The notes below the pieces were generated by a model. That model was not told the DNA's origin, did not search any database, and saw nothing but the letters and a program-made list of their open reading frames with translations. Shown here one piece after another: positions 1 through 64,000 of a stretch of DNA of 64,000 nucleotides (position 1 is the stretch's first letter; each line of letters starts with the position of its first letter). The stretch is taken from positions 1 through 64,000 of the forward strand of contig JAQXCD010000036.1 in assembly GCA_029252045.1 (NCBI GenBank), read 5' to 3'. The stretch comes from Sulfitobacter sp. GTDB taxonomy: Bacteria > Pseudomonadota > Alphaproteobacteria > Rhodobacterales > Rhodobacteraceae. The translations under genes and the position numbers were made by a program.

Positions 1-193
1 ATTTCGCGGCAGCCTGATCGGGCGTGAACTGAAAGGTGGTAGCAAGCTTCGGCACCACAACAGGCAAAGCCTGACGTTGTTTGGTTGGTTGCCTCCTCAA
101 CTTGTGCTTTCTGTCGGCCTGGCTTCTAACCCGTCGCTCACGCGATCTGTCCGATACCCGAAACGAAGCCTTGTTGAATGGCAAAACAGGCAT
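1..193 (-). CDS. Partial CDS running off the left edge, unknown product (N-terminus MPVLPFNKASFRVSDRSRERRVRSQADRKHKLRRQPTKQRQALPVVVPKLATTFQFTPDQAAAK...)
   Basis: Manual translation of the minus strand from ATG at 193-191: 64 codons open to the window edge. Absent from the ORF track because it has no stop inside the window. Confidence 0.4.
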   Translation of the reverse strand, partial: MPVLPFNKASFRVSDRSRERRVRSQADRKHKLRRQPTKQRQALPVVVPKLATTFQFTPDQAAAK

Positions 194-400
194 TTTGGGC
201 CAGTCACCCCGAATACCGCTGCCGTCCAATCATTCTCTAAATGTGGGGCCTTACGCTGGGACGTCCCGCCGTCATAAAATCCCCATAGTTGTCAAATAGA
301 CCTCCTCCTGCCTTCCCTTTGGAAATGCAGTGCTATGTATTGCACTCCACCCGCCGCGCAGACATATCGCTCCTCACAGACTGGACAAACCGTGACGCTC

Positions 401-928
401 ATGACACCGCTGCCGCCTATGGAGAACCCTATGCATAGCTTCGTGCCCGATCCGGCCCGTACCACCGACCTGCGCCGCGCGCTGGGGCAATTCGGCACGG
501 GTGTGGCCTTGATGACCGTTCAGACGGCAGATGGCCCGATGGGCATGACGGCAAACTCGTTTTCCTCCGTCTCGCTGGACCCGCCGCTGGTGCTATGGTC
601 CGCGGCGCGCACATCCAAGCGGCATGATGCTTATGCGGGGGCCGCGTCGTTCTGCATCCATGTGCTGAGTGCCGAGCAGATGGAAGTGGCCAAGCATTTC
701 GCCGCACAGGGGCATGATTTTGCGCCCTACCCGTTTGAGGCTGGCCCAAATGGTGCACCCACGCTGCACGGCTGTCTGGCGACCTTCCACTGCGACACCT
801 ATGCGGTGCACGCAGCGGGGGATCATTCGATCATTCTGGGGCAGATCACATCGGCGGCCATTCAACCCGAAGAGCGGGACGGCCTGTTGTTCAAACGCGG
901 GCGCTTCGGACGTTTCACGCCGGATTAG
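401..928 (+). CDS. Flavin reductase family protein (FMN-binding split barrel)
   Basis: ORF contains LRRALGQFGTGVALMTV...GMTANSFSSVSLDPPLVLW, typical of flavin reductase-like domains. ATGs at 401, 419 or 431 are possible starts. Confidence 0.85.
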   Translation: MTPLPPMENPMHSFVPDPARTTDLRRALGQFGTGVALMTVQTADGPMGMTANSFSSVSLDPPLVLWSAARTSKRHDAYAGAASFCIHVLSAEQMEVAKHFAAQGHDFAPYPFEAGPNGAPTLHGCLATFHCDTYAVHAAGDHSIILGQITSAAIQPEERDGLLFKRGRFGRFTPD

Positions 929-3900
929 TAGTCCTTCTCAAAGAACAGACCCAGCGATGAATTCCCGTCAGAGCCCAGCGTCGCCTTACCCACCAGATTG
1001 GGTGTGATGTCGATGTTGAGCGACACTTCACCCATGCCATCCGAAGCGGCAGTGACATCCGTATAGACATTGTCGGTCAGGTATTTCCCCACACTCAGGG
1101 CCGTCTCGCCGCTTTCGGTGGTTTTGATGTTCAGATCGTCCAGACCGAAACGGTCCCGCAGGTTGCCAACCACGCCATTGCCCCCACGCCCTGCAAGGGT
1201 CGCTACCGCATTGGCCAGTTGCAGCGCCTGAAACGCTGAAATCTCCGACAGATTACGCCCGTAGAGCAGCTGCGCCAGCACTTCGTCCTGTGGGCCCGCG
1301 GGAGTCGATTCAAAGCTGACAACAGGCTCGTCAGCCGGTCCCTCGACGATTACGCTGGCTGTGCCCGCGTTCGTTGTGGTGGTCGAGACAAAGCGGATAT
1401 AGGGGATCAGATCACCCTGAAACTCGGCTGAGCCCTCTTCCAGATCAAACCGTTTACCCAGAATATCCAAACGCCCCCGCACCAGCGCAAAGCGCCCTGC
1501 GGAGATGATGTTGTTGGTGTCCCCTGTGATCTTGAGGCTGCCGCCCAGCTCGGCGTCCAAGCCGCGGCCACGCACAAAGATGCGCCCGGGCGCATTGATG
1601 TTGATGTTCAACCCGATGCCCAGACCCGCACCTGCCCCTTGCGGCACGGGATCGCTTGCGCCGCCATCGCCCAGCAAGCCCGCACGGTCACGGGTTGCAA
1701 GGCTACCTGACGTGGCCCCGACGTGGATGATCGGAGGGATGTCACCGATGCTGGTTAGACCCGTTGAGGGGACGGTCACATTGGTCTCGCCGATGGTAAT
1801 GTCACCGCCAAGGTTTGCGCCACCAGTCACCGGACCGGAAAGCCGCAAAGCCCCGTTTACGGATGTGCGGTACAGGCGGGGGTCCGCCAGAACAACACCG
1901 TTCAGGCGGATATCCAGATCAGCAGGATATCCGCCCTCAAGCCCGATACCGCCTGTGATGCCAAGGCTACCGCCGCCCGATGCATTTGCGCTGATGTCCA
2001 GCGTCGCCCGGCTGTTGGCCAGCTGGATGTTTGCATTCAACGCTTCAAGCGCCACGCGCAGGTTTGGCGCAGTCAGGGTTGCCCCGGATGTCTGGATTGT
2101 ACCGCTCAGCGCGCCAAGGCCCGCAGGGCCGTTCATTGCCAGATCAAAGCGGGCCTGCCCTTGCAGGCTGCGCGGCGCGATGAAGGGTCCCACAAGCCCC
2201 AGTGGCGCGTTCCCGTTGATCGCAAGGCGCATCTGCCCGTCGTTGCCAACCAGTCCGGCAACAGTGGCTTGGGTGCCCGCTGGCCCCCGTGCGGCTGTAT
2301 CAATCTGCCAGCCCTGCGGGTTTTGTGCGGCGCTGCCTGTCACATTCAATGGGCCATCCAGTTTTGGCACAATGGCTGCCAGGTTCGGGACGGAGACGTT
2401 GAAATCCACCTTCGGGCTGGAACCTGTCACAACACCGCTCACGCTGGCACGGCTGTTATAAGGGCCGGTTGCGTTGGTATTGACCGCGATCCCCGCAAGG
2501 GTCTGGCGCAGGGTGCCCTTCGCCGCCAGTGGTCCGTTCACCCCGGGGGCAAGCGACGCCACGTTGGGCACATTAACGTCAAAGTTCAGGGACATGTCCG
2601 GCCCTGTGGCCAAGCCTTCGACCAGTGCGCGCGCGCCGTAAGGACCACTTGCTGATGTATCGACGAAAAAGCCCTTGTCGGTCTGGCGCAGACGGCCTGT
2701 TGCACGCAAGGGGCCGTTCACTTGCGGGGCCAGCGGCTGCACATTAGGCACTGCCAGATCAAACTGCACATCAATCGCAGGTGTCAGCGCACCCGATACT
2801 TTGGCGTTGGCATTGTAAGGTCCAGCGGCATCTGTCTCGATCTCGAACCCGTTTTCAGTCTGGCGCAAACGGCCCGTGGCCCGCAACGGCCCTGACACTT
2901 GGGGCGCCACAACTGACACCTGTGGCAAGGCGAGATCAAAGCCGATGTTCAGCGACGGTGTGACCAGTCCGTTCACCCGTGCGGTTACATCAAAGGGACC
3001 AGACGCATCGGTTTGCAGCAGCCACCCCTCGGGTGTTTGGCGCAGGGTGCCCCCCGCGTTCAGCGGGCCCCGAACGCCTGCCGCAAACTTCTCAACTTCG
3101 GGAACACGCGCGGTAAAGGCAAGGGCGGCATCCGGCCCAGTGGCCAAGCCATCCAGTGTGATTGCGGCCTCATATGGGCCATCAGCCTTCACATCCACAT
3201 TCCAACTCGTGCCATTTTCTGTCGCACTTGCATTCAGCGTCACACGCCCCTCGTATTGCGGCAAAACAGTTGCGATGTCGCGCAACACAATATCCGCATC
3301 CACGCGGCTGGAGTTTGACGCCAGCTCGGCAGAGCCGGTGAACAGCATCGCGGCATTGTTCAGCTCTAGTCCGCGCAGGAAGGTGCCGTTCTCGTTACGG
3401 ATGGCTTGCAGCTGCAAATCTGTGCGGCCTTCCAGCAGCGCATCTGCCTGTGCTATCCCCGTCTTTATATTTTCCGCCGTGCCATTGGCCTGCAAATCAA
3501 ACGCCCCGCTGAGCGGCGTGATCTTCCCCTTCAGCGCAAGCGAGGTAGCGCCGTCCAATTCGCGCCCCGCCAGCGCGGAGAAGCGGCTCAGGTCAGAGGC
3601 GGTCAATCTGGCATCCAGTTCGGTTTCCAACCCTTCGCCCAGACCGTTGAACACAACATCGCCTTTGAGCGTATAGTCACTGCCTTGCAGGTCCAGATTG
3701 CTGATGCGCAGCGGTTGCCCCTCAAGAAAGTTGATCTCGGTCGAGCCGGAAATGTTCTGGCCCAGCGCCTCGGACAGCGCGGCATCATCCAGCGCCACCC
3801 CTTTGGCATTGAAATTCAAGTTACCCAAAAGTTGGCCGACGTTCCCCACAGCCCCCGTGAGCGTACCGGAGGAGCGCAAAATGGTTTGGGCCACTTCGAC

Positions 3901-5076
3901 ACCATCTGTCTTGAGACCTTTGGCGTTGAAGACGGCCATATAGGCATCGCCCTGCTCGACATCGTAATCAACATTCAGGATCAGGTGCTTGACCGTGGCC
4001 CCACCTGCACCGGGCAGCAAAACGCCCGCTTCGCCACGGCTGGCGACTGTGCCCTCGATATCAATGAAGGCGGGCCATTTGTCCTCGGCCAGACGCAGAC
4101 GCCCTGTCAGATCAACTGCGGCCGCTTTCAGGTCAAACGCGTCGAGTGTAACAGCGCCGCCCACCTCGATCAGTGCATCGGCTGTAAAGCGCACATCGGG
4201 GCCGAAAAAGTCGCGGTACTGCGGGACGATCACTGCGGTAATGTCGCCGCCGATATCGGCAACGATCCGGCGGTCGGGATTGCTGGCATCACCTTGGGTG
4301 ATCAATTGAACCTGTCCGCCCAGACGCTCCTGCCCGTTGGTATCGATCTTCAGATCGGTTGTCATATCGGCCAGCGTACCAACCGTTTTCACAGTCAGAT
4401 CGACGGAGGGGTGATCGGGTATATCCAGCAACTTGGAGACAATGCCTTCCTCCTGCTCGCTCAGCACCAGCGCCACATCCAGCGTATCCGCCCCGCGCGC
4501 CAATACGGCGGTCAGATCAAATACTCCGCGCTTGGCATCCGTCCGGTTGGCCATAAAGGCCATATCCAGCCCGTCACCGTTCAGGATGGCGCGGGCCGTC
4601 ATCGACAGCTGCACGTCCTCCCCAACCAAGGGCGCGCCCAGATTGACCTGCGCAATCGTGATCGCCTTGATGTCAACCGATACGGGCAATTCCGGCAGTT
4701 TTGGAATGGTAAAGGGCTTGGCCTCGGCCTCGGGAAGCTTGCTGTCTTCTGCTTTGGGCAGGCGGGGAATGTCGATGTGCGCAGCGCTCAGTTCTTCGAC
4801 CTCCAGACGCCCCCGCAGCAAGGCGGCGCGGTTCCAGTTCAGAACAACATCCTCCATAGTCAGCCAGACACCTTCCGCGTCGGAAATGGTCATCCGGTCA
4901 AATGACGCTGCAGAACTCAGCGCGCCTTGAAAACCGGTGATGTCGACCTCGCGGCCTGCACCACTCAACAAACCCTGGATTTTACTTACCAGAAAACCTT
5001 TGCCTTCTTCCTGCGCCTGAACAGGAAGGGCAATGAGCAGAGCAAGAGCTGCCAGAGCAAAGCGGATCATACGCAT
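925..5076 (-). CDS. tamB: Translocation and assembly module protein TamB (AsmA/DUF490-like)
   Basis: 1383 aa with a signal-like N-terminus, repeated beta-rich modules and a C-terminal TamB-like domain (VRGRGLDAELGGSLKITGD...ISAGRFALVRGRLDILGKRFDLEEGSAEFQGD...). Directly downstream of a TamA-like gene with a TGATG overlap. Confidence 0.92.
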   Translation of the reverse strand: MRMIRFALAALALLIALPVQAQEEGKGFLVSKIQGLLSGAGREVDITGFQGALSSAASFDRMTISDAEGVWLTMEDVVLNWNRAALLRGRLEVEELSAAHIDIPRLPKAEDSKLPEAEAKPFTIPKLPELPVSVDIKAITIAQVNLGAPLVGEDVQLSMTARAILNGDGLDMAFMANRTDAKRGVFDLTAVLARGADTLDVALVLSEQEEGIVSKLLDIPDHPSVDLTVKTVGTLADMTTDLKIDTNGQERLGGQVQLITQGDASNPDRRIVADIGGDITAVIVPQYRDFFGPDVRFTADALIEVGGAVTLDAFDLKAAAVDLTGRLRLAEDKWPAFIDIEGTVASRGEAGVLLPGAGGATVKHLILNVDYDVEQGDAYMAVFNAKGLKTDGVEVAQTILRSSGTLTGAVGNVGQLLGNLNFNAKGVALDDAALSEALGQNISGSTEINFLEGQPLRISNLDLQGSDYTLKGDVVFNGLGEGLETELDARLTASDLSRFSALAGRELDGATSLALKGKITPLSGAFDLQANGTAENIKTGIAQADALLEGRTDLQLQAIRNENGTFLRGLELNNAAMLFTGSAELASNSSRVDADIVLRDIATVLPQYEGRVTLNASATENGTSWNVDVKADGPYEAAITLDGLATGPDAALAFTARVPEVEKFAAGVRGPLNAGGTLRQTPEGWLLQTDASGPFDVTARVNGLVTPSLNIGFDLALPQVSVVAPQVSGPLRATGRLRQTENGFEIETDAAGPYNANAKVSGALTPAIDVQFDLAVPNVQPLAPQVNGPLRATGRLRQTDKGFFVDTSASGPYGARALVEGLATGPDMSLNFDVNVPNVASLAPGVNGPLAAKGTLRQTLAGIAVNTNATGPYNSRASVSGVVTGSSPKVDFNVSVPNLAAIVPKLDGPLNVTGSAAQNPQGWQIDTAARGPAGTQATVAGLVGNDGQMRLAINGNAPLGLVGPFIAPRSLQGQARFDLAMNGPAGLGALSGTIQTSGATLTAPNLRVALEALNANIQLANSRATLDISANASGGGSLGITGGIGLEGGYPADLDIRLNGVVLADPRLYRTSVNGALRLSGPVTGGANLGGDITIGETNVTVPSTGLTSIGDIPPIIHVGATSGSLATRDRAGLLGDGGASDPVPQGAGAGLGIGLNININAPGRIFVRGRGLDAELGGSLKITGDTNNIISAGRFALVRGRLDILGKRFDLEEGSAEFQGDLIPYIRFVSTTTTNAGTASVIVEGPADEPVVSFESTPAGPQDEVLAQLLYGRNLSEISAFQALQLANAVATLAGRGGNGVVGNLRDRFGLDDLNIKTTESGETALSVGKYLTDNVYTDVTAASDGMGEVSLNIDITPNLVGKATLGSDGNSSLGLFFEKDY
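2240..3190 (-). repeat. Intragenic tandem repeat in tamB, about 5 units of ~59-60 codons (~177-180 bp)
   Basis: Recurring GPL(R/N)A(T/G)G(R/T)LRQT...GPY...(V/L)PNV motif. DNA anchors encoding GPL fall near 2350, 2530, 2709, 2889 and 3066. Confidence 0.8.
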
Positions 5077-6857
5077 CAGAAGGACTGCCCTATGCCGATA
5101 TAGACCTGAAACTTCTCGTCCGTATCGGGACCGGAGGTTGGCACCGCAACATCCAGACGCACAGGGCCGATGGCTGTGTTATAACGCAAACCCAGACCGG
5201 CACCTGAATGCCATATGCCCGAGCCGTCGTAGAATTCTTCCTCGCCGATATAGCCCGCGTCAACGAACCCCACGATGCCGATGGAATCGGTCACGCCGAC
5301 ACGCACCTCGGCCGAGAGGTCCAAAAAGCTGCGCCCGCCCGCCATGTCGGTGCCCACAGGCACACCCAACGACTGGTACGCTTGGCCGCGCACTGTGCCG
5401 CCGCCGCCCGAATAGAAAAGGTAATCTGCCGGTGCTTCGGACAGGTCAGGCCCATAAACCGAGCCGAACTGCCCGCGCAGCGCCAGTGTGACAGGACGGG
5501 CAGCGCCAAAGGTCTTGTACCCGCGCAGGTCGACAAAGCTCCGCATACCGCTTGCAGACCCCGAAAGGGCCAAAAACGGCATCACATTTGCCTTGAGGTA
5601 ATAGCCGTCATTGGCGTTCAGACGGTCATCACGGTAGTCGAATTCGGCACTCAGCGGCAGGGTCAACAAAGTGTATCTATCTTCCCCGAAGACATCACGG
5701 GTCTGAGCAGTGCGCAAACCGAGCCCCAGCGTATAAGTCCGGTTTTCATTGGCGATACGCTTGATGCCCGCCTCGATGTCCAACTGGCGTGAGAAGTAGG
5801 AAACCTCATCCAGCTGCTCCAGCTTGGCCAGCGCATAGGCGTCGGTGTCTTCATTGAAGGTCGCGGGCCGGTCAAACCGCACTCCGAACTTGTAATCTAT
5901 ACCCCCCGAGCTGCCACCGATCCCGCTCACCTCAGCGTCAAAGCGCAAACGCTCTGCCCCGCCGTTCACATTGCGGTGCAGCCAGAATGCGCTAAGGTTC
6001 AGCCCCTCCAGCGTTGACAATTCCGCGCCGAAACCCAAACGGCGTTTGGGCGCGTCGGTGATTTGCGCGATCACGGGCAATGTCCCGTCCGGCCCGATCT
6101 CTTCGGCCTCGCTCAGCGATACCGCACTGAACGATCCTGTGCGGCGCAACCGCTCGGTCGACAGGCGGATTTCCTCGGGCGAGAACACCTCCCCCTCCGG
6201 CAGACCCGCAATGTCGTGGATACGTTTGCGGCGCACATCGCTTTCGCCTTTGACCACCAGCGGACCAAAGCGCAAACGCGGGCCCGGCTCCAGTGTCAGC
6301 GCGGCGTTTACCTTGCGGTTGGGATGATCAGCCGTCAGCGCCTGCCCTGACAGGGCGGCCTTGGCATGGCCTTGCGCACGCCAGCCGTTCACACCCGCCG
6401 ACACCGCTTCTTTCAGGACACCAAGGCTGGCAGTCTGGTCTGTGGCAAAGCCTTCCGGCAGCTCCGTATCTTCGGTCACCGGCGCAATTTCGGCACGCCC
6501 GAAGGTGAACTTGGACCCGGCCTCAACCGTGATCTGCACTTTTGAAATCTGGCTTGGTGGCTGTACGGGTGGAATTGAAGCCGCCTCGCGCCCGTCAACA
6601 GTGATGTTGATCACGCCGCTGAAATAGCCGTTATCATAGAGAACAGCGAGCAATCGCTTATAGTCCGCTTGCGCTGCGGCCAAAATCTCGGCCGAGGTGG
6701 GCGGGTTTTCTTCCAGAAGCGTCTGCTCGACCAACAATGAGCCGCCGCGCATCTTGCCTGCAAGATCATCATCGCTGATCACGTCGAGATTGACCTCGGC
6801 GCCATGGGCGGCTGATGCCATCCAGACAATGGCTGCGATTGCGGTTGCCCGCTGCAT
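5076..6857 (-). CDS. tamA: TamA-like outer membrane assembly protein (BamA/Omp85 family)
   Basis: POTRA-like N-terminus and C-terminal beta-barrel (YYLKANVMPF...YFIYSGGGGTVRGQ-like FYSGGGGTVRGQAYQSLGV...GVRYDTAIGPVRLD-like GLRYNTAIGPVRLDVAVP). The start is probably MQRATAIAAIVWMASAAHGA at 6857; the ORF extends to 6959. Confidence 0.9.
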   Translation of the reverse strand: MQRATAIAAIVWMASAAHGAEVNLDVISDDDLAGKMRGGSLLVEQTLLEENPPTSAEILAAAQADYKRLLAVLYDNGYFSGVINITVDGREAASIPPVQPPSQISKVQITVEAGSKFTFGRAEIAPVTEDTELPEGFATDQTASLGVLKEAVSAGVNGWRAQGHAKAALSGQALTADHPNRKVNAALTLEPGPRLRFGPLVVKGESDVRRKRIHDIAGLPEGEVFSPEEIRLSTERLRRTGSFSAVSLSEAEEIGPDGTLPVIAQITDAPKRRLGFGAELSTLEGLNLSAFWLHRNVNGGAERLRFDAEVSGIGGSSGGIDYKFGVRFDRPATFNEDTDAYALAKLEQLDEVSYFSRQLDIEAGIKRIANENRTYTLGLGLRTAQTRDVFGEDRYTLLTLPLSAEFDYRDDRLNANDGYYLKANVMPFLALSGSASGMRSFVDLRGYKTFGAARPVTLALRGQFGSVYGPDLSEAPADYLFYSGGGGTVRGQAYQSLGVPVGTDMAGGRSFLDLSAEVRVGVTDSIGIVGFVDAGYIGEEEFYDGSGIWHSGAGLGLRYNTAIGPVRLDVAVPTSGPDTDEKFQVYIGIGQSF

Positions 6858-7216
6858 CTGTACAAGAGCAGTAATCTTCACGCCCAGACCCTCAAAATCC
6901 AGTTGCGGCATTCCGGTTCGCTTAGACGCGCACTCTTGAAATCCACAACATTGACACACATTTTTCTTTTGCTTTTACGCTTCGCAAGGCAAAGGCGCAA
7001 ACATCTTCCTGCAGCGTCACGCGCCTGTGACCCCATATCGTGTATCAACGCCCAGATCGGCGAATAGTTGCCAATTGGAGGCATATTTTCCCCCAAACCT
7101 TGCAAGCGACGCATAGCAGCCCCTCCCGAAAGACACTTGATCCGGTGCTCCGGCCCGCATTAAGGTGGCGTATCGGGGAGGTCCCGATGCAAAATTCGCT
7201 GCGGAGGACGCATGCT

Positions 7217-8314
7217 ATGAAGACCAATCAGACTCTGGCTGTATTTATCGGCCGTTTCCAACCTTTCCACCTTGGACATCTTGACGTTGTGACCCGCGCC
7301 CTTGCGGTGGCTGACAGTGCATTGTTGCTTGTCGGCAGCGCGTACCGTCCGCGCAACTGGAAAAACCCCTTCACCTACGCCGAACGCCGCGCCTTCATCA
7401 TGGCGGGCACCCAAGGGTTGGGCAAACCTGTCGCCACCCTCCCCCTTGTGGATACCCTCTATAATGACCGCGCGTGGACCAGCAATGTACGCACAGCCGT
7501 TATAGCGCATATGCGCGGTGCGGGGCTGGACCCCGAGGCCACACAGGTGGTGCTGACCGGCTTTGAGAAAGACGCGTCCTCGCAATATCTGGGGTGGTTT
7601 CCGACTTGGGAAATGCTGGATGCCTCGCCCAAACGCCACGACGGTATGATCCTGAACGCCACTGACCTGCGCGAAGGGCTGTTTTTCGGCGATGCCACCG
7701 GAATGGCCCCCCGTTTTGGTGCAGCCCATGTAACACCGGTTATGGAGTGGATTGCGGCTAACCCCCGAGCCGTAGATACCATCCGCGCGGAAGGTGCGTT
7801 TGTTGCGAAATACAGGCAGCGCACCCAAGCGGCCGAGCAGGTTTACGGCTATCCCATCCCCGTGAACACGGCTGATGCGGTGGTGGTGCAATCGGGCCAT
7901 GTGCTGTTGGTGAAGCGTGCGGCGCAACCTGGCAAGGGCCTGTGGGCGTTGCCGGGCGGCCATATCGACCCCGGCGAGACAGCACTGGATGCCGCCCTTC
8001 GCGAGCTTTACGAAGAGGCGGGCCTTAATATGCCCAAAGGCGCCATGCGGGGACGTTTGCGCGAGCGGCGTGTGTTTGACCACCCCGAGCGGTCAGAGAA
8101 GGGCTGGGTCCGCACGGAGGCATTTGTCTTTGATTTGCAAGACCGTGCGCAGTTGGAAAAGGTGAAATCCGGCAGCGATGCAGCCGCTGCGCGCTGGGTG
8201 CCCATCACCGAGATCACCCCCGATACTCTGTTCGAGGATCACTTTGACATCATCCACGCACTCGTGCCCGAAGTGCCTTTTGCCTACGCCTCGATCCTGA
8301 TGGCGCAGGACTAA
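7217..8314 (+). CDS. nadM: Bifunctional nicotinamide-nucleotide adenylyltransferase / Nudix hydrolase
   Basis: N-terminal nucleotidyltransferase motif VFIGRFQPFHLGHLDVV; C-terminal Nudix box GGHIDPGETALDAALRELYEEAGL. Confidence 0.9.
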   Translation: MKTNQTLAVFIGRFQPFHLGHLDVVTRALAVADSALLLVGSAYRPRNWKNPFTYAERRAFIMAGTQGLGKPVATLPLVDTLYNDRAWTSNVRTAVIAHMRGAGLDPEATQVVLTGFEKDASSQYLGWFPTWEMLDASPKRHDGMILNATDLREGLFFGDATGMAPRFGAAHVTPVMEWIAANPRAVDTIRAEGAFVAKYRQRTQAAEQVYGYPIPVNTADAVVVQSGHVLLVKRAAQPGKGLWALPGGHIDPGETALDAALRELYEEAGLNMPKGAMRGRLRERRVFDHPERSEKGWVRTEAFVFDLQDRAQLEKVKSGSDAAAARWVPITEITPDTLFEDHFDIIHALVPEVPFAYASILMAQD

Positions 8315-8426
8315 CCAGATACCGCCCTCACATAGGCGGGATTGCCCGCACGGAGCATATCCGTGCACCCAATATCTGCGGGAGGTCCGCAGATGACACC
8401 GTCCACATCCGAGGAGGAACAGGACA

Positions 8427-9866
8427 ATGACCTATCACAACCCCGGCGCCCCTGCGCTGTTTGAACATCCTGTCGAGGTCAGCAATCTGATTTACGAAAC
8501 CGACAGCTACAAACTCTCCCACTACAGCCAATACCCCGAGGGCACTGAATATGTGTCCTCCTATATCGAGCCGCGCCGCGCGTGGGGGGATATAGGCCGC
8601 GTGGTGTTCTTTGGCCTCCAGATTGAGCTGTCGAAGATTGCAGGCTGTGTCGTGACCCAAGCCATGCTGGACGAGGCAGCGCCGTTCCTGAGGGCGCACG
8701 GGTTCGAGATCTTCATCGAAGGCTGGCAGCACATCATCGACGCGCACGGCGGCCGCCTGCCTGTGTTGATCGAGGCCCTGCCCGAAGGCACTGTGGCGCC
8801 CGTCGCTGTGCCGCAAGTGCGGATCGAGAATACCGATCCCGCCTGTTTCTGGCTGGTCTCCTATCTTGAGACCCGCCTGCTGCGCGCCGTCTGGTATGCC
8901 TCCACCGTGTGCAGCCTGTCGTATGGGGTGATGCAATCCATTCGCAGTCGTATGGCGGTCACCGACGGCAGCGCGGAAGGGGCCGCGTTCAAGCTGCATG
9001 ATTTTGGCGCCCGCGGTGCGGCCAGCTTTGAAGCAGCGGCAATTGGCGGGGCCGCCCACCTTGTCAACGCGCAGGGCACAGATACCCTTGCCGCACTGGT
9101 CTATGCCCGCAACTATTACGGGGCGGCTATGGCAGGATTTTCGATCCCCGCCTCCGAGCACTCAACCATGACTGCCTGCGGACCCGAAGGCGAAGCAGAG
9201 CAGATGCGGCGGTTCTTGCATGCCAATCCGTTAGGCATCATCGCCTGTGTCAGTGACAGTTATGACCTGATGCGCGCGGTGCGTGAGTATTGGGGTGGCA
9301 GCATGCGCGATGATGTTCTGGCGCGCGACGGTGTTTTGGTTGTGCGCCCTGACAACGGTGATCCGGTCCAGATTGTGCCCGATTTAATCGAGGCGCTGAT
9401 GGCGCGGTTCGGCTATAGCACCACTGCGCAGGGCTACCGGTTGCTGCACGATAAGGTGCGCGTCATTCAGGGCGACGGGGTGAACCGCCACTCGATCATC
9501 CAGATCATGGACGCGATGATACAGCGCGGGCTGGCCATCGGAAACATCGCCTTTGGCATGGGTGGCGGGTTGTTGCAAAAGCTGGACCGCGACAGTTTCG
9601 GCTATGCAATGAAGGCCTCGGCCCTTTACCGCAATGGCGCATGGCATGATGTGTTCAAAGATCCGGTCACTGCGCAGGGGTCCAAAACTTCGCGGCGTGG
9701 CAAGCAAGGTGTGATGCGTAGTGACAGTGGCACCTTGGTCGCGCGGCCTGCGGCGAACATCCCGAAAGGTGCCGATGCACTGGTGCCTGTTTTCCGGGAT
9801 GGAGAGATTTTGCGGCTCCACCACTTTGACGACATCCGCGCGCGGGCATGGCCTGCACGCAGCTAA
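8427..9866 (+). CDS. nadV: Nicotinamide phosphoribosyltransferase (NAMPT/NadV type)
   Basis: DSYKLSHYSQYPEGTEYVSSYIEPR, FGARGAASFEAAAIGGAAHLVN, GFSIPASEHSTM, VRPDNGDPV and FGMGGGLLQKLDRDSFGYAMKASA match the NAMPT family. Confidence 0.92.
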   Translation: MTYHNPGAPALFEHPVEVSNLIYETDSYKLSHYSQYPEGTEYVSSYIEPRRAWGDIGRVVFFGLQIELSKIAGCVVTQAMLDEAAPFLRAHGFEIFIEGWQHIIDAHGGRLPVLIEALPEGTVAPVAVPQVRIENTDPACFWLVSYLETRLLRAVWYASTVCSLSYGVMQSIRSRMAVTDGSAEGAAFKLHDFGARGAASFEAAAIGGAAHLVNAQGTDTLAALVYARNYYGAAMAGFSIPASEHSTMTACGPEGEAEQMRRFLHANPLGIIACVSDSYDLMRAVREYWGGSMRDDVLARDGVLVVRPDNGDPVQIVPDLIEALMARFGYSTTAQGYRLLHDKVRVIQGDGVNRHSIIQIMDAMIQRGLAIGNIAFGMGGGLLQKLDRDSFGYAMKASALYRNGAWHDVFKDPVTAQGSKTSRRGKQGVMRSDSGTLVARPAANIPKGADALVPVFRDGEILRLHHFDDIRARAWPARS

Positions 9867-9883
9867 AGGATGCCTGAAAATAT

Positions 9884-9913
9884 GCGTCCCTGCACGCGCT
9901 GCGGGGGCGTTTT
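9884..9913 (+). terminator. Rho-independent terminator after nadV
   Basis: Stem CGTCCCTGCA / TGCGGGGGCG (G-U pairs allowed) followed by TTTT. Confidence 0.6.
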
Positions 9914-9924
9914 CTATGGGCTGG

Positions 9925-10572
9925 TTAGCGGTTCAGGCTGGCAATCAGCTGATGGAACTTCTCGCCCTGCACAACCACATGTCCGCGTAGTGCTGCTGCT
10001 GCGCGATCAGCATCAGCGTTTTGCAGGGCATCCACAATTTCGCAGTGCTCGGCCATAGACTGATCCAGCCGCCCGCGAAACCGCAGCTGGGTTTTGCGGA
10101 ATGCCCGCAGCTTGTTCTGCAAATGCAGCGCCTGTTTCTCCAGATAACTGTTGGATGCCCCGCGATAGATGATCTGATGAAACCGCTCGTTTTCGGCATA
10201 GTATTGCGCGTGATCCTTGGCACCCAGCGCCGCACGGCAGTGGCTGTTCGCCTCCGTCAACTCTTGCAATCCTGCCTCTGTAATCCGCGTGGCCGCCAAC
10301 CTTCCGCATGCAGCTTCCAGCTCTGCCATCGTCTCGAACATCTCCATCAACTCTACCGGTCCGGGCTGGCGCACAAAAACGCCCCGTCGGGGGATTTGAC
10401 GGGCGATGCCAGACGACACAAGCACCTGTAGCGCCTCACGGATCGGGGTGCGCGAGACGCAAAACTGCTCGGCCAGCGTGACCTCGTCCAGTCGGTCGCC
10501 GTCCTTGTAGCCGCCTGAAAACACAAGCTGTTCCAGCGTTTCGGCGATCTTGTGTGCGCGTGTGAGTTCCAT
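9925..10572 (-). CDS. GntR family transcriptional regulator (FadR/FCD type), probable regulator of the adjacent malonate operon
   Basis: Winged-helix motif RLDEVTLAEQFCVSRTPIREALQVLVSSGIARQIPRRGVFV plus FCD-type C-terminus. Divergent from the TRAP operon. Confidence 0.87.
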   Translation of the reverse strand: MELTRAHKIAETLEQLVFSGGYKDGDRLDEVTLAEQFCVSRTPIREALQVLVSSGIARQIPRRGVFVRQPGPVELMEMFETMAELEAACGRLAATRITEAGLQELTEANSHCRAALGAKDHAQYYAENERFHQIIYRGASNSYLEKQALHLQNKLRAFRKTQLRFRGRLDQSMAEHCEIVDALQNADADRAAAALRGHVVVQGEKFHQLIASLNR

Positions 10573-10618
10573 GCCTTAAGGTACCACGCGCAGCGTGAGG
10601 AATGCAATATATCAGTTA

Positions 10619-10628
10619 TTGTATACAA
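10619..10628. promoter_or_regulatory. Perfect palindrome TTGTATACAA, candidate GntR operator
   Basis: 10-nt self-complementary sequence in the divergent region between the GntR gene and dctP; resembles GntR/FadR-type operators. Confidence 0.5.
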
Positions 10629-10713
10629 GATGTTTGACTTGGAATGCATAACGTGGAACCTTCGCCCCAGTAGGATCGGGGCGCTTGAACCCGGCCACAC
10701 CTGGGAGGGAAAT

Positions 10714-11700
10714 ATGAAAACGATTACACTCAAGGCAGCCCTAGCGCTGGCCTGTCTTACATTTGGACCCGCAGCACAGGCAGAAACCCTGCGCCTGTCA
10801 CACCAATGGTCCAACACAGACATCCGCCACCAAGTGGCACAGATGATTGCCGATGACGTCGCGGCCGCGAATGTTGATCTGGACATCCAGATTTTTGGCT
10901 CGAAATCCCTGTTCAAACCGCGCGAGCAATATCGCCCGCTGAGCCGTGGCCAGCTGGACATGACCGTTCTGCCGCTCAGCTATGCAGGCGGGCAACAGCC
11001 TGCGTTCAACCTGACCCTGATGCCGGGTATGGTGAAAAACCACGATCACGCCGCCCGCCTGAGCGCCTCTCCCTTTATGGAAGCGCTGGAGGCCAAGATG
11101 GCCGAAGACGATGTGATGGTGCTGGTACACGGCTATCTTGCAGGGGGTTTCGTCGGCAAGGACAAGTGCATCACCGCCCCTGACGACGTGAAGGGCCTGC
11201 AAATCCGCGCCGCCGGTAAGGCGTTTGAGCAGATGCTGGCGGGTGCAGGTGCATCCATCGCCTCCATGGCTTCGTCCGAGATTTACAGCGCCATGCAAAC
11301 GGGTGTTCTGACAGCAGCCAATACGTCATCGTCGTCATTTGTATCATACCGGATTTACGAGCAGGTCAAATGCTATACCCCTGCGGGCGATGTGGCATTG
11401 TGGTTCATGTATCAACCTGTGCTGATGAACAAATCCAGGTTTGACGGCCTGACAGCCGAGCAACAAAAGGCGCTTCTGGATGCCTCTGCCAAGGCAGAAG
11501 CCTTCTATCTGGAAGAAGCCAAGAAAGAAGATGCCGCTTCCGAGAAGGTATTCGCGGACGCGGGTGTAGAGATTGCCCGCATGTCGCCAGAGGATTTTGA
11601 TGCATGGCGCGCGCTGGCGCAGGAGACATCCTACAAAGCCTTCGTTGAGGAAGTGCCGGATGGCCAGTCCCTTTTGGATATGGCGCTGGCTGTAGACTAG
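10714..11700 (+). CDS. dctP: TRAP transporter substrate-binding protein (DctP family)
   Basis: Signal peptide MKTITLKAALALACLTFGPAAQA then LRLSHQW; DctP-type fold motifs. Followed by DctQ and DctM. Confidence 0.92.
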   Translation: MKTITLKAALALACLTFGPAAQAETLRLSHQWSNTDIRHQVAQMIADDVAAANVDLDIQIFGSKSLFKPREQYRPLSRGQLDMTVLPLSYAGGQQPAFNLTLMPGMVKNHDHAARLSASPFMEALEAKMAEDDVMVLVHGYLAGGFVGKDKCITAPDDVKGLQIRAAGKAFEQMLAGAGASIASMASSEIYSAMQTGVLTAANTSSSSFVSYRIYEQVKCYTPAGDVALWFMYQPVLMNKSRFDGLTAEQQKALLDASAKAEAFYLEEAKKEDAASEKVFADAGVEIARMSPEDFDAWRALAQETSYKAFVEEVPDGQSLLDMALAVD

Positions 11701-11775
11701 CCCTGAAACGGGAAGGCTGCGCCCCTGTGGCCTTCCCCTCCTCTCGTCTTACCCCAACTCCCCGAGGAATTTACC

Positions 11776-12324
11776 ATGTCCGCACAAAGTCCGGTTGGCG
11801 CAGCGCGTGTCGGGAACAATCCGTTCCTGCGGCTTGTCGCCGCTCTCTCTACTGTCGCGGGCTGGTGCTCGGCCGCGATGATTGTGGCGGCCGTGGCCAT
11901 CACCTGCCAGATGATCTTCATCCGCTTTGCGCTCAACGGCTCAACCGTGTGGCAGACCGAGGCTGTGATCTATCTTGCCATCGCGTCCACACTGGTGGGC
12001 TTGCCCTACGTTCAACACCTGCGCGGGCATGTGAACGTTGATCTGATCCCTTTGGCGTTGGGGCCAAAGGCGCGCTATGTGATGGCACTGTTCACGCTGT
12101 CCCTGTCCATTGTGATGGTGGCTATCATGCTGTGGTACGGGTTCGAATTCTGGCATCTCGCGTTTGAGCGGAACTGGAAATCCGACACGGTTTGGGGTGT
12201 ACGTCTCTGGATCCCTTACGCCGCCATGCCCATCGGCTTTGCCTTGTTCCTGTTACAGCTGATTGCAGACCTCGTCGCTGTGGTGACAGGCATAGACAAG
12301 CCCTTCGGGCTGGAGGAAGCATAA
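11776..12324 (+). CDS. dctQ: TRAP transporter small permease (DctQ family)
   Basis: Four predicted TM segments, QTEAVIYLAIASTLVGLPYVQHLRGHVNVDL motif; between dctP and dctM. Confidence 0.9.
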   Translation: MSAQSPVGAARVGNNPFLRLVAALSTVAGWCSAAMIVAAVAITCQMIFIRFALNGSTVWQTEAVIYLAIASTLVGLPYVQHLRGHVNVDLIPLALGPKARYVMALFTLSLSIVMVAIMLWYGFEFWHLAFERNWKSDTVWGVRLWIPYAAMPIGFALFLLQLIADLVAVVTGIDKPFGLEEA

Positions 12325-13640
12325 TGGATCCGCTTACGCTCGGCGCTATTGTCGCCCTCGCCACGATCCTTGTCCTGTTCTCGGGTGTCTCTGTGGCCCT
12401 TGGGTTGCTGATTGTCTCGACAGGATTCCTGATGATCTTTGACGGCATGCGTTCGCTTGAGCTGTTGCCGGAAATCCTGTTCGGCAAACTCGATAACTTC
12501 GCGCTTCTGTCGATTCCGATGTTCATCATCATGGGCTCTTCCATCGCCTCCACCCGTGCGGGCGCCGATCTGTACGAAGCGCTGGAGCGCTGGCTGACCC
12601 GCATTCCGGGCGGTTTGGTGATCTCGAACCTCGGCGCCTGTGCGCTGTTTGCAGCGATGTCCGGCTCCAGCCCTGCCACCTGTGCAGCCATCGGCAAAAT
12701 GGGCATCCCCGAGATGCGCAAGCGTGGCTATCCTGACGGCGTCGCAGCAGGCTCGATCGCGGCGGGGGGGACGCTGGGTATCTTGATCCCGCCCTCTGTC
12801 ACCATGATCGTCTACGGCATCGCCACCGAGACGTCGATTGGCCGCCTGTTTCTGGCGGGTGTCATTCCGGGCTTGTTGCTGGTGGCGTTGTTTATGGCTT
12901 GGGCGCTCTATTCCACATGGAAGTCCGGGGACCGTGCCCTGCTGGCAAGCGGCAACTACACCTGGAAGGAAAAGTTTGAAATCCTGCCACGGGTGCTCCC
13001 GTTTCTGGTGATTATCATTGGTGTGCTTTATGCCATGTATGGCGGTGTCGCCACCCCGTCCGAGACAGCCGCAGTCGGGGCCCTGATGTGCCTGATCATC
13101 GCCATGGTGATCTACAAACTGTGGGACCCGCGCCAGCTGTGGGTGGTCCTGCGCGACAGCACCAAAGAGAGCGTGATGATCCTGTTTATCATCGCTGCGG
13201 CGGGCGTGTTCTCCTATATGCTGTCGAGCCTCTATATCACCCAGTCGATCGCCCAATGGATCGGGACGCTGGACGTCAACCCGTGGGTTCTCATGGCCGC
13301 TGTGAACGTGTTCTTGCTGATTGCGGGCTTCTTCCTGCCGCCGGTTGCCGTAATCCTGATGGCAGCACCCATTTTGCTGCCTATCATCACCACCGCCGGT
13401 TTTGACCCGATCTGGTTTGCCGTAATCCTGACCATCAACATGGAGATTGGGCTGATATCGCCGCCCGTTGGACTGAACCTCTATGTCATCAACGGCATCG
13501 CACCTGACATTTCGCTAAAAACCATCCTTACGGGGTCCCTGCCCTTTGTGGCTTGTATGGTGCTGGCGATTGTTCTGCTCTGCGTGTTCCCTGGCCTTGC
13601 GACATGGCTGCCCGATACAGTGATGGGGCCAGCACAATGA
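12324..13640 (+). CDS. dctM: TRAP transporter large permease (DctM family)
   Basis: SGSSPATCAAIGKMGIPEMRKRGYPDGVAAGSIAAGGTLGILIPPS motif. ATG at 12324 overlaps the dctQ stop (TAATG). Confidence 0.93.
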   Translation: MDPLTLGAIVALATILVLFSGVSVALGLLIVSTGFLMIFDGMRSLELLPEILFGKLDNFALLSIPMFIIMGSSIASTRAGADLYEALERWLTRIPGGLVISNLGACALFAAMSGSSPATCAAIGKMGIPEMRKRGYPDGVAAGSIAAGGTLGILIPPSVTMIVYGIATETSIGRLFLAGVIPGLLLVALFMAWALYSTWKSGDRALLASGNYTWKEKFEILPRVLPFLVIIIGVLYAMYGGVATPSETAAVGALMCLIIAMVIYKLWDPRQLWVVLRDSTKESVMILFIIAAAGVFSYMLSSLYITQSIAQWIGTLDVNPWVLMAAVNVFLLIAGFFLPPVAVILMAAPILLPIITTAGFDPIWFAVILTINMEIGLISPPVGLNLYVINGIAPDISLKTILTGSLPFVACMVLAIVLLCVFPGLATWLPDTVMGPAQ

Positions 13641-14869
13641 GCTTTTTCAGCGGCATGATCTCAACTGTGTTCGAGCGGCGCTATCGTGGCGCCGTGGATG
13701 CCGATGCGCGCAGCACACCCGAGCTGGCCCATGATCTGCTGGGCAATCACGGCGAGGTGTCAGGCGGCACCCTCGCCCGCCTGATCCTTGACCGTTACGC
13801 CAAGATGGACCGCGCCAGAAAGCTCGCGTTCTTCGAGTTTATGACCAATGGTCTGAACATCTCGGCGGAGGCAGTCACACAGACGCTGCAAGCCTATCAG
13901 GACGCGCCCTCCAAAGAGAGCTATCGCAACTTTGCTACGGCCTGCGAACCCCGACGACAGGAACTGACGCGACGCCTTAATCAGGTGTCTGGCGCCACCG
14001 CGCGGCTGGTTGCCATGCGCAAGGACCTGCTGGATTTTTTGCCCGATCATCCTGAACTGGGGCCACTGGATGTCGATATCCGGCATCTGTTTGCCTCATG
14101 GTTCAATCGCGGATTTCTGGTGTTGCGCCCTATCAACTGGACCAGCCCTGCCGAAATTCTGGAGAAAATCATCGCCTATGAGGCGGTACATGCCATCGAC
14201 AGCTGGCGCGATTTACGCCGGCGCGTACAGCCTGCGGACAGAAGGTGCTTCGGCTTTTTCCACCCCGCCATGCCAACCGAGCCTCTGATATTTGTCGAAG
14301 TGGCCCTGACCAAAGGCGTGCCCACATCCGTTCAGGCGTTACTGGCAGACGGACGCGATGCCATCGAGGCAGAGGTAGCGGACACAGCTGTATTCTATTC
14401 CATCTCCAACTGTCAGTCCGGTCTTGCGGGGATTTCTTTTGGCAACTCGCTGATCAAACAGGTTGCGGCAGATTTGGCCCGTGATCTGCCGGCATTGAAA
14501 ACCTTTGTTACCCTGTCCCCCATCCCCGGTCTGAACAAATGGCTCAAGACGGCAGCCCTGCCCGCTGCTCCTGCCGGACAAGAGGCCGCGTTGGCCGCGC
14601 ATTATCTGCTGGAAGCCAAACGCGCCGACGGGATGCCGTTGGACCCTGTTGCGCGGTTCCATCTGGGCAACGGCGCAACCGTGCACGCCGTGCATGCAGG
14701 CGCTGACACCTCGGAAAATGGTATGGCGCAATCGGGTGGTGCGATGGTCAACTACCTCTACGACCTGTCCCAGATCACCCATAACCACGAAAAATTTGTT
14801 TCAGATAAAACAGTTATCGCGTCTGCTACTGTTCGCACCCTGAGCGGACGGATCACAAAACGCAGCTAG
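13637..14869 (+). CDS. Malonyl-CoA decarboxylase
   Basis: HPAMPTEPLIFVEVALTKG, YSISNCQSGLAGISFGNSLIKQV, LSPIPGLNKWL and FHLGNGA are MCD family motifs. ATGA overlap with dctM. Confidence 0.93.
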   Translation: MSFFSGMISTVFERRYRGAVDADARSTPELAHDLLGNHGEVSGGTLARLILDRYAKMDRARKLAFFEFMTNGLNISAEAVTQTLQAYQDAPSKESYRNFATACEPRRQELTRRLNQVSGATARLVAMRKDLLDFLPDHPELGPLDVDIRHLFASWFNRGFLVLRPINWTSPAEILEKIIAYEAVHAIDSWRDLRRRVQPADRRCFGFFHPAMPTEPLIFVEVALTKGVPTSVQALLADGRDAIEAEVADTAVFYSISNCQSGLAGISFGNSLIKQVAADLARDLPALKTFVTLSPIPGLNKWLKTAALPAAPAGQEAALAAHYLLEAKRADGMPLDPVARFHLGNGATVHAVHAGADTSENGMAQSGGAMVNYLYDLSQITHNHEKFVSDKTVIASATVRTLSGRITKRS

Positions 14870-14878
14870 GAGCCATCC

Positions 14879-16396
14879 ATGGGAAACCCACTCTATGACA
14901 CACTGTTCGGGCGGCATGCAGACAACCCCGATGTGTTTCTGCACCTGCCGGATGGGAGCACTGTCACCTATGCTGCATTCCTGCGGATCACCGCGCAATA
15001 TGCGGGCGCATTGAACACGCTGGGGTTGGCAGCAGGTGACAGGCTGGCCGTACAGATTGCAAAATCACCGCATGCACTGGCAGTCTATGCTGCCTGCGTT
15101 CAGGCGGGCATTGTGTTTCTGCCCCTCAACACTGCCTACACGCCAGACGAAGTACAGTATTTCATCGAGAACAGCGGCGCGGGTGTTGTCCTGTGTGATG
15201 ACAGTAAACATGCGGGCCTGGCAGATGTCACCCACGCGTGCGGCGCGCATCTGAGCACCCTGAACAATGACGGTTCGGGTACGTTTTCCGACCTCGCGGC
15301 CGCCATGCCTGCGCAGTTTGAAACGGTGCCGCGTGATGCAGATGATCTGGCCGCATTTCTCTACACATCGGGCACAACCGGACGCTCCAAAGGGGCGATG
15401 CTAACACAGGCCAACCTGCTGTCCAATGCGCAGACTTTGGTAAAGGAATGGCGTTTCACCGCAGCGGATGTGCTGCTGCACGCCTTGCCCATTTTTCACA
15501 CGCACGGTCTGTTTGTCGCCTCAAACACCACGCTGCTGGCGGGGGGCAGTATGATCTTCCTGCCCGCGTTCACTGTGGACGCGTTGGTTGCCCACCTACC
15601 GCGCGCGACAACCCTGATGGGCGTACCGACCTTCTACACCCGTCTGCTGGATGATCCGCGCTTTACCAAGGAGCTTGTGGACCACATGCGCCTGTTTGTC
15701 TCCGGCAGCGCGCCTTTGCTGGCCGAAACCCATGTCCGTTTCGAGGCACGCACAGGCAGCCGCATCCTTGAACGCTATGGCATGACCGAAACCAACATGA
15801 ACACCTCAAATCCCTATGACGGCGAGCGCCGCGCAGGCACCGTCGGCTTCCCCCTCCCCGGCACCGAGGTCAAGATCACCGACAGCAAGGGCCGCGAATT
15901 ACCTCAAGGCGAGATCGGAGAGATCGAAGTGCGTGGTCCAAACGTGTTCAAAGGCTATTGGCAGATGCCCGAAAAGACAGCCGAAGAGCTGCGTGCGGAC
16001 GGCTTCTTCATCACAGGTGATTTGGGCCAGATCGACAGCGACAGCTATTTGCACATCGTCGGGCGGAACAAAGACCTGATCATTTCAGGGGGGTACAACA
16101 TATACCCCAAAGAGATCGAGTTGCTGCTGGACGAAGCGACAGGCGTGCTCGAAAGCGCGGTTGTCGGAGTGCCACATCCCGACTTCGGCGAAACCGTCAT
16201 TGGCGTATTGGTGGCGGAAACAGGCGCGACGTTGGATACCGACGCCATTCTCGAAAGCCTGCGCGCCTCGCTTGCGCGGTTCAAACACCCCCAACGCCTG
16301 ATCACCCTGCCCGAACTTCCCCGCAACACGATGGGCAAAGTGCAAAAGAACCTGCTGCGCGATCAGTTCAAAGACATGTTCAGTGCAGGGGCATAG
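14879..16396 (+). CDS. matB: Malonyl-CoA synthetase (acyl-CoA synthetase family)
   Basis: AMP-binding motif YTSGTTGRSKGAMLTQANL, ERYGMTETNMNTSNPYDGERRAGTVGFPLPG, ISGGYNIYPKEIE, NTMGKVQK. Located after malonyl-CoA decarboxylase. Confidence 0.9.
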   Translation: MGNPLYDTLFGRHADNPDVFLHLPDGSTVTYAAFLRITAQYAGALNTLGLAAGDRLAVQIAKSPHALAVYAACVQAGIVFLPLNTAYTPDEVQYFIENSGAGVVLCDDSKHAGLADVTHACGAHLSTLNNDGSGTFSDLAAAMPAQFETVPRDADDLAAFLYTSGTTGRSKGAMLTQANLLSNAQTLVKEWRFTAADVLLHALPIFHTHGLFVASNTTLLAGGSMIFLPAFTVDALVAHLPRATTLMGVPTFYTRLLDDPRFTKELVDHMRLFVSGSAPLLAETHVRFEARTGSRILERYGMTETNMNTSNPYDGERRAGTVGFPLPGTEVKITDSKGRELPQGEIGEIEVRGPNVFKGYWQMPEKTAEELRADGFFITGDLGQIDSDSYLHIVGRNKDLIISGGYNIYPKEIELLLDEATGVLESAVVGVPHPDFGETVIGVLVAETGATLDTDAILESLRASLARFKHPQRLITLPELPRNTMGKVQKNLLRDQFKDMFSAGA

Positions 16397-16487
16397 AATA
16401 AATGGGATTGATAAGCGATAAACTCGGGGGCTGAAGACCCGAAACTACTCAATTCGCTACATTAATTTTAAAATTGGGAAGTAGAGT

Positions 16488-16573
16488 TGGTGCGGTCGGA
16501 GAGACTCGAACTCTCACGGGTGTTACCCCACAGCGACCTCAACGCTGCGCGTCTACCATTCCGCCACGACCGC
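16488..16573 (-). tRNA. tRNA-Leu (anticodon GAG)
   Basis: Minus strand GCGGTCGTGGCGGAATGGTAGACGCGCAGCGTTGAGGTCGCTGTGGGGTAACACCCGTGAGAGTTCGAGTCTCTCCGACCGCACCA: 7-bp acceptor stem, anticodon loop TTGAGGT, long variable arm, encoded CCA. Confidence 0.95.
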
Positions 16574-16788
16574 ACGCCATGGATGGTCCGGCTGCAATAG
16601 CGCGGGTCGCGGCATATCTCAAGAGGCAAAGTGCAACAAAACGCACCTCGGTACGCGTCGCTTTGATTTAGCTTTGGTTTTGCGGGTTTGGACTACGATG
16701 CACAAAGGGCAAAGCATGGGCTGGCCGCACTTGTAAACCGCAGGTAAATGCACAACTCTAGCCGCATACCGCAGCCGCAGGAGCCCCC

Positions 16789-17466
16789 ATGCCACAGGAC
16801 CAAACCCAGAGCCAGCCCGTCCAGATCGACATCATATCAGATGTTATGTGCCCTTGGTGCATTGTGGGATTTCGGCAGCTGGAACAGGCGCTGGGCGCCA
16901 CGGGCGCCGGCGCTTACATCCGCTGGCATCCTTTCGAGCTGAACCCTGCCATGCCCGCCGAAGGGCAAAACCTGCGCGAGCATATTACCGAGAAATATGG
17001 CGCCTCGCCCGAGCAGAGCGCCCAGAACCGGGCGCATCTGCAAAGCCTTGGCGCCGATCTGGGCATTGATTTCCACTATGACGACACAAGCCGTATCGTG
17101 AACACTTTTGCCGCGCATCAACTACTGGATTGGGCGCAGGAAGCGGGCCTGCAACATCCGCTCAAAATGGCGCTGTTCGAGGCGCATTTCACGCAGCAGC
17201 GCGATGTCTCGCAGCACGATGTGCTGGTAGATGTGGCTGTGAGTGTCGGGCTGGATGGAGAGGCCGCGCGCCAAATCCTGAGCAGCGCCAGCTACGCAGG
17301 CGACACCCGTGCCCGCCAGCAGTTCTGGACCGAGCGGGGGATTTCAGGTGTTCCCGCGATGGTTTTTGACGGGAAATACCTGCTAACCGGCGCGCAAGGC
17401 GCGCAGACTTATGCCCAGATGCTGCAAAAAGTTCTGGCGGAGCGGTCCGAAGCGGCGCAAGCCTAG
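16789..17466 (+). CDS. DsbA family oxidoreductase (FrnE-like)
   Basis: DIISDVMCPWCIVGFRQLEQAL with CPWC active-site motif; C-terminal GISGVPAMVFDGKYLLTGAQ. Confidence 0.9.
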   Translation: MPQDQTQSQPVQIDIISDVMCPWCIVGFRQLEQALGATGAGAYIRWHPFELNPAMPAEGQNLREHITEKYGASPEQSAQNRAHLQSLGADLGIDFHYDDTSRIVNTFAAHQLLDWAQEAGLQHPLKMALFEAHFTQQRDVSQHDVLVDVAVSVGLDGEAARQILSSASYAGDTRARQQFWTERGISGVPAMVFDGKYLLTGAQGAQTYAQMLQKVLAERSEAAQA

Positions 17467-17506
17467 GCCCCTTTCCTTGCGCGCAATCGCAGTTTAGGGA
17501 ACAGCG

Positions 17507-18157
17507 ATGATTGAATGGATCACCTCCCCCGGCCTTACCGGATTTCGCGATGCCGAAAGTTGGATGGAAACGCGTGTCGCAGGGATACTGGAGGGCTCGG
17601 CACCCGAGTGCATCTGGTTGGTCGAGCACCCGGCGCTTTATACCGCCGGAACCTCCGCCAAAACCCAAGACCTGATTGATCCCGACCGATTTGACGTCTT
17701 CGCCACCAAACGTGGCGGGCAATACACCTACCACGGGCCCGGTCAGCGGGTGGCCTATGTCATGCTGGACGTCGGCGCGCGCGGGCGTGATGTGCGCCGC
17801 TTTGTGCAGGAGCTGGAGGCATGGGTGATTGCCACATTGGACCAGTTCAATGTGCGCGGTGAAATCCGCGACGGGCGTGTTGGCGTATGGGTCGAGCGTC
17901 CAGAAAGGCCGCTATCGGCCAGCGGCGCTGTCGCAGAAGACAAAATCGCGGCAATCGGCATCCGCTTGCGCAAATGGATCAGCTTTCACGGAATCAGTAT
18001 CAATGTGGAACCGGACCTGAGCCACTTTGGCGGAATTGTTCCTTGCGGCATTACTGAACATGGGGTCACTTCACTGGTGGATCTTGGGCTGCCTGTGACG
18101 ATGGACGATGTGGATCTGGCGTTGCGGAAAACATTTTCGCAGATATTTGATGCCTAA
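17507..18157 (+). CDS. lipB: Lipoyl(octanoyl) transferase LipB
   Basis: [70 protein letters not shown]. Confidence 0.95.
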
Positions 18158-18166
18158 CCGGTTTCC

Positions 18167-19021
18167 TTAGTCGAACGGCGCATGCGGAAGCACCTGCGCC
18201 GCCATTGGTAGTTCATCACGCTCCAGAAATGCTTCCTGCCTTTGGAATTTAAGAGCATCCAATACCCCGCCCGGCAGATATTCCATATAGACCTCGGAAT
18301 AACGGCTCTTATTTGGCAGAATGGCACGTCCAAGGCATGCAAAACCCATATATGCAGGCAATCCAGTCAGCTGCAATATCGGGGCAAGGAACATAAGTGA
18401 TATCGCCTGAAGCGGCGGATTATGATAAAATACGACGGCATGCCCGTCTGCTGTTTTATGGACGACCCCCCTGAATTCCCGCATGGATGAAACAACGTTC
18501 TCGGGATAAAGCCTTTTGGAATCATACCATCGGACAACCCTTGCTTTCTCAAGCGTCTTTATGAACAGCAATATCCTGACGTATTTGCCCTTGAAGGCCA
18601 TGGAATGGCGGTACAGTGCGTAAAAGCCGTCTGCCATTCCGCCTGTATCTGAAAAGTAGTCTTGCGTTGAGCAAGCAAAGTTCAGCCCTTCAATGAGGCC
18701 GGTTTCGCCCGGCCCCACCTGCCCCGTGCCGGAGCGCATCGCATACAACAGGGCGTCGTTGAGTGGTTCGGTCAGTATCCGTGCGTCGACATCAAAGTAT
18801 TCGCAAATGTGTTTGAGCTGGTGAGGCTTGGGAAAGGACTCAGCTTTTAAATATCTATAGAACTGGGTCTTGGACAAACCCAAGCCTTGAGCAGCGGCGG
18901 ACAGTGGCCCGCGCGCCTCCGATAACAATCTTAGATTTTCTCCAAAAACAGGGAGAACAGACGTTTCCATACCCGTAGCGGCCACGGGTACACCGCAGTT
19001 TACTTTTCGTCCAGACGACAA
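18167..19021 (-). CDS. XRE-like helix-turn-helix protein with uncharacterised C-terminal domain
   Basis: HTH-like LSAAAQGLGLSKTQFYRYLKAESFPKPHQLKHICEYFDVD. Start may be 18970 (METSVL...). Confidence 0.65.
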   Translation of the reverse strand: MSSGRKVNCGVPVAATGMETSVLPVFGENLRLLSEARGPLSAAAQGLGLSKTQFYRYLKAESFPKPHQLKHICEYFDVDARILTEPLNDALLYAMRSGTGQVGPGETGLIEGLNFACSTQDYFSDTGGMADGFYALYRHSMAFKGKYVRILLFIKTLEKARVVRWYDSKRLYPENVVSSMREFRGVVHKTADGHAVVFYHNPPLQAISLMFLAPILQLTGLPAYMGFACLGRAILPNKSRYSEVYMEYLPGGVLDALKFQRQEAFLERDELPMAAQVLPHAPFD

Positions 19022-19060
19022 ACACGCAAAAAGTGTATCAACCTTAGTTGTCCCTGCAAA

Positions 19061-19282
19061 CTATGAACTTTTGAGAATGCGGAGCACTTCGTCAAGTCGC
19101 TCAAGCTCAGCAGCGACCCGGAGAATACTCGCCACAAAGGGGCTGGGTATCTCTCCTGCCAAGGCATAGGCGGCGTCCTCGACCTCCTTGGACACTGCCA
19201 ACAGGTCAACCCCCGCCAATCCCGGAGGTGGTGCCTGAAACAGCCCGACCTCATCCAAATTTTTGACTGCACAATCTTTCAT
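19061..19282 (-). CDS. Small hypothetical protein (73 aa)
   Basis: Same-strand ORF just upstream of the HTH gene; balanced, non-shadow composition. Confidence 0.45.
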   Translation of the reverse strand: MKDCAVKNLDEVGLFQAPPPGLAGVDLLAVSKEVEDAAYALAGEIPSPFVASILRVAAELERLDEVLRILKSS

Positions 19283-19691
19283 GACTTTTTCCCTTCGAGA
19301 AAATGACTGCGAATGCCGCGGCTTTGCCTAACCCACAACTAACGGTATATCACAAAAATAGCCGGAAATTCGCTGGAAGGTGAGCTACGCAATTGTGAAC
19401 TCAGGCTTCAAAATTGTGTCCTCGGGGTGATATCCGTGGCATTTGCGGTTCTTCCCGAAGTCACTGACGCATTTCTTAAAACTGGCTTGAGAATCACGGG
19501 CATCCACAAAACCAAAGCCTCCAGTCCGGCAACACATAACTTCCAGCGCTAGGGGCTTGAAAATACTTACCCCTGCGACCATCGTGCCCATTGCCCTGTC
19601 GCCCAGTTGCTTTTAGAAGCAGTCACTAAGTCCGCAGTGCGTTTGGAGAACAGGCGCATTTGCATTTCAATAGTAGCTGAGGAGGCACCGC

Positions 19692-21365
19692 ATGGCAGAC
19701 GCAGCCATTCACGGGCATGATCACGAAGACGAGCGCGGTTTTTTCACCCGCTGGTTTATGTCCACGAACCACAAAGACATCGGTATTCTGTACCTGATCG
19801 TTTCCGCATTTGTCGGATTCATTTCTGTCGCATTCACGATCTATATGCGTCTGGAACTGATGAACCCCGGCGTTCAATACATGTGTATGGAAGGAGCGCG
19901 CTTCATCGCTGATTCCACCGCGACCTGCACGCCAAACGGACACCTCTGGAACGTTTTGATCACCGGTCACGGCATTCTGATGATGTTCTTTGTCGTTATC
20001 CCAGCCCTTTTCGGCGGTTTCGGCAACTACTTCATGCCCTTGCAAATCGGTGCGCCGGATATGGCGTTCCCGCGTTTGAACAACCTGTCGTTCTGGCTCT
20101 ATGTGGTTGGTACGTCGCTGGCTGTTTGCTCGGTTTTGCTGCCAGGTGGTAACGGTCAGTCCGGTTCCGGTGTGGGTTGGGTTCTGTACCCGCCGCTGTC
20201 GGTAAAAGAAGGCGGCATGTCGATGGACTTCGCGATTTTCGCGGTTCACGTCTCAGGTGCGTCTTCGATCCTTGGCGCGATCAACATCATCACTACATTC
20301 CTGAACATGCGTGCCCCCGGCATGACATTGTTCAAAGTACCGTTGTTTTCATGGTCGGTCTTTGTCACCGCATGGCTGATCCTGTTGTCCCTTCCTGTAC
20401 TGGCCGGCGCCATCACGATGCTGCTGATGGACCGCAACTTCGGCTTTGCCTTCTTTGATCCCGCAGGCGGCGGTGATCCGGTTCTCTACCAGCACATCCT
20501 GTGGTTCTTTGGCCACCCTGAAGTGTACATCATCATTCTTCCGGGCTTTGGCATCATTTCCCACGTGATCGCAACCTTCGCGCGCAAGCCGGTCTTTGGC
20601 TACCTGCCGATGGTCTGGGCAATCATCGCGATTGGCGCATTGGGCTTTGTTGTGTGGGCGCACCACATGTACACAGTTGGTATGACGCTGAATCAGCAGT
20701 CCTACTTTATGCTGGCGACAATGGTCATTGCGGTTCCAACCGGTGTTAAGGTCTTCTCGTGGATTGCCACAATGTGGGGCGGTTCGGTCACTTTCGAGAC
20801 ACCAATGCTCTGGGCGTTCGGCTTCCTGTTCCTGTTCACCGTTGGTGGCGTTACCGGTGTTGTCCTGTCACAGGCTGCGGTGGACCGTTACTACCATGAC
20901 ACCTACTATGTGGTTGCACACTTCCACTACGTTATGAGCCTTGGTGCGGTGTTCGCGATCTTTGCCGGTATCTACTTCTACCTGCCAAAGATGTCTGGCC
21001 GCATGTACCCTGAATGGGCAGGCAAGCTGCACTTCTGGGCGATGTTCATCGGTGCAAACCTGACGTTCTTCCCACAGCACTTCCTGGGCCGTCAGGGCAT
21101 GCCACGCCGCTACATCGACTATCCTGACGCGTTTGCGTACTGGAACTGGTGGTCGAGCATGGGCGCGTTCCTGTCCTTCGGTTCGTTCATCTTCTTCTTC
21201 GGCGTAATGGCCTGGACGCTCACACGCGGTGCACGTTCCACAGCCAACAACCCTTGGAACGAATTTGCGGATACGCTGGAGTGGACACTGCCTTCCCCAC
21301 CGCCCGAGCATACGTTCGAGCAGCTTCCAAAGCGTGAAGACTGGGACAAGGCACACAGCCACTAA
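19692..21365 (+). CDS. ctaD: Cytochrome c oxidase subunit I (aa3 type)
   Basis: [75 protein letters not shown] and [22 protein letters not shown] are COX1 hallmarks. Confidence 0.98.
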
Positions 21366-21392
21366 CGGCTGAAAACTTCTAAAGACAGAAAA

Positions 21393-21421
21393 GGGCTCCA
21401 ACGGCGGTTGGGGCCCTTTTT
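21393..21421 (+). terminator. Rho-independent terminator after ctaD
   Basis: GGGCTCCAAC GGC GGTTGGGGCCC followed by TTTTT. Confidence 0.85.
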
Positions 21422-21485
21422 ACATGGTGCGTTGGCGCTGGCTGTGGCCTAAGACCCTCAAACCTCTGCGCTACAGGAATCGCCG

Positions 21486-21935
21486 ATGCTGACCCTGCCC
21501 ATCGTGATCATCACGCTCCTGCCCCAACTGGTGGCAGGTTTGCGCCGCAAAGGACCCGCTGCACATCTGACGCTCCTGCTGCTTAGCATCTGCGCAGTCA
21601 CAACCCTGATTACTGTGCTCACGCTCAGCACGCCCCCTGCCCCCACTTCCCGGCAAACCTACTACTTGGTGCACCTGCCGCCACTTGTCTGGCCGGTACT
21701 GGGACTGTGCCTGCTCACCCCTTTCTACTGGGCGGTTGAACATGTTTGCATCGCCCGTGATTTGCGGTTGGACAGTGTCTTGGTGCAGGCGCTTGCCTTG
21801 ACGATGGCAGTGGCCCTCTGGGGAGAAGCGCAAGGCACATCACCTTTGGTGATCGAATTCGGGGCATCAGCGCTGGTGCTTGCGCTCTTGTCTCGCGGCA
21901 CATGGCAACTGGCTCAGGCCCGTACGCTGAAATAA
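21486..21935 (+). CDS. Hypothetical integral membrane protein
   Basis: 149 aa with several hydrophobic segments; between ctaD and a DUF2244 gene. Confidence 0.55.
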   Translation: MLTLPIVIITLLPQLVAGLRRKGPAAHLTLLLLSICAVTTLITVLTLSTPPAPTSRQTYYLVHLPPLVWPVLGLCLLTPFYWAVEHVCIARDLRLDSVLVQALALTMAVALWGEAQGTSPLVIEFGASALVLALLSRGTWQLAQARTLK

Positions 21936-21992
21936 TCAGATCTCACAGAATGTCGCATTGATTGGCCGGGCGGGCGCGTTAGAACTACATCC

Positions 21993-22475
21993 ATGCCGTA
22001 TGAATGGACATCACCGCCGCATAGCACACCGCAGACCATGCGCCTGTGGCCGCACAACTCGCTGCCCGCGCGGGGGATGGCGGCATTTGTCTTGTCGACC
22101 TTTACGATGATCTCGATTCCCGTGCTGGGTTTGCTGGGTTCGCCCGTGCTGTGGGGGCTATTGCCGTTCACCTTGGCAGCCGTCTGGGGCATGTATTGGG
22201 CGTTGCAGCGCAACTACAAAGCCCGCCAGATCAACGAAGAGTTGATACTGGACGAGACAATGGCACGCCTGACCCGCACCAATCCCAAAGGCGACGTGCA
22301 GGAATGGGACTGTGACCGCTACTGGACGCAGGTCACCAAATACGAGGACGAAGGCCCGGTACCCCATTACATCACACTGCGCGGCAAAGGCCGCGAAGTG
22401 GAGATTGGTGCATTTCTGAGCGAGGACGAGCGGATAGCGCTCTTTGATGATTTGCAGCGCGCGTTAAGGCGCTAA
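21993..22475 (+). CDS. DUF2244 domain-containing membrane protein
   Basis: 160 aa with two TM helices and the motif GSPVLWGLLPFTLAAVWGMYWALQRNYK...EELILDETMARLTRTNPKG. Confidence 0.75.
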   Translation: MPYEWTSPPHSTPQTMRLWPHNSLPARGMAAFVLSTFTMISIPVLGLLGSPVLWGLLPFTLAAVWGMYWALQRNYKARQINEELILDETMARLTRTNPKGDVQEWDCDRYWTQVTKYEDEGPVPHYITLRGKGREVEIGAFLSEDERIALFDDLQRALRR

Positions 22476-22483
22476 CCGGTGTC

Positions 22484-22945
22484 TTAGTTGGACAGCCGGT
22501 CTTTGAGCATCGGACCCACGCGGCCAAAATCCATCTGGCCGGTGTATTTGCCCTTGAGAACCGCCATGACCTTACCCATATCGCGGATTGAGGATGCGCC
22601 AACTTCTGCAACGGCTGCGTCTACGGCGGCTGTGGTTTCATCGGCGTCCAACTGGCGAGGCAGGAATTCTTCGATCACGAGGATCTCGGCGCGCTCGCGC
22701 TCTGCCAGATCAAGGCGACCGCCTTCTTCGTAGGCACGCGCGGATTCGAGACGCTGCTTGGCCATCTTGCCAAGGATCGCCAGAACGGCATCTTCTCCGA
22801 CACCATCATCATTGCCCTCGGCGCGGGCGTCGATGTCTTTGTCCTTGATCGCTGCATTGACCAGCCGCAATGTCGACAAACGCTCTACCGCCTTGTCTTT
22901 CATCGCTTGTTTCAGATCCGTGGTGATGCGTGTACGCAGGTCCAT
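22484..22945 (-). CDS. GatB/YqeY domain-containing protein
   Basis: MDLRTRITTDLKQAMKDKAVERLSTLRLVNAAIKDKDID...VIEEFLPRQLDADE...IRDMGKVMAVLKGKYTGQMDFGRV is typical of YqeY. Confidence 0.93.
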   Translation of the reverse strand: MDLRTRITTDLKQAMKDKAVERLSTLRLVNAAIKDKDIDARAEGNDDGVGEDAVLAILGKMAKQRLESARAYEEGGRLDLAERERAEILVIEEFLPRQLDADETTAAVDAAVAEVGASSIRDMGKVMAVLKGKYTGQMDFGRVGPMLKDRLSN

Positions 22946-23183
22946 GAGGTGCCTTTAAAACTGGTCTATACAGGAGCGCGGAGATTACCCAATCAGACGC
23001 GCAGTTGCAATGCGTTTGATTTCACCTCAACCAATTGATTTTAAATGGTTATTCATTTGACAGCGAATCTTGACCCTCCCTCGGGGTCGCTATAGGTTGC
23101 ACCCGTTTGCCGCTCTATGCGCACAATATGCGACTCCCCTTTCAGGGCTGCCCTGCGGCCCCTCCCCCAGAAGGATTTGACCC

Positions 23184-24341
23184 ATGGCCACCGCTGCACC
23201 CGTCACACCCACAGCCTGCCTTGCCCTTGCCGATGGGTCCATCTTTTACGGCGTAGGCTTTGGCGCAACAGGCCAGACCGTGGCCGAGATGTGTTTTAAC
23301 ACCGCCATGACCGGCTATCAGGAGATCATGACAGACCCCTCCTATGCGGGCCAGATCGTGACCTTTACCTTCCCGCACATCGGCAACACCGGCACCAACC
23401 CCGAAGATGACGAAACCGGCGATCCGGTCGCTGCGGGTATGGTTGTGAAATGGATGCCGACAGACCCCAGTAGCTGGCGTGCGGTGCAGGACCTGTCCGG
23501 CTGGCTGGCTGCACGCGGGCGCATCGCCATCGGCGGCATTGATACCCGTCGCCTGACCCGCGCCATCCGCCAGCAGGGCGCGCCCCATGCGGCGCTGGCC
23601 CATAACCCAGACGGCGTCTTTGACGTCGAGGCTCTGGTTGCCGCCGCGCGCGGTTTTGCAGGACTTGAGGGTATGGATTTGGCCAAGGACGTGACCTGTG
23701 CGCAATCCTACCGCTGGAACGAGATGCGTTGGGCGTGGCCGGATGGCTATGCCCCTCAAACCGCCCCCAAGCACAAGGTTGTCGCCATCGACTACGGTGC
23801 CAAACGCAACATCCTGCGCTGCCTTGCCTCTGCGGGCTGTGACATCACCGTGCTACCCGCCACTGCGACCTATGCAGACATTATGGCCCATGCGCCTGAT
23901 GGCGTGTTCCTCTCCAACGGCCCCGGTGATCCGGCGGCCACGGGCGCCTATGCCGTTCCGATGATCAAGGATGTGCTGGAAAAGACCGAGCTTCCAGTTT
24001 TCGGCATTTGCCTTGGTCACCAGATGCTGGCCCTCGCACTTGGCGCGCGGACAATCAAGATGAGCCACGGCCACCACGGTGCAAACCACCCCGTCAAGGA
24101 TATGGATACCGGAAAAGTGGAAATCACCTCGATGAACCACGGCTTTGCAGTTGATACGCAGTCGTTGCCCGCAGGCGTGATCGAGACCCACTGCTCTCTG
24201 TTTGACGGCTCCAACTGCGGTATCCGCATGGAAGGGCGCCCCGTTTATTCGGTGCAGCACCACCCCGAGGCCTCCCCCGGTCCGCAAGACAGCTACTACC
24301 TGTTCGAGCGGTTCGCCGAAGCCATGGCCGCACGCGCCTGA
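23184..24341 (+). CDS. carA: Carbamoyl-phosphate synthase small subunit
   Basis: FNTAMTGYQEIMTDPSYAGQIVTFTFPHIGNTG; class I amidotransferase FGICLGHQMLALALGA; VQHHPEASPGPQDSYYLFERF. Confidence 0.97.
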   Translation: MATAAPVTPTACLALADGSIFYGVGFGATGQTVAEMCFNTAMTGYQEIMTDPSYAGQIVTFTFPHIGNTGTNPEDDETGDPVAAGMVVKWMPTDPSSWRAVQDLSGWLAARGRIAIGGIDTRRLTRAIRQQGAPHAALAHNPDGVFDVEALVAAARGFAGLEGMDLAKDVTCAQSYRWNEMRWAWPDGYAPQTAPKHKVVAIDYGAKRNILRCLASAGCDITVLPATATYADIMAHAPDGVFLSNGPGDPAATGAYAVPMIKDVLEKTELPVFGICLGHQMLALALGARTIKMSHGHHGANHPVKDMDTGKVEITSMNHGFAVDTQSLPAGVIETHCSLFDGSNCGIRMEGRPVYSVQHHPEASPGPQDSYYLFERFAEAMAARA

Positions 24342-24455
24342 ACAGCCTCTGCCCTGCCACTGGTGCGGCGGAATCCAAATTCCCGCGTTAATTGAATATT
24401 AAGACCTATCTGAAATCGTCTTAACAAGTTTGAAACGATTTCAGGTAAACACGCG

Positions 24456-26324
24456 ATGAGCGATCTTTACCTGCGGCTGCCCGATCCGCAAGCGGTCACC
24501 CCTCCGGTGGAATACCTGCCGCTTGGGCGGGTCATGGTAAACGCAGGCATCATTACGCAGAGTGATCTGGTGCATGCATTGAATTTGCAGCGCCATATTG
24601 ATGCGCCTTTAGGGGAGATTCTGGTCGCCGAAGGGCTGGCCACCTCCGGACAAGTGCTGCAAATGGTGTCCCACCAACACAACATCCCTGTAGCCGACCT
24701 TATCACTGACCCACCTGACGCGACATTGCGCACAGCCCTGCCCGTCAGCCTGTGTCTTACCCATCGCTGTGTACCATGGCTGAAACTTGCGGATTTGTTG
24801 TTGGTCGGCGTCAACCACCCCGATGATTTCCACCGGTTGCGCAGCTGTCTGGGCGAGCGGGGCAACCGGATGCTGCCTGTACTGGTGGATGAGCAGCAAA
24901 TCAGACACCATATTGGCACGCTTTACGGACGCGAGTTGGCAAACAGAGCTGCAGCGCGTGTTCCCGCCGCCGAAAGCTGCCGGGGCTGGAACCCGGATGC
25001 GCCCTTGCGCAAGCCTGTGGCGCTGGCCGTTTTGATCCTACTATGCGCCGTCCTGATTGCCGCGCCCCATTGGACCATCACCATTGGCATCCTGTTCGCA
25101 TTTACGACACTTGTGATGAGCACAACACTCAAGCTGGCCGCCTTCGTTGCACGGCTATCGCAGATGTCACAAAGCATGCCTGCCCCCCCTGCCGCGCCCC
25201 GCGCGCCGTTCCCGCTGCCCAAGGTTTCCGTGCTGGTCCCCCTGTTGCAAGAGAACGAAATCGCCGGCAAGCTGATCCAGCGGTTAACGCGGCTGACATA
25301 CCCCAAATCGCTGCTCGAAGTCGTCTTGGTGCTGGAGGAAAGTGATACCGTCACCCGCGAGACGATTGCCCGCACGCAAATGCCCAGCTGGATCAGCGTG
25401 ATCGAAGTCCCCAGCGCCAACAACCTGACAACCAAACCTCGCGCGCTAAACTATGCGCTGGATTTCTGTCGTGGCTCTATCATCGGCGTGTGGGATGCAG
25501 AGGATGCACCCGAACCGGACCAGATTGAAAAAGTGGTCATACGCTTTCAGGATGCACCGGAAAATATAGCGTGTTTGCAGGGTGTTCTGGACTATTACAA
25601 CTCCAAGACAAACTGGATTTCGCGGTGCTTTGCGATTGAATACGCCACATGGTGGCGGGTGATCCTGCCCGGTGTGGCGCGTCTGGGACTGGTTATTCCG
25701 CTGGGGGGCACAACCTTGTTTTTCCGCCGCCCCATTCTGGAAAAGCTCTGTGGATGGGACGCGCATAATGTCACAGAAGATGCTGATCTGGGGGTGCGCC
25801 TTGCCCGCCACGGCTATGTGACGGAGCTGATGCCGACTGTCACTTATGAAGAAGCGAATTGCCGCGCGTGGCCTTGGGTGAAACAACGCTCGCGCTGGCT
25901 CAAAGGCTTTTTGATCACATGGCTTGTCCATATGCGCACGCCGCGCGCCTTGCTGCGCGATCTGGGTTTGATCCGGTTTCTGGGCGTTCAAACCCTGCTG
26001 CTTGCGACCTTTGCGCAATTTGCCTGCGCGCCGCTGCTGTGGTCGTTCTGGATTGTGCTGGCCGGGGTCGAGCACCCTGTTACAGTGACGCTGGGGGCGC
26101 AGGTCACGGGCTTTATGATCTGGTTTTTCATCTACTCCGAGATCATGAATCTGGCAATCTCGATGGTTGCCGTGTCGCGCCGCGAACACAGGCATCTGAT
26201 GGCCTATGTGCTCACGCTACCGCTCTATTACCCTATGGCGGCACTGTCTGCTTATAAGGCAATAAAGGAGCTGGTGGTGGAGCCGTTCTATTGGGACAAG
26301 ACCCAACACGGTCTGACGCATTAA
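24456..26324 (+). CDS. Fusion protein: N-terminal T2SSE/MshEN-like domain + membrane-bound processive family 2 glycosyltransferase
   Basis: Two tandem 24-residue motifs (PLGRVMVNAGIITQSDLVHALNLQ, PLGEILVAEGLATSGQVLQMVSHQ), then GT2 motifs KPRALNYAL, DAEDAPEPDQ, TEDADLGVRL, QRSRWLKGF and multiple TM segments. Confidence 0.85.
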   Translation: MSDLYLRLPDPQAVTPPVEYLPLGRVMVNAGIITQSDLVHALNLQRHIDAPLGEILVAEGLATSGQVLQMVSHQHNIPVADLITDPPDATLRTALPVSLCLTHRCVPWLKLADLLLVGVNHPDDFHRLRSCLGERGNRMLPVLVDEQQIRHHIGTLYGRELANRAAARVPAAESCRGWNPDAPLRKPVALAVLILLCAVLIAAPHWTITIGILFAFTTLVMSTTLKLAAFVARLSQMSQSMPAPPAAPRAPFPLPKVSVLVPLLQENEIAGKLIQRLTRLTYPKSLLEVVLVLEESDTVTRETIARTQMPSWISVIEVPSANNLTTKPRALNYALDFCRGSIIGVWDAEDAPEPDQIEKVVIRFQDAPENIACLQGVLDYYNSKTNWISRCFAIEYATWWRVILPGVARLGLVIPLGGTTLFFRRPILEKLCGWDAHNVTEDADLGVRLARHGYVTELMPTVTYEEANCRAWPWVKQRSRWLKGFLITWLVHMRTPRALLRDLGLIRFLGVQTLLLATFAQFACAPLLWSFWIVLAGVEHPVTVTLGAQVTGFMIWFFIYSEIMNLAISMVAVSRREHRHLMAYVLTLPLYYPMAALSAYKAIKELVVEPFYWDKTQHGLTH

Positions 26325-26986
26325 CTCTCCGCTTCGCGGCGCGCGGCCTCTTGCTTGAGTCTTGTGGTGAACGCCACAGAGATATGCGCACGCAGGGCCG
26401 CATGTGCCGCGTCCCCGTCCCGCGCCTCGATGGCGGATACGATACGGTCGTGCTCCTGCTGCGCAATTGCGCCGCGCCCCGCAACGGCCAGAGATGTCGT
26501 CGCCATCAACGCCATGGACCGGTGCACAAGGTCCAATTGCTGCACCAGAAACCGGTTGTGCGAAGCCAGATGGATTTGCTTGTGAAACCGCTTGTTCGCC
26601 CGCGCCAGTGCGGCAGGATGGTCCTTCAACGCATTATCAGCCTCCACCATATCGCGCAGCAGGCGGACTTCTTCTTCGGTGGCATTGCGGGCGGCAAGGC
26701 GGGCAGCCAAACCTTCCAGCTCTCCACGCACGACATAGAGCTCGGCCATTTGGTTGTGATCCAGCGAGGCCACGATCAGACTGCGCCCGTCGCGCACCAG
26801 CAAGGATTGAGTCTCAAGCCGCTGCAACGCTTCGCGGATCGGCGTGCGGGACACACCAAAGCGGTCGGCAAGCTCGCTCTCGACCAGACGGTCACCGGGG
26901 CGGTAGGTGCCCGTATCGATTGCATCAAGGATCATGGAATAGGCATCGGTATTGCCTGGACGGGTCGGCGGGGTAACGGGGGGCAT
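26321..26986 (-). CDS. GntR family transcriptional regulator
   Basis: RLVESELADRFGVSRTPIREALQRLETQSLLVRDGRSLIV winged-helix plus FCD-like C-terminal domain. Confidence 0.87.
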   Translation of the reverse strand: MPPVTPPTRPGNTDAYSMILDAIDTGTYRPGDRLVESELADRFGVSRTPIREALQRLETQSLLVRDGRSLIVASLDHNQMAELYVVRGELEGLAARLAARNATEEEVRLLRDMVEADNALKDHPAALARANKRFHKQIHLASHNRFLVQQLDLVHRSMALMATTSLAVAGRGAIAQQEHDRIVSAIEARDGDAAHAALRAHISVAFTTRLKQEAARREAES

Positions 26987-27094
26987 TGCGGCACTGCTTT
27001 CATGAGGCTTTGCGACATCTTAACCGCTGCTGTGCCGCCCGCCTACCCTTGATCGCCTCTTGCGTCGATCCTGCGTCAGCCCTACCACAGCACC

Positions 27095-27742
27095 ATGCCT
27101 ATAGATGCTTTTTCACATGTCTCCACTTGGGTCTTTGACCTTGATAACACCCTCTATCCTCCTGAGGCACGTCTGTTTGACCTCATCGAAGTGCGGATGA
27201 CCGATTGGGTGATGCAAACCCTCAAGGTGGACCGCAGTGAAGCGGACCGCTTGCGCAGCCACTACTGGCACACCCACGGCACCACCCTTGCGGGCCTGAT
27301 GCGCGAGCATGACGTGGACCCGGAGCCCTATCTGGTAGACGTACACGACATATCGATGGATAGCCTGACGCCTGATCCGGTGCTGGCCACCCGTATCCGC
27401 GCCCTGCCCGGCCGCCGGATTGTCTATACCAACGGCTGCGCGCCCTATGCAGAACGGGTGCTGGCCGCGCGTGGGCTGTCGGGCCTGTTTGATGCGGTCT
27501 ACGGGGTTGAGCATGCGGGTTTTTTGCCCAAACCCGAACGCGGGGCCTTTGATGCCATCTTTGCCCAAGACAAACTGACGCCCGACACTGCCGCAATGTT
27601 CGAGGATGACGCCCGCAATCTGGCGGTGCCCCATGATCTGGGCATGCGCACGGTCCATGTCGCACCCACGCGTGCGGACGCGCCGCATGTGCAATTCCAC
27701 ACCGATGACCTATCTTCATTCCTGCAACAGCTGGTGAAATAG
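27095..27742 (+). CDS. Pyrimidine 5'-nucleotidase (HAD superfamily)
   Basis: WVFDLDNTLYPPEARLFDLIE, YTNGCAPYAERVL, KPERGAFDAIF, MFEDDARNL. Confidence 0.88.
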   Translation: MPIDAFSHVSTWVFDLDNTLYPPEARLFDLIEVRMTDWVMQTLKVDRSEADRLRSHYWHTHGTTLAGLMREHDVDPEPYLVDVHDISMDSLTPDPVLATRIRALPGRRIVYTNGCAPYAERVLAARGLSGLFDAVYGVEHAGFLPKPERGAFDAIFAQDKLTPDTAAMFEDDARNLAVPHDLGMRTVHVAPTRADAPHVQFHTDDLSSFLQQLVK

Positions 27743-27753
27743 GAAGCCTGCCC

Positions 27754-28950
27754 ATGACCGATACCTGTGACATTCTGATTTCCGGCGGCGGTATTGCGGG
27801 CCTGACAGCCGCTGCCGCCTTTGGCACTGCCGGATTCAAGGTCATCTGCGTTGATCCTACGCCGCCGGTCACAGATGGTGCTGCGCAAGGCGCTGATTTA
27901 CGCTCTACCGCGATGCTGCAACCCGCCCGTGTTTTGCTGGAGCGCGCCGGACTGTGGGACACTCTGGCACCTTTTGCCGCACCTTTGCAGGTCATGCGGA
28001 TCATTGATTCGGGCGGTGCGGAGGCCGAGCCGCGTGTGACCCGCGAATTCGATGCCTCCGAAATATCAGATGCTCCCTTTGGCTGGAACTTTCCCAACTG
28101 GCTGTTGCGGCGTGAGATTTTGGCGCGTCTTGCCCAACTTGAGAATGTGGATTTCCGCGCAGGGATCAGTACCACTCAGCTATTTACCCGCACCAATACG
28201 GCGAAAGTCACCCTCAGCGATGGCACCCGTGTGCAAACGCAGTTGGTGATTGCGGCGGACGGGCGCACATCGCCCATGCGGGCAGCATCTGGCATTGGCA
28301 TCCATACCCAGCGGTATGGCCAAAAGGCGCTGGTGTTTGCCGTAACCCACCCGATCCCGCATGAAAACGTCTCAACCGAGATCCACCGCACGGGCGGCCC
28401 CTTTACGCTGGTGCCCTTGCCTGATCACAACGGCTTGCCCTGTTCGGCCGTGGTGTGGATGGATGACGGACGCTTGGCACAAGAGCGGCTGGAGATGGAC
28501 GCGAGCGCGTTTGAGGAAGCTGCCTCACTCAGGTCCTGCCACCATTTCGGGCCACTCACGCTGGTCAGCCATCGCCAAGCTTGGCCTATCATCACCCAAC
28601 ACGCCGAGCGGTTGAGCGCGGAGCGTGTGGCGTTGATTGCCGAAGCGGCCCATGTGATGCCACCCATCGGCGCGCAGGGCTTGAACATGTCACTCAACGA
28701 TATCGCGACCCTGCTGGACCTTGCGCAAGACCGCTCCGAGGGGTTGGGAGATGCGGCGATGCTGGAGGCCTATCACAAGGCCCGATACGGCGATATCACC
28801 CTGCGGGTGCGCGGTATTGATCTGTTGAACCGTGCCAGTCAGGCCAGTAGCACGCTGGCCCGCGATGCCCGCGCGGCAGGGTTAAATGCGCTCTATGGCG
28901 CCCCACCGGTCCGCAAAATGCTGATGCAGATGGGGCTTGGGATGCGTTAG
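27754..28950 (+). CDS. UbiH/UbiF/COQ6 family FAD-dependent hydroxylase
   Basis: [65 protein letters not shown]. Confidence 0.9.
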
Positions 28951-30068
28951 GCGTCTTTTGCGGCTTCCGCTTCGATAGCGGCGGCGCGTGCCTCTACCTG
29001 CTCCACGATGTGTTCGACCATCTTGGCGTTGTCCAGTTTGTGGCTTTGTTTACCCGCCAGATACACCATGCCCGCGCCTGCCCCACCACCGGTAAAGCCC
29101 ACATCTGTCATCAGTGCCTCACCCGGCCCGTTCACCACACAGCCGATGATGCTCAGACTCATTGGGGTCTTGATATGCTCGAGCCGTTTTTCCAGCGTCT
29201 CGACGGTTTTGATCACATCAAAGCCTTGCCGCGCGCAGGACGGGCAAGAAATGATATTCACACCGCGGTGACGCAGTCCAAGGGACTTGAGGATTTCAAA
29301 ACCCATCTTCACTTCTTCCACCGGATCGGCGGACAGCGACACGCGGATTGTGTCACCAATGCCCATCCACAGCAGGTTGCCCATGCCGATGGCCGATTTG
29401 ACAGTTCCGGAGATCAAACCGCCCGCTTCGGTGATGCCAAGGTGGATCGGTGCATCCGTGGCCTCTGCCAACTGCTGATAGGCGGCGGCGGCCATAAAGA
29501 CGTCAGACGCTTTGCAGCTGATCTTGAATTCGTGGAAATCGTTGTCTTGCAGGATTTTGATATGGTCCAAACCGGATTCGACCATCGCATCGGGGCATGG
29601 CTCGCCGTATTTTTCCAGCAGGTGCTTTTCCAGCGACCCAGCGTTCACACCAATACGGATGGAGCAGTTGTTGTCCCGCGCGGCCTTGATCACCTCTTTG
29701 ACGCGCTTCTCATCGCCGATATTGCCCGGATTGATCCGCAAACAGGCAGCGCCCGCTTCGGCCGCCTCGATCCCGCGTTTGTAGTGGAAATGGATGTCCG
29801 CCACGATGGGCACTGGGCTGTTGCGCACAATCTCTTTCAGCGCTTTCGAGCTGTCCACATCCGGCACGGAGACACGGACAATATCCGCACCTGCATCCGC
29901 AGCCGCCTGAATCTGCGCAATGGTTGCGCGGGCGTCTGTGGTCAGGGTGTTGGTCATCGTCTGGACTGTGATCGGTGCATCGCCCCCCACAGGCACGTTC
30001 CCCACCATGATCTGGCGCGATTTGCGGCGGTAGATGTTGCGCCAAGGACGGATATGGTTCAGCGACAT
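28947..30068 (-). CDS. ispG: 4-hydroxy-3-methylbut-2-en-1-yl diphosphate synthase (flavodoxin)
   Basis: [73 protein letters not shown] extends to 30095. Confidence 0.97.
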
Positions 30069-30173
30069 GCGGGCCTCACTAGAGAATTCAGACACGTCTT
30101 ACCTAGTCACACAAAGGTGCTGCTGCAATGCAAAGCTGTGTAAGATGTGACGATTAGCGCAGTGGCAAACGGG

Positions 30174-31454
30174 TTAGTCTGTAACGGCCGGCGTTGTGGC
30201 AACGGCGCGCAATTCAGCGACCAGCGTTTCCAGTGCGCTGTCCTGACCCGGATGCGCGGGTTCATAGAGTTCGGCCAGCGCTTGCTGCTGCAAAGGTACG
30301 TTGGACGTGACACTGCCGCGGCTTCCAACGGGGCCAAAGAACTCGCCATTCATAACAAAATAGACTGCACCACTTTGCCCTGTACGCAGCAGAGGTGCTT
30401 CCTCCAGTGCGGGGACGTCGAATGTGTCGCCCTTCTGCATAACTTTCTCATAGATGTTTGTGCCATCTGCCGCAGTTACGCGCACCCATGTCTCGCTTGT
30501 TGCGACGACCTGCACGGCAGGCGCTGGTCCTTCAAGAACCTGTGGCACGGTCAGACCGGCTGTTGTGACAGTCTCACCCAGCGCTTCGGCCAGAGCCCCG
30601 TCAACGGCGCCAGCCAGCTGAGTATCGTCAGCTCCACCCGCTGAACGGGTTTCAAACAAGCCGCTTGTGCGTGGGTCAAGCGAGGCAATCGGCGCATCAC
30701 GCGCAACCATCACAGGCACATCCAGCGCCGCAGGGCGGTAAAGACGGTCCAGTGCTTCGACACGCGGGGCATCCGCCAGTGCAGCAGGTGTTGTCACATC
30801 GCCGCCCAGCGCGGGTTGGGTTGGCGCATTAGCCTGAAGCGGGTCAAGGTCAGACAAGACAACGGGGGTCTGATCCACGGGGGAGACCTGCACACGCTGC
30901 ACTTCTTTCAGAACCGTCCAGCCACCAAATCCGATGGCGCCAATCAGCGCGACCAGCACCAGAGTCGAGCCGATGGCAGCCGGTTCGATCCGCGACAGGA
31001 ATGTATTGCCACCGGGGGCAAAGGGCATAACGGGGCGTGAAAAAATATCGTGCTCGGCCTGACGGCTCAGACGCTCTTCGCGGGTGGGCTTTTTCACAAC
31101 AGAGGCTTCGGCGGACATACCGTGTGCCACGCTAAAACCGCTCTCGTTACAGAAGGCGGCAAAAGCCTTGTCAGGATCCATGTTCAGGTAGCGTGCGTAG
31201 GAACGCACATAACCTGCGATAAAACCGGGAGTATCGAATGCATCAGGATCAGCGTTTTCAATGGCTGCGATATAGGCAGCTTTGATCCGCAATTCACGCT
31301 GAACATCAAGGAGGGATTTGCCAAGCGTCGCACGCTCTCCGCGCATCAAATCACCAAGACGCAGTTCAAATGCGTCAAAGCCGGACGGCTGTGACGCTTC
31401 TTTTTGAACTTTCCTGGAGGCCCAACGCCCGATCATAGCTCTGCCCTCGCCCAC
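30174..31454 (-). CDS. RodZ-like protein (N-terminal HTH, one TM segment, C-terminal DUF4115-like domain)
   Basis: LGKSLLDVQRELRIKAAYIAAIENADPDAFDTPGFIAGYVRSYARYLNMDPD; C-terminal ATSETWVRVTAADGTNIYEKVMQKGDTFDVP. Start likely 31436. Confidence 0.8.
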   Translation of the reverse strand: MGEGRAMIGRWASRKVQKEASQPSGFDAFELRLGDLMRGERATLGKSLLDVQRELRIKAAYIAAIENADPDAFDTPGFIAGYVRSYARYLNMDPDKAFAAFCNESGFSVAHGMSAEASVVKKPTREERLSRQAEHDIFSRPVMPFAPGGNTFLSRIEPAAIGSTLVLVALIGAIGFGGWTVLKEVQRVQVSPVDQTPVVLSDLDPLQANAPTQPALGGDVTTPAALADAPRVEALDRLYRPAALDVPVMVARDAPIASLDPRTSGLFETRSAGGADDTQLAGAVDGALAEALGETVTTAGLTVPQVLEGPAPAVQVVATSETWVRVTAADGTNIYEKVMQKGDTFDVPALEEAPLLRTGQSGAVYFVMNGEFFGPVGSRGSVTSNVPLQQQALAELYEPAHPGQDSALETLVAELRAVATTPAVTD

Positions 31455-31555
31455 TCAATAACTAACATAGTATCGGCCATCAGTTTTGATTCGCCCTATG
31501 TCTTTGTTGAGAAATTCGTACCACAGCGCAATGATATTAGCGAGTTCATGACGAA

Positions 31556-32785
31556 TTAACCCGCTGCTTCGGCACGATTCAGCGCACAATGTGCCCAAAG
31601 CCCGTCCATTGCAGTCACAAGCGCATCCATTTCACGCGGACCATGCACAGGTGAGGGCGTAAAGCGCAGCCGCTCTGTGCCGCGCGGAACAGTGGGGAAG
31701 TTGATCGGCTGGACGTAGATTCCGTGCTGCTCCAGAAGCATATCGGACAGCAGCTTGGTATGTACCGGATTGCCCACCATCACAGGCACAATATGGCTGC
31801 CGTGATCAATGATCGGCAGGCCAAGCCCCTTCAGACGCAACTTAAGCGCCTTGGCTTGCTGCTGGTGCTTCTCACGCAACTCGGGCGCGCGCTTGAGGAA
31901 GGCGACAGAGGCAGCAGCCCCCGCCGCTATCGCTGGTGGCAGCGAGGTCGTAAAGATGAAACCGGGCGCATAAGATCGGATCGCATCGCACATTTTGGCA
32001 GAGGCCGCGATATAGCCGCCCATCACGCCATACGCCTTGGCCAGTGTGCCGTTGATGATATCCAAACGGTGCATCAGGCGATCGCGTTCCGCCACCCCTG
32101 CCCCGCGCGGGCCGTACATGCCCACGGCATGCACTTCGTCAATATAGGTCAGCGCGCCGAATTCATCTGCCAGATCGCAGATCGCTTCGATCGGGCCAAA
32201 ATCACCGTCCATGGAATAGATGCTCTCAAAGGCAATCAACTTGGGCGCATTGCTGTCGTCCGCTTCCAGCAACTCGCGCAGGTGTGCCACGTCGTTGTGA
32301 CGGAAAATGCGCTTGGCCCCGCCGTTGCGGCGTACGCCTTCAATCATGGAAGCATGGTTTAACGCGTCCGAATAGATGATCAGGCCCGGAAACAGCTTGG
32401 GGAGCGTGCTGAGCGTGGCATCATTGGCGATATAGGCGGAGGTAAACAACAGGGCTGCTTCCTTGCCATGCAGATCGGACAGCTCGGCCTCCAGGCGTTT
32501 GTGGTAAACGGTAGTGCCGGAGATGTTGCGCGTCCCGCCCGACCCTGCGCCCGTAGCCTCAATCGCCTCATGCATCGCTTCCAGCACTACGGGGTTTTGC
32601 CCCATGCCCAGATAGTCGTTACCACACCAAACCGTGATATCCTGCTCGGACCCGTCAGGTTTGGTCCAGACGGCATGCGGGAAGTAGCCATTGCGGCGCT
32701 CGATGTCGATGAAAGTACGGTAGCGGCCTTCGTTGTGCAGCCGCCCAAGCGCCTTGTCGAGCTGTTCCGAATAGGTCATGCGCAT
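31556..32785 (-). CDS. hemA: 5-aminolevulinate synthase
   Basis: [69 protein letters not shown]. Confidence 0.96.
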
Positions 32786-32981
32786 CTCCGTAAGTGCAGG
32801 CCGCCGCGCGCGGGCGTCTGTTTGTATTTCTCAGTGGGATATAGAATGGTTCCAAGCGCATCAATACGCAAAGGCGCGCGTAGTGTCGCAGGGGTGTTTC
32901 CGATGGGAAAACTCCGGCACTGGACATCGCTTTTGCGCCTGATAGGGTCAGCGGAAATTACCCCATACCGGAGCTCCCCCC

Positions 32982-34358
32982 ATGTCCCTAGATGCCGTCC
33001 TTGCCCAGATTGACAAAGACCTCCCCGCCGCCGCCGAGCGCCTGCTGGACTTACTGCGGATCAAGTCGATCTCGACCGATCCGGCCTTCAAGAGCGACTG
33101 TGACGCGGCGGCGGACTGGCTGGTGGCGGACCTGCAAGGCCTTGGAATTGATGCACAAAAAAGACCGACACCGGGGCGCCCTATGGTGGTGGGCCATGTC
33201 GGGCCGGAAAATGGCAAGCCACATCTTCTGTTCTATGGTCACTATGATGTACAGCCGGTAGATCCGTTGAACCTGTGGGACCGTGACCCGTTTGATCCCG
33301 CGATTGAAGAGACCGAGGCAGGCACAGTGATCCGCGGCCGTGGTGCTGCGGATGACAAAGGCCAGCTGATGACATTTGTCGAGGCGTTTCGCGCGTGGAA
33401 AGAGGTGAATGGCGAATGGCCGTGCCGGATTACCTTCTTTTTCGAGGGCGAAGAGGAATCAGGCTCGCCCTCGCTTGTCCCATTTATGGAGGAGCACGCA
33501 GAGGAGTTGCGCGCCGATTTTGCAATGATCTGCGACACCGGCATGTTCCAGAGCCGCACACCCGCCATCACCACCATGCTGCGCGGATTGCTGGGCGAAG
33601 AACTGACCATCACAGCGCCGTCCAAAGACCTCCATTCCGGCATGTTCGGCGGCATCGCGATGAACCCTGTGCGTGTGCTGTCGCGCATCATTGCAGCGCT
33701 GCATGACGATCAGGGCCGCATCACCGTGCCCGGATTTTATGACGGCGTGCCGGAACTGTCGGACGAGCTGGAGGCACAGTGGCAGGGCCTTGCCTTTGAC
33801 CATGCGGGCTTCCTCGGTGATGTCGGCCTGTCCCAACCTGCGGGCGAGCAGGACCGCACCCCGCTTGAAATGATCTGGTCACGGCCCACCTGCGAAGTGA
33901 ACGGCATCGGCGGCGGCTATCAGGGCGACGGCTTCAAAACTGTCCTGCCCTCGCAGGCAAGCGCCAAGATTTCCTTCCGCCTTGTCGGCGATCAGGATCC
34001 GCTGCTGATCCGCGAGAATTTCCGCAAAATGGTTGAGGACATGCTGCCCGTCGATTGCACCGTTGAATGGAAAGGCCACGGCGCCAGTCGCGCGTCCGGG
34101 ACCGCGACGGATGATCCGGCCTTTGCCAAAGCGCTCAAGGCGCTGTCGGACGAATGGAATGTGCCTGCCGCCTATATCGGTTGTGGTGGCTCGATCCCTA
34201 TCGCGGGGCATTTCCACAGCATCCTCGGCACCCCGCCCATGCTAATCGGATTTGGCAAGGATGATGACCAGATCCACTCCCCGAACGAGAAATACGACAT
34301 GGAGAGCTTTCACAAAGGCATCCGGTCGTGGGCACGCATACTGGATGCGCTGACCTAA
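32982..34358 (+). CDS. M20/M25/M40 family metallopeptidase (dipeptidase-like)
   Basis: HLLFYGHYDVQPVDPLNLWDRDPFDP, GRGAADDKGQ, FFEGEEESGSPSL, GGSIPIAGHFHSILGTPP. Confidence 0.9.
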   Translation: MSLDAVLAQIDKDLPAAAERLLDLLRIKSISTDPAFKSDCDAAADWLVADLQGLGIDAQKRPTPGRPMVVGHVGPENGKPHLLFYGHYDVQPVDPLNLWDRDPFDPAIEETEAGTVIRGRGAADDKGQLMTFVEAFRAWKEVNGEWPCRITFFFEGEEESGSPSLVPFMEEHAEELRADFAMICDTGMFQSRTPAITTMLRGLLGEELTITAPSKDLHSGMFGGIAMNPVRVLSRIIAALHDDQGRITVPGFYDGVPELSDELEAQWQGLAFDHAGFLGDVGLSQPAGEQDRTPLEMIWSRPTCEVNGIGGGYQGDGFKTVLPSQASAKISFRLVGDQDPLLIRENFRKMVEDMLPVDCTVEWKGHGASRASGTATDDPAFAKALKALSDEWNVPAAYIGCGGSIPIAGHFHSILGTPPMLIGFGKDDDQIHSPNEKYDMESFHKGIRSWARILDALT

Positions 34359-34367
34359 GCGCCTCCG

Positions 34368-34402
34368 AAAAAAGGCCCGCGCGCAATTCCCCGCGCGGGC
34401 CA
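34368..34402 (-). terminator. Rho-independent terminator for the fasciclin gene (minus strand)
   Basis: GGCCCGCGCG...CGCGCGGGCC stem flanked by AAAAAA on the plus strand, i.e. a T tract in the minus direction. Confidence 0.8.
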
Positions 34403-34424
34403 AACTCGTTACAAACGCGAAATC

Positions 34425-34994
34425 TTACGACTTGGGCAGCATGACTGCGTCGATCACATGGATCACGCCGTTGGATTGCTTGACGTCCGCAATTGTGACA
34501 GTGGCCACGGTGCCGTTCTCGTCGGTCAGTGTGATCATCTGGCCGTCCATCCGCGCTTCCAGTTTGCAGCCGCCCAATGTTGGCACAATGTGCATGCCGC
34601 CATCGTCCGATATCATGCCGTTGATCGCCTCAGACATCGCGTCGGCGGCGACAACATGGCAGGTCAGGATTTGGGTCAATAGGTCCTTGTTTTCCGGCTT
34701 CAGCACCGACTCGACCGTGTCGGCAGGCAGGGCTGCAAAGGCATCATCGACGGGTGCAAATACGGTAAACTGGCCTTCGCCTTGCAGCGCATCGACCAGA
34801 CCGGCAGCTTTCACAGCGGCCACCAATGTGGTGTGGATGGGCGAGTTTACAGCGTTTTCGATGATGTTTTTCTCAACCAGCATCGCAGCACCGCCGACGT
34901 CGGGGTTTTTGGCGTGACCGGTTGCAAAAGCCAGCGTTGCGCTCAGGGAAAGGGCTGTGGCGGCAAGAAGGGATTTGGTAAACATGTGGTTCAT
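34425..34994 (-). CDS. Fasciclin domain-containing secreted protein
   Basis: Signal peptide MNHMFTKSLLAATALSLSATLAFA; FTVFAPVDDAFAALPADTVESVLKPENKDLLTQILTCHVV, NGVIHVIDAVMLP. Confidence 0.93.
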   Translation of the reverse strand: MNHMFTKSLLAATALSLSATLAFATGHAKNPDVGGAAMLVEKNIIENAVNSPIHTTLVAAVKAAGLVDALQGEGQFTVFAPVDDAFAALPADTVESVLKPENKDLLTQILTCHVVAADAMSEAINGMISDDGGMHIVPTLGGCKLEARMDGQMITLTDENGTVATVTIADVKQSNGVIHVIDAVMLPKS

Positions 34995-35078
34995 TCCTCG
35001 GTTTGGGCCCGTCGTTTTGACCGGCTTCCCCCCAGCCACGAAAGGCGCGGCTGAGGAGTTTCAGGAATGAAAAATATT

Positions 35079-36203
35079 TTATAGAACTTTATCGACGACG
35101 GATTTCAAACGCCCCAAAGTACCGTCAACATCATAGAGCTTGTCCAGACCGAACAGCCCCAGCCGGAACGTGCTGAAGTCTTCCGGCTCGCCCACTTGCA
35201 GCGGTACACCTGCGGCGATTTGCATGCCCTGTGCGGCAAAAGCCTTGCCCGTTTTCACATCGGGATCATCCGTATAGCCCACAAAGACCCCCGGCGCGCC
35301 GAAGCCGTCAGCGGCAACTGACGTGATGCCTTTGGCCGCCATCATCGCGCGCACGCCGTCGCCCAGACGCCACTGCGCCTCTTTCAAACGGTCAAACCCG
35401 TAGTCTTTCGTCTCGATCATCGTGTCGCGGAACACGCGCAAAGCATCTGTCGGCATGGTGGCGTGATAGGCGTGGCCGCCGTCCAGATAGGCCTGCATGA
35501 TGGCGTGCCATTTACCCAGATCGATGGCAAAGCTGTCCGACTTCGTCTCGGCCAAACGTTCCACGCCACGCGGCGACAGCATCACAAGGCCCGCACAGGG
35601 CTGCGCGCTCCACCCCTTCTGCGGTGCAGAGATCAGCACGTCGACACCCAGCGCCTCCAGATCAACCCAGGCACAACCGGACGCGATGCAGTCCAGCACC
35701 ATCAACGCACCTACCTCATGCGCGGCAGCGGCCAGGGCGGCAATATAGTCATCCGGCAGGATTACACCCGCGGAGGTCTCGACATGGGGGGCAAACACAA
35801 CCTGCGGCTTCTGGGCGCGGATCGCCTCTATCACATCCTCGATCGGGGCGGGCGCGTAGGGTGCCGGCGCCGCATTTCCCTGCGGACGCGCCTTCATGAC
35901 AGTTGTGTTGGCGGTCAGCCCGCCTGTCTCGATGATCTGGCTCCAGCGGTAGGAAAACCAGCCATTGCGCACAACCAACACATCACGCTCCCGCGCGAAC
36001 TGCCGTGCAACCGCCTCCATCGCAAATGAGCCGCCGCCGGGGATCACCACAGCGGATGCCGCACCATAGACTTCACACAGCATCGAATGAATATCACGCA
36101 TCACGCCCTGAAACGCCCCGCTCATCGAATTAAGCGAGCGGTCCGTAAATACAACCGAGAATTCTTCCAGCCCTTGCGGGTCAACCGTATCAAGCAATGC
36201 CAT
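35079..36203 (-). CDS. Class V PLP-dependent aminotransferase (alanine-glyoxylate aminotransferase-like)
   Basis: Fold type I motifs: VVIPGGGSFAMEAVARQF, VFAPHVETSAGVILP, LMVLDCIASGCAWVDLEALGVDVLISAPQKGWS (PLP lysine). Confidence 0.85.
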   Translation of the reverse strand: MALLDTVDPQGLEEFSVVFTDRSLNSMSGAFQGVMRDIHSMLCEVYGAASAVVIPGGGSFAMEAVARQFARERDVLVVRNGWFSYRWSQIIETGGLTANTTVMKARPQGNAAPAPYAPAPIEDVIEAIRAQKPQVVFAPHVETSAGVILPDDYIAALAAAAHEVGALMVLDCIASGCAWVDLEALGVDVLISAPQKGWSAQPCAGLVMLSPRGVERLAETKSDSFAIDLGKWHAIMQAYLDGGHAYHATMPTDALRVFRDTMIETKDYGFDRLKEAQWRLGDGVRAMMAAKGITSVAADGFGAPGVFVGYTDDPDVKTGKAFAAQGMQIAAGVPLQVGEPEDFSTFRLGLFGLDKLYDVDGTLGRLKSVVDKVL

Positions 36204-36343
36204 TTTCTTTGTCCTCTATTCAGGTATGCCCCCTAAATAGAAACCTTCCGAACCGGATCAAAGCCATTCACGACATTATATCCCCCCATTTCCCCGCGAT
36301 AGGTTGAATTGGCAGAACATTAGTTTCCTTTAGCGAACAACAG

Positions 36344-36795
36344 CTACAAAGGTCCGACCAATCGCTCCTCACTGAGCAGCACATTCGCCTCGACCTCCCC
36401 CGCCCCCGGCAAGGTCATAATCCGCCGCCGCAAGACCCGCTCGAAGTCGGGCAAATCCCGCGCCACCACCCGCAAGCGGTAATCATACAGGCCCAAGACA
36501 TGCTCAACCGTCTGCACCTCGGGAATCGCACTCACCGCGCGTTCGAAATCCTCAAGGCTCACGCGTCCGCGTAACGCCAGCTTCACTCCCAGAAAAACAG
36601 TAACCCCAAACCCCAGTTTCTCCGCATCCAGCCGCAGCTGCCGCCCGCGGATCACCCCCGCCTCCTCGAGCCGCTTGATCCGCCGCCATGTGGCAGGCTG
36701 GCTCAGCCCCAGCCGACGCCCCAAGGCACCCGCGCTCTGCGTCGCATCCCGCACCAAGGTCCGCAGCAGACGCTTGTCGATCTCGTCCAGCTCCA

Positions 36796-36799
<4 letters not shown>
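36344..36799 (-). CDS. Lrp/AsnC family transcriptional regulator
   Basis: LDEIDKRLLRTLVRDATQSAGALGRRLGLSQPATWRRIKRLEEAGVIRG. Confidence 0.9.
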
Positions 36800-38403
<1,604 letters not shown>

Positions 38404-38424
38404 GTCTTACGACTTTTATACGGA

Positions 38425-38451
38425 GGCCCGCAGGAGACTGCGGGCCTTTTT
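38425..38451 (+). terminator. Rho-independent terminator after ilvC
   Basis: GGCCCGCAG GAGA CTGCGGGCC TTTTT. Confidence 0.92.
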
Positions 38452-38503
38452 CGTTGCGGTCTAGGCCCTTGCCCCTACCCGTCATTTCCCCCTATCTGGC
38501 GGG

Positions 38504-39424
38504 ATGAATAGCACCCCCCAAATCACCCCGCTCAGCTGGCTAATGGTCGCGATCCTCGGCCTGACATGGGGGGGCACATTTATGGTGACCGAAGTAGCCC
38601 TTGCTGGTGGCATGCCCCCCTTCTGGCTGGCTGCATCACGCATCGGCTTTGCAGCGGTTTTGATGGGGCTGATCTGGACCATCATGGGCCGTCCGCTGTT
38701 CTCGGGCCCAACCAGCGGCACCGATAAACTCAATCTGGTCATCATCGGCGGTCTTAGCTCTGCGGTGCCCTTCTCGCTACTGGCATGGGGCCAACAATAT
38801 GTCTCGTCGGGCTTTGCAGGGGTATCGATGGCTGCTGTGGCGCTGATTGTGCTGCCGCTTGCGCATTTCACCGTTCCGGGTGAGCAGATGACACCGCGCA
38901 AGATTGCTGGCTTCATCATCGGCTTTGTCGGTGTTGTGATCCTGATCGGCGCGCAGGCCTTCGAGAGCACGGGGGCGTCATTCGAGACCGCAGGCCGGAT
39001 CGCTTGCGTGCTGGCGGCAGCGTGTTACGCCATAGGCTCCATCATGTTGCGCCGGCTGCCTAATGCCCATCCCATCGGGCTGGCCACAATCCTGCTGCTG
39101 ATCGGCGCATGCATGACCATTCCTGTAGTTTGGGTTGTCGAAGGGCCTCCGCCCATGCCGTCACCGGAAATCCTCGGCGTGCTGGCATTCCTTGGCCTGA
39201 TCCCCACGGCGGGGGCGAATTTCCTGCGCGTGCTGGTGGTGCGTAGTGCCGGGCCTGTGTTTATGTCTTTGGTGAACTATCAGGTACCGGTCTGGTCAGT
39301 TGTTCTTGGCGGATTGATCCTGGGCGAGGCATTGCCCCGCTCGCTCTTGTTGGCGTTGACATTGATCCTGATCGGTGTAGGCCTCAGCCAGTATGGCGCG
39401 TTGCGGCGCTTGTTCGGGCGTTAA
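38504..39424 (+). CDS. DMT superfamily (EamA) transporter
   Basis: About 10 TM segments, [31 protein letters not shown], duplicated EamA halves. Confidence 0.9.
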
Positions 39425-40770
39425 ACCTTCACAGCTTCCCGAACGGCCGCAACAACTGAATTGACCATCCGCGCCATCAGGGCTGCATCTTCATGCTCCA
39501 CCATGACCCGCACCAATGGCTCAGTGCCGGATTTACGGATCAGCAAACGGCCCCCGCCCGACAGGGCATCTTCGGCCTGTGCAATCGCCGCTATGACATG
39601 CGGATCATCAAGAGGCACCTGCCCCGCAGCAAAACGTACATTCTCCAGCAGTTGCGGCACCGGTTCGAACTGGTGCATCAGCGCGGAGGCGGGTTTGTTT
39701 GCGCGGATCATTTCAGCCAGAAACTGCATCCCCGCCATCAGCCCGTCACCTGTGGTGGCATAATCGGTCATCACAATATGGCCCGACTGCTCCCCCCCGA
39801 GGTTAAAGCCGCCCTCGCGCATCCGCTCGACCACATAACGGTCGCCGACATTCGTACGCTCCAGACGCACACCGCGATCCTTCAGAAAATGCTCCAGCCC
39901 CAGATTGCTCATCACAGTGGCCACCAGCGCGTCCCCCTTCAGGCGCTCGTCGGCTTTCCACCGCGCCGCCATCAGCGCCATAAACTGGTCGCCATCGCCC
40001 ACACGCCCCTGCTCGTCCAACAGGATTACACGGTCCGCATCACCATCAAGGCAGATACCGACATCAGCGCCATGCGCCACAACAGTTTCTGCCGCGGATT
40101 GCGGGTGGGTTGATCCGCAGCGCTCGTTGATGTTGTGTCCATTCGGAGCCACCCCGACAGGAATCACAGTGGCGCCCAACTCCCAAAGCGTCATCGGGGC
40201 AACGTGGTGCGCAGCGCCATTTGCGCAGTCGATCACGACTTTCAGTCCGTCCAGACGCATCTGGCGCGGGAAACTTGACTTCACCCGCTCGATATAGCGA
40301 AAACGGCTGTCGTCGATCCGCTTGGCACGGCCAATCTCGGGGGCGGCTGTCGGTTCTACTCCTTGCGCGACCAGCGCCTCGATCTCGGCCTCGACCGCAT
40401 CGGAGAGCTTGAAACCATCGGGGCCGAAAAACTTGATACCGTTATCTTGTGCCGGATTATGGCTGGCAGAGATCATTACCCCCAGATCCGCGCGCATGGA
40501 CCGCGTGAGCAGCCCTATCGCAGGGGTCGGGACCGGACCCAGCAACAGCACGTTCATCCCTGTGGAAGTCAGCCCCGCTGTCAGCGCACTCTCGAACATA
40601 TAGCCGGACAGGCGCGTGTCCTTGCCGATCACCACACGGTGCACCGAGGATTCACCCTCGCGGCGGAAATACCGGCCCACAGCCGCGCCAATCCGCAGCG
40701 CCATTTCAGCGGTCATCGGGTGGATATTGGCCGTACCGCGTACGCCGTCTGTCCCGAATAGCTTTGTCAT
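39421..40770 (-). CDS. glmM: Phosphoglucosamine mutase
   Basis: [81 protein letters not shown]. Confidence 0.97.
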
Positions 40771-40774
40771 GTGG

Positions 40775-41773
40775 TTATCCTGCCTTGCTTGCCTGCCAAA
40801 GTGCAATCGCCTGCGCCGTTTCGGCCACGTCATGCACGCGGACAATTTGCACGCCCTGCGCCAGACCTGCAAGCGCTACAGCAATGGAACCCGCCATCCG
40901 GTCGGCGGGTTGCGGCGCATTGCAGATGGTTCCAATAAAGCGTTTGCGCGACGCGCCCAACAGAACAGGCACGCCGAGACTGTGAAACAGGCTGAGCCGC
41001 GCAAGCAGTGCCAAGTTATGCGCCTGCGTTTTGGCAAACCCGATGCCCGGATCGGCGATGATACGCGCGCGCGGGATGCCGCTGGCCTGCAGCGCTTCTA
41101 TCCGCGCCTCCAGCCAGTCGTAGACATCCAGCAAGACGTCATCATAACTGGGATCCAGATGCATGGTGGCGGGGTCCAGCGGGCCGTGCATCACACAGAC
41201 AGGCACCTCAGCCCCTGCGGCCACCCCTGCCAGATCGGGGTCGTGGATAAAGCCCGAGACATCGTTGATCAGGGTAGCCCCTGCGGCCAATGCCGCCCGC
41301 GCCACATCTGCTTTGCGGGTATCAATGGAAATTACGCCGCTAAAACCCGCAGCGCGCAGACCTTCAATCACAGGAACCACACGGCGGATTTCTTCATCCA
41401 CGGCAACGGCCTGTGCGCCCGGACGGGTGCTCTCTCCACCGATATCAAGGATATCTGCCCCAGCTTGCGCCATCGCCAAACCGCCCGCAATTGCGTCCTG
41501 TGCAACGGCATGCAGGCCGCCGTCTGAAAAGCTGTCCGGCGTGGTGTTCACAATCCCCATGATCCGGGGTGTATCTGCCGCCGCCGCGCGTGGGGCAGTC
41601 AGGGCCAGACGCGCCGCATCGGGCAACTGATCCGCCCGCACAACCACAGGTGCCGCGCCGCGCTGAAGCACCTCGGCAAAGGCAAACCAGCCTTCTCCGC
41701 CTGCCAAGGTACAAGCGTTTCGCGGGCGGGCAATATCATAGCTGACCAAGGGGCGGTGATAGGAGCGGGACAT
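40775..41773 (-). CDS. folP: Dihydropteroate synthase
   Basis: [60 protein letters not shown]. Confidence 0.96.
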
Positions 41774-41775
41774 CT

Positions 41776-42723
41776 TCAGAGCGTCTCGGTATCCACGCTG
41801 ACCGCGCGCAGGGGTACTCTGGCATTCTTGGGGAGCTCGGCACCGATCACCAGCATCTCGCTGGCCTGAAAGGTTGCGGCAAACCACGCGGCCAGCGCCA
41901 CAGCATCACGGGGCTGGGCCGATGGGGTATCCACACTATCCAGAACAATCTTGGAGGGCGCCCAAACACAGGTCTGGCCATTCTTCATCGCCCAATCCAG
42001 TTCGGTCCGGGTCTCGACCACAACACAGCGGTCGTCGCGGGCGGCCAGCACCCATGCGTTCTGCTCGATTGCCAACATATCAATCCGGCGCTGCGCCATC
42101 CTGTGCGGCACTTGCGGCGCGGCCACATCCGACGCGCCGACACACAGCACCAGCGGGCGACCCTGCGCATGCAGCTGATCCAGCCAGCCGGTCAGATAGG
42201 GCGAGGCGATGGCGGCATTGCCCAGAAACACCAGTTCGGGATGGGGGGTGTCCCCTGCCCGCATTTCTGCCGCGGGGGCGTTGTCGCGCGCGCGCACAAT
42301 CTCGACGCCCAAGGCCGCAGGGCCGCGGTCCAGCTTTTCGATGCGGACAAAAACCCGCATCGCCTGCGGCTCCAGCAAGATACGCTCGGCCACACGCTCG
42401 GCCAGCGTTTCCAGCAGGGCCAGCCGCTCGACGGCCAACTCGGTTGCTATGGCTTCGGTCACGCGGTCATAGGACAGGATGCGGTCCACATCATCGTCGA
42501 TCGGGCCGCTCAGCGGCTGCACTTCGACGACGATGTTAAAACTGATGCGTTGTGTGACGCCCCGTTCGGCCTGAAAGGCCCCGATTTCGACTTCGACGAT
42601 ATGGTTGCGTACGGAAATACGGTCCAGCGCATCTGCACCTGTTGTAGCATCCGCCCGTTCGGAGGGGTGGGCAAAGGCAAGGCCGGTTTCGGATGTCATC
42701 GGCGGGCTCCCGTCTGGTGTCAT
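41776..42723 (-). CDS. folB: Dihydroneopterin aldolase with long C-terminal extension
   Basis: N-terminal ~130 aa FolB-like (DRISVRNHIVEVEIGAFQAERGVTQRISFNIVVEVQ...SYDRVTEAI...LLETLAERVAERIL...VRIEKLDRGPAALGVEIVR); ~170 aa extra C-terminal region. Confidence 0.85.
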   Translation of the reverse strand: MTPDGSPPMTSETGLAFAHPSERADATTGADALDRISVRNHIVEVEIGAFQAERGVTQRISFNIVVEVQPLSGPIDDDVDRILSYDRVTEAIATELAVERLALLETLAERVAERILLEPQAMRVFVRIEKLDRGPAALGVEIVRARDNAPAAEMRAGDTPHPELVFLGNAAIASPYLTGWLDQLHAQGRPLVLCVGASDVAAPQVPHRMAQRRIDMLAIEQNAWVLAARDDRCVVVETRTELDWAMKNGQTCVWAPSKIVLDSVDTPSAQPRDAVALAAWFAATFQASEMLVIGAELPKNARVPLRAVSVDTETL

Positions 42724-42792
42724 TGTCGGGCGTTTATACCGCGCATGGTGCAGCGTCGAGGGCTGCATGCGCCACTCAAGGTCCGCTTTGCG

Positions 42793-43461
42793 TCAGTTGC
42801 TGGCCGTCCGCGCGCCACGGCTGTAGAACAAATGCACCCCGAACCGTGCCGTATTGGTGAATTTACGCGACCAGCTGGGACGCACAGCAGTGGTATGGTA
42901 GAATGTGGCACCATTGGTGATATCGGGTGACTTCCCGTCAATTGTGGCACGCGCTACTTTGGCAACCCGCGCATAGGCCGCAGGCTCGGCCACCACTTCG
43001 GGATTTCCGTCGCAGGTATAGCTAAACTGGCACTGATGCTTTTTGCCGGTGCCCTGATTGATCACAGCGCAATATGAATTTGGGAAGCGGCTGGATTTCA
43101 CACGGTTGCGGATCACTTCAGCCACAGCAAACTGGCCTTTGATGGTCTCGCCGCGTGCCTCGAAATAGAGCGCCTCTGCGAGGCACTGAAACTCGGTCGA
43201 GCCTTTGGCCTTGGGCTGGCTCGCCAGCCATGCGCGGGTAAATACAACTTCGCTCCCCCCGCTCGCCGAAGCCTTGATGATTGATGCGGGGGAAGTAACG
43301 ATGCTGGCCATCCGCTCGGCGTTGACAGAAGCCAGTCCACGCGCCTCGACCTTAGCAAGATTTTTGACCAGACCATTGGCCATGGCACCCGCAGGAAGCG
43401 CTGCACTCACAGCTACCGCCAGCACAAATGTTGCTGCACGCATATATCTTCCAGACCGCAT
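42793..43461 (-). CDS. Cell wall hydrolase (SleB-like)
   Basis: QCLAEALYFEARGETIKGQFAVAEVIRNRVKSSRFPNSYCAVINQG...CQFSYTCDG; N-terminal signal peptide. Confidence 0.9.
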   Translation of the reverse strand: MRSGRYMRAATFVLAVAVSAALPAGAMANGLVKNLAKVEARGLASVNAERMASIVTSPASIIKASASGGSEVVFTRAWLASQPKAKGSTEFQCLAEALYFEARGETIKGQFAVAEVIRNRVKSSRFPNSYCAVINQGTGKKHQCQFSYTCDGNPEVVAEPAAYARVAKVARATIDGKSPDITNGATFYHTTAVRPSWSRKFTNTARFGVHLFYSRGARTASN

Positions 43462-43592
43462 TCAGGGTTCTCCAGGATCGTTATCACTAACGTTCGGCTA
43501 ACCTGAATCCCAAAATCGGGCAACCCGCGCCTGCCCGACTGGGCAGGCTATCGCTTAGGGCTGCAAGATGTTGTGTCTAAACCTCGGGAATC

Positions 43593-46160
43593 TCACTTGA
43601 TCTTGTCAGCGATTGCAAGCTGAGCTGCGGCTAGCCGCGCAACCGGAACGCGAAACGGTGAACAGGAAACATAGTCAAACCCCGCCGCGCGGCAGAATGC
43701 TATCGATTCGGGGTTGCCGCCGTGCTCTCCGCAAACGGACAATGTGATTTCCGGCTGGGCCATCCGCCCGCGCTTTGCCCCCAACACCAACAGCTCTCCA
43801 ACGCCGTCATGATCCAGCGTATGAAAAGGATCTTCGTCAAAGACGCCCTGCTGGACATAATCAGACATAAACCGTCCCGCATCGTCGCGGGACAGGCCGT
43901 AGGTCATCTGCGTCAGGTCATTTGTGCCGAAGCTGAGGAAGGCGCAATGCGGCGCAATTTCACCCGCACGCAGGGCAGCACGCGGCGTCTCGACCATCAC
44001 GCCGAGGCGGTAGGCAAAATCGACGCCACGCTCGTGCCGCACGGCTTGGGCAACCGCATCGATGGCGGTCTTCACAATCTCGACTTCGCGACGCGCCGAC
44101 ACCAGCGGGATCATGATTTCGGCAAGGATGGGCGCGCCATTCTGGCTGGCGTCCACAATCGCTTCAAAGATCGCACGCGCCTGCATTTCATAGATTTCCG
44201 GCACCGTGATGCCCAGACGCACGCCGCGCAGGCCCAACATCGGGTTATATTCGCGCATCGCCTCAATCCGGCGTGTCACATCCGAACGGGGCAACCCCAG
44301 CGCCTCGGCAAGCTCACGCTGACCGCTGGCATCCATCGGCAGGAATTCATGCAAAGGCGGATCAAACAGGCGGATACACACGGGCCTGCCTTCCATAATC
44401 CGGAATAGTTGTGTGAAATCATCACGCTGCATCGGTAGCAGACGTTCCAGCACTGCGCGGCGCCCGTCAGAGGTGTCGGCAAAGATCATCTCGCGCATCA
44501 CCGTCAGGCGACCCCGGTCAAAAAACATATGCTCGGTCCGGCACAGCCCGATGCCTTCGGCGTTGAAGTTGCGTGCGGTCTGCGCGTCCTGCGGTGTGTC
44601 TGCGTTAGCGCGCACCATGATGTCTGCACTGTCAGTCGCCCATGCCATCAGCTGCTGGAAATAGTCATCCAATGCGGCCTCTTGCAGCGCTGCCGCTCCT
44701 GCCAGAATTTGACCGGTCGATCCGTCGACTGTCATCTGGTCGCCCGCATGGAAAACCCGCCCGTCCTTGGAGGTGATCGTCTTGTCGCGCTGGTTAAAGA
44801 TCAGCGATGACGCGCCCACCACACAGGGCAGGCCGATGCCGCGCCCGATCACCGCCGCATGGCTGGTGATGCCGCCGCGCTCGGTCAACACAGCACTGGC
44901 CGCATGCATGCCGCGCACGTCTTCCGAAGATGTCTCACGCCGCACCAGAATACAGGCTTCGCCGCGCGCGGCACTGGCCTGCGCTTCGGCGGAATCAAAC
45001 ACCAGTTTGCCTGTGGCAGCACCGGGGCTGGCCGCAATCCCTTTGCCGATCACATCACGGCGCACAGTGGGGTCAATCTGGCGGTGCAGCAGCTCGGTCA
45101 GCAGACGCGGCGGCACGCGCATGATCGCCTCGTCGCGGGTGATCACCTTGTCATTGGCCAATGACACCGCAATGCGCACCGCAGCGCGCGAGGTACGCGA
45201 CACCCGCACACCGTCAAGGATATGCACCACACCATCTTCGATGGCGAACTCAACCTGCATTTCCTCGCGCAGACGTACCCGCATCAGGCTGGCGTAGGCT
45301 TTCAGCGTCTCGAATTCTGCCGCCAGCTTTTCCTCAAGCGAGGGGCCACGCGGATCGCGGGTCAGGTATAGCGCTTCGGAATCACCGCCCAGCGCATCGC
45401 GGCCCTGACTCTGGCTCAGGTAACGCCCCGTGACCTGAGGCAGGCCCGTGTCCGAATTCACCAGTTGCAACACACCTGAACCGCACTCACCCGCCCCCAC
45501 ACCGAACACCATCTGCTGCACGACCAGACCCAGTCCCGCATCTGCGGGCGCGCCTTTGGCTTGGCGCAACAGGCGGGCGGATGTCCCGCTCCACGCGCGC
45601 GCCATCGAGCGCACAACAGCGGCCAGTTGCACACGCCGTTCCTGCGGAAACTTCTCTTCTGTTTCACGCTCGTAGGCTTCGATGGTCTGCTCAAGTGCGG
45701 CGCGGCCATCGCCTTCGACATCGTCGAACATATCGGGGTCCAGGCGGGCAACATTGATCGCGTAGGCCTGAATGAAGCGGGTATAGATGGCGGCCGACGC
45801 TTCCTCGCCCATGGTTTCGCTGTAGCGCGCAAACCGCGCATCATTCATCCCGATGTTGAGCACAGCCCCCGGCCCGCCCCAATCCGGGTCCTGACTGGAC
45901 GGGCGTACGCAGAGCAGCGCATCTTTGGGGAATTGATCCACAATCGAGGAAATATCAGGCAACTCGCCATTGGCGATCTTCTCCACCGTGCCAAAAGATA
46001 GCGCTACCGTGCGCGGCACGGGCAGGTCCAGCCGCACCAACCGCTGCAAACATTTCGCCCGCCCGCCATGGGTGGCGTTGGCAATGTTGGCGGTCTGGGT
46101 GATCAGCGTGGTGTCGGGGTTATTCTGCACTGCAGCATCCTTTGTGTTCAGATGCAGCAT
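43593..46160 (-). CDS. Pyruvate, phosphate dikinase-like protein (divergent N-terminal ATP-grasp, conserved swivel and PEP domains)
   Basis: TERGGITSHAAVIGRGIGLPCVVGA phosphohistidine motif; EGIGLCRTEHMFF; SFGTNDLTQMTYGLSRDD; VCGEHGGNPESIAFCRAAGFDYVSCSPFRVPVARLAAAQLAI. Confidence 0.88.
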   Translation of the reverse strand: MLHLNTKDAAVQNNPDTTLITQTANIANATHGGRAKCLQRLVRLDLPVPRTVALSFGTVEKIANGELPDISSIVDQFPKDALLCVRPSSQDPDWGGPGAVLNIGMNDARFARYSETMGEEASAAIYTRFIQAYAINVARLDPDMFDDVEGDGRAALEQTIEAYERETEEKFPQERRVQLAAVVRSMARAWSGTSARLLRQAKGAPADAGLGLVVQQMVFGVGAGECGSGVLQLVNSDTGLPQVTGRYLSQSQGRDALGGDSEALYLTRDPRGPSLEEKLAAEFETLKAYASLMRVRLREEMQVEFAIEDGVVHILDGVRVSRTSRAAVRIAVSLANDKVITRDEAIMRVPPRLLTELLHRQIDPTVRRDVIGKGIAASPGAATGKLVFDSAEAQASAARGEACILVRRETSSEDVRGMHAASAVLTERGGITSHAAVIGRGIGLPCVVGASSLIFNQRDKTITSKDGRVFHAGDQMTVDGSTGQILAGAAALQEAALDDYFQQLMAWATDSADIMVRANADTPQDAQTARNFNAEGIGLCRTEHMFFDRGRLTVMREMIFADTSDGRRAVLERLLPMQRDDFTQLFRIMEGRPVCIRLFDPPLHEFLPMDASGQRELAEALGLPRSDVTRRIEAMREYNPMLGLRGVRLGITVPEIYEMQARAIFEAIVDASQNGAPILAEIMIPLVSARREVEIVKTAIDAVAQAVRHERGVDFAYRLGVMVETPRAALRAGEIAPHCAFLSFGTNDLTQMTYGLSRDDAGRFMSDYVQQGVFDEDPFHTLDHDGVGELLVLGAKRGRMAQPEITLSVCGEHGGNPESIAFCRAAGFDYVSCSPFRVPVARLAAAQLAIADKIK

Positions 46161-46222
46161 AGGCTGAATGTGGCGCAGAGCAAGTGCTTGCTTTTGCTCT
46201 GCGCCGTTAGGTTAGTGCTGCC

Positions 46223-48412
46223 CTAGCCGTCGATGCGCGTCAGATCGGCTACGGAGGTGCACAGCGTGCGGATACGGCTGAGCAGGTTGAGGCGGTTGCG
46301 GCGCACGGCGCCGTTGTCGGTGTTGATCTGGGTCGCGTCAAAGAAGGCGTCGAGCGCGGGGCGCAATCCGGCCATGGCGGACATGGCGGTGGTGAAATCC
46401 TGCGCGGCCATGGCTGGGGTGATCGTTGCCTCTGCCGCATCCAACGCTGTGAACAGCGCCCGCTCCGCGTCATTCTCGGCAAATTTCACATCCGCACCGT
46501 AGGAGTATTCCACCCCATCCGCCGTTTCGGCTTGGGTGAGGATGTTGTTGGCGCGCTTGAAGGCTTGCAGCAGGTTCTCACCATCGTCGGTTTTCAGCGT
46601 GTCGGACAGGGCGCGGGCGCGTTTGACCAGCAGCGTGAGGTCATCGTTGCCTTCCATGGCAATACAGGCGTCGATGATGTCATGCCGAATGCCTTGGTCT
46701 TTGAGGTAGACTTTGAGGCGGTCGTGGAGGAAGGCGAGGAGGTCGTCTGTTTTCTCAGAACTAAAGGGGTAAGTTTTAAAGGCCTCATCCCGAAAGTGTC
46801 CCAAGCCCATGCCTATAGAGTGCTTTCGCTCATCTTCATTGTCATCTGATAGCACTTCTGCCCAGTAAGCTGCTCCGGCGGCTTCTAAGACTGATCCTCG
46901 CAAAACAGAGACGAGCGGAATAGTAAGGTCATTCTCAAGCACCGTCCGGATAACCCCCAACGCCGCCCTGCGCAGCGCAAACGGGTCTTTGCTCCCCGTG
47001 GGTTTCTCGTCAATCGCCCAGAAGCCGGTCAGCTTGTCGATCTTCTCGGCCAAAGCCACGGCCACCGACACAGGGGCAGTCGGCACATCGTCTGACGGCC
47101 CCAGCGGCGCGTAGTGCTCCTCGGCTGCTGCCGCGACCTCCTCGCTGTGGCCCGCGGCGAGTGCATAGTAGCGGCCCATCAGGCCCTGGAGTTCGGGGAA
47201 TTCATAGACCATCTCGGAGGAAAGATCCGCCTTGGCGATCCGTGCGGCATCCTCGGCTGCTTGCGGATCAGCGCCCACCATCGGAGCCAGTTCGCGCGCC
47301 AGAACCGCCATGCGCTCGATCAGCTCCGCCTGCGTGCCCAGCTTGTTATGGAATGTCACGTTTTTCAGGTTCTCGACCCACGCGCCCATGCCTGCCGCAG
47401 ATTTGGCAATCCGCAGATCATTGTCCCAGAAGAATTTGGCATCGGCCAGACGCGCGCTCAGCACTTTCTCGTTGCCCGCAAGGATCGTCACGCCGTGGTC
47501 GGCGGTGGTCCGGTTGGCGACGGTGATGAATTTCTCGATCCGGCCCGTTTTGGGGTTACGCACGGAAAAGAATTTCTGGTGCTCTTTCATAGAGGTCTGC
47601 AAAACCTCTGGCGGCAGATCGAGGAAGGCCTCGCCAATGCGGCCCATTAGAACCACAGGCCATTCGACAAGGCCCGCCACCTCGGCCAGAAGGCCCGCGT
47701 CTTCCACCACTTCCATGCCACTGGCGAAGGCCATGTTGGTGGCATCGTTCCAGATGGTATCGCGCCGCTCGGCACTATCCAGTACCACAAAGGCGCGCTT
47801 GAGCTTGGCGGTATAGTCGTCAAAGCCAGACACAGTGATCACGTCGGGGGCCAGAAAACGGTGCCCGCGTGTGGTGTTTCCCGACACAATGCCGTCCACG
47901 TCCAGCGGCACAACTTCGGCGCCGTCCTCACGGCTGAGGAAGCACAGGATGGAGTGCAGCGGGCGCACCCATTTCAGGCTACCGCTGCCCCAGCGCATGG
48001 ATTTAGGCCACGGGAAATTGCGGATGGTCTGCTCCAGTACCTCGGCGATGATGTCGGCGGTGGGACGGCCCTCTTTGGTGATCTTGGCATAGAGGATTGC
48101 CCCCTTGGGCGTGTCACGCTCTTCCAGATCATCGCGGGTCAGGCCTGCGCCGCGCAAAAAGCCCTCGATCGCTTTCTCGGGAGCATCGGCGCGCGGGCCT
48201 TTGCGTTCCTCAACCGTGCGCGGGCTGGCATCCAGCAGCCCATCAACCGTCAGGCACAGGCGGCGCGGCGTGGCAAAAGCGGCGGCGGAGGCATAGGTTA
48301 GCCCTGCCTCTACCATACCGTCGGTCATGGCCTTTTTCAGATCGTCAGCGGCGCGCGCCTGCATGCGCGCGGGGATTTCTTCGGAGAACAGTTCAATCAG
48401 CAGATCAGCCAC
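46223..48412 (-). CDS. glyS: Glycine--tRNA ligase beta subunit
   Basis: ADLLIELFSEEIPARMQARAADDLKK, MRWGSGSLKWVRPLHSILCF, GHRFL, probable GTG start at 48412. ORF extends to 48436. Confidence 0.96.
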   Translation of the reverse strand: MADLLIELFSEEIPARMQARAADDLKKAMTDGMVEAGLTYASAAAFATPRRLCLTVDGLLDASPRTVEERKGPRADAPEKAIEGFLRGAGLTRDDLEERDTPKGAILYAKITKEGRPTADIIAEVLEQTIRNFPWPKSMRWGSGSLKWVRPLHSILCFLSREDGAEVVPLDVDGIVSGNTTRGHRFLAPDVITVSGFDDYTAKLKRAFVVLDSAERRDTIWNDATNMAFASGMEVVEDAGLLAEVAGLVEWPVVLMGRIGEAFLDLPPEVLQTSMKEHQKFFSVRNPKTGRIEKFITVANRTTADHGVTILAGNEKVLSARLADAKFFWDNDLRIAKSAAGMGAWVENLKNVTFHNKLGTQAELIERMAVLARELAPMVGADPQAAEDAARIAKADLSSEMVYEFPELQGLMGRYYALAAGHSEEVAAAAEEHYAPLGPSDDVPTAPVSVAVALAEKIDKLTGFWAIDEKPTGSKDPFALRRAALGVIRTVLENDLTIPLVSVLRGSVLEAAGAAYWAEVLSDDNEDERKHSIGMGLGHFRDEAFKTYPFSSEKTDDLLAFLHDRLKVYLKDQGIRHDIIDACIAMEGNDDLTLLVKRARALSDTLKTDDGENLLQAFKRANNILTQAETADGVEYSYGADVKFAENDAERALFTALDAAEATITPAMAAQDFTTAMSAMAGLRPALDAFFDATQINTDNGAVRRNRLNLLSRIRTLCTSVADLTRIDG

Positions 48413-48457
48413 TGGGATACCTCGTGTTTGCCTCAAACAGGCGTTATTCTGTGGGCG

Positions 48458-48994
48458 CTATTCGGTCGGGGCCGTGCGCTGCGGGGGTGGCGGGCATTCC
48501 TCGCCGACAACGGTACCATCGTAGGCTTTCTCGCCGCAGTCGTTCAGCTCGTGCCAGACATAGCCGCGCCCGTCATTGGTGATGGCGACAATACGGTCAA
48601 CGCCGTAATGCACGTTTTTGGCGCTCAGGAAGGTCAGCGCGGTACCCGCCGCCAGCTCTTTGCCGATGGCCTCTGCGTTAAAGCAGTCAAACCAGCCGGG
48701 GGCGTTGCGCGGTTCCATATCCTCGACCATCTGGAAGGTCTCGGTCAGCAGGCCAAGGCTGTAGGGCGTGGTAAAGCACGCGCGGTAGCGGATCGGCGAG
48801 CTGTCGGCGTCGATGGCTTTGAAGTCCTCGACAGGGATTACCTCGGAGACCGCATTTTCCAACGTCACCAGCACCACACCGTCGGCGGGCGCATCTACCT
48901 CGCGGTAGAATCCGTAGATCTGGAAGTAGTAAACAGCAGATCCCATAAGCAGCGCTGATAACACGATGAAACCCCCTAATATCTTACCCGTCAT
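48458..48994 (-). CDS. Small membrane-anchored protein of unknown function between glyQ and glyS (possibly the DUF6446 family)
   Basis: MTGKILGGFIVLSALLMGSAVYYFQIYGFYREV membrane anchor. The family name is recalled, not searched. Confidence 0.7.
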   Translation of the reverse strand: MTGKILGGFIVLSALLMGSAVYYFQIYGFYREVDAPADGVVLVTLENAVSEVIPVEDFKAIDADSSPIRYRACFTTPYSLGLLTETFQMVEDMEPRNAPGWFDCFNAEAIGKELAAGTALTFLSAKNVHYGVDRIVAITNDGRGYVWHELNDCGEKAYDGTVVGEECPPPPQRTAPTE

Positions 48995-49049
48995 GGTTCG
49001 CTCTTTCCTAATGTCGCATAAGTTTGTGGTGTAGAAAGCCAGCAGCCGG

Positions 49050-49979
49050 TTAGGCCACCTCCTCCGTCCAGCCCCCTGCGCGCGTTTGCACAAAGGCATC
49101 CGCACACATTTTGGTCAGCGCGCGGACACGGCCGATATAGGCCTGACGCTCGGTCACCGAAATCACACCGCGGGCATCCAGCAGGTTGAACATGTGGCTG
49201 GCCTTGATTGCCTGATCATAGGCAGGATGCGCCATCACGATACGCTTGCCGGTCTTGGGGTCCATATGCGCCTGTTCGATGATGGCTTTGCACTCGGCCT
49301 CGACCTCTTCGAAATGGCGCAGCAGCACTTCGGTGTTGGCCACGTCAAAGTTCCAGCGGGCGTATTCTTCTTCGGTTTGTTTGAAGATGTCGCCATAGGT
49401 CAGCGGGATCGGGGCATCGGGATCGTTGAAGGGCATATCCATCACATGATCGACACCCAGCACATACATCGCCAAGCGCTCCAGCCCGTAAGTCAGCTCG
49501 CCCGAGACGGGCTGGCAATCGTGGCCGCCTACCTGCTGGAAATAAGTGAACTGGCTGACTTCCATGCCGTCACACCAGACTTCCCAGCCCAAACCCCAAG
49601 CCCCCAGTGTCGGGCTTTCCCAGTCGTCCTCGACAAAGCGGATGTCATGCAGGTTCATATCAACGCCAATCGCCTCAAGCGAGCCGAGGTATAGCTCTTG
49701 CAGGTTGGGCGGGCTGGGTTTGATCAGAACCTGATACTGGTAGTAGTGCTGCAACCGGTTAGGGTTTTCGCCATAGCGGCCATCGGTGGGGCGGCGCGAG
49801 GGTTGCACATAGGCGGCAGCCCACGGTTGGCTGCCCAGACTGCGCAGAGTTGTGGCAGGGTGGAAGGTGCCCGCCCCTACTTCCATGTCATACGGTTGCA
49901 GGATCGCACAGCCTTGGCGTGCCCAATAGCTCTGCAATCGCAGGATGATTTCCTGAAATGAACGGGGTGTTTCGGCCAT
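49050..49979 (-). CDS. glyQ: Glycine--tRNA ligase alpha subunit
   Basis: [44 protein letters not shown]...[34 protein letters not shown]. Confidence 0.97.
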
Positions 49980-50168
49980 GTTCGCGTCCTTTGCCATTTG
50001 GCGCTCTTACTAGGCTGCGCAGTGCCAAGGGTCAATCAGTGGCGACCTTCAGTGTCATATCGGTGAAATGGTACTGCAATCTCTGTGAAACAAGTCGTTA
50101 GACTATGGGAATCACAGGAAAATGCTGTTTATGTGCCGCAAAGTAAATTTTTGAGAGTCCATACGCCA

Positions 50169-52007
50169 ATGTTGCGCTTTTTATCGTTCTGTCAGTCCGT
50201 GTTGTTCATGGCCGCCTTGTTTCTTTCATTTAGCACTGTGGCCAGTGCACAGGCGGATGATCCCGAAGAGGTAGTTTGGGTCCAGATCGAGGCGCAGCAA
50301 TCACTTGCACGCGCCACGGATCGCGCCCGCGCCTATACAACTTTGTTGCAGGACGTGAACGGCTTTGCCGTTGGCGGCGGCTGGTACGCCGTTGTTGTCG
50401 GCCCCTACCGCCGCGAAGATGCGGAGCTGGTCTTGCGCCAGTATCGCGAAGACGGGCTGATCCCGCGTGACAGCTTTGTTCAGGTCTCCAACCGTTTGGG
50501 GCAGCAATACTGGCCGGTGGGTGCAAACGTTTTGGGCAATGGTGCCGTTGCCGCCCCCGAAGGCACAGTGCCAACCACACCTGAACAACCAGCCGAAGAG
50601 GCACCGGCACAGGCCGTCGAGACACCCCAGGTCGCAGAAGTAGCCCCCCTGCAAGAGCCCGAGCCAGAACCGGAAGCCGCAGACGAGACCCCCGCCGAGG
50701 CGCAGCGCTCGGAGCAGGCGCTGAGCCGTGACGAGAAGAAAGAACTGCAGGTGATGTTGCAATGGGCAGGCTATTACGATGCCGCCATTGATGGCTCCTT
50801 CGGGCGTGGCACACGCAATTCCATGGCCGCATGGCAGGAATCCAAGAATTACGAGAAAACCGGCATCCTGACGACGCTACAGCGTGCCGCGTTGAAGAAA
50901 GACTATAACGCCGTGTTGGAAGGTCTGGGCCTTCAGGTTGTGCGTGATGCGCAGGCAGGGATCGAAATGATCATGCCCACCGCCGCCGTCACCTTTGACC
51001 GTTACGAGCCGCCTTTTGCCCAATACAAGCAAGCAGGCGACATTGACGCGCGTGTGCTGCTGATCAGCCAACCCGGCACGCAAGACACGCTGTTTGGTCT
51101 CTACGAGATCATGCAGACGCTTGAAATCGTCCCGCTGGACGGCCCGCGCGAGCGTAACGATTCCAGTTTCACGCTGGTGGGCGAGAACGGGCGCATCATC
51201 AGCTATACCCAAGCCTCGCTTGAGAATGGCGAAATCAAGGGCTTCACACTGATCTGGCCCGCTGGAGACGAAGAGCGCCGCCGCCGCGTATTGACTGAAA
51301 TGCGCAGCAGCTTTACCAGCATGCCGGGCGTGCTGAGTGCCTCTGCCGGTGATACGACCCAGCAGTCGATTGATCTGCTCTCCGGTCTGCAAATCCGCAA
51401 ACCCAAGATGTCACGCTCGGGCTTTTTCGTGACGCAGGGCGGTGATGTGGCCACCACTTCGGCAGCTGTGCAAAACTGCTCGCGGATCACGCTGGACGGC
51501 GATACCGATGCGGAAGTGATTGCCGATGATACCGCACGCGGCGTTGCCCTGCTCAAACCCAAGGCGGCACTGGCGCCCCGTGCTGTTGCCAGCTTTGCAG
51601 CCGCCCCTGCCCGCCTGCAAAGCGATGTCGCTGTTGCCGGCTATTCGTTCGAGGGTGTGCTGAACGCACCCTCCATGAGCTTTGGCACGCTGGCCGATGT
51701 GCGCGGTCTGGATGGCGAAGAGAACGTGAGCCGTCTTGCCCTGCGCGCCCGCGCTGGTGATGCAGGGGGTCCGGTTCTGGACCGTGCGGGTGCCGTGATC
51801 GGCATGATGACGACAGCACCCGAAGGCGGGCCACAACTGCCTGATGATGTAAGCTTTGCGCTGAATGCTGCAACCATTGTAGAAGCCAGCAAAGACGCAG
51901 GCATCAAACTGCCCGCATCTGCGGATGAAGGATCAGCCAGCCTGACCTCGTTCCAGCTGTCCGAGAAGGCCAGCGGCATGACTGTATTGGTCAGCTGCTG
52001 GGAGTAG
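50169..52007 (+). CDS. Secreted multidomain protein: SPOR-like + peptidoglycan-binding + trypsin-like (probably inactive) domain
   Basis: Signal peptide; WVQIEAQQSLARATDRARAY...GGWYAVVVGPYRREDAELVLRQYRE (SPOR-like); LQVMLQWAGYYDAAIDGSFGRGTRNSMAAWQ (PG_binding_1); C-terminal SGFFVTQGGDVATTSAAVQNC...GDAGGPVLDRAGAVIGMM. Confidence 0.82.
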   Translation: MLRFLSFCQSVLFMAALFLSFSTVASAQADDPEEVVWVQIEAQQSLARATDRARAYTTLLQDVNGFAVGGGWYAVVVGPYRREDAELVLRQYREDGLIPRDSFVQVSNRLGQQYWPVGANVLGNGAVAAPEGTVPTTPEQPAEEAPAQAVETPQVAEVAPLQEPEPEPEAADETPAEAQRSEQALSRDEKKELQVMLQWAGYYDAAIDGSFGRGTRNSMAAWQESKNYEKTGILTTLQRAALKKDYNAVLEGLGLQVVRDAQAGIEMIMPTAAVTFDRYEPPFAQYKQAGDIDARVLLISQPGTQDTLFGLYEIMQTLEIVPLDGPRERNDSSFTLVGENGRIISYTQASLENGEIKGFTLIWPAGDEERRRRVLTEMRSSFTSMPGVLSASAGDTTQQSIDLLSGLQIRKPKMSRSGFFVTQGGDVATTSAAVQNCSRITLDGDTDAEVIADDTARGVALLKPKAALAPRAVASFAAAPARLQSDVAVAGYSFEGVLNAPSMSFGTLADVRGLDGEENVSRLALRARAGDAGGPVLDRAGAVIGMMTTAPEGGPQLPDDVSFALNAATIVEASKDAGIKLPASADEGSASLTSFQLSEKASGMTVLVSCWE

Positions 52008-53681
52008 GCAACCTTTGCATTGAATAAGAAGGGGTCGGCAGTTGCGATAACTTCCAGCCCCTATTCTTTTTGAGCCCCCCTTTGGCGACGCCGTCAATGC
52101 AGGGGTCGCATAAATGAGCGTCGGACCCTCTGCGTCAAAGGCTGCGCGGACGGCTGCCTGAAACTCCTCGATGCTCTGCGGCTTCTCGGCACGGGCGCCA
52201 AAGGCCTCGGCCAGTTTGCAAAAATCGGGGTTGCGGGCAATCACAGCGTTGGGGGCGATTTGGGCACGCACCATGCTATCCTCGATCTCGCCCAGTTTGC
52301 CATTGTCCCACAGGATAATCGGCAGGCTCAGCCCCAGCTCTACAGCAACACCCAACTCCTGCATGGTATAGTGAAAGCCGTAATCGCCTATGATCGCCAG
52401 TGTTGGCGCACCTTTGCGGGCAATCGCGCCCCCGATGGCGGCAGGTGTCGCATAGCCCAGCGTGCCAAACCCGTAGGGATGGTGCCAATGTGCAGGCGCA
52501 GGCATGTCCCAGACCTCCTTCGCCACATAGGCGAATTGGGTCATGTCGGAATAGATCATTGTGCCTTCGGGAAGGGCTGCGCGCAAAGCGTCACAGAGCG
52601 GCACAATGCCCGGACGCTCCGCGTCGACCTCTGCCCGCCAATGCGCGCGTGTCCTGGCCACATCAGCAGCCTGCCAACCCGCCGCAGGCGTGCCGCCTTC
52701 CACACCCTCCACCAGCGCCTCCAGAAACAAACCTGCGTCCATCTGCACCGGCAGCTCCGCGCGCTGCGGATCGCTGAGCACTTCGGCGTCAATGTCCACA
52801 CGGATCATCGGGGCCGTATGACCCAAATGGGCGCGCCAGATGTCGACCTCGGCCAGTTCGGAGCCCACTACAACCACCAGATCGGCACTGGCGACGATGC
52901 CCGCACTGTCTGGCCGCGCAAGGGCCGCGCCAAAAAACAACGGATCATCCGGAGCCATAATCCCGCGACCCGCATAGGTGACAAAGCTTGCCGCCCCCAA
53001 CGCGGACACGACCGCACGCGCAGCGGGAGCCGTCTTTGCAGCACCGCCGCCGAAGATGAACAGCGGCTTTTTCGCAGCCTTGATCCGGTCGATGTATCCC
53101 GAAAGGTCAGCACGCAGATGCTGTTCAGGCTCGGCCGGAACAACAGGCACCGCCGCTGGCTCGGCCATCGCCTGGAGCTGTGCAATAGGTACCTGAATAT
53201 GTTTGCTCCGCGGGCGCGCGCTGGCGAATTCCTGCATCGCACGATCTACCAACCCGTAGGCCGCCTGCGCGCTATGGGCGGTGTGCGACCAGTCGGTCAC
53301 CGTACCCGCCGCAATCTCCTGATCCTTCATCTGGTGCAGCTGGCCGCGCCGCGCCGCTGTCTCGTCCAGACAGCTGGAGATCACCAGCACCGGCACAGAA
53401 TCGCTATAAGCCTGACCCATCGGCGTCATCACATTGCACAGGCCCGGGCCTGTGATCACATAGGCCACCCCCGGCTTGCCTGAGGCACGCGCATAGCCGT
53501 CTGCCATAAAGCCCGCGCCCTGCTCGTGACGGGCCAGCACATGGGTAATGCCTGCCTCTTCGATGCCGCGGTACATTTCCTGATTGTGCACGCCCGGAAT
53601 TCCGAAAATCACATCCACCCCGCGCGCCTTGAGCATATGGGAAATTTGCGCGCCCAGCGGACGGGTGACTTGGTCAGACAT
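51933..53681 (-). CDS. Thiamine pyrophosphate-dependent enzyme (acetolactate synthase-like; possibly a 2-oxoacid decarboxylase)
   Basis: VIFGIPGVHNQEMYRGIEEAGITHVLARHEQGAGFMADGYARASGKPGV; GDYGFHYTMQELGVAVELGLSLPIILWDN TPP motif. The last ~45 aa look non-homologous. Confidence 0.85.
   Translation of the reverse strand: MSDQVTRPLGAQISHMLKARGVDVIFGIPGVHNQEMYRGIEEAGITHVLARHEQGAGFMADGYARASGKPGVAYVITGPGLCNVMTPMGQAYSDSVPVLVISSCLDETAARRGQLHQMKDQEIAAGTVTDWSHTAHSAQAAYGLVDRAMQEFASARPRSKHIQVPIAQLQAMAEPAAVPVVPAEPEQHLRADLSGYIDRIKAAKKPLFIFGGGAAKTAPAARAVVSALGAASFVTYAGRGIMAPDDPLFFGAALARPDSAGIVASADLVVVVGSELAEVDIWRAHLGHTAPMIRVDIDAEVLSDPQRAELPVQMDAGLFLEALVEGVEGGTPAAGWQAADVARTRAHWRAEVDAERPGIVPLCDALRAALPEGTMIYSDMTQFAYVAKEVWDMPAPAHWHHPYGFGTLGYATPAAIGGAIARKGAPTLAIIGDYGFHYTMQELGVAVELGLSLPIILWDNGKLGEIEDSMVRAQIAPNAVIARNPDFCKLAEAFGARAEKPQSIEEFQAAVRAAFDAEGPTLIYATPALTASPKGGSKRIGAGSYRNCRPLLIQCKGCLLPAADQYSHAAGLLGQLERGQAG
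52027..52071 (+). terminator. Probable intrinsic terminator of the SPOR/protease-like gene
   Basis: AAGAAGGGG ... CCCCTATTCTTTTT with T5 run just after the stop at 52007; lies inside the convergent minus-strand ORF. Confidence 0.5.
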
Positions 53682-55126
53682 CAGGCTCTCCAGAATTTAA
53701 CGGTAAAGAGGACGTAAACCATCATCAACTCCAGACGCCCGACCAGCATGGCAAGGGTCAGGATCCATTTGGCGGCGTCGTTGAGCGGGGCGAAGTTGCC
53801 GGCAGGGCCGATGATATCTCCCAGACCGGGGCCGACGTTGGCAACAGCCGTTGCGGCGCCGGATACAGAGGTAATAAAGTCCAACCCCGTCATGGACAAA
53901 GCAACCGAGACAACACCTAACGTGAGGACGAAAAACATGAAGAATGTCATCACCGACGCCAGTACTTCCTCGCTGACGGGCCTGCCGTCATAGCGGGGTG
54001 TAAAGATACCATGTGGCGACCGGATGCGCCGCAGCTGTGCGCGGATGGAGGCAAACAACAACTGATAGCGGAAGACCTTGACCGAACACGCCGTTGAGCC
54101 CGCGCAGCCCCCGATCAGGCCCATAAAGAAGAACAGTGCAATGGCGAAACTGCCCCATTGCATATAATCGACAGAGGCAAAGCCCGTGCCGGAGATGATG
54201 GACGTGACGTTGAACAGTGCTTCGCGAATGGCCTGTTCGTTGCTCATGTGGACGCCCTCTTCCAGCAGCACCACCAGCAGCAGTACCAAAACCGCAATGG
54301 TCAGGATGAACCCGCGCACTTGTGGATCACGGCGCAGGGCGACAGGGTTGCCGTTGACCAGCTGGACGTAGCGCACAAACGGCAAGGCCGCGAGGATCAT
54401 AAAGACCGCGGCCACATACTCCATCGGGCCTGCAAACGTCGCAAATGACGCGTCATAGTTGGCAAAGCCCCCTGTGGAAATTGTGGTCATCGCATGTGCT
54501 GTCGCGTCAAACACGCTCATCCCCAGATAGAGATAGGCCATCGCACAGACCAAGGTGAACAGAACGTAGAGGCCGGAAATCTGGGTGGCAATCTGGCCCG
54601 CTCGCGGCAGGATCTTACCCAGCGTGTCAAAGCTCTCGGATCTGAAAATCTGCATGCCGCCAACACGGAGCTCGGGCAGGAACACCATGGCTACAACGAT
54701 GATACCGATGCCGCCGAGCCATTGCAGGATCGCCCGCCAAATCAACAGCCCCTTGGGCAATGTATCAAGGCCCGTGAACACAGTGGAGCCTGTCGTGGTC
54801 AGGCCTGACATCGCCTCGAACACGGCGTCCACCGCACGCGCGTCTGTCTCGCCCAGCATAAACGGGATGGCGCCAAACAGGGGCAAAGCCACCCAGACAG
54901 TTGTCGTCAGCAAGAAGGTCTGCTGGATCGTCAGCCCCTCGCGGACGCCATTGGCGCAGGCAAGAGCCATCGCAGTCCCACCCAGTATCGTGATGATGCC
55001 GCTTTGCAGGAACACGTGCCATTGGCCACGGCCTTCGGCGATATCCACCAGCAAAGGCACCAGCATGGCTGCCCCAAGTACGGCCACCAAAAGGCCAATC
55101 ACATATCCAACGGGGCGCACGTCCAT
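53681..55126 (-). CDS. trkH: TrkH family potassium uptake protein
   Basis: FEAMSGLTTTGSTVFTGLDTLPKGLLIWRAILQWLGGIGIIV, AMTTISTGGFANYDASFA, GGCAGSTACSVKVFR. Confidence 0.94.
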   Translation of the reverse strand: MDVRPVGYVIGLLVAVLGAAMLVPLLVDIAEGRGQWHVFLQSGIITILGGTAMALACANGVREGLTIQQTFLLTTTVWVALPLFGAIPFMLGETDARAVDAVFEAMSGLTTTGSTVFTGLDTLPKGLLIWRAILQWLGGIGIIVVAMVFLPELRVGGMQIFRSESFDTLGKILPRAGQIATQISGLYVLFTLVCAMAYLYLGMSVFDATAHAMTTISTGGFANYDASFATFAGPMEYVAAVFMILAALPFVRYVQLVNGNPVALRRDPQVRGFILTIAVLVLLLVVLLEEGVHMSNEQAIREALFNVTSIISGTGFASVDYMQWGSFAIALFFFMGLIGGCAGSTACSVKVFRYQLLFASIRAQLRRIRSPHGIFTPRYDGRPVSEEVLASVMTFFMFFVLTLGVVSVALSMTGLDFITSVSGAATAVANVGPGLGDIIGPAGNFAPLNDAAKWILTLAMLVGRLELMMVYVLFTVKFWRA

Positions 55127-55194
55127 GGACGCAGGGTTGGCGCGCCCGCGCGCCCGTGTCAAGCAGCGGCGTGCGAACAAGGGCCCCAAAACGC

Positions 55195-55242
55195 AAAAGA
55201 CCCGCCACCGCGTTCCCTATGGGTGCCGGTGGCGGGTCTTTT
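55195..55242. terminator. Bidirectional intrinsic terminator
   Basis: AAAAGACCCGCCACCG ... CGGTGGCGGGTCTTTT between the trkH and DUF1127 genes. Confidence 0.88.
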
Positions 55243-55259
55243 CAACGGCCTGCTACGCC

Positions 55260-55538
55260 TCAGGCGTAAAAGAGGTCCCGAAAGACATGGTGTGCAATCA
55301 TGTCGCGCTTGATGCCCATGCGCGCCAGCTCTTCGTCAGATTTAGCTTGTAATGCTTCAACCTGATGTACGCGTGAGGAAGCCTCGGCCGCTTTCATCAT
55401 ACTGGTCCAGATACCACCAAAGAATGAGCCGACAAAGCGCAAGACACCGCGAGCGATTGAAAGCGGCAGCGCTGCTATGTTGGTGCCGGGGTCTGTTGCA
55501 CCGGCTGGAAATTGTTCGGATGTGTTTTGGTAGGTCAT
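55260..55538 (-). CDS. DUF1127 domain-containing protein
   Basis: C-terminal motif ALQAKSDEELARMGIKRDMIAHHVFRDLFYA. Confidence 0.85.
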   Translation of the reverse strand: MTYQNTSEQFPAGATDPGTNIAALPLSIARGVLRFVGSFFGGIWTSMMKAAEASSRVHQVEALQAKSDEELARMGIKRDMIAHHVFRDLFYA

Positions 55539-55679
55539 ATCGGATGCCTCGGTATATTTTGTTCAGCTCGGGATCATTCCCTTTCCTCAAAACTAGGCCA
55601 TGCTGCAGCGCAGCACTACCGCCAATAATGCATAGCCGCCCCCCACTTTCTGCATCTGCAGCATTGATCACAAATGCAA

Positions 55680-55706
55680 AACACCACCCGTTTGAGGGGT
55701 GGTGTT
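55680..55706 (-). terminator. Rho-independent terminator after folE2
   Basis: Minus strand AACACCACCCCTCAAACGGGTGGTGTTTTG. Confidence 0.75.
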
Positions 55707-55736
55707 CTGACTGTTTACCGTCTGTCGACGTCGGGC

Positions 55737-56831
55737 CTAGCCGACGTGGAACAATGTATTGAACAGTTTGGGGTCCAGACTTGCCTGAGCAAACGTTGGC
55801 CCCTCCGTTAGCACACTCACTGCGTCATGGCTGTGAAGGCTTTCTTGATGGCTGGCAATAACGCGGAAATCGGAAATCCGCGCATCTGCCAACAGCTGCT
55901 CGCAGAACAGGCGCGCAGCATCCTCGACAAAAATCGGGTTTGCGGCGTTCAGCTCGGCAAATGCCTGCTCGTCTTCACGTTTGACCATCACTTGCGTCTC
56001 TGTGGGGACTGCGCGGCGGCACGCTTCGATCAGGTCTTCGAACCACAGGCAATCGGCCCCCTGCTCCAACAGGACGGACACCCGTGCGACCGAGCGTTGG
56101 GAATGCGGCGTTGCCAGCTGGTTGCGCGTGGCGCGTGCATGCTCTGACAACTCCAGAGAGCAGGGGCAGGTGCTGGAATAGACGTAATCGAGGTGGATGA
56201 TCCGTTGGCGCACACCCGCATGCTCCACCAGTTCAAGCGCCAGATCGTAATACTGATACCCTTCCAGACCCGACCGCAGACTGGAGATTTTCATCGGAAA
56301 GGAAAACCGCATCTGGATACGCGCGTCAAAGCTCTCCAGATCGGTGATGTAGTCGTCCAGTGCCGCCTCGACGACCTTAAAGCTGAACGTGCTTTCTGCG
56401 TGTTTATAGAAACTGCGCATGATGCGGGACATGTTGATGCCCTTTTTGTCCGCCTCAAGGCTTACAGTTCCTGTCACAGATGTCTCGAGCGTCAGCGGGT
56501 CGTTGTCGCGGGTTTCAAACCGGACAGGCAGGCGAAAGTTCGAGATGCCCACATGCTGGATTTTCTGCTTTGCACCTTTGATCAGGCTAGAGGGACCGTT
56601 TTGCAGGTCCGGCAGGCTGTCCTTATACTCCGGCTCAATCTCGAAATCGGCTGGATACTCGCGCTTGAACAGCGGATAGGCTTCGCCTCCCGCCAGCATT
56701 TTGGACACAGCAGGGTCCAGCGTGGCAATCTCTGCCGCATCGGCATTCGCAGCCCATGCGCGCAGTGTCTCCAGCGCCTCTTCGGCTGCGATACGGTCAG
56801 GTGTTGGCATAATCGGCGTTGCAATATTCAT
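55737..56831 (-). CDS. folE2: GTP cyclohydrolase FolE2 (type IB)
   Basis: KQKIQHVGISNFRLPVRFETRDN...VSLEADKKGINMSRIMRSFY...YSSTCPCSLELSEHARATRNQLATPHSQRSVARVSV. Confidence 0.95.
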   Translation of the reverse strand: MNIATPIMPTPDRIAAEEALETLRAWAANADAAEIATLDPAVSKMLAGGEAYPLFKREYPADFEIEPEYKDSLPDLQNGPSSLIKGAKQKIQHVGISNFRLPVRFETRDNDPLTLETSVTGTVSLEADKKGINMSRIMRSFYKHAESTFSFKVVEAALDDYITDLESFDARIQMRFSFPMKISSLRSGLEGYQYYDLALELVEHAGVRQRIIHLDYVYSSTCPCSLELSEHARATRNQLATPHSQRSVARVSVLLEQGADCLWFEDLIEACRRAVPTETQVMVKREDEQAFAELNAANPIFVEDAARLFCEQLLADARISDFRVIASHQESLHSHDAVSVLTEGPTFAQASLDPKLFNTLFHVG

Positions 56832-56988
56832 CAAACAGGCCCCCATCAGTCAGAAACCTTATGTAGGCGTCCGGAAACAGATTGCCAAAAATTTCTTTCA
56901 GGCGCAGGGGGAATAACGCCACCCTACCCTTAATTTGCGCCACACGGCCCTAGTTTGTGCTGCAACGCCCTATTTACGCGACCCAAAT

Positions 56989-58173
56989 TTATTTCGCGCC
57001 ATCCAGCGCTTGCAGCACATCCGCAATCAGATCGGCGCTGTCTTCCAGACCAATGCTGACACGCACCAATCCCTGCGTGATGCCGAGAGAGGCCTTTTTC
57101 GCATCGGGCAGACGTTGGTGTGTTGTAGTGGCCGGATGGGTCAGGATGGTTTTTGCATCCCCCAGATTGTTGGAGATGATCCCGATTTGTAGGGCATTCA
57201 GGAATTTGAACGCGCCTTCCTTGCCACCTTTGACATCCAGTGCCAGCACCGTGCCGCCCGCGCCCATCTGGCGCTGCACCAGCGCGTGCTGGGGGTGCGC
57301 CGCAAGGCCGGGATAGATCACAGCATTCAGTACCGGGTGCCCCTCAACCGCCTGTGCCACGGCCTGAGCGGAAGCCGCCTGTGCGCGCACGCGCAGGCCC
57401 ATTGTCTCTAATCCTTTGAGCATGACCCAAGCCGTAAACGGCGACATCGAACCGCCAGTATGCTTCATATAGGGCTCAACCGTTTTGCGGATGATCTCTT
57501 TGCTACCAAGGATCACACCGCCAAGGGTACGCCCCTGCCCGTCAATATGTTTGGTCGCGGAATAGATCACAACATCTGCACCCTGCGCAAAGGCGCGGGA
57601 ATAAACAGGGGTGGCAAAGACGTTATCAATCAGCACCTTGGCACCTTTGGCATGGGCCAGTTTACAAACGCCTTCAATATCAATCACTTCCAGCGTCGGG
57701 TTCGAGATCGACTCGAAAAAAATCACTTTGGTGTCGTCGCGGATGGCGGCCTGCCACTGTGCCAGATCGGTGCCGTCGACAAAGGTCACCTCAACACCAA
57801 AGCGGCCCAGAATATCCTCAAGCACATAGAGGCAAGAGCCGAACAGCGCGCGGGCAGAGACCACATGATCCCCCGCTTTCAGCATCGACGTCAGCGCACC
57901 AGAGACTGCCGCCATGCCGGAGGCCGTGGCAAAGGCATCTTCTGCCCCTTCAAGGGCTGCAATCCGCTCCTCGAACATCTTGACGGTCGGGTTGCCGTAG
58001 CGCGCATAGATGAATTCATCCTCGCCGCTTGAAATAAACCGCTGCTCTGCATGCTCGGCGCTGTCATAGACAAAGCCCTGCGTCAGAAAAATCGCTTCGG
58101 AGACCTCGCCGTACTGGCTACGGCGCGTGCCTGCGTGAACTGCTTTGGTGGATGGTTTCCAGTCGTTGCTCAT
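56989..58173 (-). CDS. metZ: O-succinylhomoserine sulfhydrylase
   Basis: MSNDWKPSTKAVHAGTRRSQYGEVSEAIFLTQGFVYDSAEHAEQRF...IYSATKHIDGQGRTLGGVI (PLP lysine). An in-frame ATG exists upstream at 58254. Confidence 0.93.
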   Translation of the reverse strand: MSNDWKPSTKAVHAGTRRSQYGEVSEAIFLTQGFVYDSAEHAEQRFISSGEDEFIYARYGNPTVKMFEERIAALEGAEDAFATASGMAAVSGALTSMLKAGDHVVSARALFGSCLYVLEDILGRFGVEVTFVDGTDLAQWQAAIRDDTKVIFFESISNPTLEVIDIEGVCKLAHAKGAKVLIDNVFATPVYSRAFAQGADVVIYSATKHIDGQGRTLGGVILGSKEIIRKTVEPYMKHTGGSMSPFTAWVMLKGLETMGLRVRAQAASAQAVAQAVEGHPVLNAVIYPGLAAHPQHALVQRQMGAGGTVLALDVKGGKEGAFKFLNALQIGIISNNLGDAKTILTHPATTTHQRLPDAKKASLGITQGLVRVSIGLEDSADLIADVLQALDGAK

Positions 58174-58212
58174 CTCAAATATCCTCTGCGCACCTGTCAA
58201 AGGGTCAGGCAC

Positions 58213-58247
58213 AAAAAAAACCCCAAACGCGGTCAAGCGAAAGGGGG
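58213..58247 (-). terminator. Intrinsic terminator/attenuator in the metZ leader
   Basis: Minus strand GCCCCCTTTCGCTTGACCGCGTTTGGGGTTTTTTTT: CCCC/GGGG and CGC/GCG pairing with internal loop, followed by U8. Confidence 0.65.
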
Positions 58248-58259
58248 CTTTCATCCTGA

Positions 58260-58328
58260 CCTTTTAGCGGAATATTTTCAACACTTTGCCTTCTATCGAT
58301 ATCAACATTGATCGAAAGCGAAGTGTTT
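58260..58328 (-). ncRNA. Candidate SAM-II/SAM-V-like riboswitch in the metZ leader
   Basis: Minus strand AAACACUUCGCUUUCGAUCAAUGUUGAUAUCGAUAGAAGGCAAAGUGUUGAAAAUAUUCCGCUAAAAGG: P1 AACACUU/AAGUGUU, possible pseudoknot UUUC/GAAA, terminal GCUAAAAGG next to an ATG. The canonical UUGCA motif is not seen. Confidence 0.5.
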
Positions 58329-58458
58329 TGTGGCCCGCAATCCGGTAACAAATCGCCACGTTTTTGGATTAGGTCATCAGCGCCTCTGCGTCAAGCGCGC
58401 CCTCGCCGCAGGTGCATCCTGTGAAAGCGGGGCCAAACGCCTTGTTTTGCGGCAGACG

Positions 58459-59076
58459 CTATGCGTCGGGCTTCTCCGCCTCTTCTTCAATCACAAAAGG
58501 TTGAAGCCGGGTGAACTGCCACATCAGGAAGCCCATCAGTGCCAGTGGAAAGCCGAACGTCTCGATTTTGACCCACGCGTCCGTGGACATGGTGCGCCAG
58601 ACAAATTCGTTCGCGACAGCCAGCCCCACAAAGGCAGCCGTCAGCCGTTTGGTCAAAATCATCCAGCCCTCGTGCTGCATGGGCATCATATCCGCCATCA
58701 CAAATTCGAGCCACGAACGCCCCCGCGCCAGCCCCACCGCAAGGATCAGCGCCAGAAGGCCGTAGACAATGCTGGTCTTCATCTTGAAGAAGCGCTCATC
58801 ATTGAACCACGCTGTCAGCCCCCCGAAAAAGATCACCATAAAAGCCGTGAACATCTGCATCCGGCTCAGCTTGCCTGTCAGCGCCCACAGGACGGCCATG
58901 GCCACCAACAGGATCGGGACAAACACCAGCGTGGCCACAATAAATCCGGAATATTCGGTCCCGCCCAGAGTGAAGACATCCTCCTGGATCCGGGTGTAGA
59001 GCACAAAAAACGCCAGCGTCGGGCCCAGTTCCAGCACTTGTTTCAGGATGGGGTTTATCTCGCGGGTGTCCGCCAT
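58459..59076 (-). CDS. Inner membrane-spanning protein YciB / septation protein A family
   Basis: NPILKQVLELGPTLAFFVLYTR...MQMFTAFMVIFFGGLTAWFNDERFFKMKTSIVYGLLALIL...TKRLTAAFVGLAVANEFVWRTMSTDAWVKIETFGFP. Confidence 0.92.
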   Translation of the reverse strand: MADTREINPILKQVLELGPTLAFFVLYTRIQEDVFTLGGTEYSGFIVATLVFVPILLVAMAVLWALTGKLSRMQMFTAFMVIFFGGLTAWFNDERFFKMKTSIVYGLLALILAVGLARGRSWLEFVMADMMPMQHEGWMILTKRLTAAFVGLAVANEFVWRTMSTDAWVKIETFGFPLALMGFLMWQFTRLQPFVIEEEAEKPDA

Positions 59077-59078
59077 GT

Positions 59079-59981
59079 TCAGCCTCCGAATTCCACAATT
59101 ACGGCCCCGAGTGCGATCAGCGCCATCAGCGCCACGCGGCGAGGGCCGACCGTTTCTTTGAGTATCAGCCAGCCGATCAGGGCCGCAAATACTGTTGATG
59201 TCTCTCTCAAGATGGCCGCTTCGCCGACCTTATCAAGGCGTGTCGCCATCATGATCGACCCGAAGCTGAGAAAAGCGACGATACCACCAAAAACGCCACG
59301 TTGCATCAGCGGTCCCAGATCGGGCGGATTGTCCATCCGCTGCCAGCGGCGGTACGCAAGAATGGGGAACAGAAACCCGTCGATCATAAAGAACCACGCC
59401 AGAAACGTGAATGGGTTGGCTGTGGCGCGGATGCCGTAGGCGTCATAGGTGGTATAGAGCGCCACCAGAAGGCCCGTCAGGACCGCCAGACCCAGCGCCA
59501 GTTTCAACGTCTCGCGCGCGGTTTCAAGGTAGAGCAGGTTATAAATCGCCAGCCCGAAGATTCCGCCCACCAGCACCAGCACGCCCAGCCATTGGGTCAC
59601 GTTAAAGGCCTCGCCAAAAATGAAATAGGCGCCGATCACGGTGAACAGCGGACCGGTGCCGCGCACAACCGGATAGACAACCGTATAGGCGCCTTTGGTA
59701 TAGGCGGCGGCCTGAAGGAATTTATAGAGGCAGTGGATCACCCAGGCGCCCGCAAAAATCGGCCACATATGCGGTTCGGGCCAAGGCACCACAAACAAGG
59801 CAAAGGGGGCCGCCATCAGACAATAGCAACCGTCAATCGCGCCGCGTGTCATCCACGGGTCATGCCGGCCCTTTTGCAATGCCCCAAAGACGGCGTGCAA
59901 AAACGCCGCCATAAGGGCAAGAACCAAAGCAAGGTTGTGGCCCGTCTCGGTGCCCTCGATCGAGAGCAACCATTCAGTCAC
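59079..59981 (-). CDS. DMT superfamily (EamA-like) transporter
   Basis: About 10 TM segments; YTVVYPVVRGTGPLFTVIGAYFIFGEAFNVTQWLGVLVLVGGI. Confidence 0.85.
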   Translation of the reverse strand: MTEWLLSIEGTETGHNLALVLALMAAFLHAVFGALQKGRHDPWMTRGAIDGCYCLMAAPFALFVVPWPEPHMWPIFAGAWVIHCLYKFLQAAAYTKGAYTVVYPVVRGTGPLFTVIGAYFIFGEAFNVTQWLGVLVLVGGIFGLAIYNLLYLETARETLKLALGLAVLTGLLVALYTTYDAYGIRATANPFTFLAWFFMIDGFLFPILAYRRWQRMDNPPDLGPLMQRGVFGGIVAFLSFGSIMMATRLDKVGEAAILRETSTVFAALIGWLILKETVGPRRVALMALIALGAVIVEFGG

Positions 59982-59994
59982 GGATGTGGCCCAA

Positions 59995-61293
59995 CTAGCG
60001 GTCCAAACCTGTCAGGGCATCTGCAAACTCTTGTGGATCAAAGGCTTGCAGATCGTCTATCTGCTCACCTACGCCAATCGCATGGATCGGCAGACCGAAT
60101 TTATCCGCCAGCGCCACCAGCACACCGCCTTTGGCCGTGCCGTCAAGTTTGGTCATCACAAGGCCGGATACGTCCGAGATTTCCTGAAACACCTTCACCT
60201 GATTGATCGCATTCTGGCCCGTGGTCGCATCCAGCACCAACAATGTGTTGTGCGGCGCGTCGGGGTCTTTCTTGCGGATCACACGCACGATCTTGGCCAA
60301 CTCCTCCATCAGATCGCCGCGGTTTTGCAAACGGCCCGCCGTGTCGATCATCAGCAAATCGGCGCCATCGGCCTCAGCGCGCACCATGGCGTCAAAGGCA
60401 AGGCTAGCGGGGTCACTGCCCTGCGGGGCAGTCAGTACCGGCACCCCTGCCCGTTCACCCCAAACCTGCAACTGCTCGACAGCGGCTGCGCGGAAAGTAT
60501 CGCCTGCGGCAATCACCACCTTTTTACCCGCGCCTTTGAACTGGCTGGCCAGCTTGCCGATTGTCGTGGTCTTGCCTGATCCGTTCACACCAACCACCAG
60601 CACCACCTGCGGTGTCTTGGCATAGAGCGGCAGTGGCTTGGCGACAGGTTCCATGATCCGCGCGATTTCGTCGCTCATCAGGGTTTTGATTTCGTGCACG
60701 GACAGCTTTTTGCCCAAACGCCCTTCGGCCATGTTTGCCGTCACGCGCAGGGCCGTATCTACGCCCATATCAGAGGCAATCAACAGCTCTTCCAACTGCT
60801 CCAGCATCGCGTCGTCCAGCACACGGCGGACAACCTCCGCGTCTGCACCGCGCCCCATCAGGCGGTCAAGAATACCGCGTTTGAGGGGGGCTGGCTTTGG
60901 CGCCTCATCAAGAACGGGCACAGCAGGAGTGATGGTTGTGCGCAAAAGCTCTGCTGGCGGTGGCGTTGCCTCAGCAGCCTTTGCAGCATCCTCTTGAGCT
61001 TTCGCAGCTGCCGCCTGCGCCTCTTTGGCTTTTGCCTCGGCCTTTTCGCGGTCTTGCAGCTCACGCTCACTGCGCGCGCGCCCTAGCGCAGCCTCCTGCG
61101 CATCCGCTTCCGCCCGTGCAACTTTCGGATCAAGCGCTTCAGGCTCTGATACAGCAGGCGCAGGGGTTTCAATGACCGGACCTGAGTCAGCCGCTTCTAC
61201 CTGACCGCCATCGCTGACAATCGCTTCCAGCCCTTCGTCAATCTTGGACGAGGAATTGAACAGACGGTCTTTGAGTTTTTTGAAAAACGCCAC
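59995..61293 (-). CDS. ftsY: Signal recognition particle receptor FtsY
   Basis: VVLVVGVNGSGKTTTIGKLASQFK, AAGDTFRAAAVEQLQVWGERAGVPV, DTAGRLQNRGDLMEEL, TKLDGTAKGG. GTG start at 61293 (VAFFKKLKDRLF) fits best. Confidence 0.96.
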   Translation of the reverse strand: MAFFKKLKDRLFNSSSKIDEGLEAIVSDGGQVEAADSGPVIETPAPAVSEPEALDPKVARAEADAQEAALGRARSERELQDREKAEAKAKEAQAAAAKAQEDAAKAAEATPPPAELLRTTITPAVPVLDEAPKPAPLKRGILDRLMGRGADAEVVRRVLDDAMLEQLEELLIASDMGVDTALRVTANMAEGRLGKKLSVHEIKTLMSDEIARIMEPVAKPLPLYAKTPQVVLVVGVNGSGKTTTIGKLASQFKGAGKKVVIAAGDTFRAAAVEQLQVWGERAGVPVLTAPQGSDPASLAFDAMVRAEADGADLLMIDTAGRLQNRGDLMEELAKIVRVIRKKDPDAPHNTLLVLDATTGQNAINQVKVFQEISDVSGLVMTKLDGTAKGGVLVALADKFGLPIHAIGVGEQIDDLQAFDPQEFADALTGLDR

Positions 61294-61399
61294 GCGTGAA
61301 GGTCTCCGGCTTGTGCTTCCCCCCTGATCTAACCCTTCACAGCAGCGGATGGAAGGGTGTGCGATTGACAAGACAGCGCCGGCACGCCACGTACAGCCT

Positions 61400-62290
61400 A
61401 TGCGCCTGATTGCACTCTTTTTGTCCCTGTTTTGGGCCGGCTCCATCGCAGCCGATCCGCGTGAGGCGCAGTGCAGCACGGGCAAATGGGGACATGCGCA
61501 GTGCATCCGGTCCGACCATTTTGTCTATGATACCTGCAACGCCATTGAGGTTTTCAGCAAGCGGCATGGGCTCGACACCGGCTTCTTCGCCCGCCTGTTC
61601 TGGCAGGAAAGCCAGTTTGACCCCAATGCGCTCAGCCATGCCAACGCGCGCGGGATTGCCCAGTTTATCCCCTCCACTGCCCGGTTGCGTGGACTAAAAG
61701 ACCCCTACAATCCCGCCGACGCGCTGGAGCATTCCGCACAATATCTGGCCGAAATGGTCCAGCGCTGTGGGAACGAGGGCATGGCTGCAATCGGCTATAA
61801 CGGCGGCGAAGGCAGTGCAGAGGGATTTCTGGAGGGCAAGGGGCTGGCCCCCGAGACAGTCAATTACGTCCCCATCATCACCGGACTGACAGCCGAACAG
61901 TGGCGCGACACGCCGCCAAAAGACCCCGATTTCCGGCTGGACCCCGGCAAGAGCTTTTATGCCGCCTGCTCCGAGATGGCACGCAAACGCAAGCTGACAC
62001 CGATCAAACGTGTGGCCGCCCCACCACCGCCGCTCAAACCTTGGGGTGTGCAGCTGGGCTTTGGAACGTCCGAGAAATCTGCCAAGGCCAAGATCGCAAA
62101 CCAGACCCGTAGTTGTAGCGTCAAGGTAAAAGGCGAAAAGCTGGACCTGATTTATGTGAAAAACCGCGTGTCGGGCAAAAAGGGCTATCACTTTGGCCGT
62201 ATTGGCCGGAATACCCGTGATGCAGCGCAAAGATTATGCAGCGATCTCAAGCGCCAGCTGTGCAGTTGTCTGGTGGCCGAGAATAATTAG
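61400..62290 (+). CDS. Lytic transglycosylase domain-containing protein
   Basis: Signal peptide; GLDTGFFARLFWQESQFDPNALSHANARGIAQFIPSTARLRGLKDPYNPADALEHSAQYLAEM...AAIGYNGG. Confidence 0.92.
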   Translation: MRLIALFLSLFWAGSIAADPREAQCSTGKWGHAQCIRSDHFVYDTCNAIEVFSKRHGLDTGFFARLFWQESQFDPNALSHANARGIAQFIPSTARLRGLKDPYNPADALEHSAQYLAEMVQRCGNEGMAAIGYNGGEGSAEGFLEGKGLAPETVNYVPIITGLTAEQWRDTPPKDPDFRLDPGKSFYAACSEMARKRKLTPIKRVAAPPPPLKPWGVQLGFGTSEKSAKAKIANQTRSCSVKVKGEKLDLIYVKNRVSGKKGYHFGRIGRNTRDAAQRLCSDLKRQLCSCLVAENN

Positions 62291-62325
62291 GCGCCGCCCC
62301 GTATGACCGGAGCGGCGCCTATGGC

Positions 62326-64000
62326 TTATATCTCATCCGCGAAGTGCTTCATCGTCATGCGGATCGGGTTCGGCGCTGCCTGCCCCAAACCGCAGATAGA
62401 GGCATCCACCATCGCGGAGGATAGCTCCTCAAGCAGGCCCTGATCCCAATGGTCCGCCTGCATCAGCTTGACCGCCTTGCCACAGCCGACACGGCACGGC
62501 GTACATTGGCCACAGCTTTCGTCCTCGAAGAAGCGCAGCATATTCAGGGCAGCATCGCGGGCGCGGTCTTTATCTGACAGGACCACCACAGCGGCGGAGC
62601 CGATGAAGCTGCCGTGCGGTTGCAGCGTGTCGAAATCCAGCGGGATGTCGTTCATGCTGGCGGGTAGAATACCGGAAGACGGGCCACCCGGTTGATAGGC
62701 CTTAAAGGTGTGCCCCGCGGCCATACCGCCCGCGGCCTCAATGATATCGGTGATCGTGGAACCTGCGGGCAGAAGGTAGACGCCGCCCTTGGCCACGCGG
62801 CCGGATACGGAGTAGCTGCGCAGGCCTTTGCGGCCATTGTGTTCAACCGAAGACAGGATTTCAGGCCCTTCGCGGCAGATGCGTGCGATCCAGTGCAGGG
62901 TTTCAACGTTATGCACCAGCGTCGGGCGGCCAAAGACGCCGACCTGCGCCACAAATGGCGGACGGTGGCGTGGCATGCCGCGCTTGCCTTCAATGCTCTC
63001 GATCATCGCGGATTCTTCGCCGCAGATATAGGCGCCTGCACCGCGGCGTAGCTCGATATAGCCTGCGGGAACAACGCCTGCGTCTTCCAGTGCGGCGATC
63101 TCGGCAGCAAGAATGTGCAGGACTGCGGGGTATTCGTCGCGCATGTAGATATAGGCGCGCTCTGCCTCGACGGCCCAAGCCGCAATCAGCATGCCCTCAA
63201 GGAACAGATGCGGCACGCGCTCAAGGTAGTAGCGATCCTTGAATGTGCCCGGCTCGCCCTCGTCGCCGTTTACAGCCAGATAGCGGGTGCCGGCGTTGGC
63301 GCGCACAAAGCCCCATTTTTTGCCCGACGGGAAACCAGCGCCGCCAAGACCGCGCAGACCGGAGGACAGAACTTTCTCCTGCACTGCTTCCCAGTCACCG
63401 CTTTTGCGAATCTCTGCAAGTGTCGCGTAACCGCCTGCTGCTGCGTAGGTGGCATAGGTCTCATACTCGGGGATATGGGCGTGGGTATGCCCTGCCGCGA
63501 TGGCGGCGTGCACTTTTTCGGGGGTGGCGTTATCGATGTGGTGATGGCCCAGCTCCAACACAGGTGCGGTATCACAGCGCCCCATACAGGGCGCACGCAG
63601 CACGCGCACCTCGGTGGGGTCCAGCCCGTCTTCCAATGCAGCCTTGAGCGCCTGAGCGCCAGCCAGCTCGCAGCTGAGCGAATCGCAGACGCGGATGGTG
63701 AGTGCGGGCGGCGGCACCTCGCCTTCCTTGACCACATCGAAGTGGGCGTAGAAGGTGGCGACCTCATAGACCTCTGCCATGCTCATCCGCATTTCTTCGG
63801 CCAATGCGCGTAGGTGTGCTGCACTGAGGTGGCCGAATTCGTCCTGAATAAGGTGCAAATGCTCGATCAGAAGATCACGGTCGCGCGGCTCCGCCCCCAG
63901 AAGGTCGCGGACCTGCGCCCATGCATCATCTTCCAGCTGGCGGCCTTTGGTGTGACGACGGCCCTTGCCAGTGCCCGACTTCCAAACGCCCTTGTCAGGC
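62326..64000 (-). CDS. Partial (5' end off window): NuoE/NuoF-type fused flavoprotein, likely NAD-dependent formate dehydrogenase beta subunit
   Basis: NuoE-like ATFYAHFDVV...CDSLSCELAGAQAL...APCMGRCDTAPVL plus NuoF-like GLRGLGGAGFPSGKKW, VNGDEGEPGTFKDRYYLE, AYICGEESAMIESIEGKRGMPRHRPPF, FFEDESCGQCTPCRVG. The frame stays open from 63858 to the right edge (PDKGVWKSGTGKGRRHTKGRQLEDDAWAQVRDLLG...). Confidence 0.87.
   Translation of the reverse strand, partial: PDKGVWKSGTGKGRRHTKGRQLEDDAWAQVRDLLGAEPRDRDLLIEHLHLIQDEFGHLSAAHLRALAEEMRMSMAEVYEVATFYAHFDVVKEGEVPPPALTIRVCDSLSCELAGAQALKAALEDGLDPTEVRVLRAPCMGRCDTAPVLELGHHHIDNATPEKVHAAIAAGHTHAHIPEYETYATYAAAGGYATLAEIRKSGDWEAVQEKVLSSGLRGLGGAGFPSGKKWGFVRANAGTRYLAVNGDEGEPGTFKDRYYLERVPHLFLEGMLIAAWAVEAERAYIYMRDEYPAVLHILAAEIAALEDAGVVPAGYIELRRGAGAYICGEESAMIESIEGKRGMPRHRPPFVAQVGVFGRPTLVHNVETLHWIARICREGPEILSSVEHNGRKGLRSYSVSGRVAKGGVYLLPAGSTITDIIEAAGGMAAGHTFKAYQPGGPSSGILPASMNDIPLDFDTLQPHGSFIGSAAVVVLSDKDRARDAALNMLRFFEDESCGQCTPCRVGCGKAVKLMQADHWDQGLLEELSSAMVDASICGLGQAAPNPIRMTMKHFADEI

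Follow-up and report, generated by a model that had tools for sequence, protein, structure and literature searches.

The window, by which we mean the whole 64,000-nucleotide stretch of Sulfitobacter sp. DNA analyzed here, carries metZ on its minus strand behind a structured leader, the parts of which are collected in Table 1. Read on that strand from 58394 to 58171, the order is promoter, P1 5' strand, the loop GAUUUGUUACCGGAUUGCGG, P1 3' strand, AA and a 48-nt hairpin, followed by GAAAAUAUUCC, GCUAAAAGGU, the antiterminator/terminator region, eight U residues and metZ at 58173. Homologues of metZ begin at the same place, and a putative promoter of the form TTGACC-N17-TAATCC occupies the same position in relatives. 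The next gene on the strand (55737-56846, 142 nt after metZ) is presumably folE2, encoding a GTP cyclohydrolase; cotranscription with metZ, which would place it under the riboswitch described below, is possible.

Table 1. Features of metZ and its leader in the window
Feature	Position	Strand	Basis or remark
Putative promoter: -35 TTGACG 58394-58389, 17-nt spacer, -10 TAATCC 58371-58366	58366..58394	-	Read in sequence
P1 5' strand GUGGC	58355..58359	-	Pairs with GCCAC; RF00521 and R1 matches
Central loop GAUUUGUUACCGGAUUGCGG	58335..58354	-	Near-invariant in relatives; nucleotides match 2QWY SAM site
L1 GAUUUG	58354-58349	-	Part of central loop
P2a 5' strand ACC	58346-58344	-	Part of central loop
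P2b 5' strand UUGCG	58340-58336	-	Part of central loop
P1 3' strand GCCAC	58330..58334	-	Pairs with GUGGC; RF00521 and R1 matches
Inserted 48-nt hairpin, between P1 and L3	58280..58327	-	-16.9 kcal/mol; covarying hairpins there in relatives
Insert basal stem AACACUU/AAGUGUU	58327-58321/58286-58280	-	
Insert second stem GCUUUC/GAAGGC	58319-58314/58293-58288	-	
L3 loop GAAAAUAUUCC, 11 nt	58269..58279	-	Alignment with L025 and L024
P2 3' strand GCUAAAAGGU	58259..58268	-	Second RF00521 match; R1 match
Antiterminator GGUCAGG/CUUGACC and UGAAAG/CUUUCG, 13 bp	58231..58261	-	MFE fold of 58275-58215; conserved in genus
Intrinsic terminator GAAAGCCCC...GGGGUUUUUUUU, U8 tail 58220-58213	58213..58252	-	Fold
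Likely Shine-Dalgarno of metZ, AGAGG	58187-58183	-	
metZ (O-succinylhomoserine sulfhydrylase)	56989..58173	-	ORF; start 58173 (MSNDWKPSTK...)

At a permissive threshold, cmscan of 57900-58700 returned the Rfam SAM-II model (RF00521, SAM_alpha) twice, at 26.8 bits (E 7.6e-4) on the 5' half of the element and weakly, at 13.7 bits (E 2.6), on the 3' half, the matches being partial because the hairpin splits the element. The gathering cut-off of 36 bits, which is a search threshold and not a biological feature, is not reached, and nothing is called in the region at that cut-off; the SAM-V and SAM/SAH models gave no match there down to E = 10. A model built from ten short-hairpin Sulfitobacter leaders, with the window left out (R1), recovers the complete element (58361-58258, 55.7 bits, E 8.6e-13) and also detects inserts in other genera.

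The core that defines the class is present. P1 encloses GAUUU and UUGC, and by inspection UUGCG is complementary to CGC(U)AA and ACC to GGU, giving a P2 pseudoknot in which GC(U)AA pairs with UUGC (P2b) and GGU with ACC (P2a). In the solved SAM-II structure, the SAM site is formed by L1 running along the P2b major groove, with the triples G8-C23-G42, U11-U21-A45 and U12-U20-A46 (2QWY; PMC3764141); U11, U12, U20, U21, C23, G42, A45 and A46 all have counterparts in the window by manual mapping. The A-rich L3, equal in length to the canonical UUAAAUAUUCC, follows the hairpin and is predicted to pack on P1, as adenines A33 and A35-A37 do in the P1 minor groove of SAM-II (PMC12434664). By position the element would control a methionine/SAM gene, with metZ starting 85 nt past P2, as it does in relatives, and SAM-II ahead of metY/metZ is already known in Rhodobacterales (PMC4239095). 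Counting against the assignment, a global fold without pseudoknots favors other pairings in the 5' half of the leader. P1 has only 5 bp, with a C-A mismatch in place of the sixth pair of most canonical relatives, and L3 does not follow P1 directly. Because the 48-nt hairpin separates the two, the element is a structural variant of SAM-II. We put at about 93% the probability that the leader of metZ is a SAM-II riboswitch in which an H-type pseudoknot is joined to an antiterminator/terminator and this hairpin lies between the P1 3' strand and L3. Within that reading, the core, the insert with its covariation and recurrence among relatives, the gene context and the competing hairpins are observed, and we infer that SAM binds, that transcription terminates and whatever effect the insert may have.

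The initial annotation quoted a leader sequence that is indeed found on the minus strand, and its divergent SAM-II with an inserted hairpin was right as to class and gene. It erred in assigning P1, the pseudoknot and the loop, since reading the leader only from the hairpin onward left out the 5' half of the aptamer. P1, the ligand-binding loop and the 5' strands of the pseudoknot occupy 58359-58330, just upstream of the reported interval, which takes in only the last base of the real P1 (58359-58355/58334-58330). The 7-bp AACACUU/AAGUGUU stem taken for P1 is the basal stem of the insert, and the hairpin of about 20 nt described in the loop exists as part of one 48-nt hairpin that includes this "P1". 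UUGC, said to have been replaced (UUGCA by AGGCA), is intact as UUGCG in P2b, and the proposed UUUC/GAAA pseudoknot finds no support in relatives, where the conserved core stretches are GAUUU, ACC, UUGC and GCUAAAAGG. The AUG at 58254, read as the metZ start, lies inside an arm of the antiterminator, and GCUAAAAGG, thought to overlap the metZ Shine-Dalgarno, belongs to the P2 3' strand leading into that antiterminator.

It is extremely improbable that a SAM-V-like or new aptamer is built on that P1 and pseudoknot. Such a model would accommodate the stable stem and the likeness of GCUAAAAGG to the 3' end of SAM-II-type pseudoknots, but AACACUU/AAGUGUU is missing from the nearest relatives with otherwise the same leaders, the entire 5' half of a SAM-II sits directly upstream, and GCUAAAAGG does not adjoin the metZ start. 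Comparison with relatives, proposed as the check on covariation of P1 and the pseudoknot, disposed of the P1 as drawn, and the real P1 survived it. SAM-V and SAM/SAH are likewise H-type pseudoknot SAM sensors of marine and Rhodobacterales bacteria (PMC6061858, PMC7367207, PMC4239095), but neither family has a match here down to E = 10, where SAM_alpha is returned instead, and for Rhodobacterales the only reported location of SAM/SAH is ahead of metK (PMC4239095). The presence of the SAM-II core nucleotides speaks against a new aptamer.

Hairpins at this site are widespread in Sulfitobacter. RF00521 matches in all 62 species searched, above the cut-off in 42 and below it in 20, and the element precedes metZ in those whose leaders were read. 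An L3 hairpin is present in 19 of the 20 leaders scoring below the cut-off (the remaining genome is G050), and the core is nearly identical in weak-scoring and canonical leaders. The stretch from CCAC to GCUAAAAGG measures 12 nt in canonical leaders (GUUAAACAAUCU and similar), 23-25 nt in 17 species, where it folds into a small hairpin with some 6 bp, 61 nt in the window and 111 nt in the genome G010.

Beyond the genus, one pattern scan of GTDB genomes found 57 insert-bearing stretches in about 25 Rhodobacterales genera, including, besides Sulfitobacter, Tropicibacter, Pacificibacter, Tateyamaria, Maritimibacter, Mameliella, Puniceibacterium, Cognatishimia, Pelagimonas, Histidinibacterium and Roseovarius; this is a lower bound, since the scan was confined to L3 of about 17-77 nt and one core sequence. 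In a single sample covering 297 genera (298 genomes), inserts were read in about 12 genomes. Only rough frequencies can be given outside Sulfitobacter, as the canonical controls (40 leaders of other genera) were drawn from stronger RF00521 hits and extraction dropped several rows, namely contig-end hits and leaders with divergent core. Of the 150 loci that were read, a set with some duplicates, 146 have the element directly upstream of metZ. L3 is 12-13 nt long in canonical elements and 22-121 nt in inserted ones; none of 14-21 nt occurred among these 150 loci, and the spans of the R1 matches, as listed for 295 genomes, agree with this gap. Inserted elements keep the 3' half of L3, with A at -5 (equated with A37 by manual mapping to 2QWY) in 99% and CC or CU before GCUAAA in 97%. 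In the window all 11 nt of L3 remain after the hairpin; in the short-hairpin class mostly 6-9 nt do. Such hairpins have arisen repeatedly at exactly this spot between P1 and L3 in related bacteria.

The inserts are structured, and their pairing is maintained. The AACACUU...AAGUGUU hairpin of the window is more stable than expected by chance (-16.9 kcal/mol, z = -4.05), none of 200 dinucleotide shuffles folding as well. In 66 of 67 distinct inserts, the first stem starts 0-3 nt past P1 and closes 5-13 nt short of GCUAAA. The arms of an insert pair with each other at a mean of -9.06 kcal/mol, as against -5.44 when arms are swapped between inserts (z -13, 0 of 5,000 permutations). In a 47-row alignment (A3), all six pairs of the insert helix are altered on both sides, 93.9% of the helix cells are paired, and shifting partners by 1-3 columns lowers whole-structure pairing from 93.5% to 37-50%; A3 was fitted to the structure and is biased in its favor, whereas the arm-swap test is independent of it. 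The 48-nt insert of the window sits in the insert columns of A3 and contributes nothing to these helix counts. Its individual stems are supported by energy and little covariation, because only G010 (111 nt), the one near relative of this hairpin, and a look-alike in G269 are comparable. One insert, in L061 (G157), with an L3 of 120 nt, is the only one whose minimum-energy fold lacks a single enclosing stem. Placed on the published SAM-II secondary structure, the inserts would lie at the 5' end of L3 and the open end of P1, remote from the pocket, and the SAM pocket is probably spared by the insert.

Downstream of the pseudoknot, two hairpins compete. GAAAGCCCC pairs with GGGGUUUUU in the terminator (-15.8 kcal/mol, z -3.06) and is otherwise engaged in the antiterminator; both hairpins are conserved in Sulfitobacter, and some of the changes in them are compensatory. 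For example, L007 has GAAAC/GUUUC in place of GAAAG/CUUUC, and in the terminator L034 and others have CUCC/GGAG in place of CCCC/GGGG. Because the GGU of P2a also begins the antiterminator strand GGUCAGG, SAM binding should favor termination. At high SAM, the ligand would stabilize P2, P2a would sequester the GGU that opens the 13-bp antiterminator, and the terminator with its eight-U tail would form ahead of metZ and shut off its transcription; at low SAM, GGUCAGG/CUUGACC pairing would break the terminator and allow metZ to be transcribed. Termination has likewise been predicted for the metZ SAM-II of S. meliloti, where terminated RNA goes up at high SAM (PMC9373788). With an 11-nt A-rich L3 retained, the insert should leave the pocket and the packing of L3 on P1 undisturbed, and its likeliest effect would be none, or a modest kinetic one through its own folding and the later arrival of the P2 3' strand.

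The intact state of these parts bears on whether the insertion has broken the switch, leaving metZ unregulated or constantly terminated. Absence of the insert from close relatives and loss of the outermost P1 pair in the window would suit such decay, which we nonetheless consider very unlikely, given that the pocket nucleotides, both P2 strands, the antiterminator and the terminator are all intact in the window, that inserts retain the 3' half of L3, and that no unstructured long insert was seen among the 67 distinct ones.

A tree built by a quick method from 121 metZ proteins requires at least 16 changes in the presence of the insert, 10 of them forced by well-supported branches, though it cannot separate gain from loss. 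The window falls in a starred clade of five rows together with G010, which has a long insert, and three leaders with none, which points to a recent change of state; L025 and L027, the nearest relatives, lack the hairpin. Fifteen nucleotides of the window insert (58294-58280) are identical in L070 (G269, another genus; GCAAAGUGUUGAAAA / GCAAAGTGTTGAAAA), although the inserts bearing this foot are otherwise unlike (61 nt in the window, 120 nt in G269), and the foot of the G010 insert, ACAUUU/AAAUGU, is related. A pattern scan for the basal stem across the family (397 genomes, 396 genera) turned up the window and G269 only. From these sequence likenesses, a common source or exchange of insert feet among the window, G269 and G010 is possible.

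Origin as a mobile repeat was considered and rejected, the insert being single copy in its own genome and having no full-length match in 60 Sulfitobacter genomes. Its best outside match, 19 nt in a conserved gene reading as ftsH, was discounted because it is within chance for a search of that size. Within 58325-58305, 16-19 nt of the 5' arm, around CACTTCGCTTTCGATCAAT, recur in L206, L207 and L208; this recurrence, antisense to the ftsH-like gene of other Sulfitobacter, is probably chance.

Two further observations concern metZ itself. The metZ proteins of short-hairpin Sulfitobacter (L034, L038, L039, L044, L045, L081, L082, L095, L098, L100, L107, L108, L115 and L120) are about 70% identical to that of the window and form a supported clade of their own, which lies far from other Sulfitobacter metZ and among other genera. 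This placement suggests a joint replacement of metZ and its riboswitch through horizontal transfer. In a metagenome-assembled genome labelled Muricauda (Bacteroidota; L087, NHBR02000045.1), metZ and its leader are nearly identical to those of Sulfitobacter G020, and this bin is probably mislabelled or contaminated.

Whether the insert does more than occupy space is a separate matter, compatible with the reading as SAM-II with a hairpin. The hairpin could be a second functional input, selected in itself, as a site for a protein, RNA or nuclease or as a pausing or timing element, and we regard this as unlikely, though worth keeping in mind. Preservation of pairing through compensatory change and the recurrent switching between presence and absence on the metZ tree speak for such an input, and the insert must alter folding time because it always lies ahead of the P2 3' strand. 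However, inserts differ from clade to clade in sequence, in length (22-121 nt) and in their loops, which suits a tolerated spacer stem more than a specific binding site, and near relatives manage without one. It is similarly doubtful that the third stem between P1 and L3, facultative and gained many times, shifts SAM affinity or co-transcriptional kinetics or recruits a factor, and so marks a functional subclass; if it did, close species would operate the same metZ switch at different set-points.

Returning to the structural variant itself, the window shares with described SAM-II (RF00521; Corbino et al. 2005, PMC1273637; 2QWY) P1, the L1 GAUUU, UUGC, GCUAAA..GG, the P2 pseudoknot, an A-rich L3, a downstream terminator and the place upstream of metZ/metY in Alphaproteobacteria (PMC4239095), and differs by the 48-nt hairpin between P1 and L3, where relatives have an L3 of 22-121 nt, and by its score below the Rfam cut-off. 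Embedding a hairpin in the simple SAM-II pseudoknot gives a three-stem pseudoknot topology, as in the HLout-type preQ1-II riboswitch, which also has an extra stem-loop embedded in its pseudoknot (PMC11625349, PMC11262651). The likeness is one of topology and not of kinship, as ligand, core and hosts differ, and the extra stem is constant in preQ1-II but facultative in SAM-II. Tolerance of stem-loop insertions is a known general property of riboswitches (PMC2258182). Our literature search found no account of a stem insertion in SAM-II L3, although an earlier consensus drawing might show one, and the facultative L3 stem is apparently the undescribed part of this finding.

The insert explains the low score of the window, since 17 of 18 other hairpin-bearing elements, from many genera, also miss the cut-off, the one called scoring 37.6 bits. 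Together with the 19 Sulfitobacter cases, these 18 loci indicate that the current Rfam model hides the variant. As natural variants, the inserted elements reveal evolution repeatedly adding a stem between P1 and L3 with the core left untouched. The packing of L3 into the minor groove of P1 has been described as essential for SAM-II and, in simulations, as the rate-limiting folding step (PMC12434664), and matched natural pairs, such as L025 without an insert and the window with 48 nt, make the role of L3 directly testable; the P1/L3 junction also offers a ready site for grafting reporter or crystallization hairpins. In about a third of Sulfitobacter species the switch is missed by a standard Rfam search, and annotation and regulon surveys that rely on the Rfam cut-off would therefore lack it.
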